A DNA stretch of 64,000 bases, from NCBI RefSeq assembly GCF_023156245.1, contig NZ_JAKZAH010000008.1, forward strand, positions 1 through 64,000, written 5' to 3'. The notes under the pieces were generated by a model. The model ran no database searches. It saw only the letters and a list, made by a program, of their open reading frames with translations, and was not told the origin of the DNA. A program made the translations under genes and the position numbers. Source of the stretch: Marinobacter bryozoorum (lineage in GTDB: Bacteria; Pseudomonadota; Gammaproteobacteria; Pseudomonadales; Oleiphilaceae). Of this stretch, positions 1 to 64,000 are shown piece after piece; the stretch's first letter is position 1; each line of letters begins with the position of its first letter.

Positions 1-788
1 CGATGGGTGGCAGCCTTGCTCCGGTCCGGGTGGCAGGCTTCACGTGGAATGGGTGGCAACCTTCAGCGGTTTACGCAGGGCTGGGTATTCCCATGTTCTT
101 CGCTATCATCCTCGCCGTTCTTTTGGCCTGCCTGGTGGGTATTGCCCTGCAGCGCCTGGCGATCGCGCCGGCCAGGAATGCCGATGTGGTCACGCTCATC
201 ATTATCACGATCGGTGCATCGATCTTCATTCGCGGCATCGCCCAGGTTGTATGGGGTAAGGACTATCACGTCGTCCCGGCCTTCAGTGGTGATGAGCCGA
301 TTCGTCTGGGCGGTGCCGTATTGAATTCCCAGAGCCTGTGGGTGCTGGGTGTTGGTGCGGTACTGGTTGTGGCCCTGATCCTGTTCTTTACCCGAACACT
401 GATCGGTCGCGCTATTCTTGGTACCTCGATGAACAAGCTGGCAGCCCAACTGGTGGGTGTGAAAACCCAGATGGTACTGATGTTGGCTTTCGGTCTGTCC
501 GCACTGCTGGGGTCCGTCGCCGGGGTTACCGTCGCTCCTATCACCTTCACCGCCTATGACATCGGTATTTTGCTTGCGCTCAAAGGTTTCGTGGCGGCCG
601 CCATGGGTGGCCTGGGTAGTGGCCTGGGTGCTGTCGTTGGAGGCATTCTGCTTGGGGTGGTCGAGGCCATGACGGCCGGTTACATCTCTTCGGAATACAA
701 GGATGCCGTTGCCTTCTCCATGATTCTCCTGGTCCTGTTTTTCATGCCCCGTGGTCTGTTCGGCGGCCGAACCGTGGAGCGTGTGTAA
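1..788 (+). CDS. livH: Branched-chain amino acid-type ABC transporter permease (LivH family), 5'-truncated by window edge
   Basis: Inner-membrane permease of a hydrophobic amino acid transporter (HAAT) ABC importer. The open frame is already running at the first bases, so the N-terminus lies outside the window and the ATG at base 3 is not a credible start. About 261 residues are visible, with several strongly hydrophobic segments and the glycine-rich cytoplasmic-loop motif AAMGGLGSGLGAVVGG typical of LivH/LivM permeases near residues 198-213. The stop codon overlaps the next start by one base (TAATG), so it is translated with livM. Family assignment is secure; the substrate is not. Position next to phenylacetate genes makes an aromatic acid as plausible as a branched-chain amino acid. 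Confidence 0.9.
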   Translation, partial: MGGSLAPVRVAGFTWNGWQPSAVYAGLGIPMFFAIILAVLLACLVGIALQRLAIAPARNADVVTLIIITIGASIFIRGIAQVVWGKDYHVVPAFSGDEPIRLGGAVLNSQSLWVLGVGAVLVVALILFFTRTLIGRAILGTSMNKLAAQLVGVKTQMVLMLAFGLSALLGSVAGVTVAPITFTAYDIGILLALKGFVAAAMGGLGSGLGAVVGGILLGVVEAMTAGYISSEYKDAVAFSMILLVLFFMPRGLFGGRTVERV

Positions 789-1795
789 TGTTTGATCGTT
801 TCCTTGAATGGCGGATGAACTACGTGCTGGTGCTCGCCGTCATCGTTTTTGTGATTCCTCTCCTGATGGAGAACCCGTTTTATTTTGACCTGGCAACCCA
901 GATCCTGATTATTGCCGCGACCGTGGTGGGTCTGAACCTGCTGGTGGGATATGCTGGGCAGATCAGTCTCGGCCATGCCGGCTTCTATGGCATGGGTGCC
1001 TATTTCAGCGCCGTTGCGACGACGACCTGGAGCTGGCCTCCGCTACTGGCGATGCTTGTGGCGGCTGCAGTAGTAGGACTTATCGCCTGGATTGTGGGGC
1101 GTCCCATCCTGAAGCTGAAAGGTCATTATCTCTCCATGGCCACCCTGGCGGTTGGCTTTATCATCGCGATTATTATCAATAACGAGAGTGAACTGACTGG
1201 TGGCCCGGATGGCATGGTGGTCGCTCCATTCAGTCTGTTTGGCTGGGAGTTGAGCACGTTCGGACTGTATTCCATGTTCGGTCTGGAGATTCCGGGCCAC
1301 ATTGCCTGGTACCTGGTGGCCGGGGTCCTGCTGCTGGTTGCGGTTGTCATCGCTCAGAACCTGATTGATTCCCCCCTTGGCCGGGCCTTGCGGTCCATCC
1401 ACGGTTCCGAGATTGCCGCCCGTACGGTGGGTGTGGATACCGCGCGCTACAAGAGCATGGTCTTCGTTATCTCGGCGGTTTACGCGAGTATCATGGGGAG
1501 TGTGTTTGCTCACTTCACCGGCTTTATCACTCCCGCCATTGCAGGCTTTGATTACTCCATCGTACTGATCACCATGGTGGTGCTGGGCGGCATGGCCTCG
1601 CCCATGGGTGTCATCCTGGGTGCCGTGGTACTCAAGCTGCTGCCCCAGTTCCTGGCCGGTTTCCAGGAGTACGAGACAGCGATCTTTGGTTTCATTCTGA
1701 TGGCCACCATGATTTTCATGCCCAAGGGCTTTTACCCGACGGCCATGAACGCCATTCGCAACAAGCTCGGGAAGTCGTCGGGAGGTAAGGCATGA
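788..1795 (+). CDS. livM: Branched-chain amino acid-type ABC transporter permease (LivM family)
   Basis: Second inner-membrane permease of the same importer, 335 residues and of normal family length. The conserved LivM stretch GQISLGHAGFYGMGAY lies at residues 57-72, and the loop motif VLGGMASPMGVILGAVV near the C-terminus is the usual ATPase-contact region. At least eight hydrophobic spans can be seen. The gene overlaps livH by one base upstream and the ATPase gene by four (ATGA) downstream, so it sits inside a tight operon. The solute-binding protein gene is not visible and would be expected upstream of the window. Confidence 0.93.
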   Translation: MFDRFLEWRMNYVLVLAVIVFVIPLLMENPFYFDLATQILIIAATVVGLNLLVGYAGQISLGHAGFYGMGAYFSAVATTTWSWPPLLAMLVAAAVVGLIAWIVGRPILKLKGHYLSMATLAVGFIIAIIINNESELTGGPDGMVVAPFSLFGWELSTFGLYSMFGLEIPGHIAWYLVAGVLLLVAVVIAQNLIDSPLGRALRSIHGSEIAARTVGVDTARYKSMVFVISAVYASIMGSVFAHFTGFITPAIAGFDYSIVLITMVVLGGMASPMGVILGAVVLKLLPQFLAGFQEYETAIFGFILMATMIFMPKGFYPTAMNAIRNKLGKSSGGKA

Positions 1796-2550
1796 CGGTC
1801 ATGATCGATGTCAAAGGCCTCGACAAGGAATTCGGCGGCGTGCATGCCATTGAGGGGCTCGAATTCTCGGTGGAGCAGGGGCAGATCTATTCTGTGATCG
1901 GGCCTAACGGTGCTGGCAAGACCACCCTCTTCAACCTGATCACCGGCTTCTACACGCCCACCCGGGGCGAGATTACGCTCAACGGTGAGAGCGTGGTGGG
2001 TATGGATCCCAACCGGCTGGCAGAACGGGGTATGTGCCGTACCTTCCAGCAGATGCAGATCTGCATGAACATGACGGCACTGGAAAACGTAATGCTGGGG
2101 CGCCACCTGAAGATTCGTTCCAACCTGCTCACTTCCATGTTCCGGCTTCCCTCGCTGCTGCGTGAGGAAAAGGCGTGCCGTGAGCGCTCGAAAGAGCTGA
2201 TGGAGTTTGTGGGTTGTGGCGAGTATCTCAATACGGAGGCCTCGGCCATGTCTTACGGCGCCCTCAAGCGTCTTGAGATTGCCCGTGCCCTCGCGGCGGA
2301 CCCGAAAATCCTGTTGCTCGACGAACCGGCTGCCGGTCTTAACGGCACCGAAACGGCGGAGCTGGAAGAGCTGATCCGCAAGGTGGCGGAACAGGGGGTG
2401 ACGGTCATGCTGGTAGAGCACGACATGAAACTGGTGATGGGTATCTCCGACCGTCTGCTGGTGATCAACTATGGTCGCAAGCTGGCTGAGGGCACCCCTG
2501 AGGAAATCCGCAATAACCCAGATGTCATCGCTGCCTACCTGGGTGGCTGA
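1792..2550 (+). CDS. livG: ABC transporter ATP-binding protein (LivG family)
   Basis: Cytoplasmic ATPase energising the LivHM permease pair; 252 residues. Walker A GPNGAGKTT is at residues 37-45, an ABC signature of the divergent MSYGALK type at 153-159 and Walker B LLLLDEP at 173-179, followed by a switch histidine in VEHDM. The LivG subfamily often has a loosened signature (SYG in place of SGG), as here. The start is the ATG that overlaps the livM stop. It ends 17 bp before the LivF-type gene. Confidence 0.93.
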   Translation: MTVMIDVKGLDKEFGGVHAIEGLEFSVEQGQIYSVIGPNGAGKTTLFNLITGFYTPTRGEITLNGESVVGMDPNRLAERGMCRTFQQMQICMNMTALENVMLGRHLKIRSNLLTSMFRLPSLLREEKACRERSKELMEFVGCGEYLNTEASAMSYGALKRLEIARALAADPKILLLDEPAAGLNGTETAELEELIRKVAEQGVTVMLVEHDMKLVMGISDRLLVINYGRKLAEGTPEEIRNNPDVIAAYLGG

Positions 2551-2567
2551 GTGAAAGGGCAAGCATC

Positions 2568-3926
2568 ATGAGTGAACAGAACCAGACCACGACTCCTGCC
2601 CGGTCGCGCAGCGAACAGGCAGTCGGCATCATCATCCGCGAGCACCAGGGACTGTGGCGGGTAATCGATCTGCTGGAGCAGCTTCAGCAGGACATGAATG
2701 TCAACGATCAGCGCCCGGACGAGGTGCTGTTCAATACCATTTTTGACTATATCCAGCATTTCTCAAACCGGGTGCACAGCCAGCCCACGGAGATCGTGCT
2801 GTACAAGAAGCTTCGCGAGAAGTCACCGGAAAGTGGCCCGCTGCTGGACAAGCTGGAGCGCGGCTATGTGATCGGCCACGAGAAGATCAATGAGCTTCGC
2901 GAACTACTGGCAACCTGCGTCAGGGGCTGGCCCAATGGCCGCGAAGACTTCAGCCACGCCCTGAGCCGCTTTACCCAGGCACTGCGCAAGCACATCAAGA
3001 AGGAAGAGGGGGTAGTGATCCCCCGGGCGAAGGAGGTGCTCAGCGAAGCGGACTGGACGGAAATCGCCGAGGCGCGGGATCAGCAGAACGATCCCCTGTT
3101 CGGTGACCGGGTCCGGGATGAGTTTCGGGAGCTGCGACACCAGATCGTCAGCTATACGCCCGAGCGCTTCGGTGGGCTGGGGCTGTCACACCCCACCAGT
3201 CGTCCTGAAACCGGCAAGGAGATGCTGGGCATTGAAGGGCTGGTCTCCTCCTATGGCCAGATTGAGGTGCTGCACGAGATCGACCTGAAGATCCACTCCG
3301 GTGAGATTGTGTCGCTGGTGGGCGCCAATGGCGCCGGCAAGTCGACGTTGCTAATGGCTATCTCGGGGCTTCAGCCCCTCGATAGCGGGAAGATGACGTT
3401 CGAGGGCCAGGACCTGAACCGTATGCCGGTGGACAAGCGGGTTTCCAATGGCATCGTCCAGGTGCCGGAGGGCCGCCAGGTGTTCAAGGATCTGAGCGTG
3501 CACGACAATCTTCGTCTTGGCTCTTATACCCGCAAGCAGGGGCCTGAGGTGGAGCGGGATCTGCAGAAGGTTTACGGCAAGTTTCCGATCCTGGAGCAGA
3601 AGCGGGACAACCTTGCCGGTGAGCTTTCCGGTGGGCAGCAGCAGATGCTGGCGATCGGTCGGGCATTGATGGCGAAGCCGCGGCTGTTGCTGCTGGATGA
3701 GCCTTCCATGGGGCTGGCGCCGCTGATCGTGGAGGAGATTTTCGGGATCATCCGTGAGCTGAAGGAGGAGGGCATTACGGTGTTCCTGGTTGAGCAGAAT
3801 GCGTCGCAGGCCCTGGCGCTGGCTGACCGGGGGTATGTGCTGGAGACTGGTCGTGTGGTGCTTGAGGGTACCGGGCGGGAGTTGCTCAGTAACGAGAAGG
3901 TCAGGGAGGCCTATCTCGGGATGTGA
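2568..3926 (+). CDS. Hemerythrin-like domain fused to LivF-type ABC ATPase
   Basis: The 452 residues split into two parts. Residues about 217-452 form a complete LivF-type ATPase with Walker A GANGAGKST at 252-260, signature LSGGQQQ at 353-359, Walker B LLLLDEP at 373-379 and the LivF hallmark VPEGRQVF at 299-306. The first about 195 residues are an all-helical domain whose spaced His/Glu residues (H26, H70, E75, H104, H142, E146/E147) match the HHE cation-binding (hemerythrin) pattern that holds a di-iron site. A normal LivF has about 235 residues and lacks this part. ATG start with a purine-rich site upstream. It completes the livHMGF operon. I infer that the extra domain could sense O2, iron or redox state and gate transport; that role is speculative. 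Confidence 0.88.
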   Translation: MSEQNQTTTPARSRSEQAVGIIIREHQGLWRVIDLLEQLQQDMNVNDQRPDEVLFNTIFDYIQHFSNRVHSQPTEIVLYKKLREKSPESGPLLDKLERGYVIGHEKINELRELLATCVRGWPNGREDFSHALSRFTQALRKHIKKEEGVVIPRAKEVLSEADWTEIAEARDQQNDPLFGDRVRDEFRELRHQIVSYTPERFGGLGLSHPTSRPETGKEMLGIEGLVSSYGQIEVLHEIDLKIHSGEIVSLVGANGAGKSTLLMAISGLQPLDSGKMTFEGQDLNRMPVDKRVSNGIVQVPEGRQVFKDLSVHDNLRLGSYTRKQGPEVERDLQKVYGKFPILEQKRDNLAGELSGGQQQMLAIGRALMAKPRLLLLDEPSMGLAPLIVEEIFGIIRELKEEGITVFLVEQNASQALALADRGYVLETGRVVLEGTGRELLSNEKVREAYLGM

Positions 3927-3961
3927 TTTGTGGCCCTATTGATTGGGTGCAGGGCCAGTGC

Positions 3962-4055
3962 CCGGGTAGGGCGTTCCGCGACACGCCGTGAATCCGTCCC
4001 TGGAGGCTCTTCGAAAACGTCCATGTTTTCGAAGGTCCCGGAACGCCCTACCCGG
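3962..4055. repeat. Nested palindromic repeat element, copy 1
   Basis: A 17-bp perfect inverted repeat (3962-3978 with 4039-4055) encloses a one-sided conserved core (3981-4009, beginning ACACGCCG and containing CGTCC and AGGCTC) and an inner 10-bp hairpin (4009-4018 with 4025-4034, loop GTCCAT). Copies 2 and 3 near 60.6 and 60.8 kb have the same layout with different stem sequences. It lies 35 bp after the LivF stop. Function unknown. The transcript would fold very stably, so it may act as a 3'-end or processing signal. Confidence 0.85.
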
Positions 4056-4088
4056 TCCCTGTCCTTCTGACACTGGGGGGGGGCTCAC

Positions 4089-4127
4089 AAAAAAAGCCGG
4101 ACTGGTTGTTAGCCAGTCCGGCTTTTT
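4089..4127. terminator. Bidirectional rho-independent terminator between livF and paaZ
   Basis: A 10-bp stem (4096-4105 with 4113-4122, loop of 7) is flanked by seven A on the left and five T on the right, so it reads as an intrinsic terminator on both strands. It separates the converging ABC transporter operon (+) and paa operon (-). A run of nine G at 4075-4083 lies just beside it. Confidence 0.9.
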
Positions 4128-4184
4128 ATTGGCTCGTTTGCCCAGCTCGGGGAGTGGGGAGCGGTTAACTCCCCAACCCCAAAC

Positions 4185-6227
4185 TTACTGCTTCTTGGCC
4201 ACCAACGTCAGAATGTCATAGCTGGCTACCAGCTCGTCGTTCTGGTTGGTTACTTCCACGTCCCACATGACCACGCCCTGGGGGTGACCCTCGGGAGAGG
4301 TACGGCCCTGGTCGATCTTGCGCTTGCAGGTCAGGCGGGCGCGGATGGTGTCGCCGGCGCCTACGGGGGTGATGAACCGCAGTGTGTCGAGGCCGTAGTT
4401 GGCCAGCACGGGGCCTTCACCCGGGTAGACGAACAGGCCAGCGGCAGCGGACAGGACGAAGTAGCCGTGGGCAATACGACGGCCGAACTGGGTTTCCTTC
4501 GCGGCGATTTCGTCAAAGTGCATGTAGAAGTGATCGCCGGAGAGGCAGCCGAAGTTGACGATGTCCGCCTCGGTTACCGTGCGACGGTGGGTCAGCAGGG
4601 ACTCGCCCACCTGCAGGTCGTCGAAGTGGCGACGGAACGGGTGGATGTCGTTTTCGATGACCTTGGCGCCGCGGACGTATTCGCGGGTCACTGCGGACAC
4701 CATGGTGGGAGAGCCCTGGATGGCTGTACGCTGCAGGTAGTGGTGTACCGCGCGGATACCGCCAAGTTCCTCACCGCCGCCGGCGCGACCCGGGCCACCG
4801 TGCTTGAGCATGGGCAGCGGGGAGCCGTGGCCTGTGGACTCTTTCGATGCTTCTGCGTCGAGGATCTGCAGGCGGCCGTGCTGGGCGGCCAGTACCGGGA
4901 TCATTTCCGCAGCGATGGCCGGGTCCTTGGTGGTCAGGGTGGTGACCAGGCTGCCCTTGCCCTTGGCGGCAATGGTCAGGGCCTCTTCGATGCCGTTGTA
5001 GGGCATCAGGGTCGCGACCGGGCCGAAGGCCTCGATGTCGTGGGCGCCGCCGTCGTTCAGCGGGTTGCGGTTGATCAGCAGGTGCGGGGCAATGAACGCG
5101 CCATTTTCTACACCGTTACCGACGGGTTTCAGGCCTTCGGTCTTGCCGTAGACGCATTCGCTGGATTCCAGCAAGCGATCGATGGCGTCGTTGACGTCCC
5201 GCAGCTGGTCCTGGGAAGCCAGGGCCCCCATGCGTACACCTTCCTCGGCGGGGTTGCCGAAGGTGAGCTTGCCCAGGCGCTCCTTGATACGGTCAGCCAG
5301 GGCGTCCAGGTGCTCGGCCGGCACCAGTACACGGCGGATGGCGGTACATTTCTGACCGGCCTTGGCGGTCATTTCCTTGGAGACTTCCTTGGCGAAGATG
5401 TCGAACTCGTCGTCATCCGGGGTGACGTCCGGGGCCATGATGGCGCTGTTGAGGGAATCCGCCTCGGCATTGAAGGGGATGCTCTTCGCCATGATGTTGG
5501 GATGGTTCTTCAACTTCAGGGCAGTGCTGGCAGAGCCGGTAAAGGTGACAAAGTCCTGCTCCTCCAGACGGTCGAGCAGGTCGCCGGTACCGCCGATGAT
5601 CAGCTGCAGGGCGCCTTCCGGAAGCAGGCCGGAGTCATTGATAACGCGTACTGCGGCTTCGGTGAGGTAGCTGGTGGCGGTTGCCGGCTTGACGATGCAG
5701 GGCATGCCCGCCAGGAACGCCGGCGCGAACTTCTCCAGCATGCCCCAGATGGGGAAGTTGAAGGCGTTGATGTGGACAGACACACCACGACGGGGCACCA
5801 GGATATGGGTGCCGTTGAAGTGGTTGTTCTTGCCCAGCTGGTTGACCGGGCCTTCGTGGGCCACGTTGCCGGAGGGCAGTTCCTTGCGGCCGGTGGAGGC
5901 ATAGGTGAACAGGGTGCCAAAGCCACCGTCGATGTCGATCCAGGAATCGGCCTTGGTGCAGCCGGTGTGGAGGGAAGTGGCGTAGAGCTCATCCTTGCGG
6001 CCCTGGATGTAGATGGCCAGCTCCTTCAGGATGGCGGCGCGCTGCTGGAAGTCCAGGGCCAGCAGGCTTTTCACGCCAGTGTTGCGGGCGTAGTCGACGG
6101 CCTCACCGAAGTTGATGGTTTCTTCGTGGGTGTGGGCGACGATTTCGCCGTTGACGGCGCTGGGCAGGGCCTTTGCGGCGGTCTCACCGAACCACTGGCC
6201 TGCGATATAACTCTGTAGGACTGACAT
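4185..6227 (-). CDS. paaZ: Bifunctional oxepin-CoA hydrolase / 3-oxo-5,6-dehydrosuberyl-CoA semialdehyde dehydrogenase
   Basis: Opens the oxepin-CoA ring and oxidises the resulting aldehyde in aerobic phenylacetate catabolism. Its 680 residues equal the E. coli enzyme in length. The N-terminal aldehyde dehydrogenase domain has the catalytic cysteine in GQKCTAIRR (C294) and the general base E255; a C-terminal MaoC-type hotdog hydratase domain (about 530-680) carries [16 protein letters not shown] ribosome site precedes the ATG. It is the last gene of the paaABCDE-Z unit, 94 bp after paaE, with a GC-rich hairpin in between (6280-6299). A fused, two-domain PaaZ implies little leakage of the reactive aldehyde. 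Confidence 0.96.
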
Positions 6228-6279
6228 TGGCGTTCTCCCGGAATTACGTTGTTATCTGAATGTGTCTCAGGATAAGCAA

Positions 6280-6299
6280 AGCCGGCGCGGGCGCCGGCT
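6280..6299 (-). other. GC-rich hairpin between paaE and paaZ
   Basis: A near-perfect palindrome (GCCGGCGC facing GCGCCGGC) sits in the 94-bp gap. Read on the minus strand it is followed by TTTGCTTAT, a poor U-tract, so it could weaken or process the transcript rather than end it. Effect not determinable from sequence. Confidence 0.5.
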
Positions 6300-6321
6300 C
6301 TGAGACTACTGCAAACGGTTC

Positions 6322-7401
6322 TTACACTTCGTCAAAGTCGAGCACGACCTTGTCGCTGACCGGATAGCACTGGCAGGAGAGCACGTAGCCCGCCTCCACT
6401 TCGTAGTCTTCCAGTGCAAAGTTGGCGTCCATTTCCACTTCCCCTTCTACCACCTTGGCCTTGCAGGTGGAGCAGACACCGGCCTTGCAGGAGAAGGGCA
6501 GGTCGGCACCCATCTCGTTACCGGCATCCAGGATGCTTTCGGTGTTGCGGGTCAGGTCGAAGGTCAGCGCACGGCCGTCGGCACGGACAGTGACTTCGCT
6601 CACGGCTGCCGGATCCACTGTGGTTTCTGCCCGGTCCTTGCGGGGCGCCTTGCCGCCGCCGGCGGGCGTGAACAGCTCGTAGTGGACCTTGTCTTTCGCC
6701 AGGCCATGGCGCTGCAGGGAGTCGCGCACGGTCTCGGTCATGATCTGCGGACCGCAGATGAAGGCGGCAGTGAGCTTGTCGGCGCTGAGCCAGTGATCAA
6801 ACAGGGCATCACACTTGTCGGAGTCGATGCGGCCGTTGTACAGATCGATATCCTGCTCCTCACGGCTGAACAGGAAGACCAGGTTGAAACGACCCATAAA
6901 GCGGTTTTTCAGGTCTTCCAGCTGCTCCCGGAACATGGTGGTCGCCGTGGAGCGGTTACCGTAGAACAGGGTGACCTTGCTCTTCGGCTCGGCTTCCAGC
7001 GTGGTTTTCACGATAGACAGGATCGGTGTGATGCCGCTGCCTGCGGCCACGGCCAGGTACTCGCCTTCCCGCTCCGGGTCCAGTTCCACATAGAAGTGGC
7101 CCTGAGGTGGCATGACTTCCAGGGTCTGGCCTGGCTTGAGCTGCTCATTGGCGATGGTAGAGAAGCGGCCGCCGGGCACCTTCTTGACGGCGATGCGCAG
7201 TTCCTCATCCTTCACGCCAGTGCAGATGGAGTAGGAACGACGGACTTCCTCGCCGTCCAGGGTGGTGCGCAGCACCAGATGCTGGCCCTGGTGGTAGTTG
7301 AAGGTTTCTTTCAGGTCTTCCGGCAGGTCAAAACTCAGGGATACGGCGTCCCGGGTTTCCGGCCGGACTTCACGAATGGTGAGAGGGTAGAACTTGTTCA
7401 T
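6322..7401 (-). CDS. paaE: Phenylacetyl-CoA epoxidase reductase subunit PaaE
   Basis: Flavin/iron-sulfur reductase that passes electrons from NAD(P)H to the di-iron PaaABC oxygenase; 359 residues. Residues about 1-240 form a ferredoxin-NADP reductase-like module (FAD motif RRSYSICTG, nucleotide motif GSGITPILSIVKT). The C-terminal plant-type ferredoxin domain has the 2Fe-2S ligands C305, C310, C313 and C343. It starts 12 bp after the paaD stop; the ribosome site is weak (GAGCAGA), suggesting translational coupling. Confidence 0.96.
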   Translation of the reverse strand: MNKFYPLTIREVRPETRDAVSLSFDLPEDLKETFNYHQGQHLVLRTTLDGEEVRRSYSICTGVKDEELRIAVKKVPGGRFSTIANEQLKPGQTLEVMPPQGHFYVELDPEREGEYLAVAAGSGITPILSIVKTTLEAEPKSKVTLFYGNRSTATTMFREQLEDLKNRFMGRFNLVFLFSREEQDIDLYNGRIDSDKCDALFDHWLSADKLTAAFICGPQIMTETVRDSLQRHGLAKDKVHYELFTPAGGGKAPRKDRAETTVDPAAVSEVTVRADGRALTFDLTRNTESILDAGNEMGADLPFSCKAGVCSTCKAKVVEGEVEMDANFALEDYEVEAGYVLSCQCYPVSDKVVLDFDEV

Positions 7402-7413
7402 AATTGTTCTGCT

Positions 7414-7989
7414 CTAGATACATTTGAAGTAGTCAAAGGGCTCACGGCAGTCGAGGCACCGGTAGAGGGCCTTGCAGGCGGTGGAGCCAAACTCGCTGAC
7501 CCGTTCGGTATGGTCGCTGCCACAGTGGGGGCAGGTGATGACTTCCTCCACACCTTTGAGAGTCAGCTTGCTGGAGCTGCCCACCGGCGGGGCAATGCCG
7601 AATTCCTGCAATTTGCGCCGGCCCTCCTCGGTGATCCAGTCTGTGGTCCAGGCCGGGGTCAGTACCCGGCGGATCCGGCCATTGCGGATGCCGGCCAGTT
7701 GCAGGGCCTCCTCAATGGAATCCTCGATCATCTCGGTGGCCGGGCAGCCGGAGTAGGTGGGGGTTACGTCCACCACCCACTCGCCGCCTTCCTCGGCAAT
7801 GCGCCGGACCATGCCCAGCTCCACCACGCTGACCGCTGGCACTTCCGGGTCCTTTACTTCGTCGAGCAAGGCCCAGACGTCCGCCTCGGTGACCGGCTTG
7901 CTGCGGTCACGGGCGGGAATGCGGTCGCTGGCGATCACCGGCTGGTCTTCCAGCAGGGAGCGCGGCTCAGGTTTACCAGGTCTTGGCAT
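7414..7989 (-). CDS. paaD: Phenylacetate degradation protein PaaD (DUF59/MIP18-family Fe-S maturation factor)
   Basis: 191 residues. The central DUF59 domain (VWALLDEVKDPEVPAVSVVELG ... CPATEMIEDSI) is the MIP18 fold used in iron-sulfur or metal-centre assembly. The C-terminal tail adds a zinc-ribbon-like CPHCGSDH ... YRCLDCREPF as in other PaaD proteins. PaaD is needed for active epoxidase although it is not a structural subunit. The ATG chosen overlaps the end of paaC by 17 bp. That gives an N-terminal extension of about 30 residues before the domain; a start further inside is possible. Confidence 0.92.
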   Translation of the reverse strand: MPRPGKPEPRSLLEDQPVIASDRIPARDRSKPVTEADVWALLDEVKDPEVPAVSVVELGMVRRIAEEGGEWVVDVTPTYSGCPATEMIEDSIEEALQLAGIRNGRIRRVLTPAWTTDWITEEGRRKLQEFGIAPPVGSSSKLTLKGVEEVITCPHCGSDHTERVSEFGSTACKALYRCLDCREPFDYFKCI

Positions 7990-8749
7990 CCGGATAGGCC
8001 CTTTGCAGGAACTGCATCTCGGCCAGGATAAAGCCCAGATGCTCGGTGTGGTGACCCACCTTGGCGCCGCGGTACATCCAGGCGTCTTCAGGTGGTGGGG
8101 TCAGGGTGGCCTCGGCGAGAACCTCGTTCACCAGGCCTTTCCAGTCAGCGACCAGCTGCTCCGGGTCCGGGCCAATACCGGCCTTGAACAGGGTCTGTTC
8201 GACCTCGTCAGCCTCGATCATTTCACCGGTAAAGCGCCACAGGTCATCCACGGCGGTCTGCATCCGCTGGTGGCTTTCCTCGGTGCCGTCACCAAAGCGC
8301 TTGACCCACTCGGAGGAACGACGCAGGTGATACTGAACCTCCTTGGCGGCCTTGGCAGCGATGCTGGCGATACGCTCATCAGGCGCCTTGGTCAGCGCGG
8401 CGATGGTGAAGTAGTGCCAGGCGTCGAAGAAGAACTGGCGCCCCATGGTGACGGCGTAATCGCCGTTGGGCTGCTCAACCATCAGGGCATTGCGGTAGTC
8501 ATGGGCATCACGACGGAACGCCAGCTCGTCGGCACTGCGACCATCATCGATGAGTTCCGCCGCGTACTCGTACCAGTTGCGCGCCTGGCCCACCAGGTCG
8601 AGGGCGACGTTCATCAGCGCCATCTCTTCTTCCAGCGCCGGGGCCTTGCCGCACAATTCGCACAGGCGCTGGCCAAGGATCATGTCGGAGTCTGCCAGGC
8701 GCAGCAGGTATTCCTGCAACGCCTCTTGCTGTGTCATTGTCTTGCTCAT
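7973..8749 (-). CDS. paaC: Phenylacetyl-CoA epoxidase structural subunit PaaC
   Basis: 258 residues, ferritin-like helical protein that pairs with the catalytic PaaA subunit in the 1,2-phenylacetyl-CoA epoxidase. Family features include the opening LLRLADSDMILGQRLCELCGKAP and RRDAHDYRNALMVEQPNGDYAVTMGRQ. It lies between paaB (12 bp upstream) and paaD (overlap). Length and order match the canonical paaABCDE operon. Confidence 0.95.
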   Translation of the reverse strand: MSKTMTQQEALQEYLLRLADSDMILGQRLCELCGKAPALEEEMALMNVALDLVGQARNWYEYAAELIDDGRSADELAFRRDAHDYRNALMVEQPNGDYAVTMGRQFFFDAWHYFTIAALTKAPDERIASIAAKAAKEVQYHLRRSSEWVKRFGDGTEESHQRMQTAVDDLWRFTGEMIEADEVEQTLFKAGIGPDPEQLVADWKGLVNEVLAEATLTPPPEDAWMYRGAKVGHHTEHLGFILAEMQFLQRAYPDAKTW

Positions 8750-8760
8750 GCCGGTCTCCC

Positions 8761-9042
8761 TTACATGTGGCCGACTTCGTCGGGCAGCTTGTAGAAGGAT
8801 GCGTGACGGTAAACCTTGTCATCCGACGGATCGAACAGGATTTCCTTCTCGTCCGGGGAAGACGCGGTAATCGCGGAGGATGGCACCACCCAGATGGAGA
8901 CACCCTCACTGCGACGTGTGTACAGGTCGCGGGCGTTTTCCATGGCCATTTCCGCATCAGCGGCGTGAACGCTGCCTACGTGCTTGTGGTTGAGGCCGTG
9001 CTTGCTGCGTACAAAAACTTCGTAAAGGGGCCAGTCAGCCAT
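8761..9042 (-). CDS. paaB: Phenylacetyl-CoA epoxidase subunit PaaB
   Basis: 93 residues, the standard size of this small subunit that bridges PaaAC heterodimers. The characteristic WPLYEVFVRSKHGLNHKHVGSVHAADAEMA opens the protein. It is 13 bp after paaA, preceded by an AGGAG-type site. Confidence 0.95.
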   Translation of the reverse strand: MADWPLYEVFVRSKHGLNHKHVGSVHAADAEMAMENARDLYTRRSEGVSIWVVPSSAITASSPDEKEILFDPSDDKVYRHASFYKLPDEVGHM

Positions 9043-9055
9043 AATCTATCTCCTC

Positions 9056-10051
9056 TCAGGCAGCGTTCTGCTGTTTTTGTTGCTGTTTCTCGGCGTAGGC
9101 CTTGGCGGCCTCCCGTACCCAGGCGCCACCGTCGATGGCGTTCTTGCGGGTTTCAACGCGCTCTTTGTTGCACGGGCCATTGCCCTTGAGCACGTCGTAG
9201 AATTCCTGCCAGTCGATTTCGCCGAAGTCGTAGTGACCACGCTCTTCGTTCCATTTCAGGTCCGGGTCCGGCGCGGTGCAGCCCAGGAATTCAAGCTGCG
9301 GAACCGTCTGGTCAATAAACATCTGGCGCAGTTCGTCGTTGCTCTTGCGCTTGATCTTCCAGGCCATGGACTGCTGGGAGTTCGGAGACTGGTCATCAGA
9401 CGGGCCGAACATCATCAGTGAGGGCCACCAGAAGCGGTTGATGGAATCCTGCACCATCTGCTTCTGCTCCTCGGTGCCTTCACGCATCAGGTCCAGCAGG
9501 ATCTGGTAGCCCTGACGCTGGTGGAAGCTCTCTTCCTTACAGATGCGGATCATGGCGCGGGAGTATGGGCCGTAGGAGGTGCGCTGCAGCACGACCTGGT
9601 TGACAATGGCAGCGCCATCCACCAGCCAGCCGACGGTCCCCATGTCTGCCCAGCTCAGGGTCGGGTAGTTGAAGATCGACGAGTACTTCACCTTGCCTTC
9701 GTGGAGCTTGTCGATTTCTTCGTCTCGGTCCGCCCCCAGGGTCTCCATGGCGCTGTACAGGTACAGGCCGTGGCCGGCCTCATCCTGGATCTTGGCCATC
9801 AACTGGAGCTTGCGTTTGAGGGTAGGTGCGCGGGTGATCCAGTTGCCTTCCGGCAGCATGCCGACCACTTCCGAGTGGGCGTGCTGGGAGATCTGGCGGA
9901 CCAGGGTCTTGCGGTACCCCTCCGGCATCCAGTTCTTGGCTTCGATCTTGGTTTCAGCGTCAATCTTGAGCTGGAACTCGCGCTCCTCGGGAGACATCTC
10001 CTCGAGGGACTTGACGCGCTTGGCGCCGGTTTCAACGAGCTGTGCGTACAT
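9056..10051 (-). CDS. paaA: Phenylacetyl-CoA epoxidase catalytic subunit PaaA
   Basis: Di-iron monooxygenase subunit that epoxidises the ring of phenylacetyl-CoA with O2; 331 residues. The ferritin-like helices carry the metal-ligand motifs ([13 protein letters not shown] and [13 protein letters not shown]). The frame stays open upstream to 10138, but the ATG at 10051 has a GGAGGT site at correct spacing and gives the MYAQLVETG start seen in homologues, so I chose it. First gene of the paaABCDE-Z unit, behind a promoter region with repeated TGATAC hexamers. Confidence 0.96.
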
Positions 10052-10159
10052 GGTGTACCTCCGGTTCCGGTAAATAGGTTCTTGTTCCCGGGCGGGTGCG
10101 ACACCGCTGGTGCGCACCTGAATCTCCTCAGCCCACAAGACCTGCTGGACGTTTGAACA

Positions 10160-10207
10160 ATTATTTATGATACCTTGTGAAATATCAAGCGTATCATTTC
10201 TGTATCA
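10160..10207 (-). promoter_or_regulatory. Candidate paaA promoter with TGATAC/GTATCA operator-like repeats
   Basis: On the minus strand, TTGATA (10183-10188) and AATAAT (10160-10165) are 17 bp apart, a plausible sigma-70 promoter. An inverted repeat TGATAC (10168-10173) / GTATCA (10191-10196) spans it, and a further GTATCA is at 10202-10207. The same hexamer recurs at 10315-10320 and at the paaG -10 region (13155-13160), which suggests one regulator for both units. The protein that binds is unknown. Confidence 0.55.
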
Positions 10208-10361
10208 TGTTTTCTTTAAGATCATCTCGTCATAACCAGATAATGGTCAATTCGATAGGCTCTATATCGAGGTTTTATCGAGATTTTTGGTGTTTCGTCT
10301 CGGTCTTTCATTCCTGATACATTGGTTGAAGGCCTATGTGTCAAAAATGACGCCCTAAGTA
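10208..10361. other. Upstream part of the paaK-paaA intergenic region
   Basis: About 150 bp with no supportable gene, AT-rich relative to its surroundings. It contains a fourth TGATAC at 10315-10320 and a small inverted repeat around TATCGAGGTTTTATCGAGA near 10265-10284. Probably the control region of paaA. Confidence 0.5.
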
Positions 10362-10387
10362 GAAAAAAAGCCCCGTGTGAACGGGGC
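10362..10387 (-). terminator. Rho-independent terminator after paaK
   Basis: Read on the minus strand: GCCCCGT, loop, ACGGGGC stem followed by seven T. It ends the paaG-paaI-paaK unit and separates it from paaA. Confidence 0.9.
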
Positions 10388-10444
10388 AAGGTCAGAGCAA
10401 CAGGAGGTCTGCTCTACACGATGACTCGTTACTCTTCCTGGTTA

Positions 10445-11752
10445 CTAGCGACGATCAAAGACCCGCTTGGCCTTGCCTTCGGAACGTGCCAGGCGGTTCG
10501 GCTCGGTGATGGTGATGCGGGTGCTGATGCCAATGAACGACTTGATGTTGTGGGCGAGGGTCTTGGCGTATTTTTCCCGCTCGCCGTCATCGGCACTGCC
10601 ATGCTCCGGCTTGAGCTCACAGCGAATGTCCATGCAGTCCAGGTTGCCGTCCTTGTAGACCTCGATCTCGTAATGGGGTGACAGCTCCTGAACCCTCAGG
10701 ATCTGCTCCTCGATCTGGCTGGGGAATACATTTACGCCACGGATGATCAGCATGTCGTCGCTGCGGCCGGTGATCTTGTCGATGCGGCGCATGGGGCGCG
10801 CGGTGCCCGGCAGCAGGCGGGTCAGGTCGCGGGTGCGGTAGCGCAGGATCGGCAGGCCTTCCTTGGTAAGGGTAGTGAACACCAGCTCGCCATACTCGCC
10901 ATCGGCCAGCACTTCGCCGGTTTCCGGATTGATGATCTCGGGGTAGAAGTGGTCTTCCCAGATGGTGGGGCCGTCCTTCGTTTCGATGCATTCCATGCCC
11001 ACGCCGGGCCCCATCACCTCGGACAGGCCGTAGATATCCAGGGCGTCGATGCCCAGGCGCTCTTCGATCTCTACCCGCATGGCATTGGTCCAGGGTTCGG
11101 CCCCGAAGATGCCCAGGCGCAGGGGCAGGTCGTGGGGGTTGATGCCCTGGCGCTCAATTTCGTCCGCCAGGTTCAGCATATAGGACGGCGTGACCATGAT
11201 GATGTCCGGCTGGAAGTCCTTGAGCAGTTGCACCTGCTTCTCGGTCTGGCCGCCGGACATGGGGATTACGGTGCAGCCGAGCTTCTCGGCGCCATAGTGG
11301 GCGCCCAGGCCGCCGGTAAACAGGCCGTAGCCGTAGGCCACATGGACCTTGTCACCGGCATGGCCACCGCCGGCGCGGATGGAGCGGGCGACCACGTTGG
11401 CCCAGGTGTCGATGTCTTTCTGGGTGTAGCCCACTACGGTTGGCTTGCCGGTGGTGCCGCTGGAGGCGTGGACCCGGACAATCTGCTCCATGGGAGTGGC
11501 GAACATGCCGAACGGATAGTTGTCCCGCAGGTCGCCTTTCATGGTAAACGGAACCTTGGCCAGGTCCTCCAGGGTGTTGATGTCCATCGGTTTGAGGCCG
11601 ATCTTGTCAAACGCTTCCCGGTAAAACGGCACATTGGTGTAGGCGTGGTTGATGCTCCACCGCAGGCGCTGAAGCTGTTCGTGGCGCAGTTCGTCAATGC
11701 TGGCGGTTTCCAGGGGGTCGAGGGGACCGATTTTTTGCATGGGTAAGGTCAT
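10445..11752 (-). CDS. paaK: Phenylacetate-CoA ligase
   Basis: Activates phenylacetate to phenylacetyl-CoA with ATP, the entry step of the pathway. 435 residues, typical length. The adenylation-family P-loop SSGTTGKPTVVGYT is near residues 95-108, with GLSEVMGPG and YRTRDLTRLLPGTARPMRRIDKITGRSDDMLIIRG in the middle and a C-terminal lid domain. The ATG lies 54 bp downstream of the paaI stop. Together with paaG and paaI it forms the first of the two paa units. Confidence 0.96.
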   Translation of the reverse strand: MTLPMQKIGPLDPLETASIDELRHEQLQRLRWSINHAYTNVPFYREAFDKIGLKPMDINTLEDLAKVPFTMKGDLRDNYPFGMFATPMEQIVRVHASSGTTGKPTVVGYTQKDIDTWANVVARSIRAGGGHAGDKVHVAYGYGLFTGGLGAHYGAEKLGCTVIPMSGGQTEKQVQLLKDFQPDIIMVTPSYMLNLADEIERQGINPHDLPLRLGIFGAEPWTNAMRVEIEERLGIDALDIYGLSEVMGPGVGMECIETKDGPTIWEDHFYPEIINPETGEVLADGEYGELVFTTLTKEGLPILRYRTRDLTRLLPGTARPMRRIDKITGRSDDMLIIRGVNVFPSQIEEQILRVQELSPHYEIEVYKDGNLDCMDIRCELKPEHGSADDGEREKYAKTLAHNIKSFIGISTRITITEPNRLARSEGKAKRVFDRR

Positions 11753-11806
11753 GATGCTATTCCCGGTTTGGACTTGTTGATGAGTGACGGGTCCGCTTGA
11801 TCGTTT

Positions 11807-12253
11807 TTATTGCGTTTCGCCCTGTTCGCGAACGCTGCCCTGGACCTGATAGGACTTGCCGCGGAACAGTGCGACGGTCCTGCCATCCTGGTTGGTGATT
11901 TCAATGTCATAGACGCCGGTACGGCGACCCCTTGCACGCTCAGTGGCGATCGCAGTGAGGGTGTCGCCGAGTTGGCCAGCGGCCATGTATTCAATGCTGC
12001 ACCCGGCCGCAACCGTGGCCTTGTCGTAGGTATTGCAGGCGAAGGCGAACGCTGAGTCGGCGAGGGTAAACAGATAGCCCCCGTGACAGTTGCCGTGGCC
12101 CTGGATCATGCGCTCGTCGACAGTCATGGTCAGGGTGGCGGTGCCGGGGCCAATGGCTGTTATCTGCATGCCCAGGTTCTGACTGGCATGGTCGCGACTG
12201 AACATCGCGTCGGCGCACTGTCTTGCCAGGGTCTGGGGGTCGGTTTCGGTCAT
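11807..12253 (-). CDS. paaI: Hydroxyphenylacetyl-CoA thioesterase PaaI
   Basis: Hotdog-fold thioesterase, 148 residues, that frees CoA trapped in dead-end phenylacetyl-CoA derivatives. The family motif GHGNCHGGYLFTLADSAFAFACN is present with the catalytic aspartate in LADSAFA. The frame is open upstream to 12322, but the ATG at 12253 has a GGAG site and yields the normal length (E. coli 140 residues). Lies between paaG and paaK. Confidence 0.93.
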   Translation of the reverse strand: MTETDPQTLARQCADAMFSRDHASQNLGMQITAIGPGTATLTMTVDERMIQGHGNCHGGYLFTLADSAFAFACNTYDKATVAAGCSIEYMAAGQLGDTLTAIATERARGRRTGVYDIEITNQDGRTVALFRGKSYQVQGSVREQGETQ

Positions 12254-12318
12254 TGTTGTTGGCTCCCCGTGAATTGGTTTGAAGCGGGTGGCGGGGCGCA
12301 ATCGGGCGCCCCTTTGAA

Positions 12319-13110
12319 TCAACGGCCCTTGAATTGGGGCTGTCGTTTTTCCATGAAAGCGGCCACGCCTTCCCGGTAGTCTTCGCTCTGGCCTGCCTTG
12401 CGCTGCAGGTCCCTTTCCAGGTCGAGTTGCTCATCCCAGGTATTGGTGGTGCTGGCGTTCAGCGCCTGTTTGATCAGCGCCAGGCCGGCGGTGGGCTGGC
12501 TGGCGAAGTGTTCGGCCATCTGGCGGGTTTCCTCTGCCAGGGCTTCGTCATCCACGCAACGCCAGATCAGGCCCCAGGCTTCTGCCTGCTCCGCCTTGAT
12601 CTTGTCGCCCAGCAGGGCCATGCCCTTGGCGCGGGCCATGCCGGCAAGGCGGGGCAGTATCCACGTGCCGCCGGAGTCGGGTACCAGTCCCAGCTTGCAG
12701 AACGCCTGTACAAAGCTGGCGGAGCGGGCGGCCAGCACAATGTCACAGCTCAGGGCGATATTGGCGCCGGCACCTGCGGCAACGCCGTTAACGGCACAGA
12801 TCACTGGCACCGGAAGGTCTCGCAGGGTGCGGATCAACGGGTTGTACCAGGTTTCAATGGAGTAACCGAGGTCCGGCGCAGCCTCGCCGGGCGCCACGTT
12901 GCGATCGCCCAGATCCTGGCCGGCGCAGAAGCCGCGGCCGGCCCCGGTCAATACCAGAACGCGAACGGAATCGTCCTGGCGTACCGTTTCGAGGGCGGTG
13001 CGCAGGGCTTCATGCATCTCGGCATTGAAGCTGTTCAGGCTCTCGGGACGGTTGAGCGTGATGCTGGCGACTCCTTGCTCGATGGTAAGGAGGATGCTGT
13101 CTTGGGACAT
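12319..13110 (-). CDS. paaG: 1,2-epoxyphenylacetyl-CoA isomerase PaaG
   Basis: Crotonase-fold enzyme converting ring-1,2-epoxyphenylacetyl-CoA to oxepin-CoA. 263 residues. It aligns by eye with E. coli PaaG better than with PaaF: TGAGRGFCAGQDLGDRNV, ICAVNGVAAGAGANIAL for the oxyanion hole, and LGLVPDSGGTW with the catalytic aspartate. The ATG at 13110 is preceded by GGAG at good spacing; an in-frame ATG four codons earlier overlaps that site and is less likely. First gene of the paaG-I-K unit. Confidence 0.93.
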   Translation of the reverse strand: MSQDSILLTIEQGVASITLNRPESLNSFNAEMHEALRTALETVRQDDSVRVLVLTGAGRGFCAGQDLGDRNVAPGEAAPDLGYSIETWYNPLIRTLRDLPVPVICAVNGVAAGAGANIALSCDIVLAARSASFVQAFCKLGLVPDSGGTWILPRLAGMARAKGMALLGDKIKAEQAEAWGLIWRCVDDEALAEETRQMAEHFASQPTAGLALIKQALNASTTNTWDEQLDLERDLQRKAGQSEDYREGVAAFMEKRQPQFKGR

Positions 13111-13159
13111 GGTGAGCTCCATTGTTCTTGTGGCCTGTAGTCAGGCGAAGTGTGGTATC

Positions 13160-13188
13160 AGTATAGGCCCTAATTGACACTCGTCAAT
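13160..13188 (-). promoter_or_regulatory. paaG promoter overlapped by a 16-bp palindromic operator candidate
   Basis: On the minus strand, TTGACG (13182-13187) and TATACT (13160-13165) are 16 bp apart, close to sigma-70 consensus. The perfect inverted repeat ATTGACACTCGTCAAT (13173-13188) overlaps the -35 box, a position suited to repression, and resembles TetR-family operators. A GTATCA hexamer shared with the paaA promoter touches the -10 box. No regulator gene is in the window. Confidence 0.65.
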
Positions 13189-13189
13189 A

Positions 13190-13453
13190 ATATGAAAATT
13201 GATTTATGTATCGCTTTTGGTCGTAGATTGGTTAGCAAGTTGAAGGTTTTCAGTGTGGTCATGAATCGGTAAGTTGCTTTCATAATTGATAAAAGTCTTT
13301 TTTTGGGGGAGCTGGTGGAAGTTTGCTCAAGTACTTCGTGATACAAGAAAATGGCTTTTATAATTTTTTGATGTGTAGTTTGGCTAGCGGGGCTGGTCGT
13401 TGTCACGGGGGTAACGACGCCGGGATGGCGCTGCTATACTGCGCTTTTGGCCG
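13190..13453. other. AT-rich gap between paaG and holD
   Basis: About 265 bp with lower GC than anything around it and several A/T runs. An open frame of 78 codons on the minus strand has no ribosome site, low-complexity composition and no recognisable domain. A -10-like TATACT at 13435-13440 may belong to the holD-rimI-prfC transcript; its -35 is poor. Confidence 0.5.
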
Positions 13454-13564
13454 GTGAGCCCGCTGGGAATCCTTGGGAGTCCATGTTCATGCACTACCTC
13501 CATCTCCATGTTCCTGTTTCTGCAGTGCCTGGCGCATGCCCGGAACCAGCGGAGGAGGTGGCCT

Positions 13565-14395
13565 GTGAATGAAGAGCTTCGCCAGTTTGCCCTCGGCGTG
13601 GCCGGCGTGCGGTTGTGGTACGCCAGGTCACCGCTGCCCGGTGCAGCACCCAGCCCGGAATACGACTTCGGTGAAGAAGGCGGGACTGAGATTGAAGGTG
13701 CAGAGTCTGTAACAGAGTTAGCCAGGACAGCTTCATCGCCACCCCAGCGGACGCCTTCTGCTGCATCCCGTCAGGGGCTTGCCCGTCTTCAGGGTTTGCT
13801 TGCGGAAGATGGTTCACGCCGGGTACGGGAAACCAAAGGCAATGAGCCGCCTGCTGTTTCATCGTCGGAGGCGGTTGCCTCACCTCCGCCTGCAGTCCCT
13901 GACGTGGAAGAGACTGCGCAGGCGGTGGAGGTCAGTTCCGCTGGTAGCATGCTGGCCGGTAAGGCGGTGTCGTTGCACTGGCGTTTCTGGCATGGAGGCC
14001 GCTGGTTGCTTGTGAGTAGCAGTCCGCATGAGGCCGGGTACGGTCTCGAAGACCGGCTGGCGACGAATATCCTGAAGGCGTTGGGCGATACCGTAGAGCG
14101 CACCGAGACCTTGCGTTGGCCGGTGTTCAGCAATCCTGCGGTGCCGGGCAACGATGCTGCAGGCGCGGTGGAGGTCCTGGGCGCCCTGGCTAAGGACGTC
14201 CAGGTTTCGCGACAGCTCTGGCTGGGGTTGGAGCCGGATAACCCCGAATCCGGCGACGCCGTTTTGTGGCGGTCGTTGTTGGCGCCGCTGGGGGAGGCTG
14301 CGGTTTCGTTTCCTAATAGCCTTGCGGCGTTATCTTCGGATCCTGCCAGTAAGCGGCGTTTGTGGCGATCACTCCAGAGTGTCGAGGCCGGCTGA
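13565..14395 (+). CDS. holD: Divergent DNA polymerase III psi subunit (HolD-like)
   Basis: 276 residues from a GTG with a strong GGAGGAGG site; the frame is open further upstream but without a site. The ends resemble E. coli psi: N-terminus LRQFALGVAGVRLWYARSPLPG against its LQQLGITQWSLRRPG, and C-terminus SSDPASKRRLWRSL against its ANPTARAALWQQI, with a conserved middle GRWLLVSSSPHE. About 110 residues of acidic, proline/serine-rich linker (about 30-140) separate the two parts. The stop overlaps rimI by one base, the same holD-rimI coupling as in E. coli. Psi bridges the clamp loader to chi and SSB. Assignment is from context plus short similarity. Confidence 0.7.
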   Translation: MNEELRQFALGVAGVRLWYARSPLPGAAPSPEYDFGEEGGTEIEGAESVTELARTASSPPQRTPSAASRQGLARLQGLLAEDGSRRVRETKGNEPPAVSSSEAVASPPPAVPDVEETAQAVEVSSAGSMLAGKAVSLHWRFWHGGRWLLVSSSPHEAGYGLEDRLATNILKALGDTVERTETLRWPVFSNPAVPGNDAAGAVEVLGALAKDVQVSRQLWLGLEPDNPESGDAVLWRSLLAPLGEAAVSFPNSLAALSSDPASKRRLWRSLQSVEAG

Positions 14396-14895
14396 TGCGC
14401 CTGCCCGGCAGGACGGCGGAGCATTATCCCGCGGTGAGGGTGCGGCCGCTGGTTCAGGGCGATCTCCCGGCCATACTGGATATCGAACACCAGGGGTATT
14501 CGCACCCGTGGAGCGAGGGTGTCTTCCGGGATGCCTTTCGCTCCGGTTACCAGGTGATCGGCATAGAGCAGGCAGGGCGGCTTGAGGGCTATGCCGTGCT
14601 TGCCACCCTGTTTGACGAGGCCCACCTGCTCAACCTGTGTACCCGGCCAGCCAGTCGCGGGTTGGGCTATGGCAGGCGGTTACTGCGTGAACTGTTGATG
14701 GATGGGGCTCGCCGTGGGCTGCAGCGGCTGGTGCTGGAGGTCCGCGTGAGCAATCAGCCGGCCCGGCACCTCTATCAGAGCGAAGGCTTTGTCGTCGTCG
14801 GGAAGCGTCCGGGCTATTATCCGGATGGCGCCGGGCGAGAGGATGCGGTGGTCATGGCGCTGGGGCTTGCCGGGCCTGCCGATCCTACAGCCTGA
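14395..14895 (+). CDS. rimI: Ribosomal protein S18-alanine N-acetyltransferase RimI
   Basis: GNAT-family acetyltransferase of 166 residues. The acetyl-CoA pyrophosphate loop is RPASRGLGYGRRLL, and the family ending LEVRVSNQPARHLYQSEGFVVVGKRPGYY carries the tyrosine used as general acid. The ATG overlapping the upstream stop (TGATG) is chosen rather than an earlier in-frame ATG inside holD. It has a C-terminal tail of a few extra residues compared with E. coli (148). Confidence 0.92.
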   Translation: MRLPGRTAEHYPAVRVRPLVQGDLPAILDIEHQGYSHPWSEGVFRDAFRSGYQVIGIEQAGRLEGYAVLATLFDEAHLLNLCTRPASRGLGYGRRLLRELLMDGARRGLQRLVLEVRVSNQPARHLYQSEGFVVVGKRPGYYPDGAGREDAVVMALGLAGPADPTA

Positions 14896-15012
14896 AGCGT
14901 TTGTATCCTGCCCGCTGATCAGCGAAAATGCGCAGCTTTTCACCACTGACCCTGGCGGGCCGTTACCCGCATAACGTCCCTCCGGCTATTCAGACCAACC
15001 AGGCGTGAGGCT

Positions 15013-16599
15013 ATGTCCGATAGTAAAATTGCCAGCGAAGTGTCCAACAGGCGCACCTTTGCCATTATCTCGCACCCGGATGCCGGTAAGACCACCATCA
15101 CCGAGAAGGTGCTGCTGTTTGGCCAGGCTCTCCAGAAGGCCGGGACCGTCAAGGGCAAGAAGTCAGGCCAGCACGCCAAGTCTGACTGGATGGAGATGGA
15201 GAAGGAGCGTGGTATCTCCGTGACCACCTCCGTTATGCAGTTCCCCTATGGTGGCCGGCTGGTGAACCTGCTGGATACCCCGGGCCACGAGGACTTCTCG
15301 GAAGACACCTACCGCACACTGACCGCGGTGGACTCCTGCCTCATGGTCATCGATGCCGCGAAAGGGGTCGAGGAGCGAACCATCAAGCTGATGGAGGTCA
15401 CCCGCTTGCGGGACACGCCAATCCTCACCTTCATGAACAAGCTGGACCGGGATACCCGTGATCCGGTGGAACTGATGGATGAGGTAGAGGACGTTCTCAA
15501 GATCGCCTGTGCGCCTATTACCTGGCCGATTGGCATGGGCAAGGGCTTCAAGGGCGTTTACCACCTGTTGCGGGACGAGGTCATTCTCTATCAGACCGGG
15601 CAGGGGCATACCATTCAGGACCGGCGGGTAATTTCCGGCCTGGACAATCCCGAGCTTGACGAGGCCATCGGCAACTACGCTGACGATCTGCGGGACGAGA
15701 TTGAACTGGTCAAGGGGGCTTCCCATGAGTTCGATCATGAGCTGTTCATGTCGGGTGAGCTGACCCCGGTTTTCTTCGGTACAGCCCTGGGCAACTTTGG
15801 TGTGGACCATATGCTGGACGGACTGGTGGAGTGGGCGCCCTCGCCGCTGCCCCGGGAGACAGATGTAAGGACGGTTGAGCCGGCCGAGGACCGCTTCTCG
15901 GGCTTTGTCTTCAAGATCCAGGCGAACATGGATCCCCAGCACCGTGACCGGGTGGCGTTCCTGAGAATTGTGTCGGGTAAATACCAGCAAGGAATGAAGG
16001 CCCGCCATGTGCGGATCGGCAAGGAAGTACGCTTCTCCGACGCGCTGACCTTTATGGCCGGTGATCGGGAGCATGCCGATGAAGCGTATGCCGGTGACAT
16101 TATCGGCCTGCATAACCATGGCACCATTCAGCTGGGGGATACGTTCACCGCTGGCGAGAATATGAAGTTCACCGGTATTCCGAACTTTGCGCCGGAACTG
16201 TTCCGCCGCATCCGTCTCAAGGATCCACTGAAAACCAAGCAGCTTCAGAAGGGGCTTATCCAGCTTTCAGAAGAGGGTGCTGTGCAGGTGTTTCGCCCCA
16301 TGCGCAATAACGACCTGATCGTGGGTGCCGTCGGTGTATTGCAGTTTGATGTGGTGGTCAGCCGTCTGAAGAGCGAATACAAGGTGGAGGCCATCTACGA
16401 GCCCATCAACGTGGCGACGGCCCGCTGGGTGACCTGCGACGATCCCCGCAAGCTGGACGAGTTCGAGCGCAAGGCCAATGACAACCTGGCCCTGGATGGC
16501 GCTGACCGGCTGGCCTATATTGCACCTACCATGGTTAACCTGCAGCTGGCGCAGGAGCGCTATCCCGACGTTCAGTTCCACAAGACGCGGGAGCACTGA
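15013..16599 (+). CDS. prfC: Peptide chain release factor 3
   Basis: GTPase that recycles RF1/RF2 from the ribosome after termination. 528 residues, standard size. G1 is HPDAGKTT, G3 is DTPGHEDF and G4 is NKLD, followed by EF-Tu/EF-G-like domains. It stands 117 bp after rimI, whose gap may hold its own promoter. The rimI-prfC neighbourhood matches enterobacteria. Confidence 0.97.
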
Positions 16600-16625
16600 C
16601 CGGGCGCCAGGTCTGCGGAGGAGTC

Positions 16626-17399
16626 ATGCAACTGGTCGATGCCCATTGCCACTTCGACTTTCCGGTTTTTGACGGTCGTCGCCAGGAGGTCTGGCAGCGA
16701 GCCCGCCAGGCTGGTGTGACCCGGCTGGTGGTTCCGGGCGTGCGGCAGCCTGACTGGCGCCGGGTACAGGAGGTTGCCGCCGGGTGTGACGACTGGTGGT
16801 ATTGCCTGGGCATACATCCCTGGTTTGTCGAAGAGCATGGAGATGCGGCCCTTGATGACCTGGAGTCAGCCCTGCGCAGGGCTGGTGATCGGTGCGTGGG
16901 TCTGGGTGAGTGCGGGCTTGACCGCCTCCGCGGTGAGCTGAACGCCCAGATGCCCTGGTTCGAGGCACAGGTGGCGCTGGCAGGGTCGCTGAGGCTGCCC
17001 CTTGTGGTTCACTCGGTGCGAACCCACGATGAGGTGGCAGCGGTGCTGCGTCGCAGCCGTCCGGACGTGCCGGTTCTGGTACATGGATTTTCCGGCAGTT
17101 ATCAGCAAGGCAAGGCGCTGGTGGATCTGGGGTGCTTCCTCGGGATTGGTGGTGTGATTACCCATGACCGTGCTCGCAAGACCCGTGGGGCGGTGCCCCG
17201 CCTGCCTGCTGAGGCCATGGTGCTGGAGACGGATGCCCCGGATATGCCGCCTGCCGGCGTTGCCAGGGGCGACAACGAGCCTGCTAACCTTCGGCAAGTA
17301 CTGACCGCGCTGGCGGAGCTTAAGGGGCAAGGGGAGGAGCGCCTGGCGGAGCAGCTGGCGCAGAATGTGGGGCGCCTCTACGGATGGCCGTCGATCTGA
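16626..17399 (+). CDS. TatD-family metal-dependent hydrolase (YjjV-like)
   Basis: 257-residue amidohydrolase-fold nuclease or phosphoesterase. Metal ligands are all visible: VDAHCHFD, GECGLD, VVHSVRTHDE, VHGFSGS and LETDAPDMP. In E. coli, yjjV lies a few genes from prfC, supporting YjjV rather than TatD itself. Physiological substrate unknown; TatD relatives are 3'-5' DNases. Confidence 0.88.
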   Translation: MQLVDAHCHFDFPVFDGRRQEVWQRARQAGVTRLVVPGVRQPDWRRVQEVAAGCDDWWYCLGIHPWFVEEHGDAALDDLESALRRAGDRCVGLGECGLDRLRGELNAQMPWFEAQVALAGSLRLPLVVHSVRTHDEVAAVLRRSRPDVPVLVHGFSGSYQQGKALVDLGCFLGIGGVITHDRARKTRGAVPRLPAEAMVLETDAPDMPPAGVARGDNEPANLRQVLTALAELKGQGEERLAEQLAQNVGRLYGWPSI

Positions 17400-17417
17400 G
17401 CGGGATCGGCGAAAGGC

Positions 17418-17446
17418 TTGGCACAGCGGGTTGGTTAATATATACT
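17418..17446 (+). promoter_or_regulatory. rplM-rpsI promoter
   Basis: TTGGCA (17418-17423) and TATACT (17441-17446) with exactly 17 bp between them, a near-consensus sigma-70 promoter. It predicts a leader of about 170 nt before rplM. Confidence 0.8.
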
Positions 17447-17540
17447 CCGCGCCCTGGCTTTTCATGGTGATAGTGTCGTCTCAGCCCCGAACGGCATTGT
17501 CCCGAGCCGTCAATCGAACAGATTGGCTGGCCAACAGGTA

Positions 17541-17589
17541 TAAAACCCGGTCTGGCGCCACTCCCACAGTGCCGACGTGCGGGTTTTTA
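17541..17589 (+). promoter_or_regulatory. Terminator-like hairpin in the rplM leader
   Basis: TAAAACCCG (17541-17549) pairs with CGGGTTTTTA (17580-17589) around an inner CACT/AGTG hairpin, and the right side runs into T-rich DNA. It ends about 35 nt before the rplM start. Candidate attenuator or L13 autoregulatory site; E. coli rplM-rpsI is autoregulated at its leader by L13. Confidence 0.5.
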
Positions 17590-17624
17590 AACGTTTATTT
17601 TTTGTAGCGTTCAAGGCGGATTCA

Positions 17625-18053
17625 ATGAAGACTCTGAGTGCGAAACCAGAAACCGTAACGCGTGACTGGTACGTTGTAGACGCAGCCGGCAAGACGCTGG
17701 GTCGTCTGTCAACCGAGATCGCCCGTCGTCTGCGGGGCAAGCATAAGCCTGAGTACACCCCTCACGTCGACACTGGCGACTACATCGTAGTCATCAACGC
17801 AAGCCAGGTCCGGGTGACCGGCAAGAAGGCCAATGCCAAGATGTACTACAGCCATACCGGCTTTCCCGGTGGTATCAAGTCCATCAACTTCGAGAAGCTG
17901 ATCGACAAGGCGCCCGAGCAGATCATCCAGAAGTCTGTGAAGGGCATGCTGCCGAAGGGTCCCCTCGGTCGCGCCATGTTCAAGAAGCTGAAAGTCTATG
18001 CCGGTGCTGAGCATCCCCATGCAGCCCAGCAGCCCAAAGAACTCGACATCTAA
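17625..18053 (+). CDS. rplM: 50S ribosomal protein L13
   Basis: 142 residues, the usual length, starting [20 protein letters not shown]. The frame is open 16 codons further up, but those codons lie in the leader and no family member has them. Conserved [34 protein letters not shown] and the C-terminal [13 protein letters not shown] are present. Transcribed with rpsI 12 bp later. Confidence 0.98.
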
Positions 18054-18065
18054 CGGAAGGCGGAT

Positions 18066-18458
18066 ATGTCTGTAACACAAAATTACGGTACTGGTCGCCG
18101 CAAGAATTCCACGGCTCGCGTCTTTATCAAGCCGGGAAGCGGTAACATCACTATCAATGGACGCACGATCGAAGAGTTCTTCGGTCGTGAGACCCTGCGC
18201 ATGATCGTTCGTCAGCCGCTGGTTCTGGCGGAATCCACTGATCGTTTCGATATCAAGATTACCGTCGCTGGCGGTGGCACCAGTGGCCAGGCGGGCGCGA
18301 TCCGTCACGGCCTGACCCGTGCCCTGATGGATTACGACGAGACCCTGCGCCCCGCGCTTCGCAAGGCCGGCTACGTCACTCGTGACGCTCGCCAGGTTGA
18401 GCGTAAGAAAGTGGGTCTGCGCAAGGCGCGTAAGCGTCCGCAGTACTCCAAGCGTTAA
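18066..18458 (+). CDS. rpsI: 30S ribosomal protein S9
   Basis: 130 residues, identical in length to E. coli S9. Starts [24 protein letters not shown] and ends with the basic, decoding-site-reaching tail [17 protein letters not shown]. Preceded by GGAAGG. Second gene of the rplM-rpsI operon, followed at once by a terminator. Confidence 0.98.
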
Positions 18459-18480
18459 TCCGGATTCCGGAGAGCGTGCA

Positions 18481-18507
18481 AAAACCCGGCCCCGTGCCGG
18501 GTTTTTT
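18481..18507 (+). terminator. Rho-independent terminator after rpsI
   Basis: AAAACCCGGC (18481-18490) pairs with GCCGGGTTTT (18496-18505) around a 5-nt loop, followed by further T. Ends the ribosomal protein operon. Confidence 0.93.
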
Positions 18508-18614
18508 ATTGGTTGCACGGTTTTGATTCAGGTCACGCCCGGTCGCGAGATTGTTGTCTGCAGGCGGGTTCTCGGCTTGTAAGGAGCCGGTAATTTCATT
18601 ACCATTTGTGCGCT

Positions 18615-18620
18615 TATAAT
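18615..18620 (+). promoter_or_regulatory. -10 box of the petABC promoter
   Basis: A perfect TATAAT about 80 bp upstream of petA. No convincing -35 box sits at 16-18 bp, so an activator-assisted or extended promoter is possible. Confidence 0.5.
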
Positions 18621-18701
18621 TTTGGGTTGTGAAGTCCTTTTTCAATGTGTGCGCGGCCTGATATGGGCGTTCACTACATTGCCTGATGGGAGAAAACCAT
18701 A

Positions 18702-19298
18702 ATGAACAATGGCGACGTTAGCCAGGGCCGACGCCGATTCCTGATCGGCGCGACTTCGGTTGTTGGGGGTATCGGCGTCGTCGGTGCGGCTGTTCCGTTC
18801 GTGGCGTCCTGGAATCCCAGTGCCAAGGCGGAAGCGGCAGGCGCACCGGTCACCGCCAATGTCAGCAAGCTCGAGCCGGGTCAGCAAATGACCGTAGAAT
18901 GGCGGGGTAAGCCGGTGTGGGTTGTCCGCCGCACAGATGAAATGATTGAGCGTATCCGGGAGATGAACGATCGGGTCAAGGACCCCTTGTCCGAGGATGC
19001 TGTACAGCCGGAGTACGTGACCGGTGAGCTGCGCTCTCTCAACGAAAACTATGCGGTGCTGATCGGTATCTGCACTCACCTGGGTTGTTCACCCCAGTTT
19101 CGTCCGGAAGTGGCTCCGGCCGATCTGGGTGAAAACTGGCTTGGCGGTTACTACTGTGCCTGTCACGGCTCACGGTATGACCTGGCCGGTCGGGTATACC
19201 CCAACCAGCCGGCTCCGACCAACCTGGAAATACCGCCCCACCGGTTTGACGACGAAAACACCCTGACCGTCGGTCTGGATCCTGAGGGGGCTGCGTAA
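18702..19298 (+). CDS. petA: Ubiquinol-cytochrome c reductase iron-sulfur (Rieske) subunit
   Basis: Rieske protein of the cytochrome bc1 complex, 198 residues. A twin-arginine motif (QGRRRFLIG, residues 8-16) precedes a single membrane helix, as expected for export of a folded Fe-S protein. Cluster ligands are in CTHLGC (C124, H126, C129) and CACHG (C152, C154, H155). Its stop overlaps the petB start by one base (TAATG). Confidence 0.97.
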   Translation: MNNGDVSQGRRRFLIGATSVVGGIGVVGAAVPFVASWNPSAKAEAAGAPVTANVSKLEPGQQMTVEWRGKPVWVVRRTDEMIERIREMNDRVKDPLSEDAVQPEYVTGELRSLNENYAVLIGICTHLGCSPQFRPEVAPADLGENWLGGYYCACHGSRYDLAGRVYPNQPAPTNLEIPPHRFDDENTLTVGLDPEGAA

Positions 19299-20530
19299 TG
19301 AACAAGCTGATTAACTGGGTTGATGAGCGTCTGCCAGTCGTTGACGCGTGGAACAAGCACCTGGCGAAGTACTACGCGCCGAAAAACTTCAACGTCTGGT
19401 ACTTCTTTGGCTCCCTGGCCATGCTGGTCCTGGTGAACCAGCTGGTGACGGGTATCTGGCTCACTATGAGCTATAACCCCTCAGCAGAAGGTGCCTTTGC
19501 CTCCGTCGAATACATCATGCGTGATGTGGAGTGGGGCTGGCTGCTGCGTTACCTGCATTCCACCGGTGCTTCGGCCTTCTTCGTGGTGGTTTACCTCCAC
19601 ATGTTCCGGGGCCTGATGTACGGCTCCTACCAGAAGCCCCGTGAGCTGATCTGGATCTTCGGTATGCTGATCTACCTGGTGCTGATGGCTGAAGCCTTCA
19701 TGGGCTACCTGCTGCCCTGGGGGCAAATGTCCTACTGGGGTGCCCAGGTTATCGTTAACCTGTTTGGTGCGATCCCCGTTATCGGTGACGACCTTTCCCT
19801 GTGGATTCGTGGTGACTACCTGATCTCCGGTATTACCCTGAACCGCTTCTTCGCCCTGCACGTGGTGGCCCTGCCTATTGTCCTGCTTGGCCTGGTTGTT
19901 CTGCATATCCTGGCGTTGCACGAAGTGGGCTCAAACAACCCCGACGGTATCGATATCAAGAAGAACAAGGACGAAAACGGCATCCCGAAAGATGGTATCC
20001 CGTTCCATCCGTACTACACCGTGCACGACCTGCTTGGCGTGGCCGTGTTCTTCTTCGTGTTCTTCCTGGTGCTGTTCTTCTTCCCTGAGATGGGCGGTCT
20101 GTTCCTCGAGAAGCCGAACTTTGAGCCGGCCAACCCGTTGAAGACGCCAGATCACATTGCGCCGGTATGGTACTTCACACCTTTCTACGCCATGTTGCGA
20201 GCGGTAACGGTAGACCTGTTCGGCCTTGACGCGAAGTTCTGGGGCGTTGTGGTTATGGGTGCTGCCATTGCCATCCTGTTCGTGCTGCCATGGCTGGATC
20301 GAAGCCCGGTTCGCTCTATCCGTTACAAGGGTTGGCTGAGCAAGATTGCCCTGGCGATCTTTGCGGTCAGCTTCGTGATCCTGGGTTACCTGGGCATCGT
20401 GCCGGCAACGGAAGGGCGCACCATGGTGGCTCAGATCCTGACAACGTTCTACTTCCTGTATTTCATTCTCATGCCGTTCTACACACGCATGGAAAAAACC
20501 AAGCCAGTACCAGAGAGGGTGACAGGATGA
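19298..20530 (+). CDS. petB: Cytochrome b subunit of the bc1 complex
   Basis: 410-residue eight-helix cytochrome b that carries both b hemes and the quinone sites. Helix B/D histidines (LRYLHSTGASAFFVVVYLHMFRG and FFALHVVALPIVLLGLVVLHILALHEVG) are present. The Qo-site motif reads P289-V-W-Y rather than the commoner PEWY, with valine replacing the glutamate. The ATG overlaps petA and the stop overlaps petC by four bases. Confidence 0.97.
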   Translation: MNKLINWVDERLPVVDAWNKHLAKYYAPKNFNVWYFFGSLAMLVLVNQLVTGIWLTMSYNPSAEGAFASVEYIMRDVEWGWLLRYLHSTGASAFFVVVYLHMFRGLMYGSYQKPRELIWIFGMLIYLVLMAEAFMGYLLPWGQMSYWGAQVIVNLFGAIPVIGDDLSLWIRGDYLISGITLNRFFALHVVALPIVLLGLVVLHILALHEVGSNNPDGIDIKKNKDENGIPKDGIPFHPYYTVHDLLGVAVFFFVFFLVLFFFPEMGGLFLEKPNFEPANPLKTPDHIAPVWYFTPFYAMLRAVTVDLFGLDAKFWGVVVMGAAIAILFVLPWLDRSPVRSIRYKGWLSKIALAIFAVSFVILGYLGIVPATEGRTMVAQILTTFYFLYFILMPFYTRMEKTKPVPERVTG

Positions 20531-21282
20531 AAAAGCTGATTCTGGGTCTTTTCATGACAGTCCTGCCAGCCCTGGCGCTGGCAGCCGCCCCGGGCGTACC
20601 CCTGGATACCATGGAGGCGGATCACACCAACAAGGCTTCCCTGCAGCGTGGTGCGGCGACCTTTATGAACTACTGTGCAGGTTGCCACTCTATGGAATAC
20701 GCCCGCTACAAGCGTGTTTCCGACGATCTGGAGATCCCTGCTGAGCTGTTCGAGGAAAACCTGATCTTTACCGGCGCCAAGATTGGCGAGCTGATGGAAA
20801 TCGGCATGGACAAGGATCAGGCGGCAGGCTGGTTTGGTAATGCGCCGCCCGACCTCACCCTGGTGTCCCGGGTTCGTGGCGAAGACTGGTTGTATTCCTA
20901 CTTCCGGGCTTTCTACAAGGATGATTCTCGCCCGCTCGGTGTGAACAATGCTGTGTTCGATAATGTGGGTATGCCCCATGTTATGGTTGCGCAGCAGGGT
21001 CTTTGCGCCGTGCCCCCGAAGATTGGAACAAATCCCAGTGTTGACCCGCTCAGTGGCAACGTGCGCGGCACGGACATCTGTGATGACTGGGCTATCGAGG
21101 GCTCCATGGAGCCAGGCGAATTCAATGCGGCCATGTATGACCTGACCAACTTCCTTTCCTACATGGGCGATCCCGTCAAGGTAGAGCGGGAGCGTCTGGG
21201 TATCCTGGTCCTGATCTTCGTTGCCGTGTTCTTCATCTTTGCGTACCTGCTCAATCGCGAGTACTGGAAAGACGTACACTGA
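20527..21282 (+). CDS. petC: Cytochrome c1
   Basis: 251-residue heme protein that takes electrons from the Rieske subunit. A Sec signal peptide MKKLILGLFMTVLPALALAAA is followed by the covalent heme motif CAGCH (near residues 52-56), and a C-terminal membrane anchor ILVLIFVAVFFIFAYL precedes a short basic tail. I use the ATG overlapping the petB stop because it starts the signal peptide; the frame is open further upstream inside petB. Confidence 0.96.
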   Translation: MKKLILGLFMTVLPALALAAAPGVPLDTMEADHTNKASLQRGAATFMNYCAGCHSMEYARYKRVSDDLEIPAELFEENLIFTGAKIGELMEIGMDKDQAAGWFGNAPPDLTLVSRVRGEDWLYSYFRAFYKDDSRPLGVNNAVFDNVGMPHVMVAQQGLCAVPPKIGTNPSVDPLSGNVRGTDICDDWAIEGSMEPGEFNAAMYDLTNFLSYMGDPVKVERERLGILVLIFVAVFFIFAYLLNREYWKDVH

Positions 21283-21313
21283 CGTTTTAGCGTATAATCG
21301 ACGCTGACAGTAT

Positions 21314-21345
21314 CCAGCGGGCTGTTTATGGCCCGCTGGTTTTTT
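21314..21345 (+). terminator. Rho-independent terminator after petC
   Basis: CCAGCGGGC (21314-21322) pairs with GCCCGCTGG (21331-21339) and is followed by six T. Confidence 0.93.
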
Positions 21346-21391
21346 GCGTTCAGCAACGGGTATTGGTCTTATCTTATCTTGGAGTCGTTCT

Positions 21392-22021
21392 ATGGGCGTT
21401 GTGACCAAGAGGTCATCAATGACGTTTTTCTCGGACCCTTCCAGCCATTACAGCCATCGGGTTCGTATTGTGCTTGCCGAAAAGGGTGTAACCGTTGATG
21501 TGGTGGACGTCGATCCCGACAGCCCGCCCGAGGAACTGGCGGACCTTAATCCGTACAACGCTCTTCCTACCCTGGTAGACCGTGACCTGGTGCTCTATGA
21601 GCCCAATATCATGATGGAGTACCTCGACGAGCGGTTCCCCCATCCACCGTTACTGCCGGTCTATCCCGTCGCGCGGGCCAATAGCCGCCTGATGATTCAT
21701 CGTATCCAGAAAGACTGGTGCGGGCTGGTGGACAGGATTCTGGAAGAACCCTCGGCGAAGGGTGTTGATGCCGCCCGCAAGGAGTTGCGTGAGAGCTTGC
21801 AGGCGACGGCACCGTTGTTTGGCGAAATGCCATTCTTCCTGTCCGAGGAGTTCACGATTGTAGACTGCTGTATCGCGCCGATCCTGTGGCGTCTGCCTGC
21901 CATGGGTATTGAGCTGGATCCCAAGCAGTCGAAGCAGATTACCAAGTATATGGAGCGGATTTTCAGTCGGGAAGGTTTCAAGGCAAGCCTGTCTGACCTG
22001 GAAGAAGACATCCGCAGTTAA
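21392..22021 (+). CDS. sspA: Stringent starvation protein A
   Basis: RNA polymerase-associated protein of the glutathione S-transferase fold, 209 residues. The thioredoxin-like N-terminal domain starts [24 protein letters not shown]; the helical C-terminal domain begins near residue 90. Like other SspA proteins it lacks an obvious catalytic GST residue. The ATG at 21392 has GGAG upstream. It follows the petABC terminator and precedes sspB, the common gammaproteobacterial order. Confidence 0.95.
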
Positions 22022-22069
22022 CTGACAAGGGCGTCGCTGATCGGCGCCCTTCCGGTCCGGGAGAGCAAT

Positions 22070-22507
22070 GTGTCTGAGCACAAGGTGACAATGAGCTCCA
22101 GTCGCCCTTACCTGGTGAGGGCCTTCAATGACTGGATCCTGGATAATCACTGCACGCCGCATATCGTGGTGGATGCCAGTATTCAGGGGGTCCAGGTGCC
22201 GGCTGACCATGTTGCCAACGGGCAGATCGTTCTCAATGTCAGCCCCTCAGCAGTAAAGGCGCTGATTATCGGGGACGATGCCCTGGAGTTCAGCGCCCGT
22301 TTTGGCGGCGTACCCATGCAGGTATATATTCCTTTGCAGGCAGTAATGGCGATCTATGCCCGTGAGAATGGTGAGGGGATGGTCTTTGGCAGTGAGCCTG
22401 GCTCTCCGGACCCGGATGGAACCGCCAGGTCGACAGACTCCGACCGGGAAGGTAAGTCCGAGGGTGAACGGCCCAGTGGTCGGCCGAGCCTGAAAGTCGT
22501 TAAATAA
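22070..22507 (+). CDS. sspB: ClpXP protease specificity-enhancing factor SspB
   Basis: Adaptor that hands ssrA-tagged proteins to ClpXP; 145 residues. The substrate-binding domain RPYLVRAFNDWILDNHCTPHIVVDA is very close to E. coli. A charged flexible linker follows, and the C-terminus PSLKVVK matches the ClpX-binding tail (RPSLRVVK type). Start taken as GTG at 22070 behind GGAG; an ATG seven codons later is an alternative. Confidence 0.95.
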   Translation: MSEHKVTMSSSRPYLVRAFNDWILDNHCTPHIVVDASIQGVQVPADHVANGQIVLNVSPSAVKALIIGDDALEFSARFGGVPMQVYIPLQAVMAIYARENGEGMVFGSEPGSPDPDGTARSTDSDREGKSEGERPSGRPSLKVVK

Positions 22508-22599
22508 CCCTTTCTTTGTAGCTTTCCCTTTGTCATTTCGTGGCGACCGGCGCTGTCCGGTCGCTGTGCCACGTCCGGCATTCCTGGTCACCCCCAATC
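22508..22599. other. sspB-diaA convergent gap with hairpin
   Basis: Contains the inverted repeat GCGACCGG / CCGGTCGC near 22542-22564, which lacks a T-run on either side. It may stabilise the converging transcripts; nothing else is visible. Confidence 0.4.
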
Positions 22600-23190
22600 C
22601 TATCCTCCAAACAGGTTGTGCTCGACCAGCCGGCAGAGTGCACCCGTGATCAGCATCATTATGGGTGTCGCGGAAACCGGGTCCAGGTCGTTCAGGGTGA
22701 TCTCAAGGTCAGGAGTCTGGAGCAGGGTGCTGATATCGGTTTTCTCCCGGGCGCTGACGACAATGACATTGATTTCCCGGTCGTGTGCGGCCTGGATGGC
22801 CTGGATCAGGTTGGCCTTATGGCCGTCATCCACGAACACCATCAACGTGTCGCCGGGCTTGCCCAGCGCGGTTACCTGCCGGGCAAAGGTTTCATTGAAA
22901 CGGTTGTCGCGACAGATAGCGGAATAGGTGGTCGCATCGGCGCCCAGGTTTACCGCTGGAAGCCCGGGGCGGTCCTGGTCAAGGCGGCCAAGCAGGCTGG
23001 TGCAGAGATATTGAGCGAGGGTATTGGCGCTGCCGTTGGCGCATGCCAGGACCTTGCCGTCATTCAGCAATGTCTGCACGATGAGGTCAGCGGCGGCAGG
23101 AATTAGGGGGGCCGCAAGGCTGCCTGCCATCGCCGTGTGCTCCATATGGTTGGCAAACCAGTGGCTGATGTTGTCTTCACTGCTGTTCAT
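22600..23190 (-). CDS. diaA: DnaA initiator-associating SIS-domain protein DiaA
   Basis: 196-residue sugar-isomerase-fold protein. It resembles GmhA, but the lpoA-yraN-diaA order next to rsmI is that of E. coli diaA, whose product promotes DnaA assembly at oriC. The phosphosugar loop reads CANGSANTLAQYL, a degenerate form of the usual GNGGSA. Its start overlaps the yraN stop by four bases. GmhA activity cannot be excluded from sequence. Confidence 0.88.
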   Translation of the reverse strand: MNSSEDNISHWFANHMEHTAMAGSLAAPLIPAAADLIVQTLLNDGKVLACANGSANTLAQYLCTSLLGRLDQDRPGLPAVNLGADATTYSAICRDNRFNETFARQVTALGKPGDTLMVFVDDGHKANLIQAIQAAHDREINVIVVSAREKTDISTLLQTPDLEITLNDLDPVSATPIMMLITGALCRLVEHNLFGG

Positions 23191-23594
23191 AGATCTGCCT
23201 GAATTGCGTTTCTGATCCAGCGGATGCGGTACTGGTGGGTGGTGCCGGGTGCGATGGCGACCACATCGATCCTGCAGGGGTGATCCCAGAGTCCGTGCCG
23301 GTGCAGGTAGAATGATACGGCGCGAAGCAGCTTTTGCTGTTTTCGCCAGCCAATGGATTCAGCCCCGTCAGTCAGTCCGCCCTGTTTGCGGAAGCGGACT
23401 TCGAAGAACACCAGGGTTTCCTCATCCTGTCCGATAAGGTCAATCTCGCCGCCCCGGTTGTAGACGTTGCGTTCCAGTATCCTCACGCCTTTGCTTTGCA
23501 GATAGCGCCCGGCAACTGCCTCGGCCTGGTCGCCAAGCGCCTTGCGGTTGGGCATTCGCTGCCCGCTGTTCCCATTGCCGTCCGTGGCTGTCAT
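23187..23594 (-). CDS. yraN: YraN family endonuclease-like protein (UPF0102)
   Basis: 135 residues. Restriction-endonuclease-like fold with the family core GDQAEAVAGRYLQSKG ... NRGGEIDLIGQDEETLVFFEVRFRK; the second acidic residue and the EVR (usually EVK) belong to the nuclease-like motif. The ATG at 23594 directly follows the lpoA stop; codons further upstream lie inside lpoA. Biological role not established. Confidence 0.9.
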   Translation of the reverse strand: MTATDGNGNSGQRMPNRKALGDQAEAVAGRYLQSKGVRILERNVYNRGGEIDLIGQDEETLVFFEVRFRKQGGLTDGAESIGWRKQQKLLRAVSFYLHRHGLWDHPCRIDVVAIAPGTTHQYRIRWIRNAIQADL

Positions 23595-23595
23595 G

Positions 23596-25581
23596 TCAGT
23601 CGATAACGTTGTCGTTTTCCATTGGCTCAACAATTTCTTCCGGTGCCTGCCCATCCTCGGCGGCGATGACAGGGACGCCTTCCCGGAAGACGCCCCACAT
23701 CTGGGAGCGGTGGACCCGGTTGTTGCGATCCAGCCAGAGCTCGCCAGTATGTCCGTCAAGGCGGGTATCCGATACCTGTTGCATAAGGGGTAGCCGGGTG
23801 CTCAGGGCCCAGGCATCCGCGCCCATGGCAAACAGTCGTCCCAGGGGGCCATCGAGGTTGTCGAACTGCTCATAGGCTTTCTGGCGGAACTCCGGTTCCC
23901 GGTCCAGGATCCAGGGCAGGTCAGTAACGAACACGCCGTTTACGTCACGATCCCTGGTCGGATTCGGGCGCCCGCTGTAGATAATGGAGGGGGAAAACAC
24001 GGGCACGTCACCCGCGTAGTAATACGCGAACAGTGGCTTGAACTGGCGGGCCACGATGGGCTCGGCGACCATGATAATGGCGTCGACGTCCTGCCGCCGG
24101 CGGGCTTCGAACTCAACATTGATGCCGATGGTACGCTCCAGCTCTATGGCCCTTTCGCGGCTGATATTGATGCCCAGCAGCTCCGCAGTCACATTGCGCA
24201 GGTTGTCTTCCTCGTAGTAGCGGTCCATGTTCAGGATGACGCCACCGAGCTCGTCCATGCGCTGCTTGAGGGCCCGTGCGATACGGTCGCCCCAGTCGCC
24301 CCGTGGAATCAGTACCAGTGCGCTGTTCAGGCCCTCCTGCTGGATCTTTTCAGCGATCTGCCGTGCCTCGTCCTCGACAGACAGGCCAAACTGGAAAAGC
24401 CGCGCTGGCTGTGGGCTACCTTGTTCAGGCGCATAGTTAAGGGCCAGGAACGGAACCGGGAGTGAGTCCTTGCTTGCCAGAATGGCGACATCTTCCTTGG
24501 CCAGGGGCCCGACAATGAGGTCTGGCTTGCCCGCCATCAGCTCAGGGATCAGCTCATCGATGGACCGGCCATGGGTGTCGACGATCGTCAGGGTGATCTC
24601 GTGGGGGGCGTCGGTATTCCGTTCGCCGGGATTTTCGGTCCGGGCTTCGCCGTCACCATTGTTCGGTGTAGGCCGGGCCTCGTCATTGCGCGCGGGGATT
24701 CTCGAGGTATCTTCGCGGTTTTGCTCCGAGTCAGCATAATAAGCGGCGAGAAAGCCTTCCCGGACAATATTCCCGGCTGCAGACAGGGGGCCAGACAAGG
24801 GCAGGGCCAGCGTGATCCGGTCCGGGCGCTGTTCCAGTACCTGGGTCAGGATGGTCAGCTCGCCGGGCAGGGCCTCTGTGCCCGGGTGCCCGCTCCAGTT
24901 GAACTGCCAGTTACGCACCGCGCGCCCTTGTTCGTCAAAGGTCAGGCCCGGCTGACGGAGAGTTACCGCCAGCTCGTACCAGCCCTGGTTCTCGAAGCCG
25001 ATGGCGGAGGTGGCCGCCTCCTCGAGCTGGTCGTCGGAGGTTTTTTTCAGTGCCCGCCAGATACGGTCATTGAGTTCCTGGCGGTCTGTGCCAAGTAACG
25101 CCGGATCGATTCCCATCAGCAACTGCGCATTGTCCAGGTGTGCACCGGCCAGTTCGTAGAGAGACAGTTGTAGCCTGGCTGCCCGCGGCCGAACATCCTC
25201 GGGATATTCACTGAATTGTGCCGGGTCCAGCTTGCTGACCAGCTCCTGCGCCCACTGTTGGTCTTTCAGGGTGACGGCACTGGCCATGCTCAGCAACAGG
25301 TACTGGTTGGCGAGGTCGTCCGTCGGATTTGCGAATGCGTCGGAGCGAAGGATGTTGCGGGCATCGTCATGGGAACCCTGGTCCTGGAACCGGGCAGCGG
25401 AGCGAAGCAGGAAGCGCTGGGTCTCTTCACCGGGTGACATTTCCTGAGCTGCATTCAGCGCATCGCTTGCAGTCTGCAGGGCATCGTCCTGCAACTGGAT
25501 GGGGGTGCAGCCAGTGGCCAGTGCGGCGGCCAGGGCCGATGCCAGGGCAAGTCGGCGCAAAGTTGGCAGGTGACAACTCAT
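23596..25581 (-). CDS. lpoA: Penicillin-binding protein activator LpoA
   Basis: Outer-membrane lipoprotein that stimulates PBP1A. About 661 residues from the ATG giving a clean lipoprotein signal, with lipobox LATGC at residues 21-25; the frame is open 17 codons further up. The N-terminal half is helical-repeat (TPR-like) and the C-terminal half is a periplasmic-binding-protein fold (RITLALPLSGPLSAAGNIVREGFLAAYY). A polar, low-complexity insert near residue 290-315 (EARPTPNNGDGEARTENPGERNTD) interrupts that fold as a loop. Confidence 0.93.
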   Translation of the reverse strand: MSCHLPTLRRLALASALAAALATGCTPIQLQDDALQTASDALNAAQEMSPGEETQRFLLRSAARFQDQGSHDDARNILRSDAFANPTDDLANQYLLLSMASAVTLKDQQWAQELVSKLDPAQFSEYPEDVRPRAARLQLSLYELAGAHLDNAQLLMGIDPALLGTDRQELNDRIWRALKKTSDDQLEEAATSAIGFENQGWYELAVTLRQPGLTFDEQGRAVRNWQFNWSGHPGTEALPGELTILTQVLEQRPDRITLALPLSGPLSAAGNIVREGFLAAYYADSEQNREDTSRIPARNDEARPTPNNGDGEARTENPGERNTDAPHEITLTIVDTHGRSIDELIPELMAGKPDLIVGPLAKEDVAILASKDSLPVPFLALNYAPEQGSPQPARLFQFGLSVEDEARQIAEKIQQEGLNSALVLIPRGDWGDRIARALKQRMDELGGVILNMDRYYEEDNLRNVTAELLGINISRERAIELERTIGINVEFEARRRQDVDAIIMVAEPIVARQFKPLFAYYYAGDVPVFSPSIIYSGRPNPTRDRDVNGVFVTDLPWILDREPEFRQKAYEQFDNLDGPLGRLFAMGADAWALSTRLPLMQQVSDTRLDGHTGELWLDRNNRVHRSQMWGVFREGVPVIAAEDGQAPEEIVEPMENDNVID

Positions 25582-25704
25582 ATCAGGCAGGGCTCCTTGA
25601 GGTACCGGCCTCAGGCCGGCATAGTGTCTCACTGGTAAATGGTGTCAGGGCAGCAAGTTTACCAGCTTGGCGGTCTTTTCACAGTTCACATCGGGGATTT
25701 TCGA

Positions 25705-26571
25705 TTGCAAACAGTCAGTACTCCGGCTCCCGCGACCGGCACGCTTTTTATCGTGGCCACGCCGATAGGCAACCTTGACGACTTGTCCCGGAGGGCTGAG
25801 AAGGTGCTGGCCTCGGTGGACCTGGTAGCGGCGGAGGATACGCGCCACAGTGGCCGATTACTCCAGCACCTGGGCCTCAACAAGGCGATGTGGCCGCTCC
25901 ATGATCACAACGAGCGGGAGCGTTCCGGCGCCTTGCTGGACCGGATAGCCGGCGGTGAGTCGGTCGCGCTGGTCTCTGATGCCGGGACCCCGCTGATTTC
26001 CGATCCGGGCTATGTACTTGTGCGAGCAGCCCGGCAGCGAGGCATCCGTGTTGTGCCCGTTCCGGGGGCCTGTGCCATGGTGGCCGCCCTCAGTGCCGCC
26101 GGCCTGCCCACTGACCGCTTCCTGTTCGCAGGCTTCTTGCCGGTGAAAACCGTGGCCCGGAGCAAGGTGCTTGAGTCCCTTTCCCGGGAGGAGTCGACGC
26201 TGGTGTTCTATGAGTCCCCTCGTCGGGTGGTGGCCCTGCTTGAGGATATTTGCAATACCTTGGGAGAGGGCAGGGAGGTGGTGCTGGCCCGGGAGCTCAC
26301 CAAGGCCTTCGAAACCTGGTATTCCGGTTCTGTAACCGATGTGGTTGACGCGCTCCGGGCTGACGCGCATTCCGGCAAGGGCGAATACGTGGTCATGGTT
26401 GGTGGCTCACCCTCTGCAGGTCAGGCGCGGGTTGCTGTGGATGCTGACCGGGTGCTGTCGCTGCTGGTGCCGGAGCTGCCCCTGAAGAAAGCGGTTAAGG
26501 TGGCAGCGGAGCTGACCGGGGTTCCCCGCAACGAGCTATACCAGCGGGCCCTCGAGCTGAAAGATCAGTAA
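25705..26571 (+). CDS. rsmI: 16S rRNA (cytidine(1402)-2'-O)-methyltransferase RsmI
   Basis: SAM-dependent methyltransferase of the tetrapyrrole-methylase fold, 288 residues. Conserved TLFIVATPIGNLDDLSRRA, AAEDTRHSGRLLQHLG and VSDAGTPLISDPGY. The start is uncertain: the frame opens with an ATG at 25639, but TTG at 25705 has GGGGA upstream and gives the N-terminal length seen in E. coli. Divergent from lpoA, the usual arrangement. Confidence 0.93.
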   Translation: MQTVSTPAPATGTLFIVATPIGNLDDLSRRAEKVLASVDLVAAEDTRHSGRLLQHLGLNKAMWPLHDHNERERSGALLDRIAGGESVALVSDAGTPLISDPGYVLVRAARQRGIRVVPVPGACAMVAALSAAGLPTDRFLFAGFLPVKTVARSKVLESLSREESTLVFYESPRRVVALLEDICNTLGEGREVVLARELTKAFETWYSGSVTDVVDALRADAHSGKGEYVVMVGGSPSAGQARVAVDADRVLSLLVPELPLKKAVKVAAELTGVPRNELYQRALELKDQ

Positions 26572-26626
26572 GTGAAGCCCCTGGCTGAACATTGCATGTG
26601 CGTCATCGGGCGGGCCCAGAATTTCC

Positions 26627-26655
26627 TTGCGCCAGCCGGGGTGCGCAGGTATTGT
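26627..26655 (+). promoter_or_regulatory. rnpB promoter
   Basis: TTGCGC (26627-26632) and TATTGT (26650-26655) with a 17-bp spacer, ending seven bases before the predicted 5' end of the RNase P RNA. Confidence 0.75.
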
Positions 26656-26661
26656 CTCGCC

Positions 26662-27012
<351 letters not shown>

Positions 27013-27253
27013 TTCCTTTCCCTGGTTTCCGGCCTGTCCGCCTGCCAGGGCAGCATTCTGTGAAATGAGCAGTTTCACAACCGTCTTTGTTATAGCAAAA
27101 AAATCTTAGACCTCGCACATTTCCTTCGAAACATTTTGCAGGCTTTTGATTTGCTGGAATTTCTTGCTGACTTCTGTGTTCCGGCCTCCGTTTCTTTCAT
27201 CTAACTCATTGTCATTAAAGAAACTTTTGTAATGTTCGCGCCCCTTCTGGTGC
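27013..27253. other. Gap between rnpB and the mraZ promoter
   Basis: About 240 bp, AT-rich, with no supportable gene. One perfect inverted repeat TGTGAAA / TTTCACA (27059-27065, 27073-27079, loop 7) lies about 50 bp after rnpB and could be a protein site or an RNA 3'-end structure. No clear terminator follows rnpB. Confidence 0.45.
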
Positions 27254-27282
27254 TTGCATTGTGATTGGCGTGTTCCTATAGT
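27254..27282 (+). promoter_or_regulatory. Promoter of the mraZ-dcw cluster
   Basis: TTGCAT (27254-27259) and TATAGT (27277-27282) with 17 bp between. The GTGG repeat array begins immediately downstream, so a repressor bound there would block initiation or early elongation. Confidence 0.78.
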
Positions 27283-27356
27283 GTGCAGGAGTGGGAAAAA
27301 GTGGAAATTGGTGGTTTTTAGTGGTTTCTGGGTGGTGTCGAGTGGAAATTGGTGAC
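27281..27356 (+). promoter_or_regulatory. MraZ-box array: GTG(G) repeats at 10-11 bp spacing
   Basis: GTGG occurs at 27291, 27301, 27311, 27321, 27332 and 27342, flanked by weaker GTG copies at 27281 and 27352. Each lies one helical turn from the next. MraZ binds such direct repeats on one DNA face and represses its own operon; most described operators have three or four copies. Six good copies plus two weak ones suggest a large MraZ multimer footprint over the leader. Confidence 0.82.
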
Positions 27357-27408
27357 ACCGAGCCGCCACAAAGAAGAAACACAACAAACAGGGTCTGCGC
27401 TTTCAGCG

Positions 27409-27861
27409 ATGAGCAACTTTCTTGGCAGTCACGCAATCAACATGGACGCAAAGGGTCGCCTGGCGATTCCTGCCCGTGTGCGTGAAGAGTTGCAGGAAGA
27501 GTGCGGCGGACGCATTGTTCTGACCGCCAACGCCGATGAGGAGCGCTGCCTGTTGCTGTATCCGGAGCCGGTTTTCGAAAGCGTACGCACCCAGGTGCTT
27601 GCGCTTCCCAATATGAACAAGAAGGCCCGTCGTCTGCAGCGCCTGATTATCGGGCATGCCACGCAACTGGAGCTGGATTCCGCCGGCCGCATACTTGTGC
27701 CACCCACACTGCGAAGCTATGCCCGCCTGGAGAAGAAGCTGATGCTGATCGGTCAGGGCAAGAAGCTCGAGTTGTGGAGCGAAGAGCGCTGGTTCGCCTT
27801 CCTGGACGAAGATGATGACGACGATGAAATGCCGCCGGAAATGGAGGCCCTGTCACTATGA
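27409..27861 (+). CDS. mraZ: Transcriptional regulator MraZ
   Basis: AbrB-like double swapped-hairpin protein, 150 residues, with two repeats carrying the DNA-binding motif: [20 protein letters not shown] near residues 9-28 and [19 protein letters not shown] in the second half. It represses the dcw operon from the GTGG array just upstream. The ATG at 27409 gives [13 protein letters not shown]; codons further up lie in the operator. The C-terminus is strongly acidic ([12 protein letters not shown]). Overlaps rsmH by four bases. Confidence 0.95.
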
Positions 27862-28841
27862 TGCCGGCTGACTTTTCCAGTGACACGGCAGGCCAGGCAC
27901 TGCACCGTTCGGTGCTGCTGGACCAGGCCGTGGACTTGTTGCTGGTGCGTGGTGATGGGCGCTATGTGGATGGCACCTTTGGAAGGGGTGGGCATAGCCG
28001 CCTGATTCTCCGGCATCTCAGGAAGGAAGGCCGGCTGATCGGCATCGACAAGGACCCGGAGGCGGTCCGGTTCGGAGAAACCCTGGCGGCCGAGGACGGC
28101 CGCTTCGTCGTTTATCACGGCTCATTTGCTGACATGTCTGATGCAGTTGCTGCTCAGGGCTGGGGGACTGTGTCCGGTGTGTTACTGGATCTCGGGGTCT
28201 CCTCGCCCCAGCTTGATGATCCCGGTCGTGGTTTCAGTTTCATGAGCAATGGACCGCTGGACATGAGAATGGATCCGACCCGTGGGCAAAGTGCTGCCCA
28301 GTGGCTGAACTCTGCAGCAGAGAAAGAGATTGCCGATGTCATCTGGCGTTATGGCGAGGAACGTTTCTCGCGCCGCATCGCCCGGGCGGTGATTGCGCAG
28401 CGTGCCGAGGAGCCGCTGGAGACCACCCGCCAGTTCGCCGAACTGGTTCGGCAGTCGGTCCCGAAAAAGGAAAAACACAAGCATCCGGCGACCCGGTCTT
28501 TCCAGGCGGTGCGCATCTTTATCAATCGCGAGCTTGAGGACCTGGAAGCCGGCCTTGAGCAGGCCGTGGACTTGCTGGAGCCGGGCGGCCGGCTGGTTGT
28601 TATCAGCTTTCACTCCCTCGAGGACCGGATTGTCAAAAGGTTTATGAGGGATTTGTCCCGCGGGCCGCAGTTGCCTCGCGGCTTGCCGGTAAAGGCGCAG
28701 GATGTGGAGCCGCCGTTCCGGCTGGTGGGCAAGGCGCTGAAGGCCAGTGACCCGGAGATCGATCAGAACGTCAGGGCCCGGAGCGCCGTTATGCGGGTTC
28801 TTGAACGCCGCACTGACGCCAAAGGAGAAAACGCATCATGA
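27858..28841 (+). CDS. rsmH: 16S rRNA (cytosine(1402)-N4)-methyltransferase RsmH
   Basis: 327 residues, SAM-dependent. Conserved [13 protein letters not shown] near the start, SAM loop [36 protein letters not shown], and the C-terminal [17 protein letters not shown]. It modifies the same nucleotide as RsmI, which is also in this window. ATGATG gives two possible starts three bases apart. Confidence 0.97.
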
Positions 28842-29254
28842 GCGCTGTCACACTTGAAAAGCCAGCGAAAACATCGGTCCTGACACGGGAAAACGTGCGC
28901 GGGAGGGTTTCTGATGCTTTCAGGCTGTCAGCTCGCATCTTTCGCACCCTGGCAGAACCAAAGATCGTGGTCACCCTGGGGTTGGCTGCATTGTTGATCG
29001 GCTCCGCCATCGGGGTGGCGATCAGTGCGCACCAGAACCGGGAGCTCTATAACTCGCTTTCGGTACTGCAGGCAGAGAGGGATGCCTATCAGCGCCAGTG
29101 GAGTCAGTTGTTGCTTGAGCAGAGTGCCCTGAGTGCCCACGGTCGCATCGAGCGCAAGGCCGTGGAGGATTTTGAAATGGTGGTACCAGGACGGGAGCAC
29201 ATCGTGCTGGTGCCCTACTCCAATGCAGACCGGCTTGCGTCGGTCGGGAACTAA
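28838..29254 (+). CDS. ftsL: Cell division protein FtsL
   Basis: 138 residues, bitopic. The cytoplasmic N-terminus (about 1-45) precedes one membrane helix ([21 protein letters not shown]) and a periplasmic heptad-like segment [28 protein letters not shown]. It partners FtsB and FtsQ at the septum. Overlaps rsmH by four bases. Confidence 0.93.
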
Positions 29255-29263
29255 GAGTCCGAT

Positions 29264-31006
29264 ATGTCCACCAGACAGGATAAGCCTTCATCCCTGCAAA
29301 AGCTTGCCGTCGGCCTCAAGGCCTGGCGCTTTGGTACGGTTGTGGGTGTATTCCTGGCGGTAGTGGCGGCGCTGGGCTGGAGACTTGTTGACCTGCATGT
29401 GGTGGACCAGGAGTTCCTGCGCAAGCAGGGGGATGTCAGGACTATCCGGGTGGATTCGATTGACGCCCACCGGGGCATGATTACCGATCGTTACGGCGAG
29501 CCGCTGGCGGTCAGTACGCCGGTGGAGACCCTCTGGGCCAACCCGGGTGAGGTTGATTCCGAGGATCCGCGCCTCGCGACTGCAGCCAGTCTGCTGGGGA
29601 TTTCCGAGGCCCGCCTGCGGCAGCGCCTGAGGGACTATGCCTCCCGCGAATTCATCTACGTTAGCCGGAAGATCCAGCCCTCCCTTGCCCGGGAAGTGTT
29701 AGCCCTGGATATTCCCGGGCTGTACAGCCGCCTTGAGTACAAGCGTTACTACCCGGCCGGTGAGGTGGCTGCGCACCTGGTGGGTTTCACCAATATTGAC
29801 GAGAGGGGGCAGGAAGGCATTGAGCTGTCCTATAACGACTGGCTCAGCGGCGTGCCCGGTAAAAAGCGTGTTCTTAGGGATAATCGTGGCAGGCTGATTC
29901 GCGACCTGTCGCTCATCCGCGATGCCCGTCCGGGCAAGGAACTGACCCTGAGCCTGGACCTGCGCCTGCAATACCTCGCCTACCGTGAGCTCAAGGCCGT
30001 GGTCCAGGCCCACAAGGCGCGGGGTGGCACACTGGTGATGCTGGATGTTTCTTCCGGTGAAGTGCTGGCCATGGTGAACCAGCAATCGTTCAACCCCAAT
30101 GACCGGTCTTCACTGAGCCCGGGCCGTCTGCGCAACAAGGCACTGACCGACCTGTTTGAGCCGGGATCGACCATCAAACCGCTGGCGGTGGCCGCTGCCC
30201 TGGAAGAAGGCAGCTACAAGCCTGGCACCATTATTGATACCTCGCCGGGTTATCGCCGGTATGGCCGTTTTACGATCCGGGATCATCGCAACTATGGCGA
30301 ACTTCCGGTCACGGAGATTATTTCCCGCTCAAGTAATGTTGGCATGAGTATGATCGCCAACGATATAGGCGGTGATGTGATTCGTGACTTCTATTTCCGG
30401 CTGGGGCTTGGCCAGCCTACCGGCATCGGGTTCCCGGGGGAAGCCGTGGGCGTATTGCCCATGACCGACCGGTGGCGGCCGGTAGAGGAGGCGACGCTGT
30501 CGTACGGTTATGGCATGAGCGTGAATGCCATGCAGCTGGCACAGGCGTATATGGCGGTTGCCAACGGTGGTATCCGCTACCCGGTCACTGTCATGCGGCG
30601 GGACCAGGCGCCAGCGGGTGAGCGCGTGATGTCGGAAACCGTCTCTGCCCAGGTTCGCGAAATGCTACAGACCGCTGTCGAGCAGGGCACCGGCAAGCGC
30701 GCGAACCCGGCGCTGTACAGTGCCGGGGGGAAGACCGGCACAGTGCACCTGGTAGGCGCACAGGGCTACGAAGAAAGCCAGTACAAGGCCCTCTTTGCCG
30801 GCATGGCACCCATGGATAATCCAAGGATCGTTCTGGTTGTTGCCGTGGATGCGCCCCAGGGTGGAGATTATTACGGTGGTGAAGTGGCAGCGCCGGTGTT
30901 TGCCCGGGTCATGAGCGACGCCCTGCGGCTGCTGAATGTCAGGCCAGAACTGACCGCTGCGGAAGCGGACACCCGGACGCCCGGCCCGACCGGGGAGCGA
31001 GGGTAA
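29264..31006 (+). CDS. ftsI: Peptidoglycan D,D-transpeptidase FtsI (PBP3)
   Basis: 580-residue septal class B penicillin-binding protein. One N-terminal membrane helix (about 24-46), a pedestal domain, then the transpeptidase with the acyl-serine motif S302-T-I-K305, S356-S-N358 and K490-T-G-T493, all intact. Starts nine bases after ftsL. Target of beta-lactams such as aztreonam in relatives. Confidence 0.97.
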   Translation: MSTRQDKPSSLQKLAVGLKAWRFGTVVGVFLAVVAALGWRLVDLHVVDQEFLRKQGDVRTIRVDSIDAHRGMITDRYGEPLAVSTPVETLWANPGEVDSEDPRLATAASLLGISEARLRQRLRDYASREFIYVSRKIQPSLAREVLALDIPGLYSRLEYKRYYPAGEVAAHLVGFTNIDERGQEGIELSYNDWLSGVPGKKRVLRDNRGRLIRDLSLIRDARPGKELTLSLDLRLQYLAYRELKAVVQAHKARGGTLVMLDVSSGEVLAMVNQQSFNPNDRSSLSPGRLRNKALTDLFEPGSTIKPLAVAAALEEGSYKPGTIIDTSPGYRRYGRFTIRDHRNYGELPVTEIISRSSNVGMSMIANDIGGDVIRDFYFRLGLGQPTGIGFPGEAVGVLPMTDRWRPVEEATLSYGYGMSVNAMQLAQAYMAVANGGIRYPVTVMRRDQAPAGERVMSETVSAQVREMLQTAVEQGTGKRANPALYSAGGKTGTVHLVGAQGYEESQYKALFAGMAPMDNPRIVLVVAVDAPQGGDYYGGEVAAPVFARVMSDALRLLNVRPELTAAEADTRTPGPTGERG

Positions 31007-31009
31007 GCT

Positions 31010-32494
31010 ATGTGTATGACCTCTCTTGGCAGCCTGCTGCAGGGCATTGTAGACGTTCCATCGGTGTTTGATGTCACCATTCACGGCCTGCGAACCGATA
31101 GTCGGCGGGTCGTTGGCGGAGATGCCTTCCTGGCGCTTCCGGGCGCGCAGACAGCAGCTGATCGTTACGTGGATGATGCCATTGATGCCGGGGCCATCGT
31201 GATCATCCTCGACTCAGAGACCTCCGCGCCCTGTTACGAGTATCGCAGCGCATTGGTGGTGCCTGTGCCCGCGCTGCGTAAACGCCTGGGCCAGATTGCC
31301 GATCGTTTCTATGAACATCCGTCCCGTCGCCTTCGGGTAATCGGTGTGACCGGAACGAATGGCAAAACCTCTGTGACCAGTTTTATCTCCCAGTTGCTGG
31401 CGGGAGCAGGGCTGCCCTGTGGTGTTCTGGGTACCCTGGGTTATGGCATGCCGGGGGAACTCAGTGAAGCGACCCATACCACCCCGGATGTAGTATCGGT
31501 TAATCGTGCCCTGTTTGAGATGGCCCGCAAGGGCGCCCGGGCCGTTGCCATGGAAGTCTCCTCCCATGCCCTGGATCAGGGTCGCATCGATGGCGTTGCC
31601 ATGATCGGTGCTGTATTCACCAACCTGACACGGGATCACCTGGATTACCACGGCACCATGGATGCCTATGGCCAGGCCAAGGCATCCCTCTTTACACGGG
31701 AAGGTCTCCACTTTTCGGTGATCAACTTTGATGACCCTTTCGGCCGCCAGCTGTTTGAGCAGACAGAAGGGTTGTGTGATCGCGTCCGCTACAGCCTCCA
31801 CGAATCACAGACGGAACTCTGGCTCACCCGTTTTGCGCCCGGCCCTGACGGGTTTGAGGCGGATGTGGACGGTCAGTGGGGCGCCTTTACCCTGTCCGCC
31901 CCATTAATGGGCAGCTTCAACGCCAGCAACCTGCTGGCGGCAGTGGCTGCTGTATTGAACCTGGGCGTATCCGTTGAACAGGTTCAGCAGGCCGTGTCAG
32001 GGCTGACGCCTCCGCCGGGTCGACTGGAGAGCTTCAGTGGACCGGATGGTGTGCGCGTGGTCGTGGACTACGCACACACGACGGATGCCCTGGCCAATGC
32101 CTTGTCAGCTCTGCGCCCCCACACCGATGGCCAGCTGATCTGTGTCTTTGGTTGTGGTGGTGACCGGGACAAGGGCAAGCGGCCAGAAATGGCGCGTGAG
32201 GCAGAGAAAGGCGCCGATCACCTCATTATTACGGATGACAATCCCCGCACAGAATCGCCGGAGAGCATCGTAAAGGACATGCTGGCCGGACTTGCGAATG
32301 CAGATGCGGCCAGGGTCATCCATGATCGAGGCGATGCCATCCATACCGCAGTGGACATGGCGCGGCCGGGCGACCTGGTACTGATTGCCGGTAAGGGGCA
32401 TGAGGCCTGGCAGGAGCGTAACGGCAAGCGCACGCCATTCAGCGATGTGGCCCACGCGCAGGAGGCCCTGGGCCTGAACGGGGGTGTGGCATGA
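31010..32494 (+). CDS. murE: UDP-N-acetylmuramoyl-L-alanyl-D-glutamate--2,6-diaminopimelate ligase
   Basis: 494-residue cytoplasmic ligase adding the third peptide residue. ATP loop GVTGTNGKTSVTSF near 113-126. The specificity motif D410-N-P-R413 marks a meso-diaminopimelate enzyme, consistent with a Gram-negative wall. The start may be M1 or M3. Overlaps murF by four bases. Confidence 0.97.
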   Translation: MCMTSLGSLLQGIVDVPSVFDVTIHGLRTDSRRVVGGDAFLALPGAQTAADRYVDDAIDAGAIVIILDSETSAPCYEYRSALVVPVPALRKRLGQIADRFYEHPSRRLRVIGVTGTNGKTSVTSFISQLLAGAGLPCGVLGTLGYGMPGELSEATHTTPDVVSVNRALFEMARKGARAVAMEVSSHALDQGRIDGVAMIGAVFTNLTRDHLDYHGTMDAYGQAKASLFTREGLHFSVINFDDPFGRQLFEQTEGLCDRVRYSLHESQTELWLTRFAPGPDGFEADVDGQWGAFTLSAPLMGSFNASNLLAAVAAVLNLGVSVEQVQQAVSGLTPPPGRLESFSGPDGVRVVVDYAHTTDALANALSALRPHTDGQLICVFGCGGDRDKGKRPEMAREAEKGADHLIITDDNPRTESPESIVKDMLAGLANADAARVIHDRGDAIHTAVDMARPGDLVLIAGKGHEAWQERNGKRTPFSDVAHAQEALGLNGGVA

Positions 32495-33876
32495 TGCGCG
32501 CATTCCGGTTGCAGGAACTGGCGGGCGTACTCGGCACTGCCGCCCCGTCTGCAAACACCCGGGTTGAGCGGGTCGTCACCGATACCCGCACCCTGCGCCA
32601 GGGCGACCTTTTCGTTGCGCTGCGAGGGGATCGCTTCGATGGTCATGGCTTCCTTGAAGCTGCACGGGAAGCAGGGGCGGCCGCCGCGGTGGTCGATACC
32701 ACAAATCCGGATAGTGTTCTCCCCCAGTTGGTGGTTCCGGACACCGTCCAGGCCCTCGCAGACCTGGCTCGTTTCAACCGGGAGCAAAGCCGGGCAGGTG
32801 TCGTGGCCATCACCGGGAGCAGCGGCAAGACCACCCTCAAGGAGATGCTTGCAGCCATCCTGCTCAACGAAGGCGAAACGCTCGCGACCCAGGGCAACCT
32901 GAATAATCACATTGGCGCCCCCCTGACCCTGCTCCGGGTTGCACCTGAGCACCGGTTTGCGGTGATCGAACTGGGGGCGAGCGGGCTTGGCGAAATAGCG
33001 CATACCGTGGCTGCGGCAAGGCCCGACGTGGCTGTCATTACCAACGCAGGCGAAGCCCACCTGGAGGGCTTTGGCAGCTACGACAACATTGTTCAGGCCA
33101 AGGGTGAAATCATCGATGGCCTGGGGGCCAGTGGCACGGTGGTGCTCAATGCCGATGACCCCGCGTACCGGCGCTGGAAGCAACGTGCAGGTGCCCGTCA
33201 GGTGGTTTCTGTCAGTGCCAGCGGTGCCGAGTCGGATTACTGCTGTACCGGTTTTGAATCCCTTGGTGAGGGTTACCGGATCACGGTAGCGATCAGGGGC
33301 GGCCGCGAATGTCAGCTCGAGATCGCGTTGTCGGGTGAGCACAACATTTCCAATGCCCTGCTGGCCATGGCTGCGGCAGAGGCGCTGGGAGCGAGCGAAG
33401 CATCGGTGCGCGGTGGCCTTGCTGCTGTGAAAACGGCGGCGGGTCGCCTCGAGCGCAAAGTGCTGAGTGAGCGGGTCACCGTGATCGATGACAGCTATAA
33501 CGCCAACCCAAGCTCCATGAAGGCAGCACTGGAGGTTCTGGCAGGTGCCCCGGCAACGCGTGTTGCCTTGCTCGGAGCCATGGCCGAACTGGGGCCAGGA
33601 TCAGCGCAGTTGCACCAGGAGGTTGGAACCCATGCTCGCAAGCTGGGCGTGGAGCAGTTGCTGGTGGTCGGTGCCGGGAGCGACTGTGCTGCTCTTACAA
33701 CCGGGTTTGGCGACGTGGCCCGGTGCTTTGATACCCATGAGCAGGCAGTGGACTGGCTGCTGGAAAAAGTCACTGGCCCCCTGACCGTGCTGGTCAAGGG
33801 GTCCCGTAGTTCTGCCATGGACCAGGCAGTCAGGTTGTTACAAGAAAAGGTAGGACATTCATGCTGCTCTGGCTGA
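32491..33876 (+). CDS. murF: UDP-N-acetylmuramoyl-tripeptide--D-alanyl-D-alanine ligase
   Basis: 461 residues, adds D-Ala-D-Ala to the muramoyl tripeptide. ATP loop [15 protein letters not shown] near 108-122, [16 protein letters not shown] and [20 protein letters not shown] as in all MurF. ATGATG offers two starts. The 3' end overlaps mraY by 16 bases. Confidence 0.97.
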
Positions 33877-34946
33877 CAGAACTGCTGGCACCATATATCA
33901 ACGAGCTGACGGTGTTTCAGTACCTCACCCTGCGGGCGATCCTCGGCATCCTTACGGCCTTGCTGATCTCGCTGCTGATCGGGCCCATGATGATTCGCAA
34001 GCTGAGTCAGTACCAGATCGGCCAGGCGGTGCGGGATGATGGTCCGCAAACCCACCTGAGCAAGGCCGGGACGCCGACTATGGGGGGCGCCCTGATCCTG
34101 GTGGCGATCGCAGTCAGCACCCTGTTGTGGGCAGACCTGGGCAACCGCTATGTCTGGGTCACTTTGTTGGTCACCCTCGGGTTCGGTGCCATCGGCTGGG
34201 TGGATGATTACCGTAAAGTGGTTGAGCGTAATCCGAAGGGGCTGCCGGCACGCTGGAAGTATTTCTGGCAATCAGTGATTGGAGCGATAGCTGCCGTAGG
34301 GCTGTTCTACAGTTCTGCATTGCCTCAGGAGACGTCCCTGTATTTGCCGTTCTTCAAGAACGTATCGATCACCCTGGGCCCGGTGCTCTTTATCCTGCTG
34401 ACTTACTTCGTGATTGTTGGCAGCAGTAACGCGGTCAACCTGACGGACGGCCTCGATGGCCTCGCCATTATGCCGACGGTGATGGTGGCCGGGGCGCTGG
34501 CTGTATTTGCCTACCTGTCAGGCCATGCGCAATTTGCCAATTACCTGCTGATCCCGCATTTGCCTGGCAGCGGTGAACTGATTGTTTTCTGCGGCGCCCT
34601 GGTGGGGGCCGGACTCGGGTTCCTCTGGTTCAACACCTATCCGGCCCAGGTCTTCATGGGGGATGTGGGTGCCCTGGCGCTGGGTGCGGCCCTGGGCGTG
34701 GTGGCCGTGATCGTGCGCCAGGAAATCGTGCTGTTCATCATGGGTGGGGTGTTCGTGATGGAGACCATCTCGGTCATTCTGCAGGTGGGTTCGTTTCGTC
34801 TCACCGGGCGGAGGATTTTCCGGATGGCTCCGCTGCACCACCATTTTGAGCTTAAAGGCTGGCCGGAGCCGAGGGTTATCGTCCGTTTCTGGGTGATCAC
34901 CGTGATCCTGGTATTGATCGGGCTCTCAAGCCTGAAACTGCGTTAA
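33861..34946 (+). CDS. mraY: Phospho-N-acetylmuramoyl-pentapeptide-transferase
   Basis: 361-residue, ten-helix membrane enzyme that makes lipid I. Signature stretches: [23 protein letters not shown] with the magnesium-binding aspartates, [13 protein letters not shown], and [14 protein letters not shown] near the C-terminus. All catalytic residues visible. Starts within murF. Confidence 0.98.
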
Positions 34947-34960
34947 GGAACGAATAGAGC

Positions 34961-36301
34961 ATGGCTGTTATCGCTTCGGATCGTCGCACACTGGTAGTAG
35001 GCCTGGGTAAGACCGGGCTCTCCTGCGTGCGCTATCTGACCGGCCTCGGGCGCGAGGTGTCGGTGGCGGACAGCCGTGCCCGGCCACCCGGCCTTGAAGA
35101 GCTGCAGCAGCAATGGCCGGAGGTGGACGTGCGTACCGGTGGTTTCGAGCCGGAGTGGTTCTGCAGCTTTAACGAGCTGGTGGTCAGTCCGGGCATTGCC
35201 GTCAGTGAGCCGGCCATTGCCGCAGCGGCTGAGCTCGGCGCCGTTATCCGGGGCGACATCGACCTGTTCGCAGAGGCCGCCGATGCCCCGATCATCGGAA
35301 TTACCGGCTCCAACGGCAAGACCACCGTCACCACGCTGGTGGGCGAGCTGGCGCAGGCCTGCGGCATTAACGCGGCTGTCGGCGGCAATATTGGCACACC
35401 GGTCCTTGACTTGCTGGAGGCGCAGCCGGAGGTCTACATCCTCGAGCTGTCCAGTTTCCAGTTGGAAACCACCCGGGAACTGAATGCGGATGTGGCCACC
35501 GTGCTGAACGTTTCGGACGACCATATGGATCGTTATCCGTCGAAAATGGCCTACTACCAGGCCAAGCAACGGATCTTCCGGGGTGCGCGCAATGCCGTGG
35601 TCAACCTGGATGACGCCCTGAGTACGCCGATGGCCCGGGATACCCTGAACTTCATCTGTTACGGGTTTAACCGGATCAACCCGGAAACGTTCAGTACCCG
35701 TGAGGACGACGAGGGCCTCTGGATTACATGGGGGCTGGATAACCTCCTGAATACAAAGAACCTGAAGCTGGCGGGCCTGCACAATGTGAGCAATGTTATG
35801 GCCGCACTGGCAATCGGGCACGCAGCGGGCTGGCCCCTGGATGTCATGCTCGGCGCCGCCTGTGAGTTTCGTGGCCTGCCACATCGCTGCGAGCCGGTGG
35901 AAACGATTGACGGCGTGGAGTTCATCAACGACTCCAAGGGCACCAACGTAGGGGCGACCGTCGCCGCACTGGACAGCCTCGCTCCGGGCTGTGAGCGCAT
36001 CGTTCTCATCGCGGGGGGTGACGGTAAGGGCGCCGACTTTGAGCCACTGGCCAGGCCCGTTGCCGAACATTGTCGGGCGGTGGTGCTTATCGGCCGGGAT
36101 GCCGATCTTATCGCAGGGGCCCTGGACGGTTCGGTGCCCGTGGAAAAGGCTGACTCGATGGCGCAAGCCGTCGGACTGGCAGCAAAACTGGCGTGCAGTG
36201 GAGACCGGGTGCTGTTGTCCCCGGCGTGCGCCAGTTTCGACATGTTCTCCGGCTATGAAGACCGGGGCAACCAGTTCCGCCAGGCAGTGGAGGGCTTGTG
36301 A
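34961..36301 (+). CDS. murD: UDP-N-acetylmuramoyl-L-alanine--D-glutamate ligase
   Basis: 446-residue cytoplasmic ligase adding D-glutamate. The N-terminal UDP-binding domain begins TLVVGLGKTGLSCVRYL; ATP loop GITGSNGKTTVTTLV near 110-124; the C-terminal domain has NDSKGTNVGATVAAL. It stands 14 bp after mraY and its stop overlaps the ftsW ATG by one base. Confidence 0.97.
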   Translation: MAVIASDRRTLVVGLGKTGLSCVRYLTGLGREVSVADSRARPPGLEELQQQWPEVDVRTGGFEPEWFCSFNELVVSPGIAVSEPAIAAAAELGAVIRGDIDLFAEAADAPIIGITGSNGKTTVTTLVGELAQACGINAAVGGNIGTPVLDLLEAQPEVYILELSSFQLETTRELNADVATVLNVSDDHMDRYPSKMAYYQAKQRIFRGARNAVVNLDDALSTPMARDTLNFICYGFNRINPETFSTREDDEGLWITWGLDNLLNTKNLKLAGLHNVSNVMAALAIGHAAGWPLDVMLGAACEFRGLPHRCEPVETIDGVEFINDSKGTNVGATVAALDSLAPGCERIVLIAGGDGKGADFEPLARPVAEHCRAVVLIGRDADLIAGALDGSVPVEKADSMAQAVGLAAKLACSGDRVLLSPACASFDMFSGYEDRGNQFRQAVEGL

Positions 36302-37497
36302 TGCAGGTATCCAGCGTCGCCCAGCCTCGTCTGCCCCAAGGACTTCTGTCCCAGCCGCTGCCCTGGCTGGTGGTAAGTGCGGCCGCGTTGCTGATGATCG
36401 GTATTGTCATGATCGCCTCAGCGTCCATGGACATGGCGGCGGCCAACCTGGGCAACAGCTACCACTACGCCATTCGACAGCTGATCTTTGCCGGCCTGGG
36501 GTGTGCGCTGGCGATTGCCGCTGCCAATGTGCCCGTTTCCTGGTGGTACCGCAGTGGCTGGCTGCTGCTTGCCCTGGGCATGGCCTCGCTGGTGCTGGTA
36601 TTGACACCGCTTGGCAAGACGGTGAACGGTTCCACCCGGTGGATTCCCCTGGGTCTGTTTAACGTTCAGGTATCGGAAGTTGCCAAGCTGTGCCTGATCG
36701 CCTACCTGGCCGGTTACGTGGTTCGTCGCCGGGAGGAACTGGTCAATACCTGGTGGGGGTTTGGCAAGCCGGTTCTGGTACTGGGTGTGGCCTCTGCGCT
36801 GCTGGTGACCCAGCCGGACTTTGGTGCCACCGTGGTGCTGATGACGGCGGCGCTGGGCATGATTTTTCTCAGTGGCGTACGGCTGACACGTTTCGTGCCC
36901 CTGATCGCCGTGTGCGTGGTGCTTGGTGCCGTCCTGATTGTTACCCAGCCCTACCGACTGAAGCGGGTGGTGAGTTATCTCGATCCCTGGCAGGACCAGT
37001 ACAACACAGGCTACCAGCTCACGCAGTCGTTGATTGCTTTCGGCCGTGGTGAGTGGTCCGGGGTCGGGCTGGGTAACTCGATCCAGAAACTGTTCTATCT
37101 GCCCGAGGCGCACACTGATTTCATCTTCGCGATTACCGCGGAAGAGTTTGGTCTGTTGGGTTCAATGATGGTCCTGGCCCTGTTCGCCATCCTGGTGCTG
37201 TCCGGGTTCGTGATTGCCCGCAAGTCCGAGCGTCAGGGCATGGGCTTTGCGGCCTGCTTCGCCTACGGGCTGACGCTCCTGCTCGGCCTGCAGGCCATGA
37301 TCAATATGGCCGTTAATACCGGCCTGCTGCCCACCAAGGGGCTGACCCTGCCGCTGATGAGCTACGGCGGTTCAAGCCTCCTGGTGGTCTGCGTCAGCAT
37401 CGGCATCCTGGTCCGCATTGAAATGGAGCGGCAACAGCAGCTGGCAGCCGCTGGCGCAGATCAGAACCCCGCCCGCCGGGTAAGGGGGGCATCATGA
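36301..37497 (+). CDS. ftsW: Septal peptidoglycan glycosyltransferase FtsW
   Basis: 398 residues, ten membrane helices, SEDS family. Polymerises lipid II with FtsI as partner. Motifs GSTRWIPLGLFNVQVSEVAKL, the catalytic-loop region YQLTQSLIAFGRGEWSGVGLGNS and LPEAHTDFIFAITAEEFG are present, ending LPLMSYGGSSLLV. ATG at 36301 overlaps the murD stop; a GTG one codon earlier is also open. Overlaps murG by four bases. Confidence 0.96.
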   Translation: MQVSSVAQPRLPQGLLSQPLPWLVVSAAALLMIGIVMIASASMDMAAANLGNSYHYAIRQLIFAGLGCALAIAAANVPVSWWYRSGWLLLALGMASLVLVLTPLGKTVNGSTRWIPLGLFNVQVSEVAKLCLIAYLAGYVVRRREELVNTWWGFGKPVLVLGVASALLVTQPDFGATVVLMTAALGMIFLSGVRLTRFVPLIAVCVVLGAVLIVTQPYRLKRVVSYLDPWQDQYNTGYQLTQSLIAFGRGEWSGVGLGNSIQKLFYLPEAHTDFIFAITAEEFGLLGSMMVLALFAILVLSGFVIARKSERQGMGFAACFAYGLTLLLGLQAMINMAVNTGLLPTKGLTLPLMSYGGSSLLVVCVSIGILVRIEMERQQQLAAAGADQNPARRVRGAS

Positions 37498-38565
37498 CGA
37501 AGCGATTCCTGGTCATGGCCGGCGGAACCGGTGGCCATGTATTCCCGGCCCTGGCTACAGCCCGGAAGCTGCAGGACAAGGGCCATGAGGTGCACTGGCT
37601 GGGCTCTGCCGGTGGTATGGAGGAGCGACTGATCGGCGAAACCGATATCCCGTTGTCGACCATCAGTGTGTCCGGGCTTCGGGGCAAGGGTCCGCTGGCA
37701 TTGGTGCTGGCTCCGTTCCGGCTTGCCAGGGCACTGTGGCAGGCCTTACGCGTGGTTATGCGGGTAAAGCCGGACTGTGTGATTGGAATGGGCGGCTTTG
37801 TCACAGGGCCCGGTGGCATGGCGGCCTGGCTGACCCGGCGGCCCCTGCTGGTCCATGAACAGAACGCCATCGCCGGGATGACCAACCGCATCCTTGCCCG
37901 CTTTGCTGAAACCGTGATGGAGGCATTTCCCGGCAGCTTCGGACCTGCTGCCATTACCCGTTGCACGGGGAATCCGGTACGAGCCGATGTGGCAGAGTTA
38001 CCGGAACCGGACCAGCGCATGGGTGATCGCGAGGCACCACGCCGACTGCTGGTTCTGGGGGGCAGCCTGGGGGCTACCGCCATCAACGAGAAAGTGCCGG
38101 CCGCGATTGCGCTGTTGCCGGAAGCCCTGCGGCCGGAGATTCGCCATCAGTGTGGCGAAAGGAACCACGAAACCGCCCTGGCGGCATACGGGGAAGCGGG
38201 TTTGAATGCTTCGGTCGAACCCTTTATCAAGGATATGGCCGAGGCCTACGGCTGGGCAGACCTGGTGATTTGCCGCGCTGGTGCGCTGACCATTTCTGAA
38301 CTCTGTGCTGCGGGTGTGGGCGCACTGCTGGTGCCTTTCCCCCATGCGGTAGACGACCACCAGACCCGAAATGCTGACTACATGGTCAAGGCGGGTGCCG
38401 CATTGCTGATGCCGCAGCACAAACTCACTGAAACCCTGTTGGCGGATACCCTGGCGGACCTGCTGACAAAGCCGCAACGCCTGGTTGACATGGCCCGTGC
38501 AGCCCGTACGCTGGCGCGCCCCGATGCAACGGAGCGAGTTGTGAATTACTGTCTGGAGGCTGCCG

Positions 38566-38573
<8 letters not shown>
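37494..38573 (+). CDS. murG: UDP-N-acetylglucosamine--LPS-like lipid I transferase MurG
   Basis: 359-residue peripheral glycosyltransferase (GT28) converting lipid I to lipid II. N-terminal glycine loop [13 protein letters not shown] near 9-21, [22 protein letters not shown], and the UDP-GlcNAc site [31 protein letters not shown]. Overlaps ftsW and murC. Confidence 0.97.
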
Positions 38574-41810
<3,237 letters not shown>

Positions 41811-41830
41811 AATGGCTATTGGTGAACTGC

Positions 41831-43066
41831 ATGTCATCGGTTGATACGGAAAACATGATTGTCGGACTGGATATTGGCACCTCCAAGGTGGTGGCCATTG
41901 TCGGCAAGCGCAAACTGGACGGAACCATCGAAGTGGTCGGCATCGGCTCCCATGCGTCCCGTGGGCTCAAGCGTGGTGTGGTGGTCAATATTGAGACCAC
42001 TGTGCAGGCCATCCAGCGGGCGGTGGAGGAAGCCGAGCTGATGGCCGGCTGCCGTATCCATTCGGTCTATGCGGGTATCGCAGGCAGTCACATCAAGAGC
42101 CTGAACTCCCACGGCATCGTGGCCATCCGTGACCGGGAAGTGACCCAGGCGGACATTGACCGGGTAATCGATGCGGCGCAGGCAGTAGCTATTCCGGCGG
42201 ACCAGAAGATTCTGCACATCCTGCCCCAGGAGTTCGTGATCGATAACCAGGAAGGCATCAAGGAGCCCCTGGGCATGTCTGGTGTGCGCCTGGAAGCCAA
42301 GGTGCACCTGGTCACCTGTGCGGTCAACGCGGCCCAGAATATCGAGAAATGTATCCGTCGCTGTGGCCTGGAAGCGGATGACATCATCCTCGAGCAGCTC
42401 GCCTCGGCCCATTCCGTCCTGACGGAAGACGAAAAGGAGCTGGGTGTCTGCCTGGTGGACATGGGCGGTGGGACAACCGATATCGCTGTCTTTACCGGCG
42501 GTGCTATCCGTCACACCTCGGTGATCCCCATTGCCGGCGACCAGGTCACCAATGACATTGCCATGGCCCTGCGTACACCGACGCAGAATGCCGAAGACAT
42601 CAAGACCAAGTATGCCTGCGCCCTGACCCAGCTGGCCGGGGCAGAAGAAACCATCAAGGTGCCCAGTGTGGGCGACCGCGCACCCCGGAACCTCTCCCGC
42701 CAGGCCCTGGCGGAGGTGGTGGAGCCCCGGTACGAGGAGCTTTTTACCCTGGTGCAGTCAGAACTGCGCCGCAGCGGGTTCGAGGACATGGTTCCGGCAG
42801 GCATCGTCGTCACCGGCGGCTCTTCCACCATGGAAGGGGTGGTGGAGCTGGCCGAGGAGATCTTCCACATGCCGGTACGGCTTGCATCACCGCAGGCGGT
42901 GTCCGGGATGACGGAGGTGGTCAACAACCCGATCTACGCCACTGGCGTGGGGTTGCTGATCCATGGTTTCCGCCAGATGGATCTGGGTCAGGGACCCGTT
43001 CTCAAGGGGGAAGATGCGCCCTCCTTGCTGGAGCGTATGAAAGCCTGGTTTACCGGGCATTTCTGA
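41831..43066 (+). CDS. ftsA: Cell division protein FtsA
   Basis: Actin-like ATPase tethering FtsZ to the membrane; 411 residues. Phosphate loop MIVGLDIGTSKVVAIVG at about 9-25, second phosphate motif CLVDMGGGTTDIAVFTGG, and a C-terminal amphipathic helix LLERMKAWFTGHF that binds membrane. The ATG at 41831 gives MSSVDTENMIVG; its ribosome site is weak. Confidence 0.96.
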   Translation: MSSVDTENMIVGLDIGTSKVVAIVGKRKLDGTIEVVGIGSHASRGLKRGVVVNIETTVQAIQRAVEEAELMAGCRIHSVYAGIAGSHIKSLNSHGIVAIRDREVTQADIDRVIDAAQAVAIPADQKILHILPQEFVIDNQEGIKEPLGMSGVRLEAKVHLVTCAVNAAQNIEKCIRRCGLEADDIILEQLASAHSVLTEDEKELGVCLVDMGGGTTDIAVFTGGAIRHTSVIPIAGDQVTNDIAMALRTPTQNAEDIKTKYACALTQLAGAEETIKVPSVGDRAPRNLSRQALAEVVEPRYEELFTLVQSELRRSGFEDMVPAGIVVTGGSSTMEGVVELAEEIFHMPVRLASPQAVSGMTEVVNNPIYATGVGLLIHGFRQMDLGQGPVLKGEDAPSLLERMKAWFTGHF

Positions 43067-43146
43067 ATAACGACGCATCATACGAAGGTATCTCGAGAAA
43101 ATAATCGGCCGGGAACTGGCTGAAAACAGCACGAAGGAGAAGGGGA

Positions 43147-44304
43147 ATGTTTGAACTAGTCGATAATGTCCAGCAAAACGCTGTGATCAAGGTAATCGGT
43201 GTTGGCGGTGGCGGCGGTAATGCCGTGCGGCACATGCTTAACAGCGATGTGGAAGGCGTTGAGTTTATCTGCGCCAATACGGATGCGCAGGCCCTGCACG
43301 ACCTGGATGCCAGGCAGGTGATCCAGCTCGGTGGCAACATCACCAAGGGTCTTGGTGCCGGTGCAAACCCGGAGATTGGTCGCCAGGCCGCGATGGAAGA
43401 CCGCGACCGTATCGCCGATGCCATCAAGGGTGCCGACATGGTCTTTATTACCGCCGGCATGGGTGGTGGTACCGGAACCGGTGCTGCGCCGATTGTCGCC
43501 GAGGTGGCCCGTGAAATGGGCATCCTTACGGTGGCGGTAGTCACCAAGCCGTTCCAGTTCGAGGGTGGCAAGCGCATGAGCGTGGCCGAGTCCGGCCTCA
43601 AGGACCTGGAAGAAAGCGTTGACTCGCTGATCACCATTCCGAACGAGAAACTGCTGGCGGTCCTTGGCAAGAAGACCAGCCTGTTGGAGGCTTTCGGCTC
43701 TGCGAATGATGTACTGCTCGGTGCGGTTCAGGGTATTGCTGACCTGATCACCCGCAACGGCATGATCAACGTCGACTTTGCCGACGTGAAGACCGTGATG
43801 TCGGAGATGGGTATGGCGATGATGGGTACTGCCCGCGCCACCGGCGAAAACCGTGCCCGCGAGGCGGCCGAGGCGGCTGTTCGCAGCCCGCTGCTGGAAG
43901 ATATCAACCTGCAGGGCGCGAAGGGTATCCTGGTCAACATTACTGCTGGCATGGACCTGAACCTGGGCGAGTTCTCCGAAGTGGGTGACATCGTTCGCGA
44001 GTTTGCCTCCGACTCTGCCACGGTGGTTGTGGGTACTGTGATCGACCCGGAAATGACCGATGAGCTGAAGGTGACCGTTGTGGCTACCGGCCTGGGGGGC
44101 GAGCGGGAGAAGCCCACCAAGGTAGTGGACAATACCCGTACCCTGGACGGCACGACCGATTACAACCAGCTAGACCGCCCGGCGGTATTGCGCCGTCGCG
44201 CTGTATCCCAGGGCAATGTGGCAGTCGATCAGAGCCATGACTCAGATGAGCAGGACGTGGACTATCTCGATATTCCCGCATTCCTGCGTCGTCAGGCTGA
44301 CTGA
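43147..44304 (+). CDS. ftsZ: Cell division protein FtsZ
   Basis: Tubulin-like GTPase forming the Z ring; 385 residues. Tubulin signature GGGTGTG at residues 106-112, T7-loop region NVDFADVKTVMSEMG, and a variable linker before the conserved C-terminal peptide YLDIPAFLRRQAD that binds FtsA and ZipA. A strong AAGGAG site precedes the ATG; the 80-bp gap after ftsA is the largest inside the cluster and may hold a promoter. Confidence 0.98.
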   Translation: MFELVDNVQQNAVIKVIGVGGGGGNAVRHMLNSDVEGVEFICANTDAQALHDLDARQVIQLGGNITKGLGAGANPEIGRQAAMEDRDRIADAIKGADMVFITAGMGGGTGTGAAPIVAEVAREMGILTVAVVTKPFQFEGGKRMSVAESGLKDLEESVDSLITIPNEKLLAVLGKKTSLLEAFGSANDVLLGAVQGIADLITRNGMINVDFADVKTVMSEMGMAMMGTARATGENRAREAAEAAVRSPLLEDINLQGAKGILVNITAGMDLNLGEFSEVGDIVREFASDSATVVVGTVIDPEMTDELKVTVVATGLGGEREKPTKVVDNTRTLDGTTDYNQLDRPAVLRRRAVSQGNVAVDQSHDSDEQDVDYLDIPAFLRRQAD

Positions 44305-44327
44305 TAATCTGTCGCAAATGCAGTTGA

Positions 44328-44355
44328 CAGGGTGCGGGCTACGGCCCGCCCTGTA
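44328..44355 (+). other. Hairpin after ftsZ
   Basis: ACAGGG...GGGC loop GCCC...CCCTGT inverted repeat starting about 20 bp after the ftsZ stop. No T-run follows, so it is a weak or rho-assisted end of the dcw transcript at most. Confidence 0.5.
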
Positions 44356-44497
44356 ACCTGACACACGCGACCAGCGAAAGATGTGACGATTTTGTCACGA
44401 GGCCATTGGTTAAATGGTATTCACTTTCGTTATTTGGTATCATCCGCGCAGTTTTTTGCACGATGATATCGTTCTTTTGTGACGGATATATGTACCG

Positions 44498-45415
44498 ATG
44501 ATCAGACAACGGACGCTTAAAAACACCATTCGAGCCACTGGCGTGGGCCTTCATTCCGGTGAAAAGGTGTATCTCACCCTGAAGCCTGCACCCGTGGAAA
44601 CGGGGATTGTTTTCCGTCGTACCGACCTCGACCCGGCGGTCGAGATCCGGGCCTGTGCGGAAAACGTGGGCGAAACCATGCTGTCGACGACGCTGGTCAA
44701 GGATGGCGTCCGTGTTGCTACGATCGAGCACCTGCTGTCGGCCATGGCTGGCCTGGGCATCGATAATTGCTACGTCGAGCTCAGCGCGGCTGAAGTGCCC
44801 ATCATGGATGGCAGCGCCGGTCCCTTTGTGTTCCTGCTACAGTCAGCCGGCATCGCGGAGCAGGACGCGGCCAAGCGCTTCATCCGGATCAAACGTGAAG
44901 TGACGCTGGAAGAAGGCGACAAGAAGGCGACCTTCCTGCCTTTCGAAGGTTTCAAGGTGAGCTTCGGCATCGACTTCGACCACCCGGTGTTCAAGGGCCG
45001 CGCCCAGACCGCCACGGTGGATTTCTCCAGCACTTCCTTTGTGAAGGAGGTCAGCCGGGCGCGTACTTTCGGTTTCATGCGTGATATCGAAAAGCTGCGC
45101 GCCATGAACCTGGCCCTGGGTGGCAGTGTTGACAACGCCATTGTGGTGGATGACTACAAGATCCTCAACGAGGATGGTCTGCGCTATGATGACGAGTTCG
45201 TCAAGCACAAGGTGTTGGATGCCATCGGTGATCTGTACCTGCTGGGGAACAGCCTGATTGGTGAGTTCCGTGGTGTGAAATCCGGTCATGACCTGAACAA
45301 CAAGCTGTTACGCAAGCTGCGGGCTGAGGAAGATGCCTGGGAAGTGGTGACCTTTGATGACGAAGCCACTGCCCCGATCTCCTACATGAAGCCTGTGCTG
45401 GCGGCGCCGGCCTGA
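44498..45415 (+). CDS. lpxC: UDP-3-O-acyl-N-acetylglucosamine deacetylase
   Basis: Zinc amidase catalysing the committed step of lipid A synthesis; 305 residues. Conserved [45 protein letters not shown] (zinc histidine), [14 protein letters not shown] and [14 protein letters not shown]. The 190-bp gap after ftsZ is AT-rich towards the start and suggests a separate promoter. Confidence 0.97.
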
Positions 45416-45426
45416 GACAGGAATCC

Positions 45427-45882
45427 TCAGTCCGACCGGTCGCTGGCGTGACTGGCGAGTTTTTCGAGAACCTCGCGTAAAGCTTTATCCTTCGTGTGCC
45501 CGGCCTCTTCCTGGAGGAGCCGGGCATTTTCTTTACTGAGCGTCATGGGTTCGGTCGGTTTTTTCAGGGAGTAGCGCCGGGGTTGGACCTTGACCTTCAG
45601 TTTCCAGGCAAACTCGAACGCCTCCTCTTCCCTTAGCTTCGCCATGATCTCCCGTTGCTGGTATCGAAGCTGACTGGCCTGGGTGGCGTTATCGCATTGC
45701 AGAACCAGTTCACCATCGTGGTAGCTCACGAAGCGCACACCGGACACCAGGCGATCCGGGACCGCTGCGAGTATGTGTTGCTCGGCCTTGTGGTGCAGGG
45801 CAGCCCTGGCCATGAGGTCGCGAAGGTGCCTGGGATGATCGCGATCTTCGGCGGACAGGGACAGTGAGGGGCGGGCTTTCAT
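45427..45882 (-). CDS. dciA: DciA-type replicative helicase loader (DUF721)
   Basis: 151 residues. The DUF721 core GELVLQCDNATQASQLRYQQREIMAKLREE fits DciA, the helicase-loading factor of bacteria that lack DnaC. Homologues are often located between lpxC and secA. The ATG at 45882 follows an open stretch without a site. Converges on lpxC with 11 bp between stops. Confidence 0.85.
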   Translation of the reverse strand: MKARPSLSLSAEDRDHPRHLRDLMARAALHHKAEQHILAAVPDRLVSGVRFVSYHDGELVLQCDNATQASQLRYQQREIMAKLREEEAFEFAWKLKVKVQPRRYSLKKPTEPMTLSKENARLLQEEAGHTKDKALREVLEKLASHASDRSD

Positions 45883-46162
45883 AGTTGTATTGAATGCAAT
45901 GGGTGTGTAACTCGACGAAACGGGTCGGCATTTTATACACTCACCGGCCGCCGCTTCAGGCAGCCTCACGTGAACCGTAGCCGTACCAGGGCGGGTACGA
46001 CTTTAACAAAGCGTAACAGCCTGTGGGAAAAAAGGAAGTAGGCTGCCTCCTTTTAACGGTCCGGGCTGGTTTGTAATCGCGCAGATCTTTGTTTTTTTGT
46101 TAACCACAGGACGCCCATTGTCAGGACAGGGGTGTCGGTTACAGTCAAATTGGTCAGACATT

Positions 46163-47101
46163 ATGAATACCATTGTTATCGGTCGAAAACACAGCCGCCG
46201 GAGGGTCTTCAGGCTAAGTCCCCGTGTTTTGGTGGTGGCTGGATTGGTTGCCCTGCTGTTGGTGGCGCTCTCTGCCTGGGCGGGATATCGCGCGGCCATG
46301 AACCAGGTTGGGGACCGCCCTGTGGTGCCGCCCTACCTGCTGGCCCAGTGGCAGGACACCATTGAAGAGCAGCAACAGCAGCTGGCACTACTGGAGCGAG
46401 ATGCCAGCGAGCAGGTGGATGCCCTGACCCTGCGGCTGGGCGAAATGCAAGGGCGCCTGCTTCGGCTGGATGCCCTTGGTCAGCGCTTCATTGAAACCGG
46501 GGCCGTCGCCAGTGATGAGTTCAACTTCGATCAAGCCCCTGCGGTGGGCGGGCCCGAAGACGAAGCCGCAAATGCTGAGTCTTTCAGCACCCCGGAGCTG
46601 ACAGCCATGATTGATGAGCTGGACCAGAAAATCCGCGACCGGGAAAAGCAGCTACGCCTGCTGGATACGCTGATTTCCAATGAGCGCCTGGAAGAGGAGC
46701 GCTTTGTCGCGGGGCGGCCTATCACCTGGGGCTGGTTGTCCTCCCGCTTCGGTTACCGCTCCGATCCCTTTACCGGTAAGCGTACCTGGCACAATGGTGT
46801 TGATCTGGCCGGCAAGGAAGACAGCGATATTATTGCGGTGGCTGCCGGAGTTGTGACCTTTGCCGGTGAGCGTCCCGGCTATGGCAACCTGGTGGAGATT
46901 GATCACGGCGACGGATTGATGACACGGTATGCCCACGCCAAGACCGTCGAAGTGAGCGTCGGTCAGCTGGTGCAAAAGGGACAGGCGGTTGCCCGCATGG
47001 GCTCGACCGGGCGCTCGACGGGGCCCCATGTGCACTTTGAAGTCTTGCAGGGTGGCAAGGCGCAGGACCCGGTCAGATATATCCAGCGCGCAGACTCCTA
47101 G
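46163..47101 (+). CDS. M23 family peptidoglycan endopeptidase, membrane-anchored
   Basis: 312 residues. A short cytoplasmic N-terminus and a membrane helix (RVLVVAGLVALLLVALSAWAGY, about 22-43) lead to a coiled coil rich in E/Q/L (70-115 and about 150-175) and a LytM domain. The zinc site is intact: H210-x3-D214 (HNGVD) and H289-V-H291. It should be an active D,D-endopeptidase rather than an EnvC-type activator. Same lpxC-secA neighbourhood as in pseudomonads. Start chosen at MNTIVIGRKHSRRR. Confidence 0.92.
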   Translation: MNTIVIGRKHSRRRVFRLSPRVLVVAGLVALLLVALSAWAGYRAAMNQVGDRPVVPPYLLAQWQDTIEEQQQQLALLERDASEQVDALTLRLGEMQGRLLRLDALGQRFIETGAVASDEFNFDQAPAVGGPEDEAANAESFSTPELTAMIDELDQKIRDREKQLRLLDTLISNERLEEERFVAGRPITWGWLSSRFGYRSDPFTGKRTWHNGVDLAGKEDSDIIAVAAGVVTFAGERPGYGNLVEIDHGDGLMTRYAHAKTVEVSVGQLVQKGQAVARMGSTGRSTGPHVHFEVLQGGKAQDPVRYIQRADS

Positions 47102-47295
47102 GCACCATGTCTAGATTGCCTGGCCTGCAAGGTTTCGCCGGCGACCTCCGGAGCCCGTTCCCGCCACCATCCCTGTGACCCAGCCCCGGTTTCCGGGGCG
47201 TTTACCTGCCCGGCAGAGCCTGACCGCCTTTTGTCCTCTTGCAAAATAAGGTTAGAATGCCGGCTTCCTCCGTTTAATCAAAGAAGCAGTGGTCT

Positions 47296-50040
47296 ATGTT
47301 CACGAAGCTTGCAACGAAGATGTTCGGCAGTAAAAACGCCCGCGAGATCAAAAGGATGCGAAAAGTTGTGAATCGCATCAACGAGCTCGAAGAGTCGCTC
47401 ATCGCACTGACCGACGAACAGTTGCAGGCACGGACCACCGAGTTCCGTGACAGGCTCGGGAAAGGCGAAACCCTCGACCAGCTTTTACCGGAAGCCTTTG
47501 CCACGGTGCGTGAAGCCAGCCGCCGCGTCATGGGGATGCGTCATTTCGACGTCCAGCTTATCGGTGCCATGACCCTGCATGAGGGGCATATCGCCGAGAT
47601 GAAAACCGGGGAAGGCAAAACCCTCGTCGCAACGGCGGCAGTCTACCTGAATGCCCTTGCCGGTCGTGGTGTGCACGTGGTGACAGTGAACGACTACCTG
47701 GCCAGCCGTGACTCGGAGTGGATGGGCAAGCTCTACCGGTTCCTGGGCATGACCGTGGGTGTGGTAGTTTCTGGTCAGCCACCGGAAGAGAAGCGGGCGG
47801 CCTACCAGGCAGACATCACCTATGGCACCAACAACGAATTTGGCTTTGACTACCTGCGTGACAACATGGCGTTCAGCATGCAGGACAAGGTTCAGCGACC
47901 GCTGAACTACGCCATCGTGGATGAGGTAGACTCCATCCTTATCGATGAGGCGCGTACACCGCTCATCATATCTGGGGCTGCAGAAGACAGCTCGAAGCTT
48001 TACCGGGAAATCAACGCGCTCATCCCCTCCCTGGAGAAGGGCGAAGTGTCCGAAGAAGAGGGCGAACCCAGCGGCGACTTCACCCTTGATGAAAAGTCCC
48101 GCCAGGTAGAGTTGACGGAGGCCGGCCATGAAAAGGTAGAGCAGCTGCTTCTCAGCCGCGGGCTGCTGAAAGAAGGCGAGAACCTCTACTCCGCCGCAAA
48201 CCTGGCGTTGTTGCACCATATCCACTCCGGCCTGCGGGCACACCACCTGTTCCACCGGGAGATAGACTACCTGGTACAGAACGGCCAGGTGGTGATTGTG
48301 GACGAGCACACCGGGCGGACCATGCCGGGGCGCCGTTGGAGTGAAGGCCTGCACCAGGCGATCGAGGCGAAGGAAGGCGTTGAGATCAAGGCCGAGAGCC
48401 AGACCCTGGCATCGACCACCTTCCAGAACTACTTCCGCATGTACGACAAGCTCGCTGGCATGACCGGTACGGCAGACACGGAAGCGTTCGAGTTTCGTCA
48501 GATCTACGGTCTCGACGTGGTGGTCATTCCGCCCAACAAGCCGATTCAGAGGACCGACTATAACGACCTGATCTACCTGACCCAGGAAGAGAAATTCCAC
48601 GCCATTATCGATGAAATCAAGGACGTAACGGCAGAGAAACGTCCGGTCCTGGTAGGTACGGCGTCGGTGGAGGCCTCGGAAGTGCTGTCGACACTGCTCC
48701 AGAAGGCACGGATCGACCACAAGATACTCAACGCCAAGCACCACGAAAGCGAGGCCCAGGTCATCGCCCAGGCTGGTCGCCCCGGCGCAGTCACCATTGC
48801 GACCAACATGGCTGGCCGCGGCACTGACATCATGCTGGGTGGTAACTGGGAGACCGAGGTTGCCGCCCTGGAGAGCCCCACCCAGGAACAGCTTGCTGCC
48901 GTCAAGGCCGAGTGGGAAGAGCGCCACCAGCAGGTACTCGCCTCGGGCGGCCTGCACATCATTGGTACCGAGCGCCACGAATCCCGTCGCATCGATAACC
49001 AGCTCCGTGGTCGGGCTGGTCGTCAGGGTGACCCGGGTTCGTCCCGCTTCTTCCTGTCCCTGGAAGATAACCTGATGCGCATCTTCGCCCCCGACCGGGT
49101 GAAGAAGCTGATGCAGGCCATGGGTATGAAGAAGGGCGAGGCCATCGAGCATCGCATGGTCACCAACGCCATCGAGAAGTCCCAGCGCAAGGTAGAGGGC
49201 CGCAACTTTGATATGCGGAAGACGTTGCTGGAATACGATGATGTGGCCAACGACCAGCGTACGGTGATCTACGAGCAGCGCAACGAGGTCATGGCATCGG
49301 AAAACATCTCGGAAATCATTGATGGCATCCGTGCTGACGTGGTGGAAGAAACCGTCAGCGAGTTCATCCCGCCCCAGAGTATGCCCGAGCAGTGGGATGT
49401 CCCGGGCCTGGAGTCGCACCTGGCTTCGGAAATGGCCATCGAGCTGCCTGTCCAGCAATGGCTGGATGAGGACAAGAAGCTCTACGAAGAAAAGCTCCGA
49501 GAGCGGATCCTGGAAGAGATTGTTGCGGCTTACCGCACCAAGGAAGAAGTTGTTGGCGCAGAATCCATGCGCAAGTTCGAGAAGCAGGTCTTCCTCCAGG
49601 TTCTCGATACCCTTTGGAAAGAGCACCTGTCGAACATGGACCACCTGCGCCGTGGTATCCACCTGAGGGGCTATGCCCAGAAGAACCCCAAGCAGGAATA
49701 CAAGCGTGAGGCGTTTAACCTGTTTGAGTCTATGCTCGACACCATGAAGCGCGACATCACCCGCGTGCTGTGCCATGTGAAGGTGCAGACCCGTGAGGAA
49801 ATGGAAGAGCTGGAACGCCAGCGCCGTGAGCAGCTTGAGAAAGAGCTGGCGGCCGCCCGTATGCGCCACGAACAGACCAGCGCTACCCAGGCGGAACAGG
49901 CCGAGCGAGACGAGAGCGAAGAGCGCCAGGGGCCGATACCGGAAACCTTTGTCCGCCAGGACCGAAAGGTGGGGCGCAATGAGCCCTGTCCGTGCGGGTC
50001 TGGCAAGAAGTACAAGCAGTGCTGCGGTAAGGTCGCCTGA
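47296..50040 (+). CDS. secA: Preprotein translocase ATPase SecA
   Basis: 914-residue motor of the Sec pathway. Walker [15 protein letters not shown] near 100-113, [20 protein letters not shown], helicase motifs [10 protein letters not shown] and [13 protein letters not shown], and a C-terminal zinc tail [14 protein letters not shown] that binds SecB. No secM-like arrest gene lies upstream; the M23 gene takes its place, so secA control must differ from E. coli. Confidence 0.98.
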
Positions 50041-50063
50041 CGACACGCAGTTTGCAAAACGAC

Positions 50064-50102
50064 AAGCCCGCACCTCCGTGAAGACGGGGCTGCGGGTTTT
50101 TT
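50064..50102 (+). terminator. Rho-independent terminator after secA
   Basis: CCCGCA (50067-50072) pairs with TGCGGG (50091-50096), with an internal hairpin, followed by six T. Confidence 0.9.
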
Positions 50103-50158
50103 GATAGTGACTCATGTTATTCCGGCGGTCGCTACCGGCGACGCCCAAGGAGGAGAGT

Positions 50159-51379
50159 ATGGCGGTTGGTCCCGCAACATTGCCCGAGCGTTTTTTTCCG
50201 GTAGCCGGCGTCCGGCTGGGTATCAGCAGCGCGGGTATCAAGAAGCCCGGTCGCAAGGATGTGGTGGTTATTGAACTGTCCAAGGGCAGCCGGGTGGCTG
50301 GTATCTTCACCACCAACCAGTTCTGTGCTGCCCCGGTACATGTTGCCCGGGCTCACCTTGAGGAAGGGGAACCCCGCTACCTGCTGATCAATACCGGTAA
50401 TGCCAACGCGGGTACCGGGGAGACCGGCATGCGTGATGCCAGTGCCTGCTGTGAGGCCCTGGCCCGAGAGGCAGGCAGCAAGGCGCACTCAGTGTTGCCA
50501 TTTTCGACCGGGGTTATCGGCGAACCCCTGCCGGTAGACAAGATCGTCAAGGCACTGCCTGCGGCACTGGAGGACCTTTCCGAGAGTCACTGGGCCGAGG
50601 CCGCAGCCGGCATCATGACCACGGACACGCGCCCAAAGGGGGCCTCGCGGCAGGTCGAGATTGACGGCAAGACCATCAATATTTCGGGTATCAGCAAGGG
50701 CGCCGGGATGATCCGTCCCAACATGGCCACCATGCTGGGTTTTATCGCCACCGATGCGTCGATCTCCCCGCGGGTGTTGCAGAAACTGGCCAGCGAGCTG
50801 GGAGAGGAGTCCTTTAACAGGATTACGATCGATGGCGATACGTCCACCAACGACGCCTGTATGCTGATTGCCACCGGCGAGGCCGGGGCGGGTGTGGCCA
50901 CAGTCGAGGGTGAACACTACCCGGTTCTCAGGGAGGCCCTGCGGGAGGTCTATATGGAACTGGCCCACGCCATTGTGAAAGACGGTGAGGGGGCAACCAA
51001 GTTTGTCACCATTGAGGTAGCTGGCGCTGCTGGCCAGAAAGAGGCTCTGGACGTGGCGTACACCGTGGCCCATTCCCCGCTGGTAAAGACGGCCCTGTTC
51101 GCCTCGGACCCGAACTGGGGGCGAATCCTCGCCGCCGTCGGACGAGCAGGTGTGGAAGGGCTCGACCTGGACGCTATTGAGATATTCCTGGGCGATGTGT
51201 GCCTGGTGAGAAGTGGCGGCCGGGCTGATGACTATACGGAAGAGCGGGGCCAGGCCGTCATGGACCAGCAGGAGATCACCATTCGCATTGACCTTAAGCG
51301 GGGCCGTATCGAAGAGCGGGTATGGACCTGTGATTTTTCCCATGACTACGTCACCATCAATGCCGAATACCGCACCTGA
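50159..51379 (+). CDS. argJ: Bifunctional glutamate N-acetyltransferase / amino-acid N-acetyltransferase
   Basis: Arginine biosynthesis; recycles the acetyl group between ornithine and glutamate. 406 residues. The precursor cleaves itself before the threonine nucleophile in GMIRPNMATMLGFIATDA. The ATG at 50159 has GGAG upstream and gives MAVGPATLPERFFPV; the frame extends 15 codons above. Conserved C-terminus ends INAEYRT. Confidence 0.96.
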   Translation: MAVGPATLPERFFPVAGVRLGISSAGIKKPGRKDVVVIELSKGSRVAGIFTTNQFCAAPVHVARAHLEEGEPRYLLINTGNANAGTGETGMRDASACCEALAREAGSKAHSVLPFSTGVIGEPLPVDKIVKALPAALEDLSESHWAEAAAGIMTTDTRPKGASRQVEIDGKTINISGISKGAGMIRPNMATMLGFIATDASISPRVLQKLASELGEESFNRITIDGDTSTNDACMLIATGEAGAGVATVEGEHYPVLREALREVYMELAHAIVKDGEGATKFVTIEVAGAAGQKEALDVAYTVAHSPLVKTALFASDPNWGRILAAVGRAGVEGLDLDAIEIFLGDVCLVRSGGRADDYTEERGQAVMDQQEITIRIDLKRGRIEERVWTCDFSHDYVTINAEYRT

Positions 51380-51380
51380 T

Positions 51381-52358
51381 ATGACGTCAGCTGACCGCAA
51401 GGTGATCCATGTCGCTGTCGGGGTGATCTGGCGCGACGGTTGCGTTCTGATCGCCCGCCGCCCGGAGGCGGCCCACCAGGGTGGTCTGCTGGAGTTCCCC
51501 GGCGGCAAGGTGGAGCCAGGCGAGACTGTGCAGCAGGCGCTGGTTCGGGAGCTCCTCGAGGAAACTGCCATTACGGTGTGCGCTGAAAACCTGCAGCCAC
51601 TGATTGGCATTCGCCACGATTACGGCGACAAGGAGGTCTTCCTGGATGTCTGGGCGGCGGAAATATCCACAGGTGAGCCCCGGGGCCTGGAGGGCCAACC
51701 GGTATTCTGGATGGCTCCCGGGCAGTTGCAGGCAGGGGATTTTCCAGCCGCCAACCGGCCCATTATCTCCGCCGTCCGCCTGCCAGGCAGGCTTGCCATC
51801 AGCGGCGATGAGGTGTCACCCGAAGCGGTGGTTGGGCGCCTTCTGGATCGCTGGAGCCATACGGATACGCCGCTGGCGATTCTGAGGCTGCCGTCCATGT
51901 CTGCCCGGGACTACGCTGACACCGTCAGGCAGTGCCTTAGGCGTTTGCCTGGAGCCTCGCTGATGGTCCATGATCGCCCGGAGTTGCTGGCAGACCTGCC
52001 GGTCGCAGGCGTGCACCTGAGTTGGCGCCGGGCTGCCGCATTGAAGGAGCGCCCTGTACCGGCGGATTGCTGGTTTGGCGTTTCATGCCATAGCAGCGAG
52101 GAGCTGGCCCATGCGGCGGCGGTAGGTGCGGACTATGCGACCCTGGGGCCGGTGTTGCCGACACCGTCCCACCCGGGAAATGCCGGCACAGGCTGGGAAC
52201 ATTTCGCAGACATGGCTGCCCATGCGGTCATCCCGGTCTATGCCCTGGGTGGGGTTGGGCCAGGGCATCTACAAACGGCCTTACAGGCCGGGGGGCAGGG
52301 CATCGCGGGGATTTCCTGGTGGTGGCCGGCACGCACAACTGATTCGGAGGCACGATGA
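51381..52358 (+). CDS. mutT: Nudix hydrolase (MutT-like) fused to a ThiE-like domain
   Basis: 325 residues. Residues 1-130 form an 8-oxo-dGTPase-like nudix domain with box [22 protein letters not shown] starting at 41. After a short linker, residues about 175-325 resemble thiamine phosphate synthase ([50 protein letters not shown]). The ThiE active-site residues are degenerate (GVHLSW in place of GVHLGQED), so thiamine synthesis is unlikely. Similar fusions are known in pseudomonads. One base separates it from argJ. Confidence 0.9.
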
Positions 52359-52831
52359 GCAAACTGACCCACCTGGATGACCAGGGCGCAGCTCGCATGG
52401 TGGATGTGGGTGACAAGTCGGTCACGCAACGGGAAGCGGTTGCGGAGGGGCGTATCCTGATGGACCCGAGAACCCTTGCCATGATTCTGGATGGTGAGCA
52501 TCCCAAGGGGGATGTGCTGGCGGTGGCCCGGGTTGCGGGCATTATGGCGGCCAAGAAAACCCATGAGCTGATTCCGCTGTGCCATGCGCTGAATCTCTCC
52601 TCTGTAAAACTGGCGTTTACGCCGGAGCAGGATCCTTCCTCGGTTCACATCGAGGCCCGTTGCAAGTTGTCCGGTCAGACCGGGGTGGAGATGGAGGCCC
52701 TTACCGCAGTGAGTGTGGCCGCGTTGACGCTGTACGATATGTGCAAGGCCGTGGACAAGGGCATGGAGATTACCGGGGTGCGGTTGCTGGAGAAGAAGGG
52801 CGGCCGCAGTGGGCATTGGCAAGCTGAATGA
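52355..52831 (+). CDS. moaC: Cyclic pyranopterin monophosphate synthase MoaC
   Basis: Second step of molybdenum cofactor synthesis; 158 residues, standard. Conserved [33 protein letters not shown] and [29 protein letters not shown]. Overlaps the nudix gene by four bases. No other moa gene is in the window. Confidence 0.97.
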
Positions 52832-53060
52832 TTTCGCTACGTGCAATTGGCCTTGGGGGAGGGCAGGTGCCGGAAAGCCCTACCCGGCACCCGGCCTCGA
52901 AGTCCGAGTAGGTCATCCGAACCTCCCTGTCTCGCGTATCAGAGGGCGTTCGTATCTCCGCAGGTGGTGTTAGAGGATATCGGCTATCTGGAACTACGCC
53001 GGGTGGCCGCCATCTGCTAGAATGCCCCGCTTACTGAACCAGCACTCATGAGGAACCACT
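52832..53060. other. moaC-ribA gap
   Basis: Contains one hairpin GGTGCCGG / CCGGCACC (52866-52873, 52884-52891) without a T-run, and a -10-like TAGAAT at 53018-53023 probably serving ribA with a poor -35. I find no FMN riboswitch signature. Confidence 0.45.
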
Positions 53061-53672
53061 GTGGCTGTTCGCTACATCCAGACCTGTCGCCTGCCTACCC
53101 CTTTCGGTGTCTTTGACATGCACGGTTTCGAGGAACCGGATACCGGCAAGGAGCATATTGCCCTGACCCTGGGTGATTTGAACAGTGACGAGCCCATGCT
53201 GGCCCGTACCCATTCTGAATGCCTGACCGGCGATGCCTTGTACAGCATGCGTTGTGACTGCGGCTACCAACTCGAGGAAGCCTTGCGGAGCATCGCCCGG
53301 GAGGGGCGTGGTATTCTGATGTACCTGCGCCAGGAAGGCCGTGGCATCGGTCTGTTGAACAAGATCCGGGCGTACAAGTTGCAGGACGAAGGGGCCGATA
53401 CGGTGGAGGCCAATGAGCGCCTGGGCTTTGCCGCTGACCTGCGGGACTACACCATGTGCAAGGACATGCTGGGTCATCTTGGCATCAGTAGCCTGAAACT
53501 AATGACCAACAATCCCCGCAAGGTGGATGCGTTGCGTTCGCTGGGCATCGATATCGCTGAGAGGGTCCCGCTCCATGTGGGGCGCAACCCCCACAACGAG
53601 CATTACCTCAACACCAAGCAGAGCAAGCTGGGCCACTGGCTGGAGACCCATCAGGACGACGATCCCCAGTAG
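53061..53672 (+). CDS. ribA: GTP cyclohydrolase II
   Basis: First step of riboflavin synthesis; 203 residues. Zinc ligands in [20 protein letters not shown] (C, C, C) and the substrate motif [24 protein letters not shown]. Stand-alone RibA, not fused to RibB. ATG or GTG start at 53061 with GAGGA upstream. Converges on dxs. Confidence 0.97.
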
Positions 53673-53808
53673 TATGGGAATCCGGGGGACTTTCTGCCGC
53701 GCAGACTCCAGGACCTGACTAGCCGATTTCACCCCGCCATATGCGGTCAGTAAGCGTTAACTCAATAGTTTGCCGGTAGTGGGGCGAGGGAAGCACCGAG
53801 GCGGCTTA

Positions 53809-55779
53809 TCAGGGAGCAGCCTTGAGGTCAGGCTCACGCCCAACCAGCCGCTTGCGAATCGACGCCTCAATACCCGCAGCACCCAGTCCCACTTCCGCCA
53901 ATAGCTCGCCGTGCTTGCCATGGTCCACATAGCGATCCGGCAGGCCCAATTGCAATACCGCCTTCGCGATACCTTCCCGGTTCAGGAATTCGGTCACCGC
54001 ACTGCCGGCGCCCCCGGCAATGGCATTCTCCTCCAGGGTAACCACCACCTCATGGGTGCTCACCAACTCCTTCACCAGGGCTTCGTCCAGTGGCTTCACA
54101 AAGCGCATGTCGGCAACCGTCGCATTGAGCTTGTCAGCGGCCTCCAGGGCGGCTGGCAGGCGGGTGCCGAAGTTCAGGATAGCTATCGACTCCCCCTCGC
54201 GCACAACACGACCACGACCGACAGGCAGAGGCTGGAGTTGCTGTTCAATGACTGCGCCCGGGCCCGTGCCCCGTGGGTAGCGAACGGCTGCTGGGCCCTC
54301 GTGCATCAGCCCGGTCTGCAGCAACTGGCGGGTCTCGTTTTCATCAGAGGGTGTCATGACCACCATGTTCGGAATACAGCGAAGGTAACTCAGGTCAAAC
54401 GCGCCGGCGTGGGTGGGGCCGTCTTCGCCCACCAGGCCTGCCCGGTCAATGGCGAAGAGTACGTCCAGGTTCTGGATTGCCACATCGTGTATCAGCTGGT
54501 CGTAGGCCCGCTGCAGGAAGGTGGAATAGATGGCCACTACCGGCTTGGCGCCGTCGCAGGCCAGGCCGGCCGCCAGGGTAACCGCGTGCTGTTCGGCGAT
54601 GGCCACGTCATGGTAACGGTCCGGGAAGCGCTCTGAGAACGCCAGCAGGTCGGACCCTTCGCACATGGCGGGGGTAATGCCGACAATGCGCTCGTCCTGT
54701 TCAGCAGCGTCACAGAGCCACTGGCCGAAGACGTTGGCGTACTTGGGAAGCTTGGGTTTCGGCTTTACCGGCTCCGGCTTGCTGGCAGGCACCGGCTCGA
54801 TCTTGTTGATGGCGTGGTAGCCAATGGGATCTTCCTCGGCCGGGGCGAAGCCCTTGCCCTTGCGGGTCACCACATGGAGGAACTGGGGGCCGCCCAGCTC
54901 GCGGATATTCTCCAGGGTTTCCACCAGCAATGGCAGGTCGTGGCCATCAATGGGGCCGATGTAGTTGAAGCCCAGTTCTTCGAACAGGGTGCCGGGGGCG
55001 ATCATGCCCTTGAAGTGTTCCTCGGTCTTGCGGGCCAGGGCCATCAGGGGCGGGGCTGCCTGCAGCACGCGCTTGCTGCTGTCCCGCATCTGGTTGTAGG
55101 TGCGGCTGGAAAGCAGGCGGGCGAAATAGTTGGACAGCCCGCCGACATTCTTGGAGATGGACATGTCGTTGTCATTGAGGATGACGAGCATGTCCGCGTC
55201 CAGGTGGCCGGCATGGTTCAGCGCCTCGAACGCCATACCGGCTGTCATGGCGCCGTCACCGATAACCGCGATACTGTGACGACCACTCTGCTGCTGCCGT
55301 GCAGCCAGCGCCATGCCCAGGGCAGCGCTGATGGAAGTGCTGGAGTGGCCCACGCCGAAGGTGTCGTACTGGCTTTCCGAGCGCTTGGGGAAGCCGGCGA
55401 GGCCGCCTTTCTGGCGGATACTGCCCATCCGTTCGCGACGGCCGGTCAGGATCTTGTGGGGGTAGGCCTGGTGACCTACATCCCAGACCAGGCGGTCTTC
55501 CGGGGTATTGAAGACGTAGTGCAGGGCAAGGGTCAGTTCCAGCACCCCGAGCCCGGCCCCGAAATGACCGCCGGTCTGACCGACGGTCCACAGCAGGAAT
55601 GCCCGCAGTTCCCGGGCCAGGGTCGGTAATTCATCATCCGACAGCAGGCGCAGCTGGTCCGGTGCATCAATGCGGTCCAGCAGCGGGGTGTGGGGCCGCT
55701 GAGCGGGGATTTCCTTGAAAATATATGTGTCCTGCATCCGTCCGGGTCTTGTGTCGGTGACTTCAGGGCTGTTCGGCAT
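53809..55779 (-). CDS. dxs: 1-deoxy-D-xylulose-5-phosphate synthase
   Basis: Thiamine-diphosphate enzyme, first step of the MEP isoprenoid pathway; 656 residues from the first ATG. That exceeds the usual 620-630; an ATG at 55737 with a weak GGACGG site gives 642 and may be the true start. Thiamine-binding [19 protein letters not shown] ... NDNDMSIS and catalytic region [16 protein letters not shown] are intact. Last gene of xseB-ispA-dxs. Confidence 0.96.
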
Positions 55780-55844
55780 GGTTCAGCGGCCGGCAGTCCT
55801 TCTGGCTATAAAAGGGGCATTATAGGCCATGGGGCAGCGGGGGG

Positions 55845-56744
55845 TCAGTAGCGCCTTGACACTACGAACTCCGCCATGCCCCTGAGGGCGTCTGCCTCGG
55901 GACCGAACCCTGACAGACTGTCCCGGCACTGCTCCAACAGTGTGGCAAGGTAGGCCCGGGCGCCGTCAACCCCCATCAACGCTGGGTAGGTGGGTTTGCT
56001 GCGGGCAGCATCCGAGCCCTGGGGCTTGCCGATGATGCTGGTGTCGCCCTCGATGTCCAGTAGATCGTCCTGAACCTGGAACGCCAGGCCGATAGCCCGG
56101 GCGTAGTGGTCCAGTGAATCATGGTGCGAGGGTCCTCCCGCTGCGGCCGGCACTGACAGAACCCCCAGCCGGACGCTGGCCTCGATCAGTGCCCCGGTTT
56201 TGCGTCGGTGCATCTGCTCGAGTTGTTCCAGTGACAGGTCCCTTCCTACAGCCCCCAGGTCAATTGCCTGGCCACCTACCATGCCACCAGTGCCACTGGC
56301 CGCGGCGAGTTTCTGAACCATTGCCAGGCGGGTGTCTGCGGTCAGTGAGTGGGCGCCGGCCAGCCACTCGAACGCCAGGGCCTGCAGGGCATCGCCTGCC
56401 AGGATAGCGGTCGCCTGGTCGAAGCGGATGTGGGTGGTGGGGCGCCCACGACGAAGGTCATCGTCATCCATGGCGGGCAGGTCGTCATGGATCAGGGAGT
56501 AGGCATGGATCAGCTCCACGGCACAGGCGCAAACCAGTGCCTGTTCGGGTTCACCGCCGACAGCACAGGCGGCAGCCATGGCCAGGGCCGGGCGTATGCG
56601 CTTGCCGCCGCCCAATACGCTATAGCGCATGGCTTCGTGCAGGCGGCCGGGGGCTTCCTCGGTCGCCGGCAGGCGTTCTTCCAGTGCGTGGTCGGTGAGC
56701 GCGGCGCAGGTGGCGAGGAAGTCTTCGGTACGGGCGTAGGGCAT
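55845..56744 (-). CDS. ispA: Farnesyl diphosphate synthase (polyprenyl synthetase family)
   Basis: 299 residues. The two aspartate-rich prenyl-diphosphate motifs are present: DDLPAMDDDDLRRGRPTTH (first) and FQVQDDLLDIEGD (second). It extends isoprenyl units to C15 and lies between xseB and dxs, the conserved order. Starts two bases after the xseB stop. Confidence 0.95.
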   Translation of the reverse strand: MPYARTEDFLATCAALTDHALEERLPATEEAPGRLHEAMRYSVLGGGKRIRPALAMAAACAVGGEPEQALVCACAVELIHAYSLIHDDLPAMDDDDLRRGRPTTHIRFDQATAILAGDALQALAFEWLAGAHSLTADTRLAMVQKLAAASGTGGMVGGQAIDLGAVGRDLSLEQLEQMHRRKTGALIEASVRLGVLSVPAAAGGPSHHDSLDHYARAIGLAFQVQDDLLDIEGDTSIIGKPQGSDAARSKPTYPALMGVDGARAYLATLLEQCRDSLSGFGPEADALRGMAEFVVSRRY

Positions 56745-56746
56745 GG

Positions 56747-57013
56747 TCAGCCAGTCTCCCCGCCGCTCTCTGGCGGGTTGAACGGCCGGGTTTCCAGGCT
56801 GCCGTCGTCCCGCTCCACCAGTTGCTGTACACGCTGCTCAGCCTGGCGAAGGGCCTGCTGGCATTCGCGAGTCAGTCGGACGCCCCGCTCGAAGGCGCCA
56901 AGGGATTGCTCCAGGGAAAGCTCGCCCTGCTCAAGGTCCCGCACCAGGCCCTCGAGTTCGGCCAGTGATTTTTCGAAATCGGCGATGGATGTGGTGTCCG
57001 GGGTATCAGCCAT
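56747..57013 (-). CDS. xseB: Exodeoxyribonuclease VII small subunit
   Basis: 88 residues, starting [45 protein letters not shown], the invariant XseB helix pair. Codons above the ATG at 57013 lie in the gap and were excluded. First gene of the xseB-ispA-dxs operon. Confidence 0.93.
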
Positions 57014-57111
57014 GGGGCTCTCCGTCAGATTCACGAAGGGGTGTCCGGGGGTCTTGCAAGACAGGACATCGGGTTCGGGGAGTATACCAGAGCGATCCGT
57101 CCTGCCGAACC

Positions 57112-57897
57112 TCAAGTCACACCAGGGCCCGGTCGCTTCCAGCAGAATCGTTGCTGCTCGCCCTGGCGCCCCTCGCGTTCCCACTGCTGCTCTGTCACCC
57201 GGACTTCTCCGGAACGAGCGACCGTGACCACCGTGCTGGCCCGAGTGCCATAGAAATCCGACGTAATAAACGGAGAGGACAGGAAGCGCTCCTGTTCGAT
57301 TCCGATACCGGTATCCGGCAACAGGTGGTCAGGTGCTGGTGTGTTATCCCCCAGCGGTTCGAGCAGCATGTCGTGTAACGAATCTGGCTGTTGCGGGTTG
57401 CAGGTGGCAAGGTTGCTGCGCAGTTGCTCGCGCAGCCTGACCAGCTTGGGCCAGGGGCTTTGCAGCAGGTGGTTGCTGAGCCCATAGGTGCCCCGGTGGA
57501 GCCGGCGGCCAGGGTGGGCATCGCGGTTACTGTAATACCATCCCTCCCGGCCGGTTAGCTGGACCAGGTTGAAGCCCGCGTAGAGATTGCCATTGTCGGC
57601 CAGGTGCTGTTTCAGTTCATCAACCGGTTGCTCAAGCGCCAGTATCGGCAGCTTGCCGCGAGTGAGTCGCCCTGGTTCACCGCTACCCTCGCGTACGTTG
57701 GTTACTGCAGTGATTGTGCCGTTGGCGGATACCGCCAGCCAGGTGCCGCCGGAGCGATCATCACGACCCGCCAGGTAGTGATTGCCAGGCCACCAGTGCA
57801 TAGGGGTGGTCGGGCGGTCATAGAACTCGTCCCGATTGGCGGCCAGCACCAGGGGAAACTCAGGGTGTTGGTCGATGGCAAACAGTATCAGGCACAT
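57112..57897 (-). CDS. NRDE-domain protein (TANGO2-like)
   Basis: 261 residues starting [38 protein letters not shown], which contains the family's NRDE tetrad at about 21-24 with the N-terminal cysteine that suggests an Ntn-hydrolase-like fold. Function in bacteria is unsettled; eukaryotic TANGO2 has been linked to heme handling. It is 98 bp upstream of xseB on the same strand. Confidence 0.88.
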
Positions 57898-58013
57898 AGG
57901 GTTTCCATGGCAGTGGCTAAGACAGAGTCAGGTGGGCACGGCGCCGGGCCGGTGCTTGGCCACCATCGTTTGTGTATGATACACGCTTTGTTTTTCAACG
58001 AACGGCGGTGCTT

Positions 58014-58808
58014 ATGTCCCTGGTTATGGTATTCGGACTTTACCTCGCCCTCGGCGCCCTGGCTGGCACCCTGGCAGGGCTGTTCGGTATTGGCGGTGGT
58101 CTGGTCATCGTGCCGGTGCTGATTTTCAGTTTCGGAATGCAGGGTATCAGTGGCGAGATTGCCGCGCACCTGGCCGTGGGCACGTCCCTGGCGACCATTG
58201 TGTTCACATCCATCAGCTCGGTTCGCTCCCACCACCTCAAAGGTGCGGTGCGCTGGGAGGTCTTCCAGCCCATGGTGGCCGGGATTGTGGTGGGTGCAGC
58301 CCTTGGGGCCTGGACGGCCTCGTTGCTGAGTGGCCCGGTACTGGAACTGGTGATTGGTGTCTTTGTCATCCTGGTGGGCCTCAAGATGTTGCTGGACATC
58401 AATCCGAAAACCGCCCGCCCGGTTCCGGGTCACGGGGGACTGGCCGGTGCCGGTGGCGTGATTGGCTGGGCATCCGCCATTTTTGGTATTGGCGGTGGTA
58501 CCCTGACGGTCCCTTTCCTGAGCTGGCGAAGTGTGCCCATGCAACAGGCGGTGGCCACATCCGCCGCATGCGGTCTGCCCATTGCCATTGCGGGGGCAAC
58601 CACCAACCTGTGGACCGGCTGGGGGCATCCGGCACTACCCGACTACGCGGTCGGTTTCGTGTACCTGCCGGCGCTGATTGGTATCGTTGCCACCAGTGTA
58701 TTGTTCGCCCGTTTCGGCGCCACCCTGGCGCACCGGCTGGATGCAAAGCTGCTCAAGCGGTTGTTTGCCGTCCTGTTGCTGATCGTCGGCGCTCGCTTCC
58801 TTCTCTGA
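58014..58808 (+). CDS. TauE/SafE-family sulfite/organosulfonate exporter-like permease
   Basis: 264 residues, seven or eight hydrophobic helices. Two repeats carry the family glycine motif: GTLAGLFGIGGGLVIVP and GWASAIFGIGGGTLTVP. The ATG at 58014 begins the first helix; codons above it are hydrophilic and lack a site. Substrate unknown. Lies nine bases before lgt, perhaps cotranscribed. Confidence 0.9.
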   Translation: MSLVMVFGLYLALGALAGTLAGLFGIGGGLVIVPVLIFSFGMQGISGEIAAHLAVGTSLATIVFTSISSVRSHHLKGAVRWEVFQPMVAGIVVGAALGAWTASLLSGPVLELVIGVFVILVGLKMLLDINPKTARPVPGHGGLAGAGGVIGWASAIFGIGGGTLTVPFLSWRSVPMQQAVATSAACGLPIAIAGATTNLWTGWGHPALPDYAVGFVYLPALIGIVATSVLFARFGATLAHRLDAKLLKRLFAVLLLIVGARFLL

Positions 58809-58817
58809 GGTTTCTCA

Positions 58818-59606
58818 ATGCTCAATCACCCGCAAATTGACCCGGTGGCCATCTCCCTGGGGCCACTGAAGATTCACTGGTACGGTCTGACCTACCTGGT
58901 CGGCTTTGCCGTCGGCTGGTGGCTGGGCAAGCTCCGGGCCCGCAAGGACTGGACGCCGGTGAACGAACAGCAAGTGGGCGACCTGCTGTTCTATATTGCC
59001 CTGGGGGTTATTCTGGGTGGACGCTTTGGCTACGTGGTGTTTTACAATTTTGACCAGTTCCTCGGGGACCCGCTTTGGCTGCTGCGGGTGTGGGAAGGAG
59101 GGATGTCCTTCCACGGTGGCCTGATTGGCGTGATGCTGGCGATGTGGTGGTATGGCCGTAAAATCGGCAGTAGTTTCTTTCGGATTGCGGACTTCGTGGC
59201 GCCCCTGGTACCGGTTGGCCTGGGCGCTGGCCGGATCGGTAATTTCATTAACGGCGAACTGTGGGGCAAGCCGACCGATGTGCCCTGGGGCATGGTGTTT
59301 CCCCAGGCGCCCGACGCCCTGGCACGCCACCCCTCCCAGCTCTACCAGTTTGCGCTGGAGGGTGTGGCCCTGTTCGTGGTCCTGTGGCTGTTCTCTTCCA
59401 AACCTCGCCCGACCATGGCAGTCTCCGGACTGTTTCTGATCCTTTACGGATGCTTCCGGGTGATCAATGAATTCTTCCGTCAGCCGGACCCCCAGCTGGG
59501 GTACCTTGCCTTTGACTGGCTCACCATGGGACAACTGCTTTCCCTGCCCATGGTGATCGCCGGTATGGCGCTGATGGCGTTTGCCTACAGGGGCGCAAAG
59601 TCATGA
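58818..59606 (+). CDS. lgt: Prolipoprotein diacylglyceryl transferase
   Basis: 262-residue membrane enzyme that adds diacylglycerol to the lipobox cysteine of lipoproteins (for example the LpoA encoded here). Lgt signature [11 protein letters not shown], the essential [12 protein letters not shown] and the motif [13 protein letters not shown] with its invariant arginine are visible. Overlaps thyA by four bases. Confidence 0.97.
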
Positions 59607-60442
59607 AAGCCTATCTCGAATTGATGAAGGATGTGGTCGCCACCGGTACCGACAAGGGCGACCGCACCGGCGTGGGTACACGCTCGGTGTTTGGCCGGCA
59701 GTTGCGGTTTGACCTGGAACAGGGCTTTCCGCTACTCACCACCAAGAAGGTACACCTGCGCAGCATTATCTATGAGTTGCTGTGGTTCCTGCAGGGTTCG
59801 ACAGACAACAACTGGCTGCGGGAGCGGAAGGTCTCGATCTGGGACGAGTGGGCCCTGGATAACGGTGATCTGGGTCCAATCTACGGCAAGCAGTGGCGAA
59901 GCTGGCAGTGCCCGGACGGTCGGGTGGTGGATCAGATCAGCGAGGTGATCGAGCAGATCCGCACCAAGCCGAACTCCCGTCGACATATTGTGACGGCGTG
60001 GAACCCGGCGGAGCTGCCGGATGAGTCCATGAGTCCCCAGGATAATGCCCGTGAGGGTCGTATGGCGCTGGCGCCGTGCCATTGCCTGTTCCAGTTCTAT
60101 GTGGCGGACGGACGGCTGTCCTGTCAGCTGTACCAGCGCAGCGCCGACCTGTTCCTCGGGGTGCCGTTCAATATTGCCTCCTACAGTTTGCTGACCCATA
60201 TGATTGCTCAGCAGTGTGACCTGGAGGTAGGGGAGTTTGTGCACACCTTCGGGGACTGCCATCTTTACCAGAACCACCTGACGGATGACATTGTGTTCGA
60301 GCAACTCAAGCGCAAGCCGGGCCGGTTGCCTACGCTGAGGATCTTGCGGAAGCCGGATTCGATTTTCGAGTATCAGTATGAGGACTTCGAAATCGAGGGG
60401 TATGAGCCGCAGGGTGTTATCAAGGCGCCTATTGCTGTTTAG
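59603..60442 (+). CDS. thyA: Thymidylate synthase
   Basis: Makes dTMP from dUMP; 279 residues, slightly longer than E. coli (264) owing to a short insert [13 protein letters not shown] before the active site. Catalytic cysteine C159 in [24 protein letters not shown] and [21 protein letters not shown] bind substrate. Overlaps lgt, an arrangement common in gammaproteobacteria. Confidence 0.97.
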
Positions 60443-60552
60443 TCCGATTGGTTGGGCAGGCCAGCGTCTTCTCAAGGTGGAGCTTGAGACCTCTTTCAAG
60501 TCGGAACCTGAGGCTTTATTCAAACCGACACTCCGGTGTCCACGCACGGCCA
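60443..60552. other. Gap between thyA and palindromic element 2
   Basis: About 110 bp without a gene. It includes a small inverted repeat CTCAAG / CTTGAG (60472-60489) close to the thyA stop; no T-run follows. Confidence 0.4.
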
Positions 60553-60646
60553 GCTGGGGACCCTTTCCGGAACACGCCGCAAGTACGTCCATGTAGGCTC
60601 TTCGAAAAGGTCCCTCTTTTCGAAGGTTCCGGAAAGGGTCCCCAGC
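60553..60646. repeat. Nested palindromic repeat element, copy 2
   Basis: A 20-bp perfect outer stem (60553-60572 with 60627-60646). The one-sided core begins ACACGCCG and contains GTACGTCCATGTAGGCTC. The inner hairpin 60600-60609 / 60616-60625 has loop GTCCCT. Same orientation as copy 1, opposite to copy 3. A partial core remnant (CGTACGTCCATAGTG) follows at about 60651-60665. Confidence 0.88.
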
Positions 60647-60786
60647 CACCCGTACGTCCATAGTGACGAGTTCGGCAGATAGTGTTTTGCCCGGTCTGGG
60701 CCCGGCTTTGCTGCTCCGCACTGCAAAAAAATCTGATGTTGGCCTCGTTTGTACTTTCAGGCTACGCCAAGGGTTTGAAGGACTGA

Positions 60787-60884
60787 TGTCGGGGGGTGGT
60801 TTCCGGGACCCTCAAAAAGAGGGACCTTTTTGAGGAGCCTACATGGACGTACTTGCGGCGTGTCCCGGAAACCACCCCCCGACA
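60787..60884. repeat. Nested palindromic repeat element, copy 3 (inverted)
   Basis: A 23-bp perfect outer stem (60787-60809 with 60862-60884). The inner hairpin 60810-60819 / 60826-60835 has loop AGGGAC, that is GTCCCT on the minus strand. Read on the minus strand, the core is identical to copy 2 over about 29 bases although the stems differ. Ends about 54 bp before folA. Confidence 0.88.
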
Positions 60885-60937
60885 GCAGGCCCGCCCCCGA
60901 AACCCGAAAACACGGAACAAAGTAAGGACCCTGAAAG

Positions 60938-61450
60938 ATGAGAAAAGCCCTGATCGTAGCCATGTCCCGCAACCGGGTTATTGGCCGTAATAACAAATTG
61001 CCGTGGTATTTGCCCGGGGACCTGAAGTATTTCAAGCAGGCCACAATGGGCAAGCCCATCATCATGGGGCGCAGGACCTGGGAATCTATTGGCAAAGCCC
61101 TGCCGGGAAGACTGAACATCGTGGTGTCTTCAAACGAGCTGGAGTTGCCACCGGGTGTGGCGAAGGTCGAGACTCTGGACGAGGCCTTCAAGAAGGCCGA
61201 AGCCCAGGCCATGCTGGATGGTGTGGATGAAGTGATGGTGATCGGTGGGGGGCAGATCTACGAGGCGGTGCTGCCGGACATCGACCGCATCTACATTACC
61301 CAGGTCCATGCCGAGATAGAGGGCGATGCCTTCTTCCCGGAAATCGACCTGGAGCAATGGCAGGAAATCGGACGGGAGGATTTCTCCGCGTCCGATAATA
61401 ATCCCTACGACTACAGCTTTGTGGTGTACCAGCGGCCTCAGTCTGCCTGA
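60938..61450 (+). CDS. folA: Dihydrofolate reductase
   Basis: 170 residues. Starts MRKALIVAMSRNRVIGRNNKLPWYLPGDLKYFKQAT, with the catalytic aspartate in PGDLKYF; NADPH-binding IIMGRRTWESIG and VIGGGQIYE are present. It regenerates tetrahydrofolate after ThyA, whose gene is 0.5 kb upstream. Its last 13 bases overlap the convergent DEAD-box helicase gene. Confidence 0.96.
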   Translation: MRKALIVAMSRNRVIGRNNKLPWYLPGDLKYFKQATMGKPIIMGRRTWESIGKALPGRLNIVVSSNELELPPGVAKVETLDEAFKKAEAQAMLDGVDEVMVIGGGQIYEAVLPDIDRIYITQVHAEIEGDAFFPEIDLEQWQEIGREDFSASDNNPYDYSFVVYQRPQSA

Positions 61451-62955
61451 CGGCGCTTGGCAGGCTTGAAGCCGTCGCGCTTGCCGCCTGACCTGGCGCC
61501 TGGCTTGCCACCGGACTTGTTGCCCCGATAACCGCCGGGTTTGCCGCCCGGTCCGCCCTTACGGAAGTTACCACGCTTGCCACCCGGGCCGCCTTTGCCC
61601 CTGGGAGGGTTGGCGGACGGTATCGGCAGCTCTGACGGGGTTTCCAGTGGCAGCGAACCCGGTTGGGCGGACTCCATCCAGCAGGCCAGGGCGCCGGCCA
61701 GCATGGCCATGTCCATATCATTGCGTTCGGCAATATCGTCCAGAAGGCCCATGGCCTTGGCCAGCTTGCCGTCTTCAGTGAAGCCCATGAGCTGACTTTC
61801 GAACTGCTCCTGGCGGAGCTTCTGAAGTGCCGCCGGAGTGGGTAGTTCGTACGGCTCCATGGGCGAGTTGGTGGCACGCTCCAGGGTGCGTAGCCAGCTG
61901 CGCTCACGGGGGGTGACCAGCAGGATTGCCTTGCCGGCACGACCGGCGCGGCCCGTGCGGCCCACGCGGTGAATATAGGCTTCGCTGTCGTAGGGCACGT
62001 CGTAGTTGATGACGTGGGTAATCCGTGGCACATCCAGGCCCCGGGCAGCCACGTCAGTGGCGATGATCAGGTCCTTCTTGCCTCGCTTGAGGTCTTCCAC
62101 GGTCTGTTCCCGCTGGCGCTGATTCAGGTCGCCGTTCAGGGGGGCCACGGAGTGACCGCGGGCCGCCAGCTTCTCGGCCAGCAGGGTGGTTTCTGCCTTG
62201 GTGCGCACGAAGATAATGGCCGCATCGATCGGCTCCACTTCCAGGATGCGGGTCAGCGCATCCAGCTTGCGCTCACCGAAGGTCGGCAGTACGAACTGGG
62301 AAATCCGCTCAACCGTGCGGGTTTCGCTCTTGATTTTGACTTCCCGGGCGTCGCTCAGGTAGGTGTTGGCAACCCGGGCGATGGCCGGCGGCATGGTGGC
62401 AGAGAACAGCGCGCGCTGGCAGCTGTCCGGAGTGCTGGCAAGGATGGCTTCGACATCGTCGATAAAGCCCATGCGCAGCATCTCGTCCGCTTCATCCAGC
62501 ACCAGGGCCTTCAGGTTGTTCAGCTTCAGCTTGCCGCGACGCAGGTGGTCCAGCAGGCGCCCCGGGGTGCCGACGATGACCTGTGAGCCCCGGTTCAGGG
62601 CCTTGAGCTGGGGTGCGAAATCCGCGCCGCCGTAGATGGGGAGCACGTGGAGCTGGCGGAAACCGCTGGCATAGGTAGTAAAGGCTTCGGCGACCTGGAT
62701 GGCCAGTTCCCGGGTGGGGGTCAGTACCAGAATCTGGGTGGACAGGTCGTCTGCGTCGATGCGGCTGAGCAGGGGCAACGCAAAGGCGGCCGTCTTGCCG
62801 GTACCGGTCTGGGCGATACCCAGCAGGTGGCGTCCTTCCAGCAGCACCGGTATGGCCTGGGCCTGGATGGGAGACGGGGTTTCATAGCCAACGGTACGGA
62901 CAGCTTCGAGCACAGCCGGGTCGAGGCCGAGTTCAGCAAAGGTTTGTTCTGACAT
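61438..62955 (-). CDS. DEAD-box ATP-dependent RNA helicase
   Basis: 505 residues. Core motifs in order: Q motif YETPSPIQAQAIP, Walker A AQTGTGKT, PTRELA, DEAD box LDEADEML, SAT, ATDVAARGLDVP and HRVGRTGRAGR. After a helical spacer (about 370-440) comes a basic, glycine-rich tail with GGKPGG/RG repeats that should bind RNA nonspecifically. Shorter than E. coli DeaD and without its DbpA-like domain, so I leave the symbol blank. A long leader may precede it. Confidence 0.93.
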   Translation of the reverse strand: MSEQTFAELGLDPAVLEAVRTVGYETPSPIQAQAIPVLLEGRHLLGIAQTGTGKTAAFALPLLSRIDADDLSTQILVLTPTRELAIQVAEAFTTYASGFRQLHVLPIYGGADFAPQLKALNRGSQVIVGTPGRLLDHLRRGKLKLNNLKALVLDEADEMLRMGFIDDVEAILASTPDSCQRALFSATMPPAIARVANTYLSDAREVKIKSETRTVERISQFVLPTFGERKLDALTRILEVEPIDAAIIFVRTKAETTLLAEKLAARGHSVAPLNGDLNQRQREQTVEDLKRGKKDLIIATDVAARGLDVPRITHVINYDVPYDSEAYIHRVGRTGRAGRAGKAILLVTPRERSWLRTLERATNSPMEPYELPTPAALQKLRQEQFESQLMGFTEDGKLAKAMGLLDDIAERNDMDMAMLAGALACWMESAQPGSLPLETPSELPIPSANPPRGKGGPGGKRGNFRKGGPGGKPGGYRGNKSGGKPGARSGGKRDGFKPAKRRQAD

Positions 62956-63270
62956 TCAATTACCTGGTATTCGGGATGGGGGAGCCACAGATCTGGAGGC
63001 CGGTAACAGCCTGAAACCGGAAGAAGGACGGGCTCCTGAAGCTACCGGCTGAGCGCGTCGGGGTAGCCTGTTGAACCTTGGACGGTTCGCGAACCCCATA
63101 AACCCGGCTGGTATCGTCACGGACCGGTCGCCGGTTTGGCGTTGGGGTCCGTGGGTCTGGTCATCCTGTTGATGACGCGGCGCAGTATACGCGGTTGTCA
63201 GCTGGTTTTATAGCGGTGCGGAGCATCCGGCGGTAGGTAATTGCCCGTGTGACTTGTGTCATGAAGCGCT
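62956..63270 (-). other. Upstream region of the DEAD-box helicase gene
   Basis: About 315 bp without a gene. On the minus strand a -10-like TATACT occurs at 63184-63189 with no good -35, which would give a leader of about 220 nt. Inverted repeats such as GACGGTTCGCGAACC-like sequence near 63080 and GGACCGG/CCGG near 63140 suggest RNA structure. Long structured leaders are typical of cold-induced helicase genes; here that is inference. Confidence 0.45.
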
Positions 63271-63298
63271 TTGGGGCAGTCTTTTGGGTTTATATAAT
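63271..63298 (+). promoter_or_regulatory. Promoter of the thioesterase-family gene
   Basis: TTGGGG (63271-63276) and a perfect TATAAT (63293-63298) with a 16-bp spacer, 37 bp before the ATG. Confidence 0.7.
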
Positions 63299-63334
63299 AC
63301 GCATCCTCATCAATTAACCGGAGACACCATTGCC

Positions 63335-64000
63335 ATGAATCTCGAGGAAATCCTGGCCTCGGCGGCCAACAACGAAGTGACTATTCCTGCTGTCTGGGCC
63401 CAGGGACGGGCAACGTTCGGCGGTGTCACAGGCGCCCTGGCCTGTGAGCGGATGCAGTCTGTGGTAACGCCGGGGCGTCCGCTGCGGGCCATGCAGGTGT
63501 CTTTCGTGGGGCCGGTTGAGCCGGGCATCCCGGTTGCACTTGAGGTGGAACTGTTGCGGGAAGGCAAGGCGGTCAGTCAGGCCATGGTCAGAATGGTGCA
63601 GAACGGCACTACCCGGCTGATAGCCATGGGTGCCTATGGTAGTGGTCGCGAATCCTTGGTAAGTGTTGCGCCTCAGCCGGCCCCGCAAGTGCCGGCCCCT
63701 GAAGACTGTGAGCCGACGCCTTTCATTAAGGGCGTCACACCCGACTTTGTCCAGTTTATCGAGACACGTTTGTGTTTCGGTAGCCGTCCGTTTTCAGGTG
63801 AGAAGCACCGGGATATTGGCGGCTGGATGAAGTTCCGTGAGGCGCCTTCCAGGCTGGACGATCCGGCCATCGTCGCGCTGATCGACGCCTGGCCACCGGT
63901 ACCCCTGTCTCATCTGACCGAGTTTGCTCCCAACAGCTCGCTGACCTGGTCCGTTGAAATAATGGATCCCCGCCCGGCCATCAAGGTCGACGACTGGCTT
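63335..64000 (+). CDS. Acyl-CoA thioesterase family protein (hotdog fold), 3'-truncated by window edge
   Basis: 222 codons are visible and the frame is still open at the window end. It begins MNLEEILASAANNEVTIPAVWAQGRATFGGVTGALACERM, followed by LRAMQVSFVGPVEPGIPVALEVELLREGKAVSQAMVRMVQNG, a hotdog half-domain typical of TesB-like thioesterases; a second half (WMKFREAPSRLDDPAIVALIDAWPP) follows. ATG chosen after GGAG at about 11 bp. Substrate unknown. Confidence 0.85.
   Translation, partial: MNLEEILASAANNEVTIPAVWAQGRATFGGVTGALACERMQSVVTPGRPLRAMQVSFVGPVEPGIPVALEVELLREGKAVSQAMVRMVQNGTTRLIAMGAYGSGRESLVSVAPQPAPQVPAPEDCEPTPFIKGVTPDFVQFIETRLCFGSRPFSGEKHRDIGGWMKFREAPSRLDDPAIVALIDAWPPVPLSHLTEFAPNSSLTWSVEIMDPRPAIKVDDWL

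Follow-up and report, generated by a model that had tools for sequence, protein, structure and literature searches.

A candidate extended two-module MraZ operator with all slots filled at the dcw promoter of Marinobacter bryozoorum

To our knowledge, no other regulator of the division and cell-wall (dcw) cluster is as widespread as MraZ. In the 64-kb stretch of DNA analysed here, hereafter the window, the mraZ gene is followed by a reading frame that we take, from its sequence and position, to be rsmH/mraW, with more dcw cluster genes presumably after it. On the upstream side lies a bacterial class A RNase P RNA, the gene beyond which is presumably rsmI, and the listed open reading frames that run across this RNA (26536-27078) are spurious. 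The mraZ product matches PF02381 twice (67.6 and 45.5 bits against a cut-off of 23), matches four distinct PDB MraZ sequences in a phmmer search and has a predicted fold to which solved MraZ is closest, so that a cognate MraZ is encoded in cis. Among its closest named relatives are the proteins of Marinobacter zhanjiangensis (96% identity), M. segnicrescens (96%) and M. daqiaonensis (91%). In a further Marinobacter genome (locus L008, G036:C1 near 4218163-4218584) the mraZ frame seems broken, with one internal stop and 64 aa open. The features of the window to which we refer are as follows.

26662-27011, + strand: RNase P class A RNA, bacterial (Rfam RF00010, 339 bits)
27254-27259, + strand: -35 hexamer TTGCAT, a weak match to the consensus that recurs in the genus
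27270-27272, + strand: weak GTG in the spacer between the two hexamers, 11 bp before the -10 GTG
27277-27282, + strand: -10 hexamer TATAGT
27281-27284, + strand: slot 0, weak box GTGT, partly within the -10 hexamer
27291-27324, + strand: core of four strong GTGG boxes (27291, 27301, 27311, 27321) at an exact 10-bp pitch
27325-27331, + strand: hinge, a 7-base spacer giving an 11-bp step from the core to the putative downstream module
27332-27335, + strand: box 5, GTGG, slot +51 from the -10 GTG
27342-27345, + strand: box 6, GTGG, slot +61 from the -10 GTG
27352-27355, + strand: box 7, weak box GTGA, slot +71 from the -10 GTG
27409-27861, + strand: mraZ, 150 aa, ATG at 27409, two PF02381 matches
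27858-28841, + strand: presumed rsmH/mraW, the next dcw gene

The -35 hexamer of the mraZ promoter shares three of six letters with the consensus TTGACA (TTGCAT) and is separated from the -10 hexamer by 17 bp, and a consensus promoter scan of 27100-27500 listed no promoter. Both GCATTGT and TATAGTGTG were found repeatedly among Marinobacter mraZ leaders, most of which also retain the spacer GTG at 27270, a possible MraZ contact.

Six strong GTGG boxes were read from the sequence on the + strand (27291, 27301, 27311, 27321, 27332 and 27342) and, with the weak box at either end, the start-to-start steps are 10, 10, 10, 10, 11, 10 and 10 bp. Counted from the -10 GTG, the offsets are 0 (weak), 10, 20, 30, 40, 51, 61 and 71 (weak). 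A preliminary description of this DNA had placed eight repeats from 27281 to 27352 with an extra base at the fifth step, and all eight positions and the extra base were borne out. It had also put the array just behind a promoter with 17-bp spacing; the spacing is correct, while the GTG at 27281 lies inside the -10 hexamer. Direct GTG(G) repeats on a 10-bp pitch, here with one step of 11 bp, thus lie between the dcw promoter and mraZ and over the -10/start region, as expected of an MraZ operator, and boxes 5-7 stand 54-77 nt upstream of the ATG. The box count of six strong plus two weak exceeds the three or four of described operators, a number which is usual rather than a defining limit, as two of 173 other loci have five. 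The earlier designation of an expanded MraZ operator is upheld by the position on the mraZ promoter, the GTG core, the 10-bp pitch and the retention of the extra boxes in the nearest relatives.

The + strand of the window contains 562 copies of GTGG, and on both strands of the 64-kb window the array is the only GTGG chain of at least four boxes at 10/11 bp; by our own arithmetic from the window counts, a six-box chain is expected about 1e-6 times. In the whole genome the pattern GTGGN6GTGGN6GTGG has three matches, two of them inside the array and one at C1:218538, and its reversed control has one. The sole other exact three-box match (G000:C1:218538-218561) may be a further target of MraZ or a coincidence.

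The usual leader of the Marinobacter group carries TATAGTGTGC followed by four GTGG at an exact 10-bp pitch. Four strong boxes were counted in 118 of 149 genus rows, three in 13, six in 15 and five in three; these rows include repeated genomes, the 15 six-box rows being copies of four genomes, and L008 was dropped as it has no start. At the level of genomes, a flexible five-box pattern was found in 5 of 124, one of them with five boxes at 10 bp. The other four, the window's included, have six boxes with the 11-bp step after the fourth, which answers in part the question raised by the preliminary description of whether repeat number holds across relatives: six boxes are conserved in a clade of four species, and in 4/124 genus genomes in all. 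This five-or-more pattern had two flexible gaps, and arrays with an 11-bp step elsewhere would escape it. Among 369 class genomes the same pattern gave three matches including this one, the other two of which sit before mraZ, and the reversed control also gave 3/369; therefore the bare pattern proves little genome-wide. Five contiguous GTGG at an exact 10-bp pitch precede mraZ in L151, L152 and L158 outside Marinobacter, and in L065 within it.

A tree built on roughly 1.9 kb starting at mraZ, with midpoint rooting and with the Hahella row forming a long branch, included 80 Marinobacter-group rows. The four six-box genomes are monophyletic (support 100/100) and nested in a clade of 16 rows (100/99), all of which have a long leader; 63 of the 80 rows have no long leader, and a satellite, i.e., a GTGG past the core, was scored in none of these 63. 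Of 18 distinct long leaders from Marinobacter and its neighbours, 17 carry a GTGG at a distance from box 1 of +50 in nine cases and +51, the position of box 6 in the window, in eight, with L058 as the exception, and the intermediate slot is usually empty in those that do. The slot of box 5 (+41 from box 1) holds no GTGG in the other long leaders read and is filled in the window's clade only. Across the four clade members, no variation was seen in 11/11 core columns of boxes 5-7, against 8/29 of the remaining columns between +45 and +84 (p 3e-5), and the GTG of box 7 is retained by 4/4; as the four are close, common ancestry accounts for part of this invariance. In their spacers, boxes 5-7 are unlike the core.

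The phasing of satellites was followed outside Marinobacter in 173 loci, which remained after removal of Marinobacter rows, duplicate leaders and two loci in which no start was found (L185 and L186). The best 10-bp chain contained three strong boxes in 97 loci, two in 36, four in 28, one in 10 and five in two, and with 97 and 28 loci respectively, three or four repeats are usual, as had been stated beforehand. For the phase count, ten loci that had at most one strong box were removed (n = 163), and sites 20-22, 30-32 and 40-42 bp from the last strong box were taken as in-phase. Past the core, GTGG occupied 74/1042 in-phase sites versus 11/2672 off-phase sites (p 1.6e-30). This clustering was first noticed in L151-L250, and the discovery half gave 28/553 versus 5/1401, while a hold-out of 60 later order loci plus further loci gave 46/489 versus 6/1271 (p 1.9e-20). 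New loci at the phylum level gave 6/165 versus 1/401 (p 0.003), in a check of 21 loci from which L347 and L366 had been dropped for want of a start, L359 and L368 for having less than two boxes, and L348 and L357 because their genomes had served before. Representatives below 60% identity gave 14/221 versus 4/565, again from the last strong box. When sites at least 25 nt before the ATG were considered, the in-phase and off-phase counts were 26/476 and 4/1273 for all loci, 11/248 and 2/647 below 70% identity, 6/114 and 1/295 below 60% identity, and 14/219 and 3/602 in the hold-out. No period was seen in the control words CCAC, GAGG and GCGG, and the phasing is therefore a property of GTGG in its direct orientation; the words GGGG, GGTG and AGTG, which overlap GTGG, show its period, as they must.

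In 118 of the 163 loci the offsets could be anchored on the -10 GTG. In this set GTGG peaks at +10 (115 loci), +20 (111) and +30 (98), is present at +40 in 23 exact copies plus 43 one letter off, and peaks again at +51 (11; +50: 2) and +61 (19; +60: 5, +62: 2), with few at +70 to +73. The extra in-phase boxes of the window at +51, +61 and, weakly, +71 match these peaks. Slot 0 holds a strong or one-off box in 116/118 loci, a figure to be read knowing that the anchoring -10 includes part of slot 0. At least one in-phase satellite was present in 46/118 anchored loci, and the site counts were 52/804 in-phase versus 15/2254 off-phase, the maximum in-phase count of 200 dinucleotide shuffles being 13; for the anchored representatives below 60% identity (n = 26) they were 11/171 versus 4/489, with a shuffle maximum of 6. 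Four contiguous boxes occur in 11 of the anchored loci, seven of which have satellites, at +61 in four and at +72 in three, and none of the 11 has one at +51. What is unusual in the window is that the +51 slot is filled beside a complete four-box core. On the upstream side, 14 of the 118 anchored loci have a GTGG 22 or 21 bp before the -10 GTG.

Satellites and core boxes are alike in their flanks, with an A preferred before GTGG and an A after GTGGGR. Satellites were found in 66 of the 148 loci having room for them, an inflated and biased rate in that the later order loci were chosen among the best hits to the MraZ of the window. Among the 74 in-phase satellites, 41 stand 4-17 nt before the ATG. 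An in-phase GTGG 9-11 nt before the mraZ ATG accounts for 31/74 (e.g., L346 and L353), and leader length looks as if it were quantised, with an MraZ box landing on the ribosome-binding site. A universal +1 hinge was considered and rejected: nine of 17 long leaders stand at exactly +50, and around +40 past the core offset 40 is the commonest (8) and outnumbers offset 41 (4).

We read the window as an extended two-module MraZ operator of the dcw promoter in which all slots are filled and a second octamer binds cooperatively, and we give this reading a probability of about one half. The anatomy, its conservation and the phasing of extra boxes across relatives were observed; we infer binding of MraZ at each box, two octamers, repression and a steeper response. 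Module 1 would comprise the four-box core (27291-27324) together with the weak box of slot 0 and, by analogy with the solved 4-box complex, would take one octamer that covers the -10 and the predicted start site, leading to repression. Repression of this kind would follow the cases of Escherichia coli, whose MraZ represses from the mraZ operator (Eraso 2014, as related in the accessible portions of PMC7761207 and PMC8475190), and Burkholderia cenocepacia, whose MraZ binds a piece of DNA carrying repeated GTG motifs according to the accessible portion of PMC7761207. Module 2 would consist of the boxes at 27332, 27342 and, weakly, 27352, placed 11 bp on and in phase. A second octamer would bind well here only beside the first, would raise the occupancy and cooperativity of auto-repression, and could obstruct the polymerase downstream.

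A rigid row of identical subunits would enforce an exact 10-bp pitch such as that of the core, and the pitch break after the fourth strong box, together with satellites that skip a turn, suggests the boundary of two assemblies on the same helical face. Two assemblies are read more easily from the eight positions because PDB entry 9sz7, a cryo-EM structure from Mycoplasma genitalium, bears the title 'MraZ in complex with 4 box promoter'; we found no paper describing this entry in the literature searched. One octamer per module is favoured on account of the pitch break, the skipped turns and this title. Most second modules would be one box, and a weak octamer site, since two in-phase satellites occur in 8/163 loci only. 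Counting against two modules, the +1 hinge is a tendency and not universal, 63 of 80 Marinobacter-group rows lack the long leader, and some satellites elsewhere may act as Shine-Dalgarno sequences or fall within predicted RNA stems. An 11-bp GTG spacing would be no bar to binding, because M. gallisepticum MraZ, as a single octamer, binds a site with a GTG spacing one base longer (PMC5282649, in the part available).

It could be argued that only the four-box core works and that boxes 5-7 are neutral leftovers from an expansion of the repeat within a single clade, as four strong boxes are the commonest count in the genus (118/149 rows) and the solved complex is by its title a 4-box one (9sz7). 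We consider this unlikely: 11/11 box columns are invariant in the clade, 17/18 long leaders have a satellite in the same slot, in-phase enrichment extends over divergent loci, and boxes 5-7 have spacers that differ from the core's, unlike fresh slippage. The preliminary description had proposed that the array could bind a full MraZ ring and might give the dcw cluster a steep or graded response, and slots 0, 10, 20, 30, 40, 51, 61 and 71 do number eight, as do the subunits of the MraZ octamer (PMC5282649 and PMC7761207, available sections), so that a single octamer might touch all of them with the DNA wrapped round the intact ring. A single ring became less likely, and is in our judgement improbable, given the +1 step, the 4-box complex already solved (9sz7, by title), and the relatives that skip one slot and keep the next, for which a continuous wrap has no simple explanation.

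A role of the downstream GTGG as RNA, in a leader hairpin or a ribosome-binding site, would accord with the predicted pairing of box 5 of the window (probability 0.96), the strong hairpins predicted at the satellite in L084 and L109, and the 41/74 in-phase satellites elsewhere that stand close enough to the ATG (4-17 nt) to be a possible Shine-Dalgarno. However, the folds predicted for 15 leaders, from the four clade members plus 11 relatives, are unalike by eye, no Rfam family covers the array, no terminator-like site was found in 27100-27500, the boxes of the window are 54-77 nt before the ATG, and a period of about 10 bp relative to the core is still seen 25 nt or more from the ATG, on fewer sites. 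The RNA explanation is thereby weakened and we hold it to be very unlikely. Least credible of all is that a regulator other than MraZ uses the downstream boxes, as these equal the core boxes in GTGG core, orientation and phase and have similar flanks.

While this type of operator is already known, we could not find the eight-slot fully occupied form or a phased second module described in the literature searched, which lacked most subscription journals and the two primary operator papers. We tentatively suggest, with somewhat less confidence than for the window itself, that Gammaproteobacterial MraZ operators are commonly bipartite, with a rigid 10-bp core for one octamer and, at least one turn further on and shifted by about one base, satellites that would recruit a second octamer cooperatively, which would make the window the fully occupied form and a two-ring repression switch on the cell-division cluster; on this bipartite reading, the second site of some species may, equally tentatively, reach the ribosome-binding site. 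If a second phased module recurs in many Gammaproteobacteria, the operator has been under-described. Furthermore, the natural variants in box number (3, 4, 5, 4+1 and 4+2) offer material for experiments on how sites are counted by a repressor shaped as a ring and on how the steepness of dcw control is set. The accessible text of PMC8475190 describes little phenotype upon loss of mraZ in E. coli.

The operator of E. coli K-12 (NC_000913.3) resembles the window in having GTGG at an exact 10-bp pitch from promoter to mraZ, but has three strong boxes and a short leader without a satellite GTGG. We know of no second module in the MraZ sites of Mycoplasma. The Mycoplasma site (AAAGTGKN3)3 shares GTG direct repeats, the 10-bp pitch and an octameric MraZ with the window (PMC5282649, as far as its available text goes), whereas this site and the M. 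genitalium complex, by the title of 9sz7, have three to four boxes. A GTG core and 10-bp pitch are indeed how MraZ sites are described in the available text of both PMC7761207 and PMC5282649. In B. cenocepacia, repeated GTG motifs on a 10-nt pitch lie 3' of the -10 element and cover the start site, as in the window; unlike in the window, four repeats are described, and the available portion of the source makes no mention of a downstream module (PMC7761207). The operators of other long-leader Marinobacter and of Tamilnaduibacter, and those of MAGs from Hahella and Oleiphilaceae, share with the window a core plus a GTGG at +50/+51 from box 1, and differ from it in that their +41 slot from box 1 is without GTGG.
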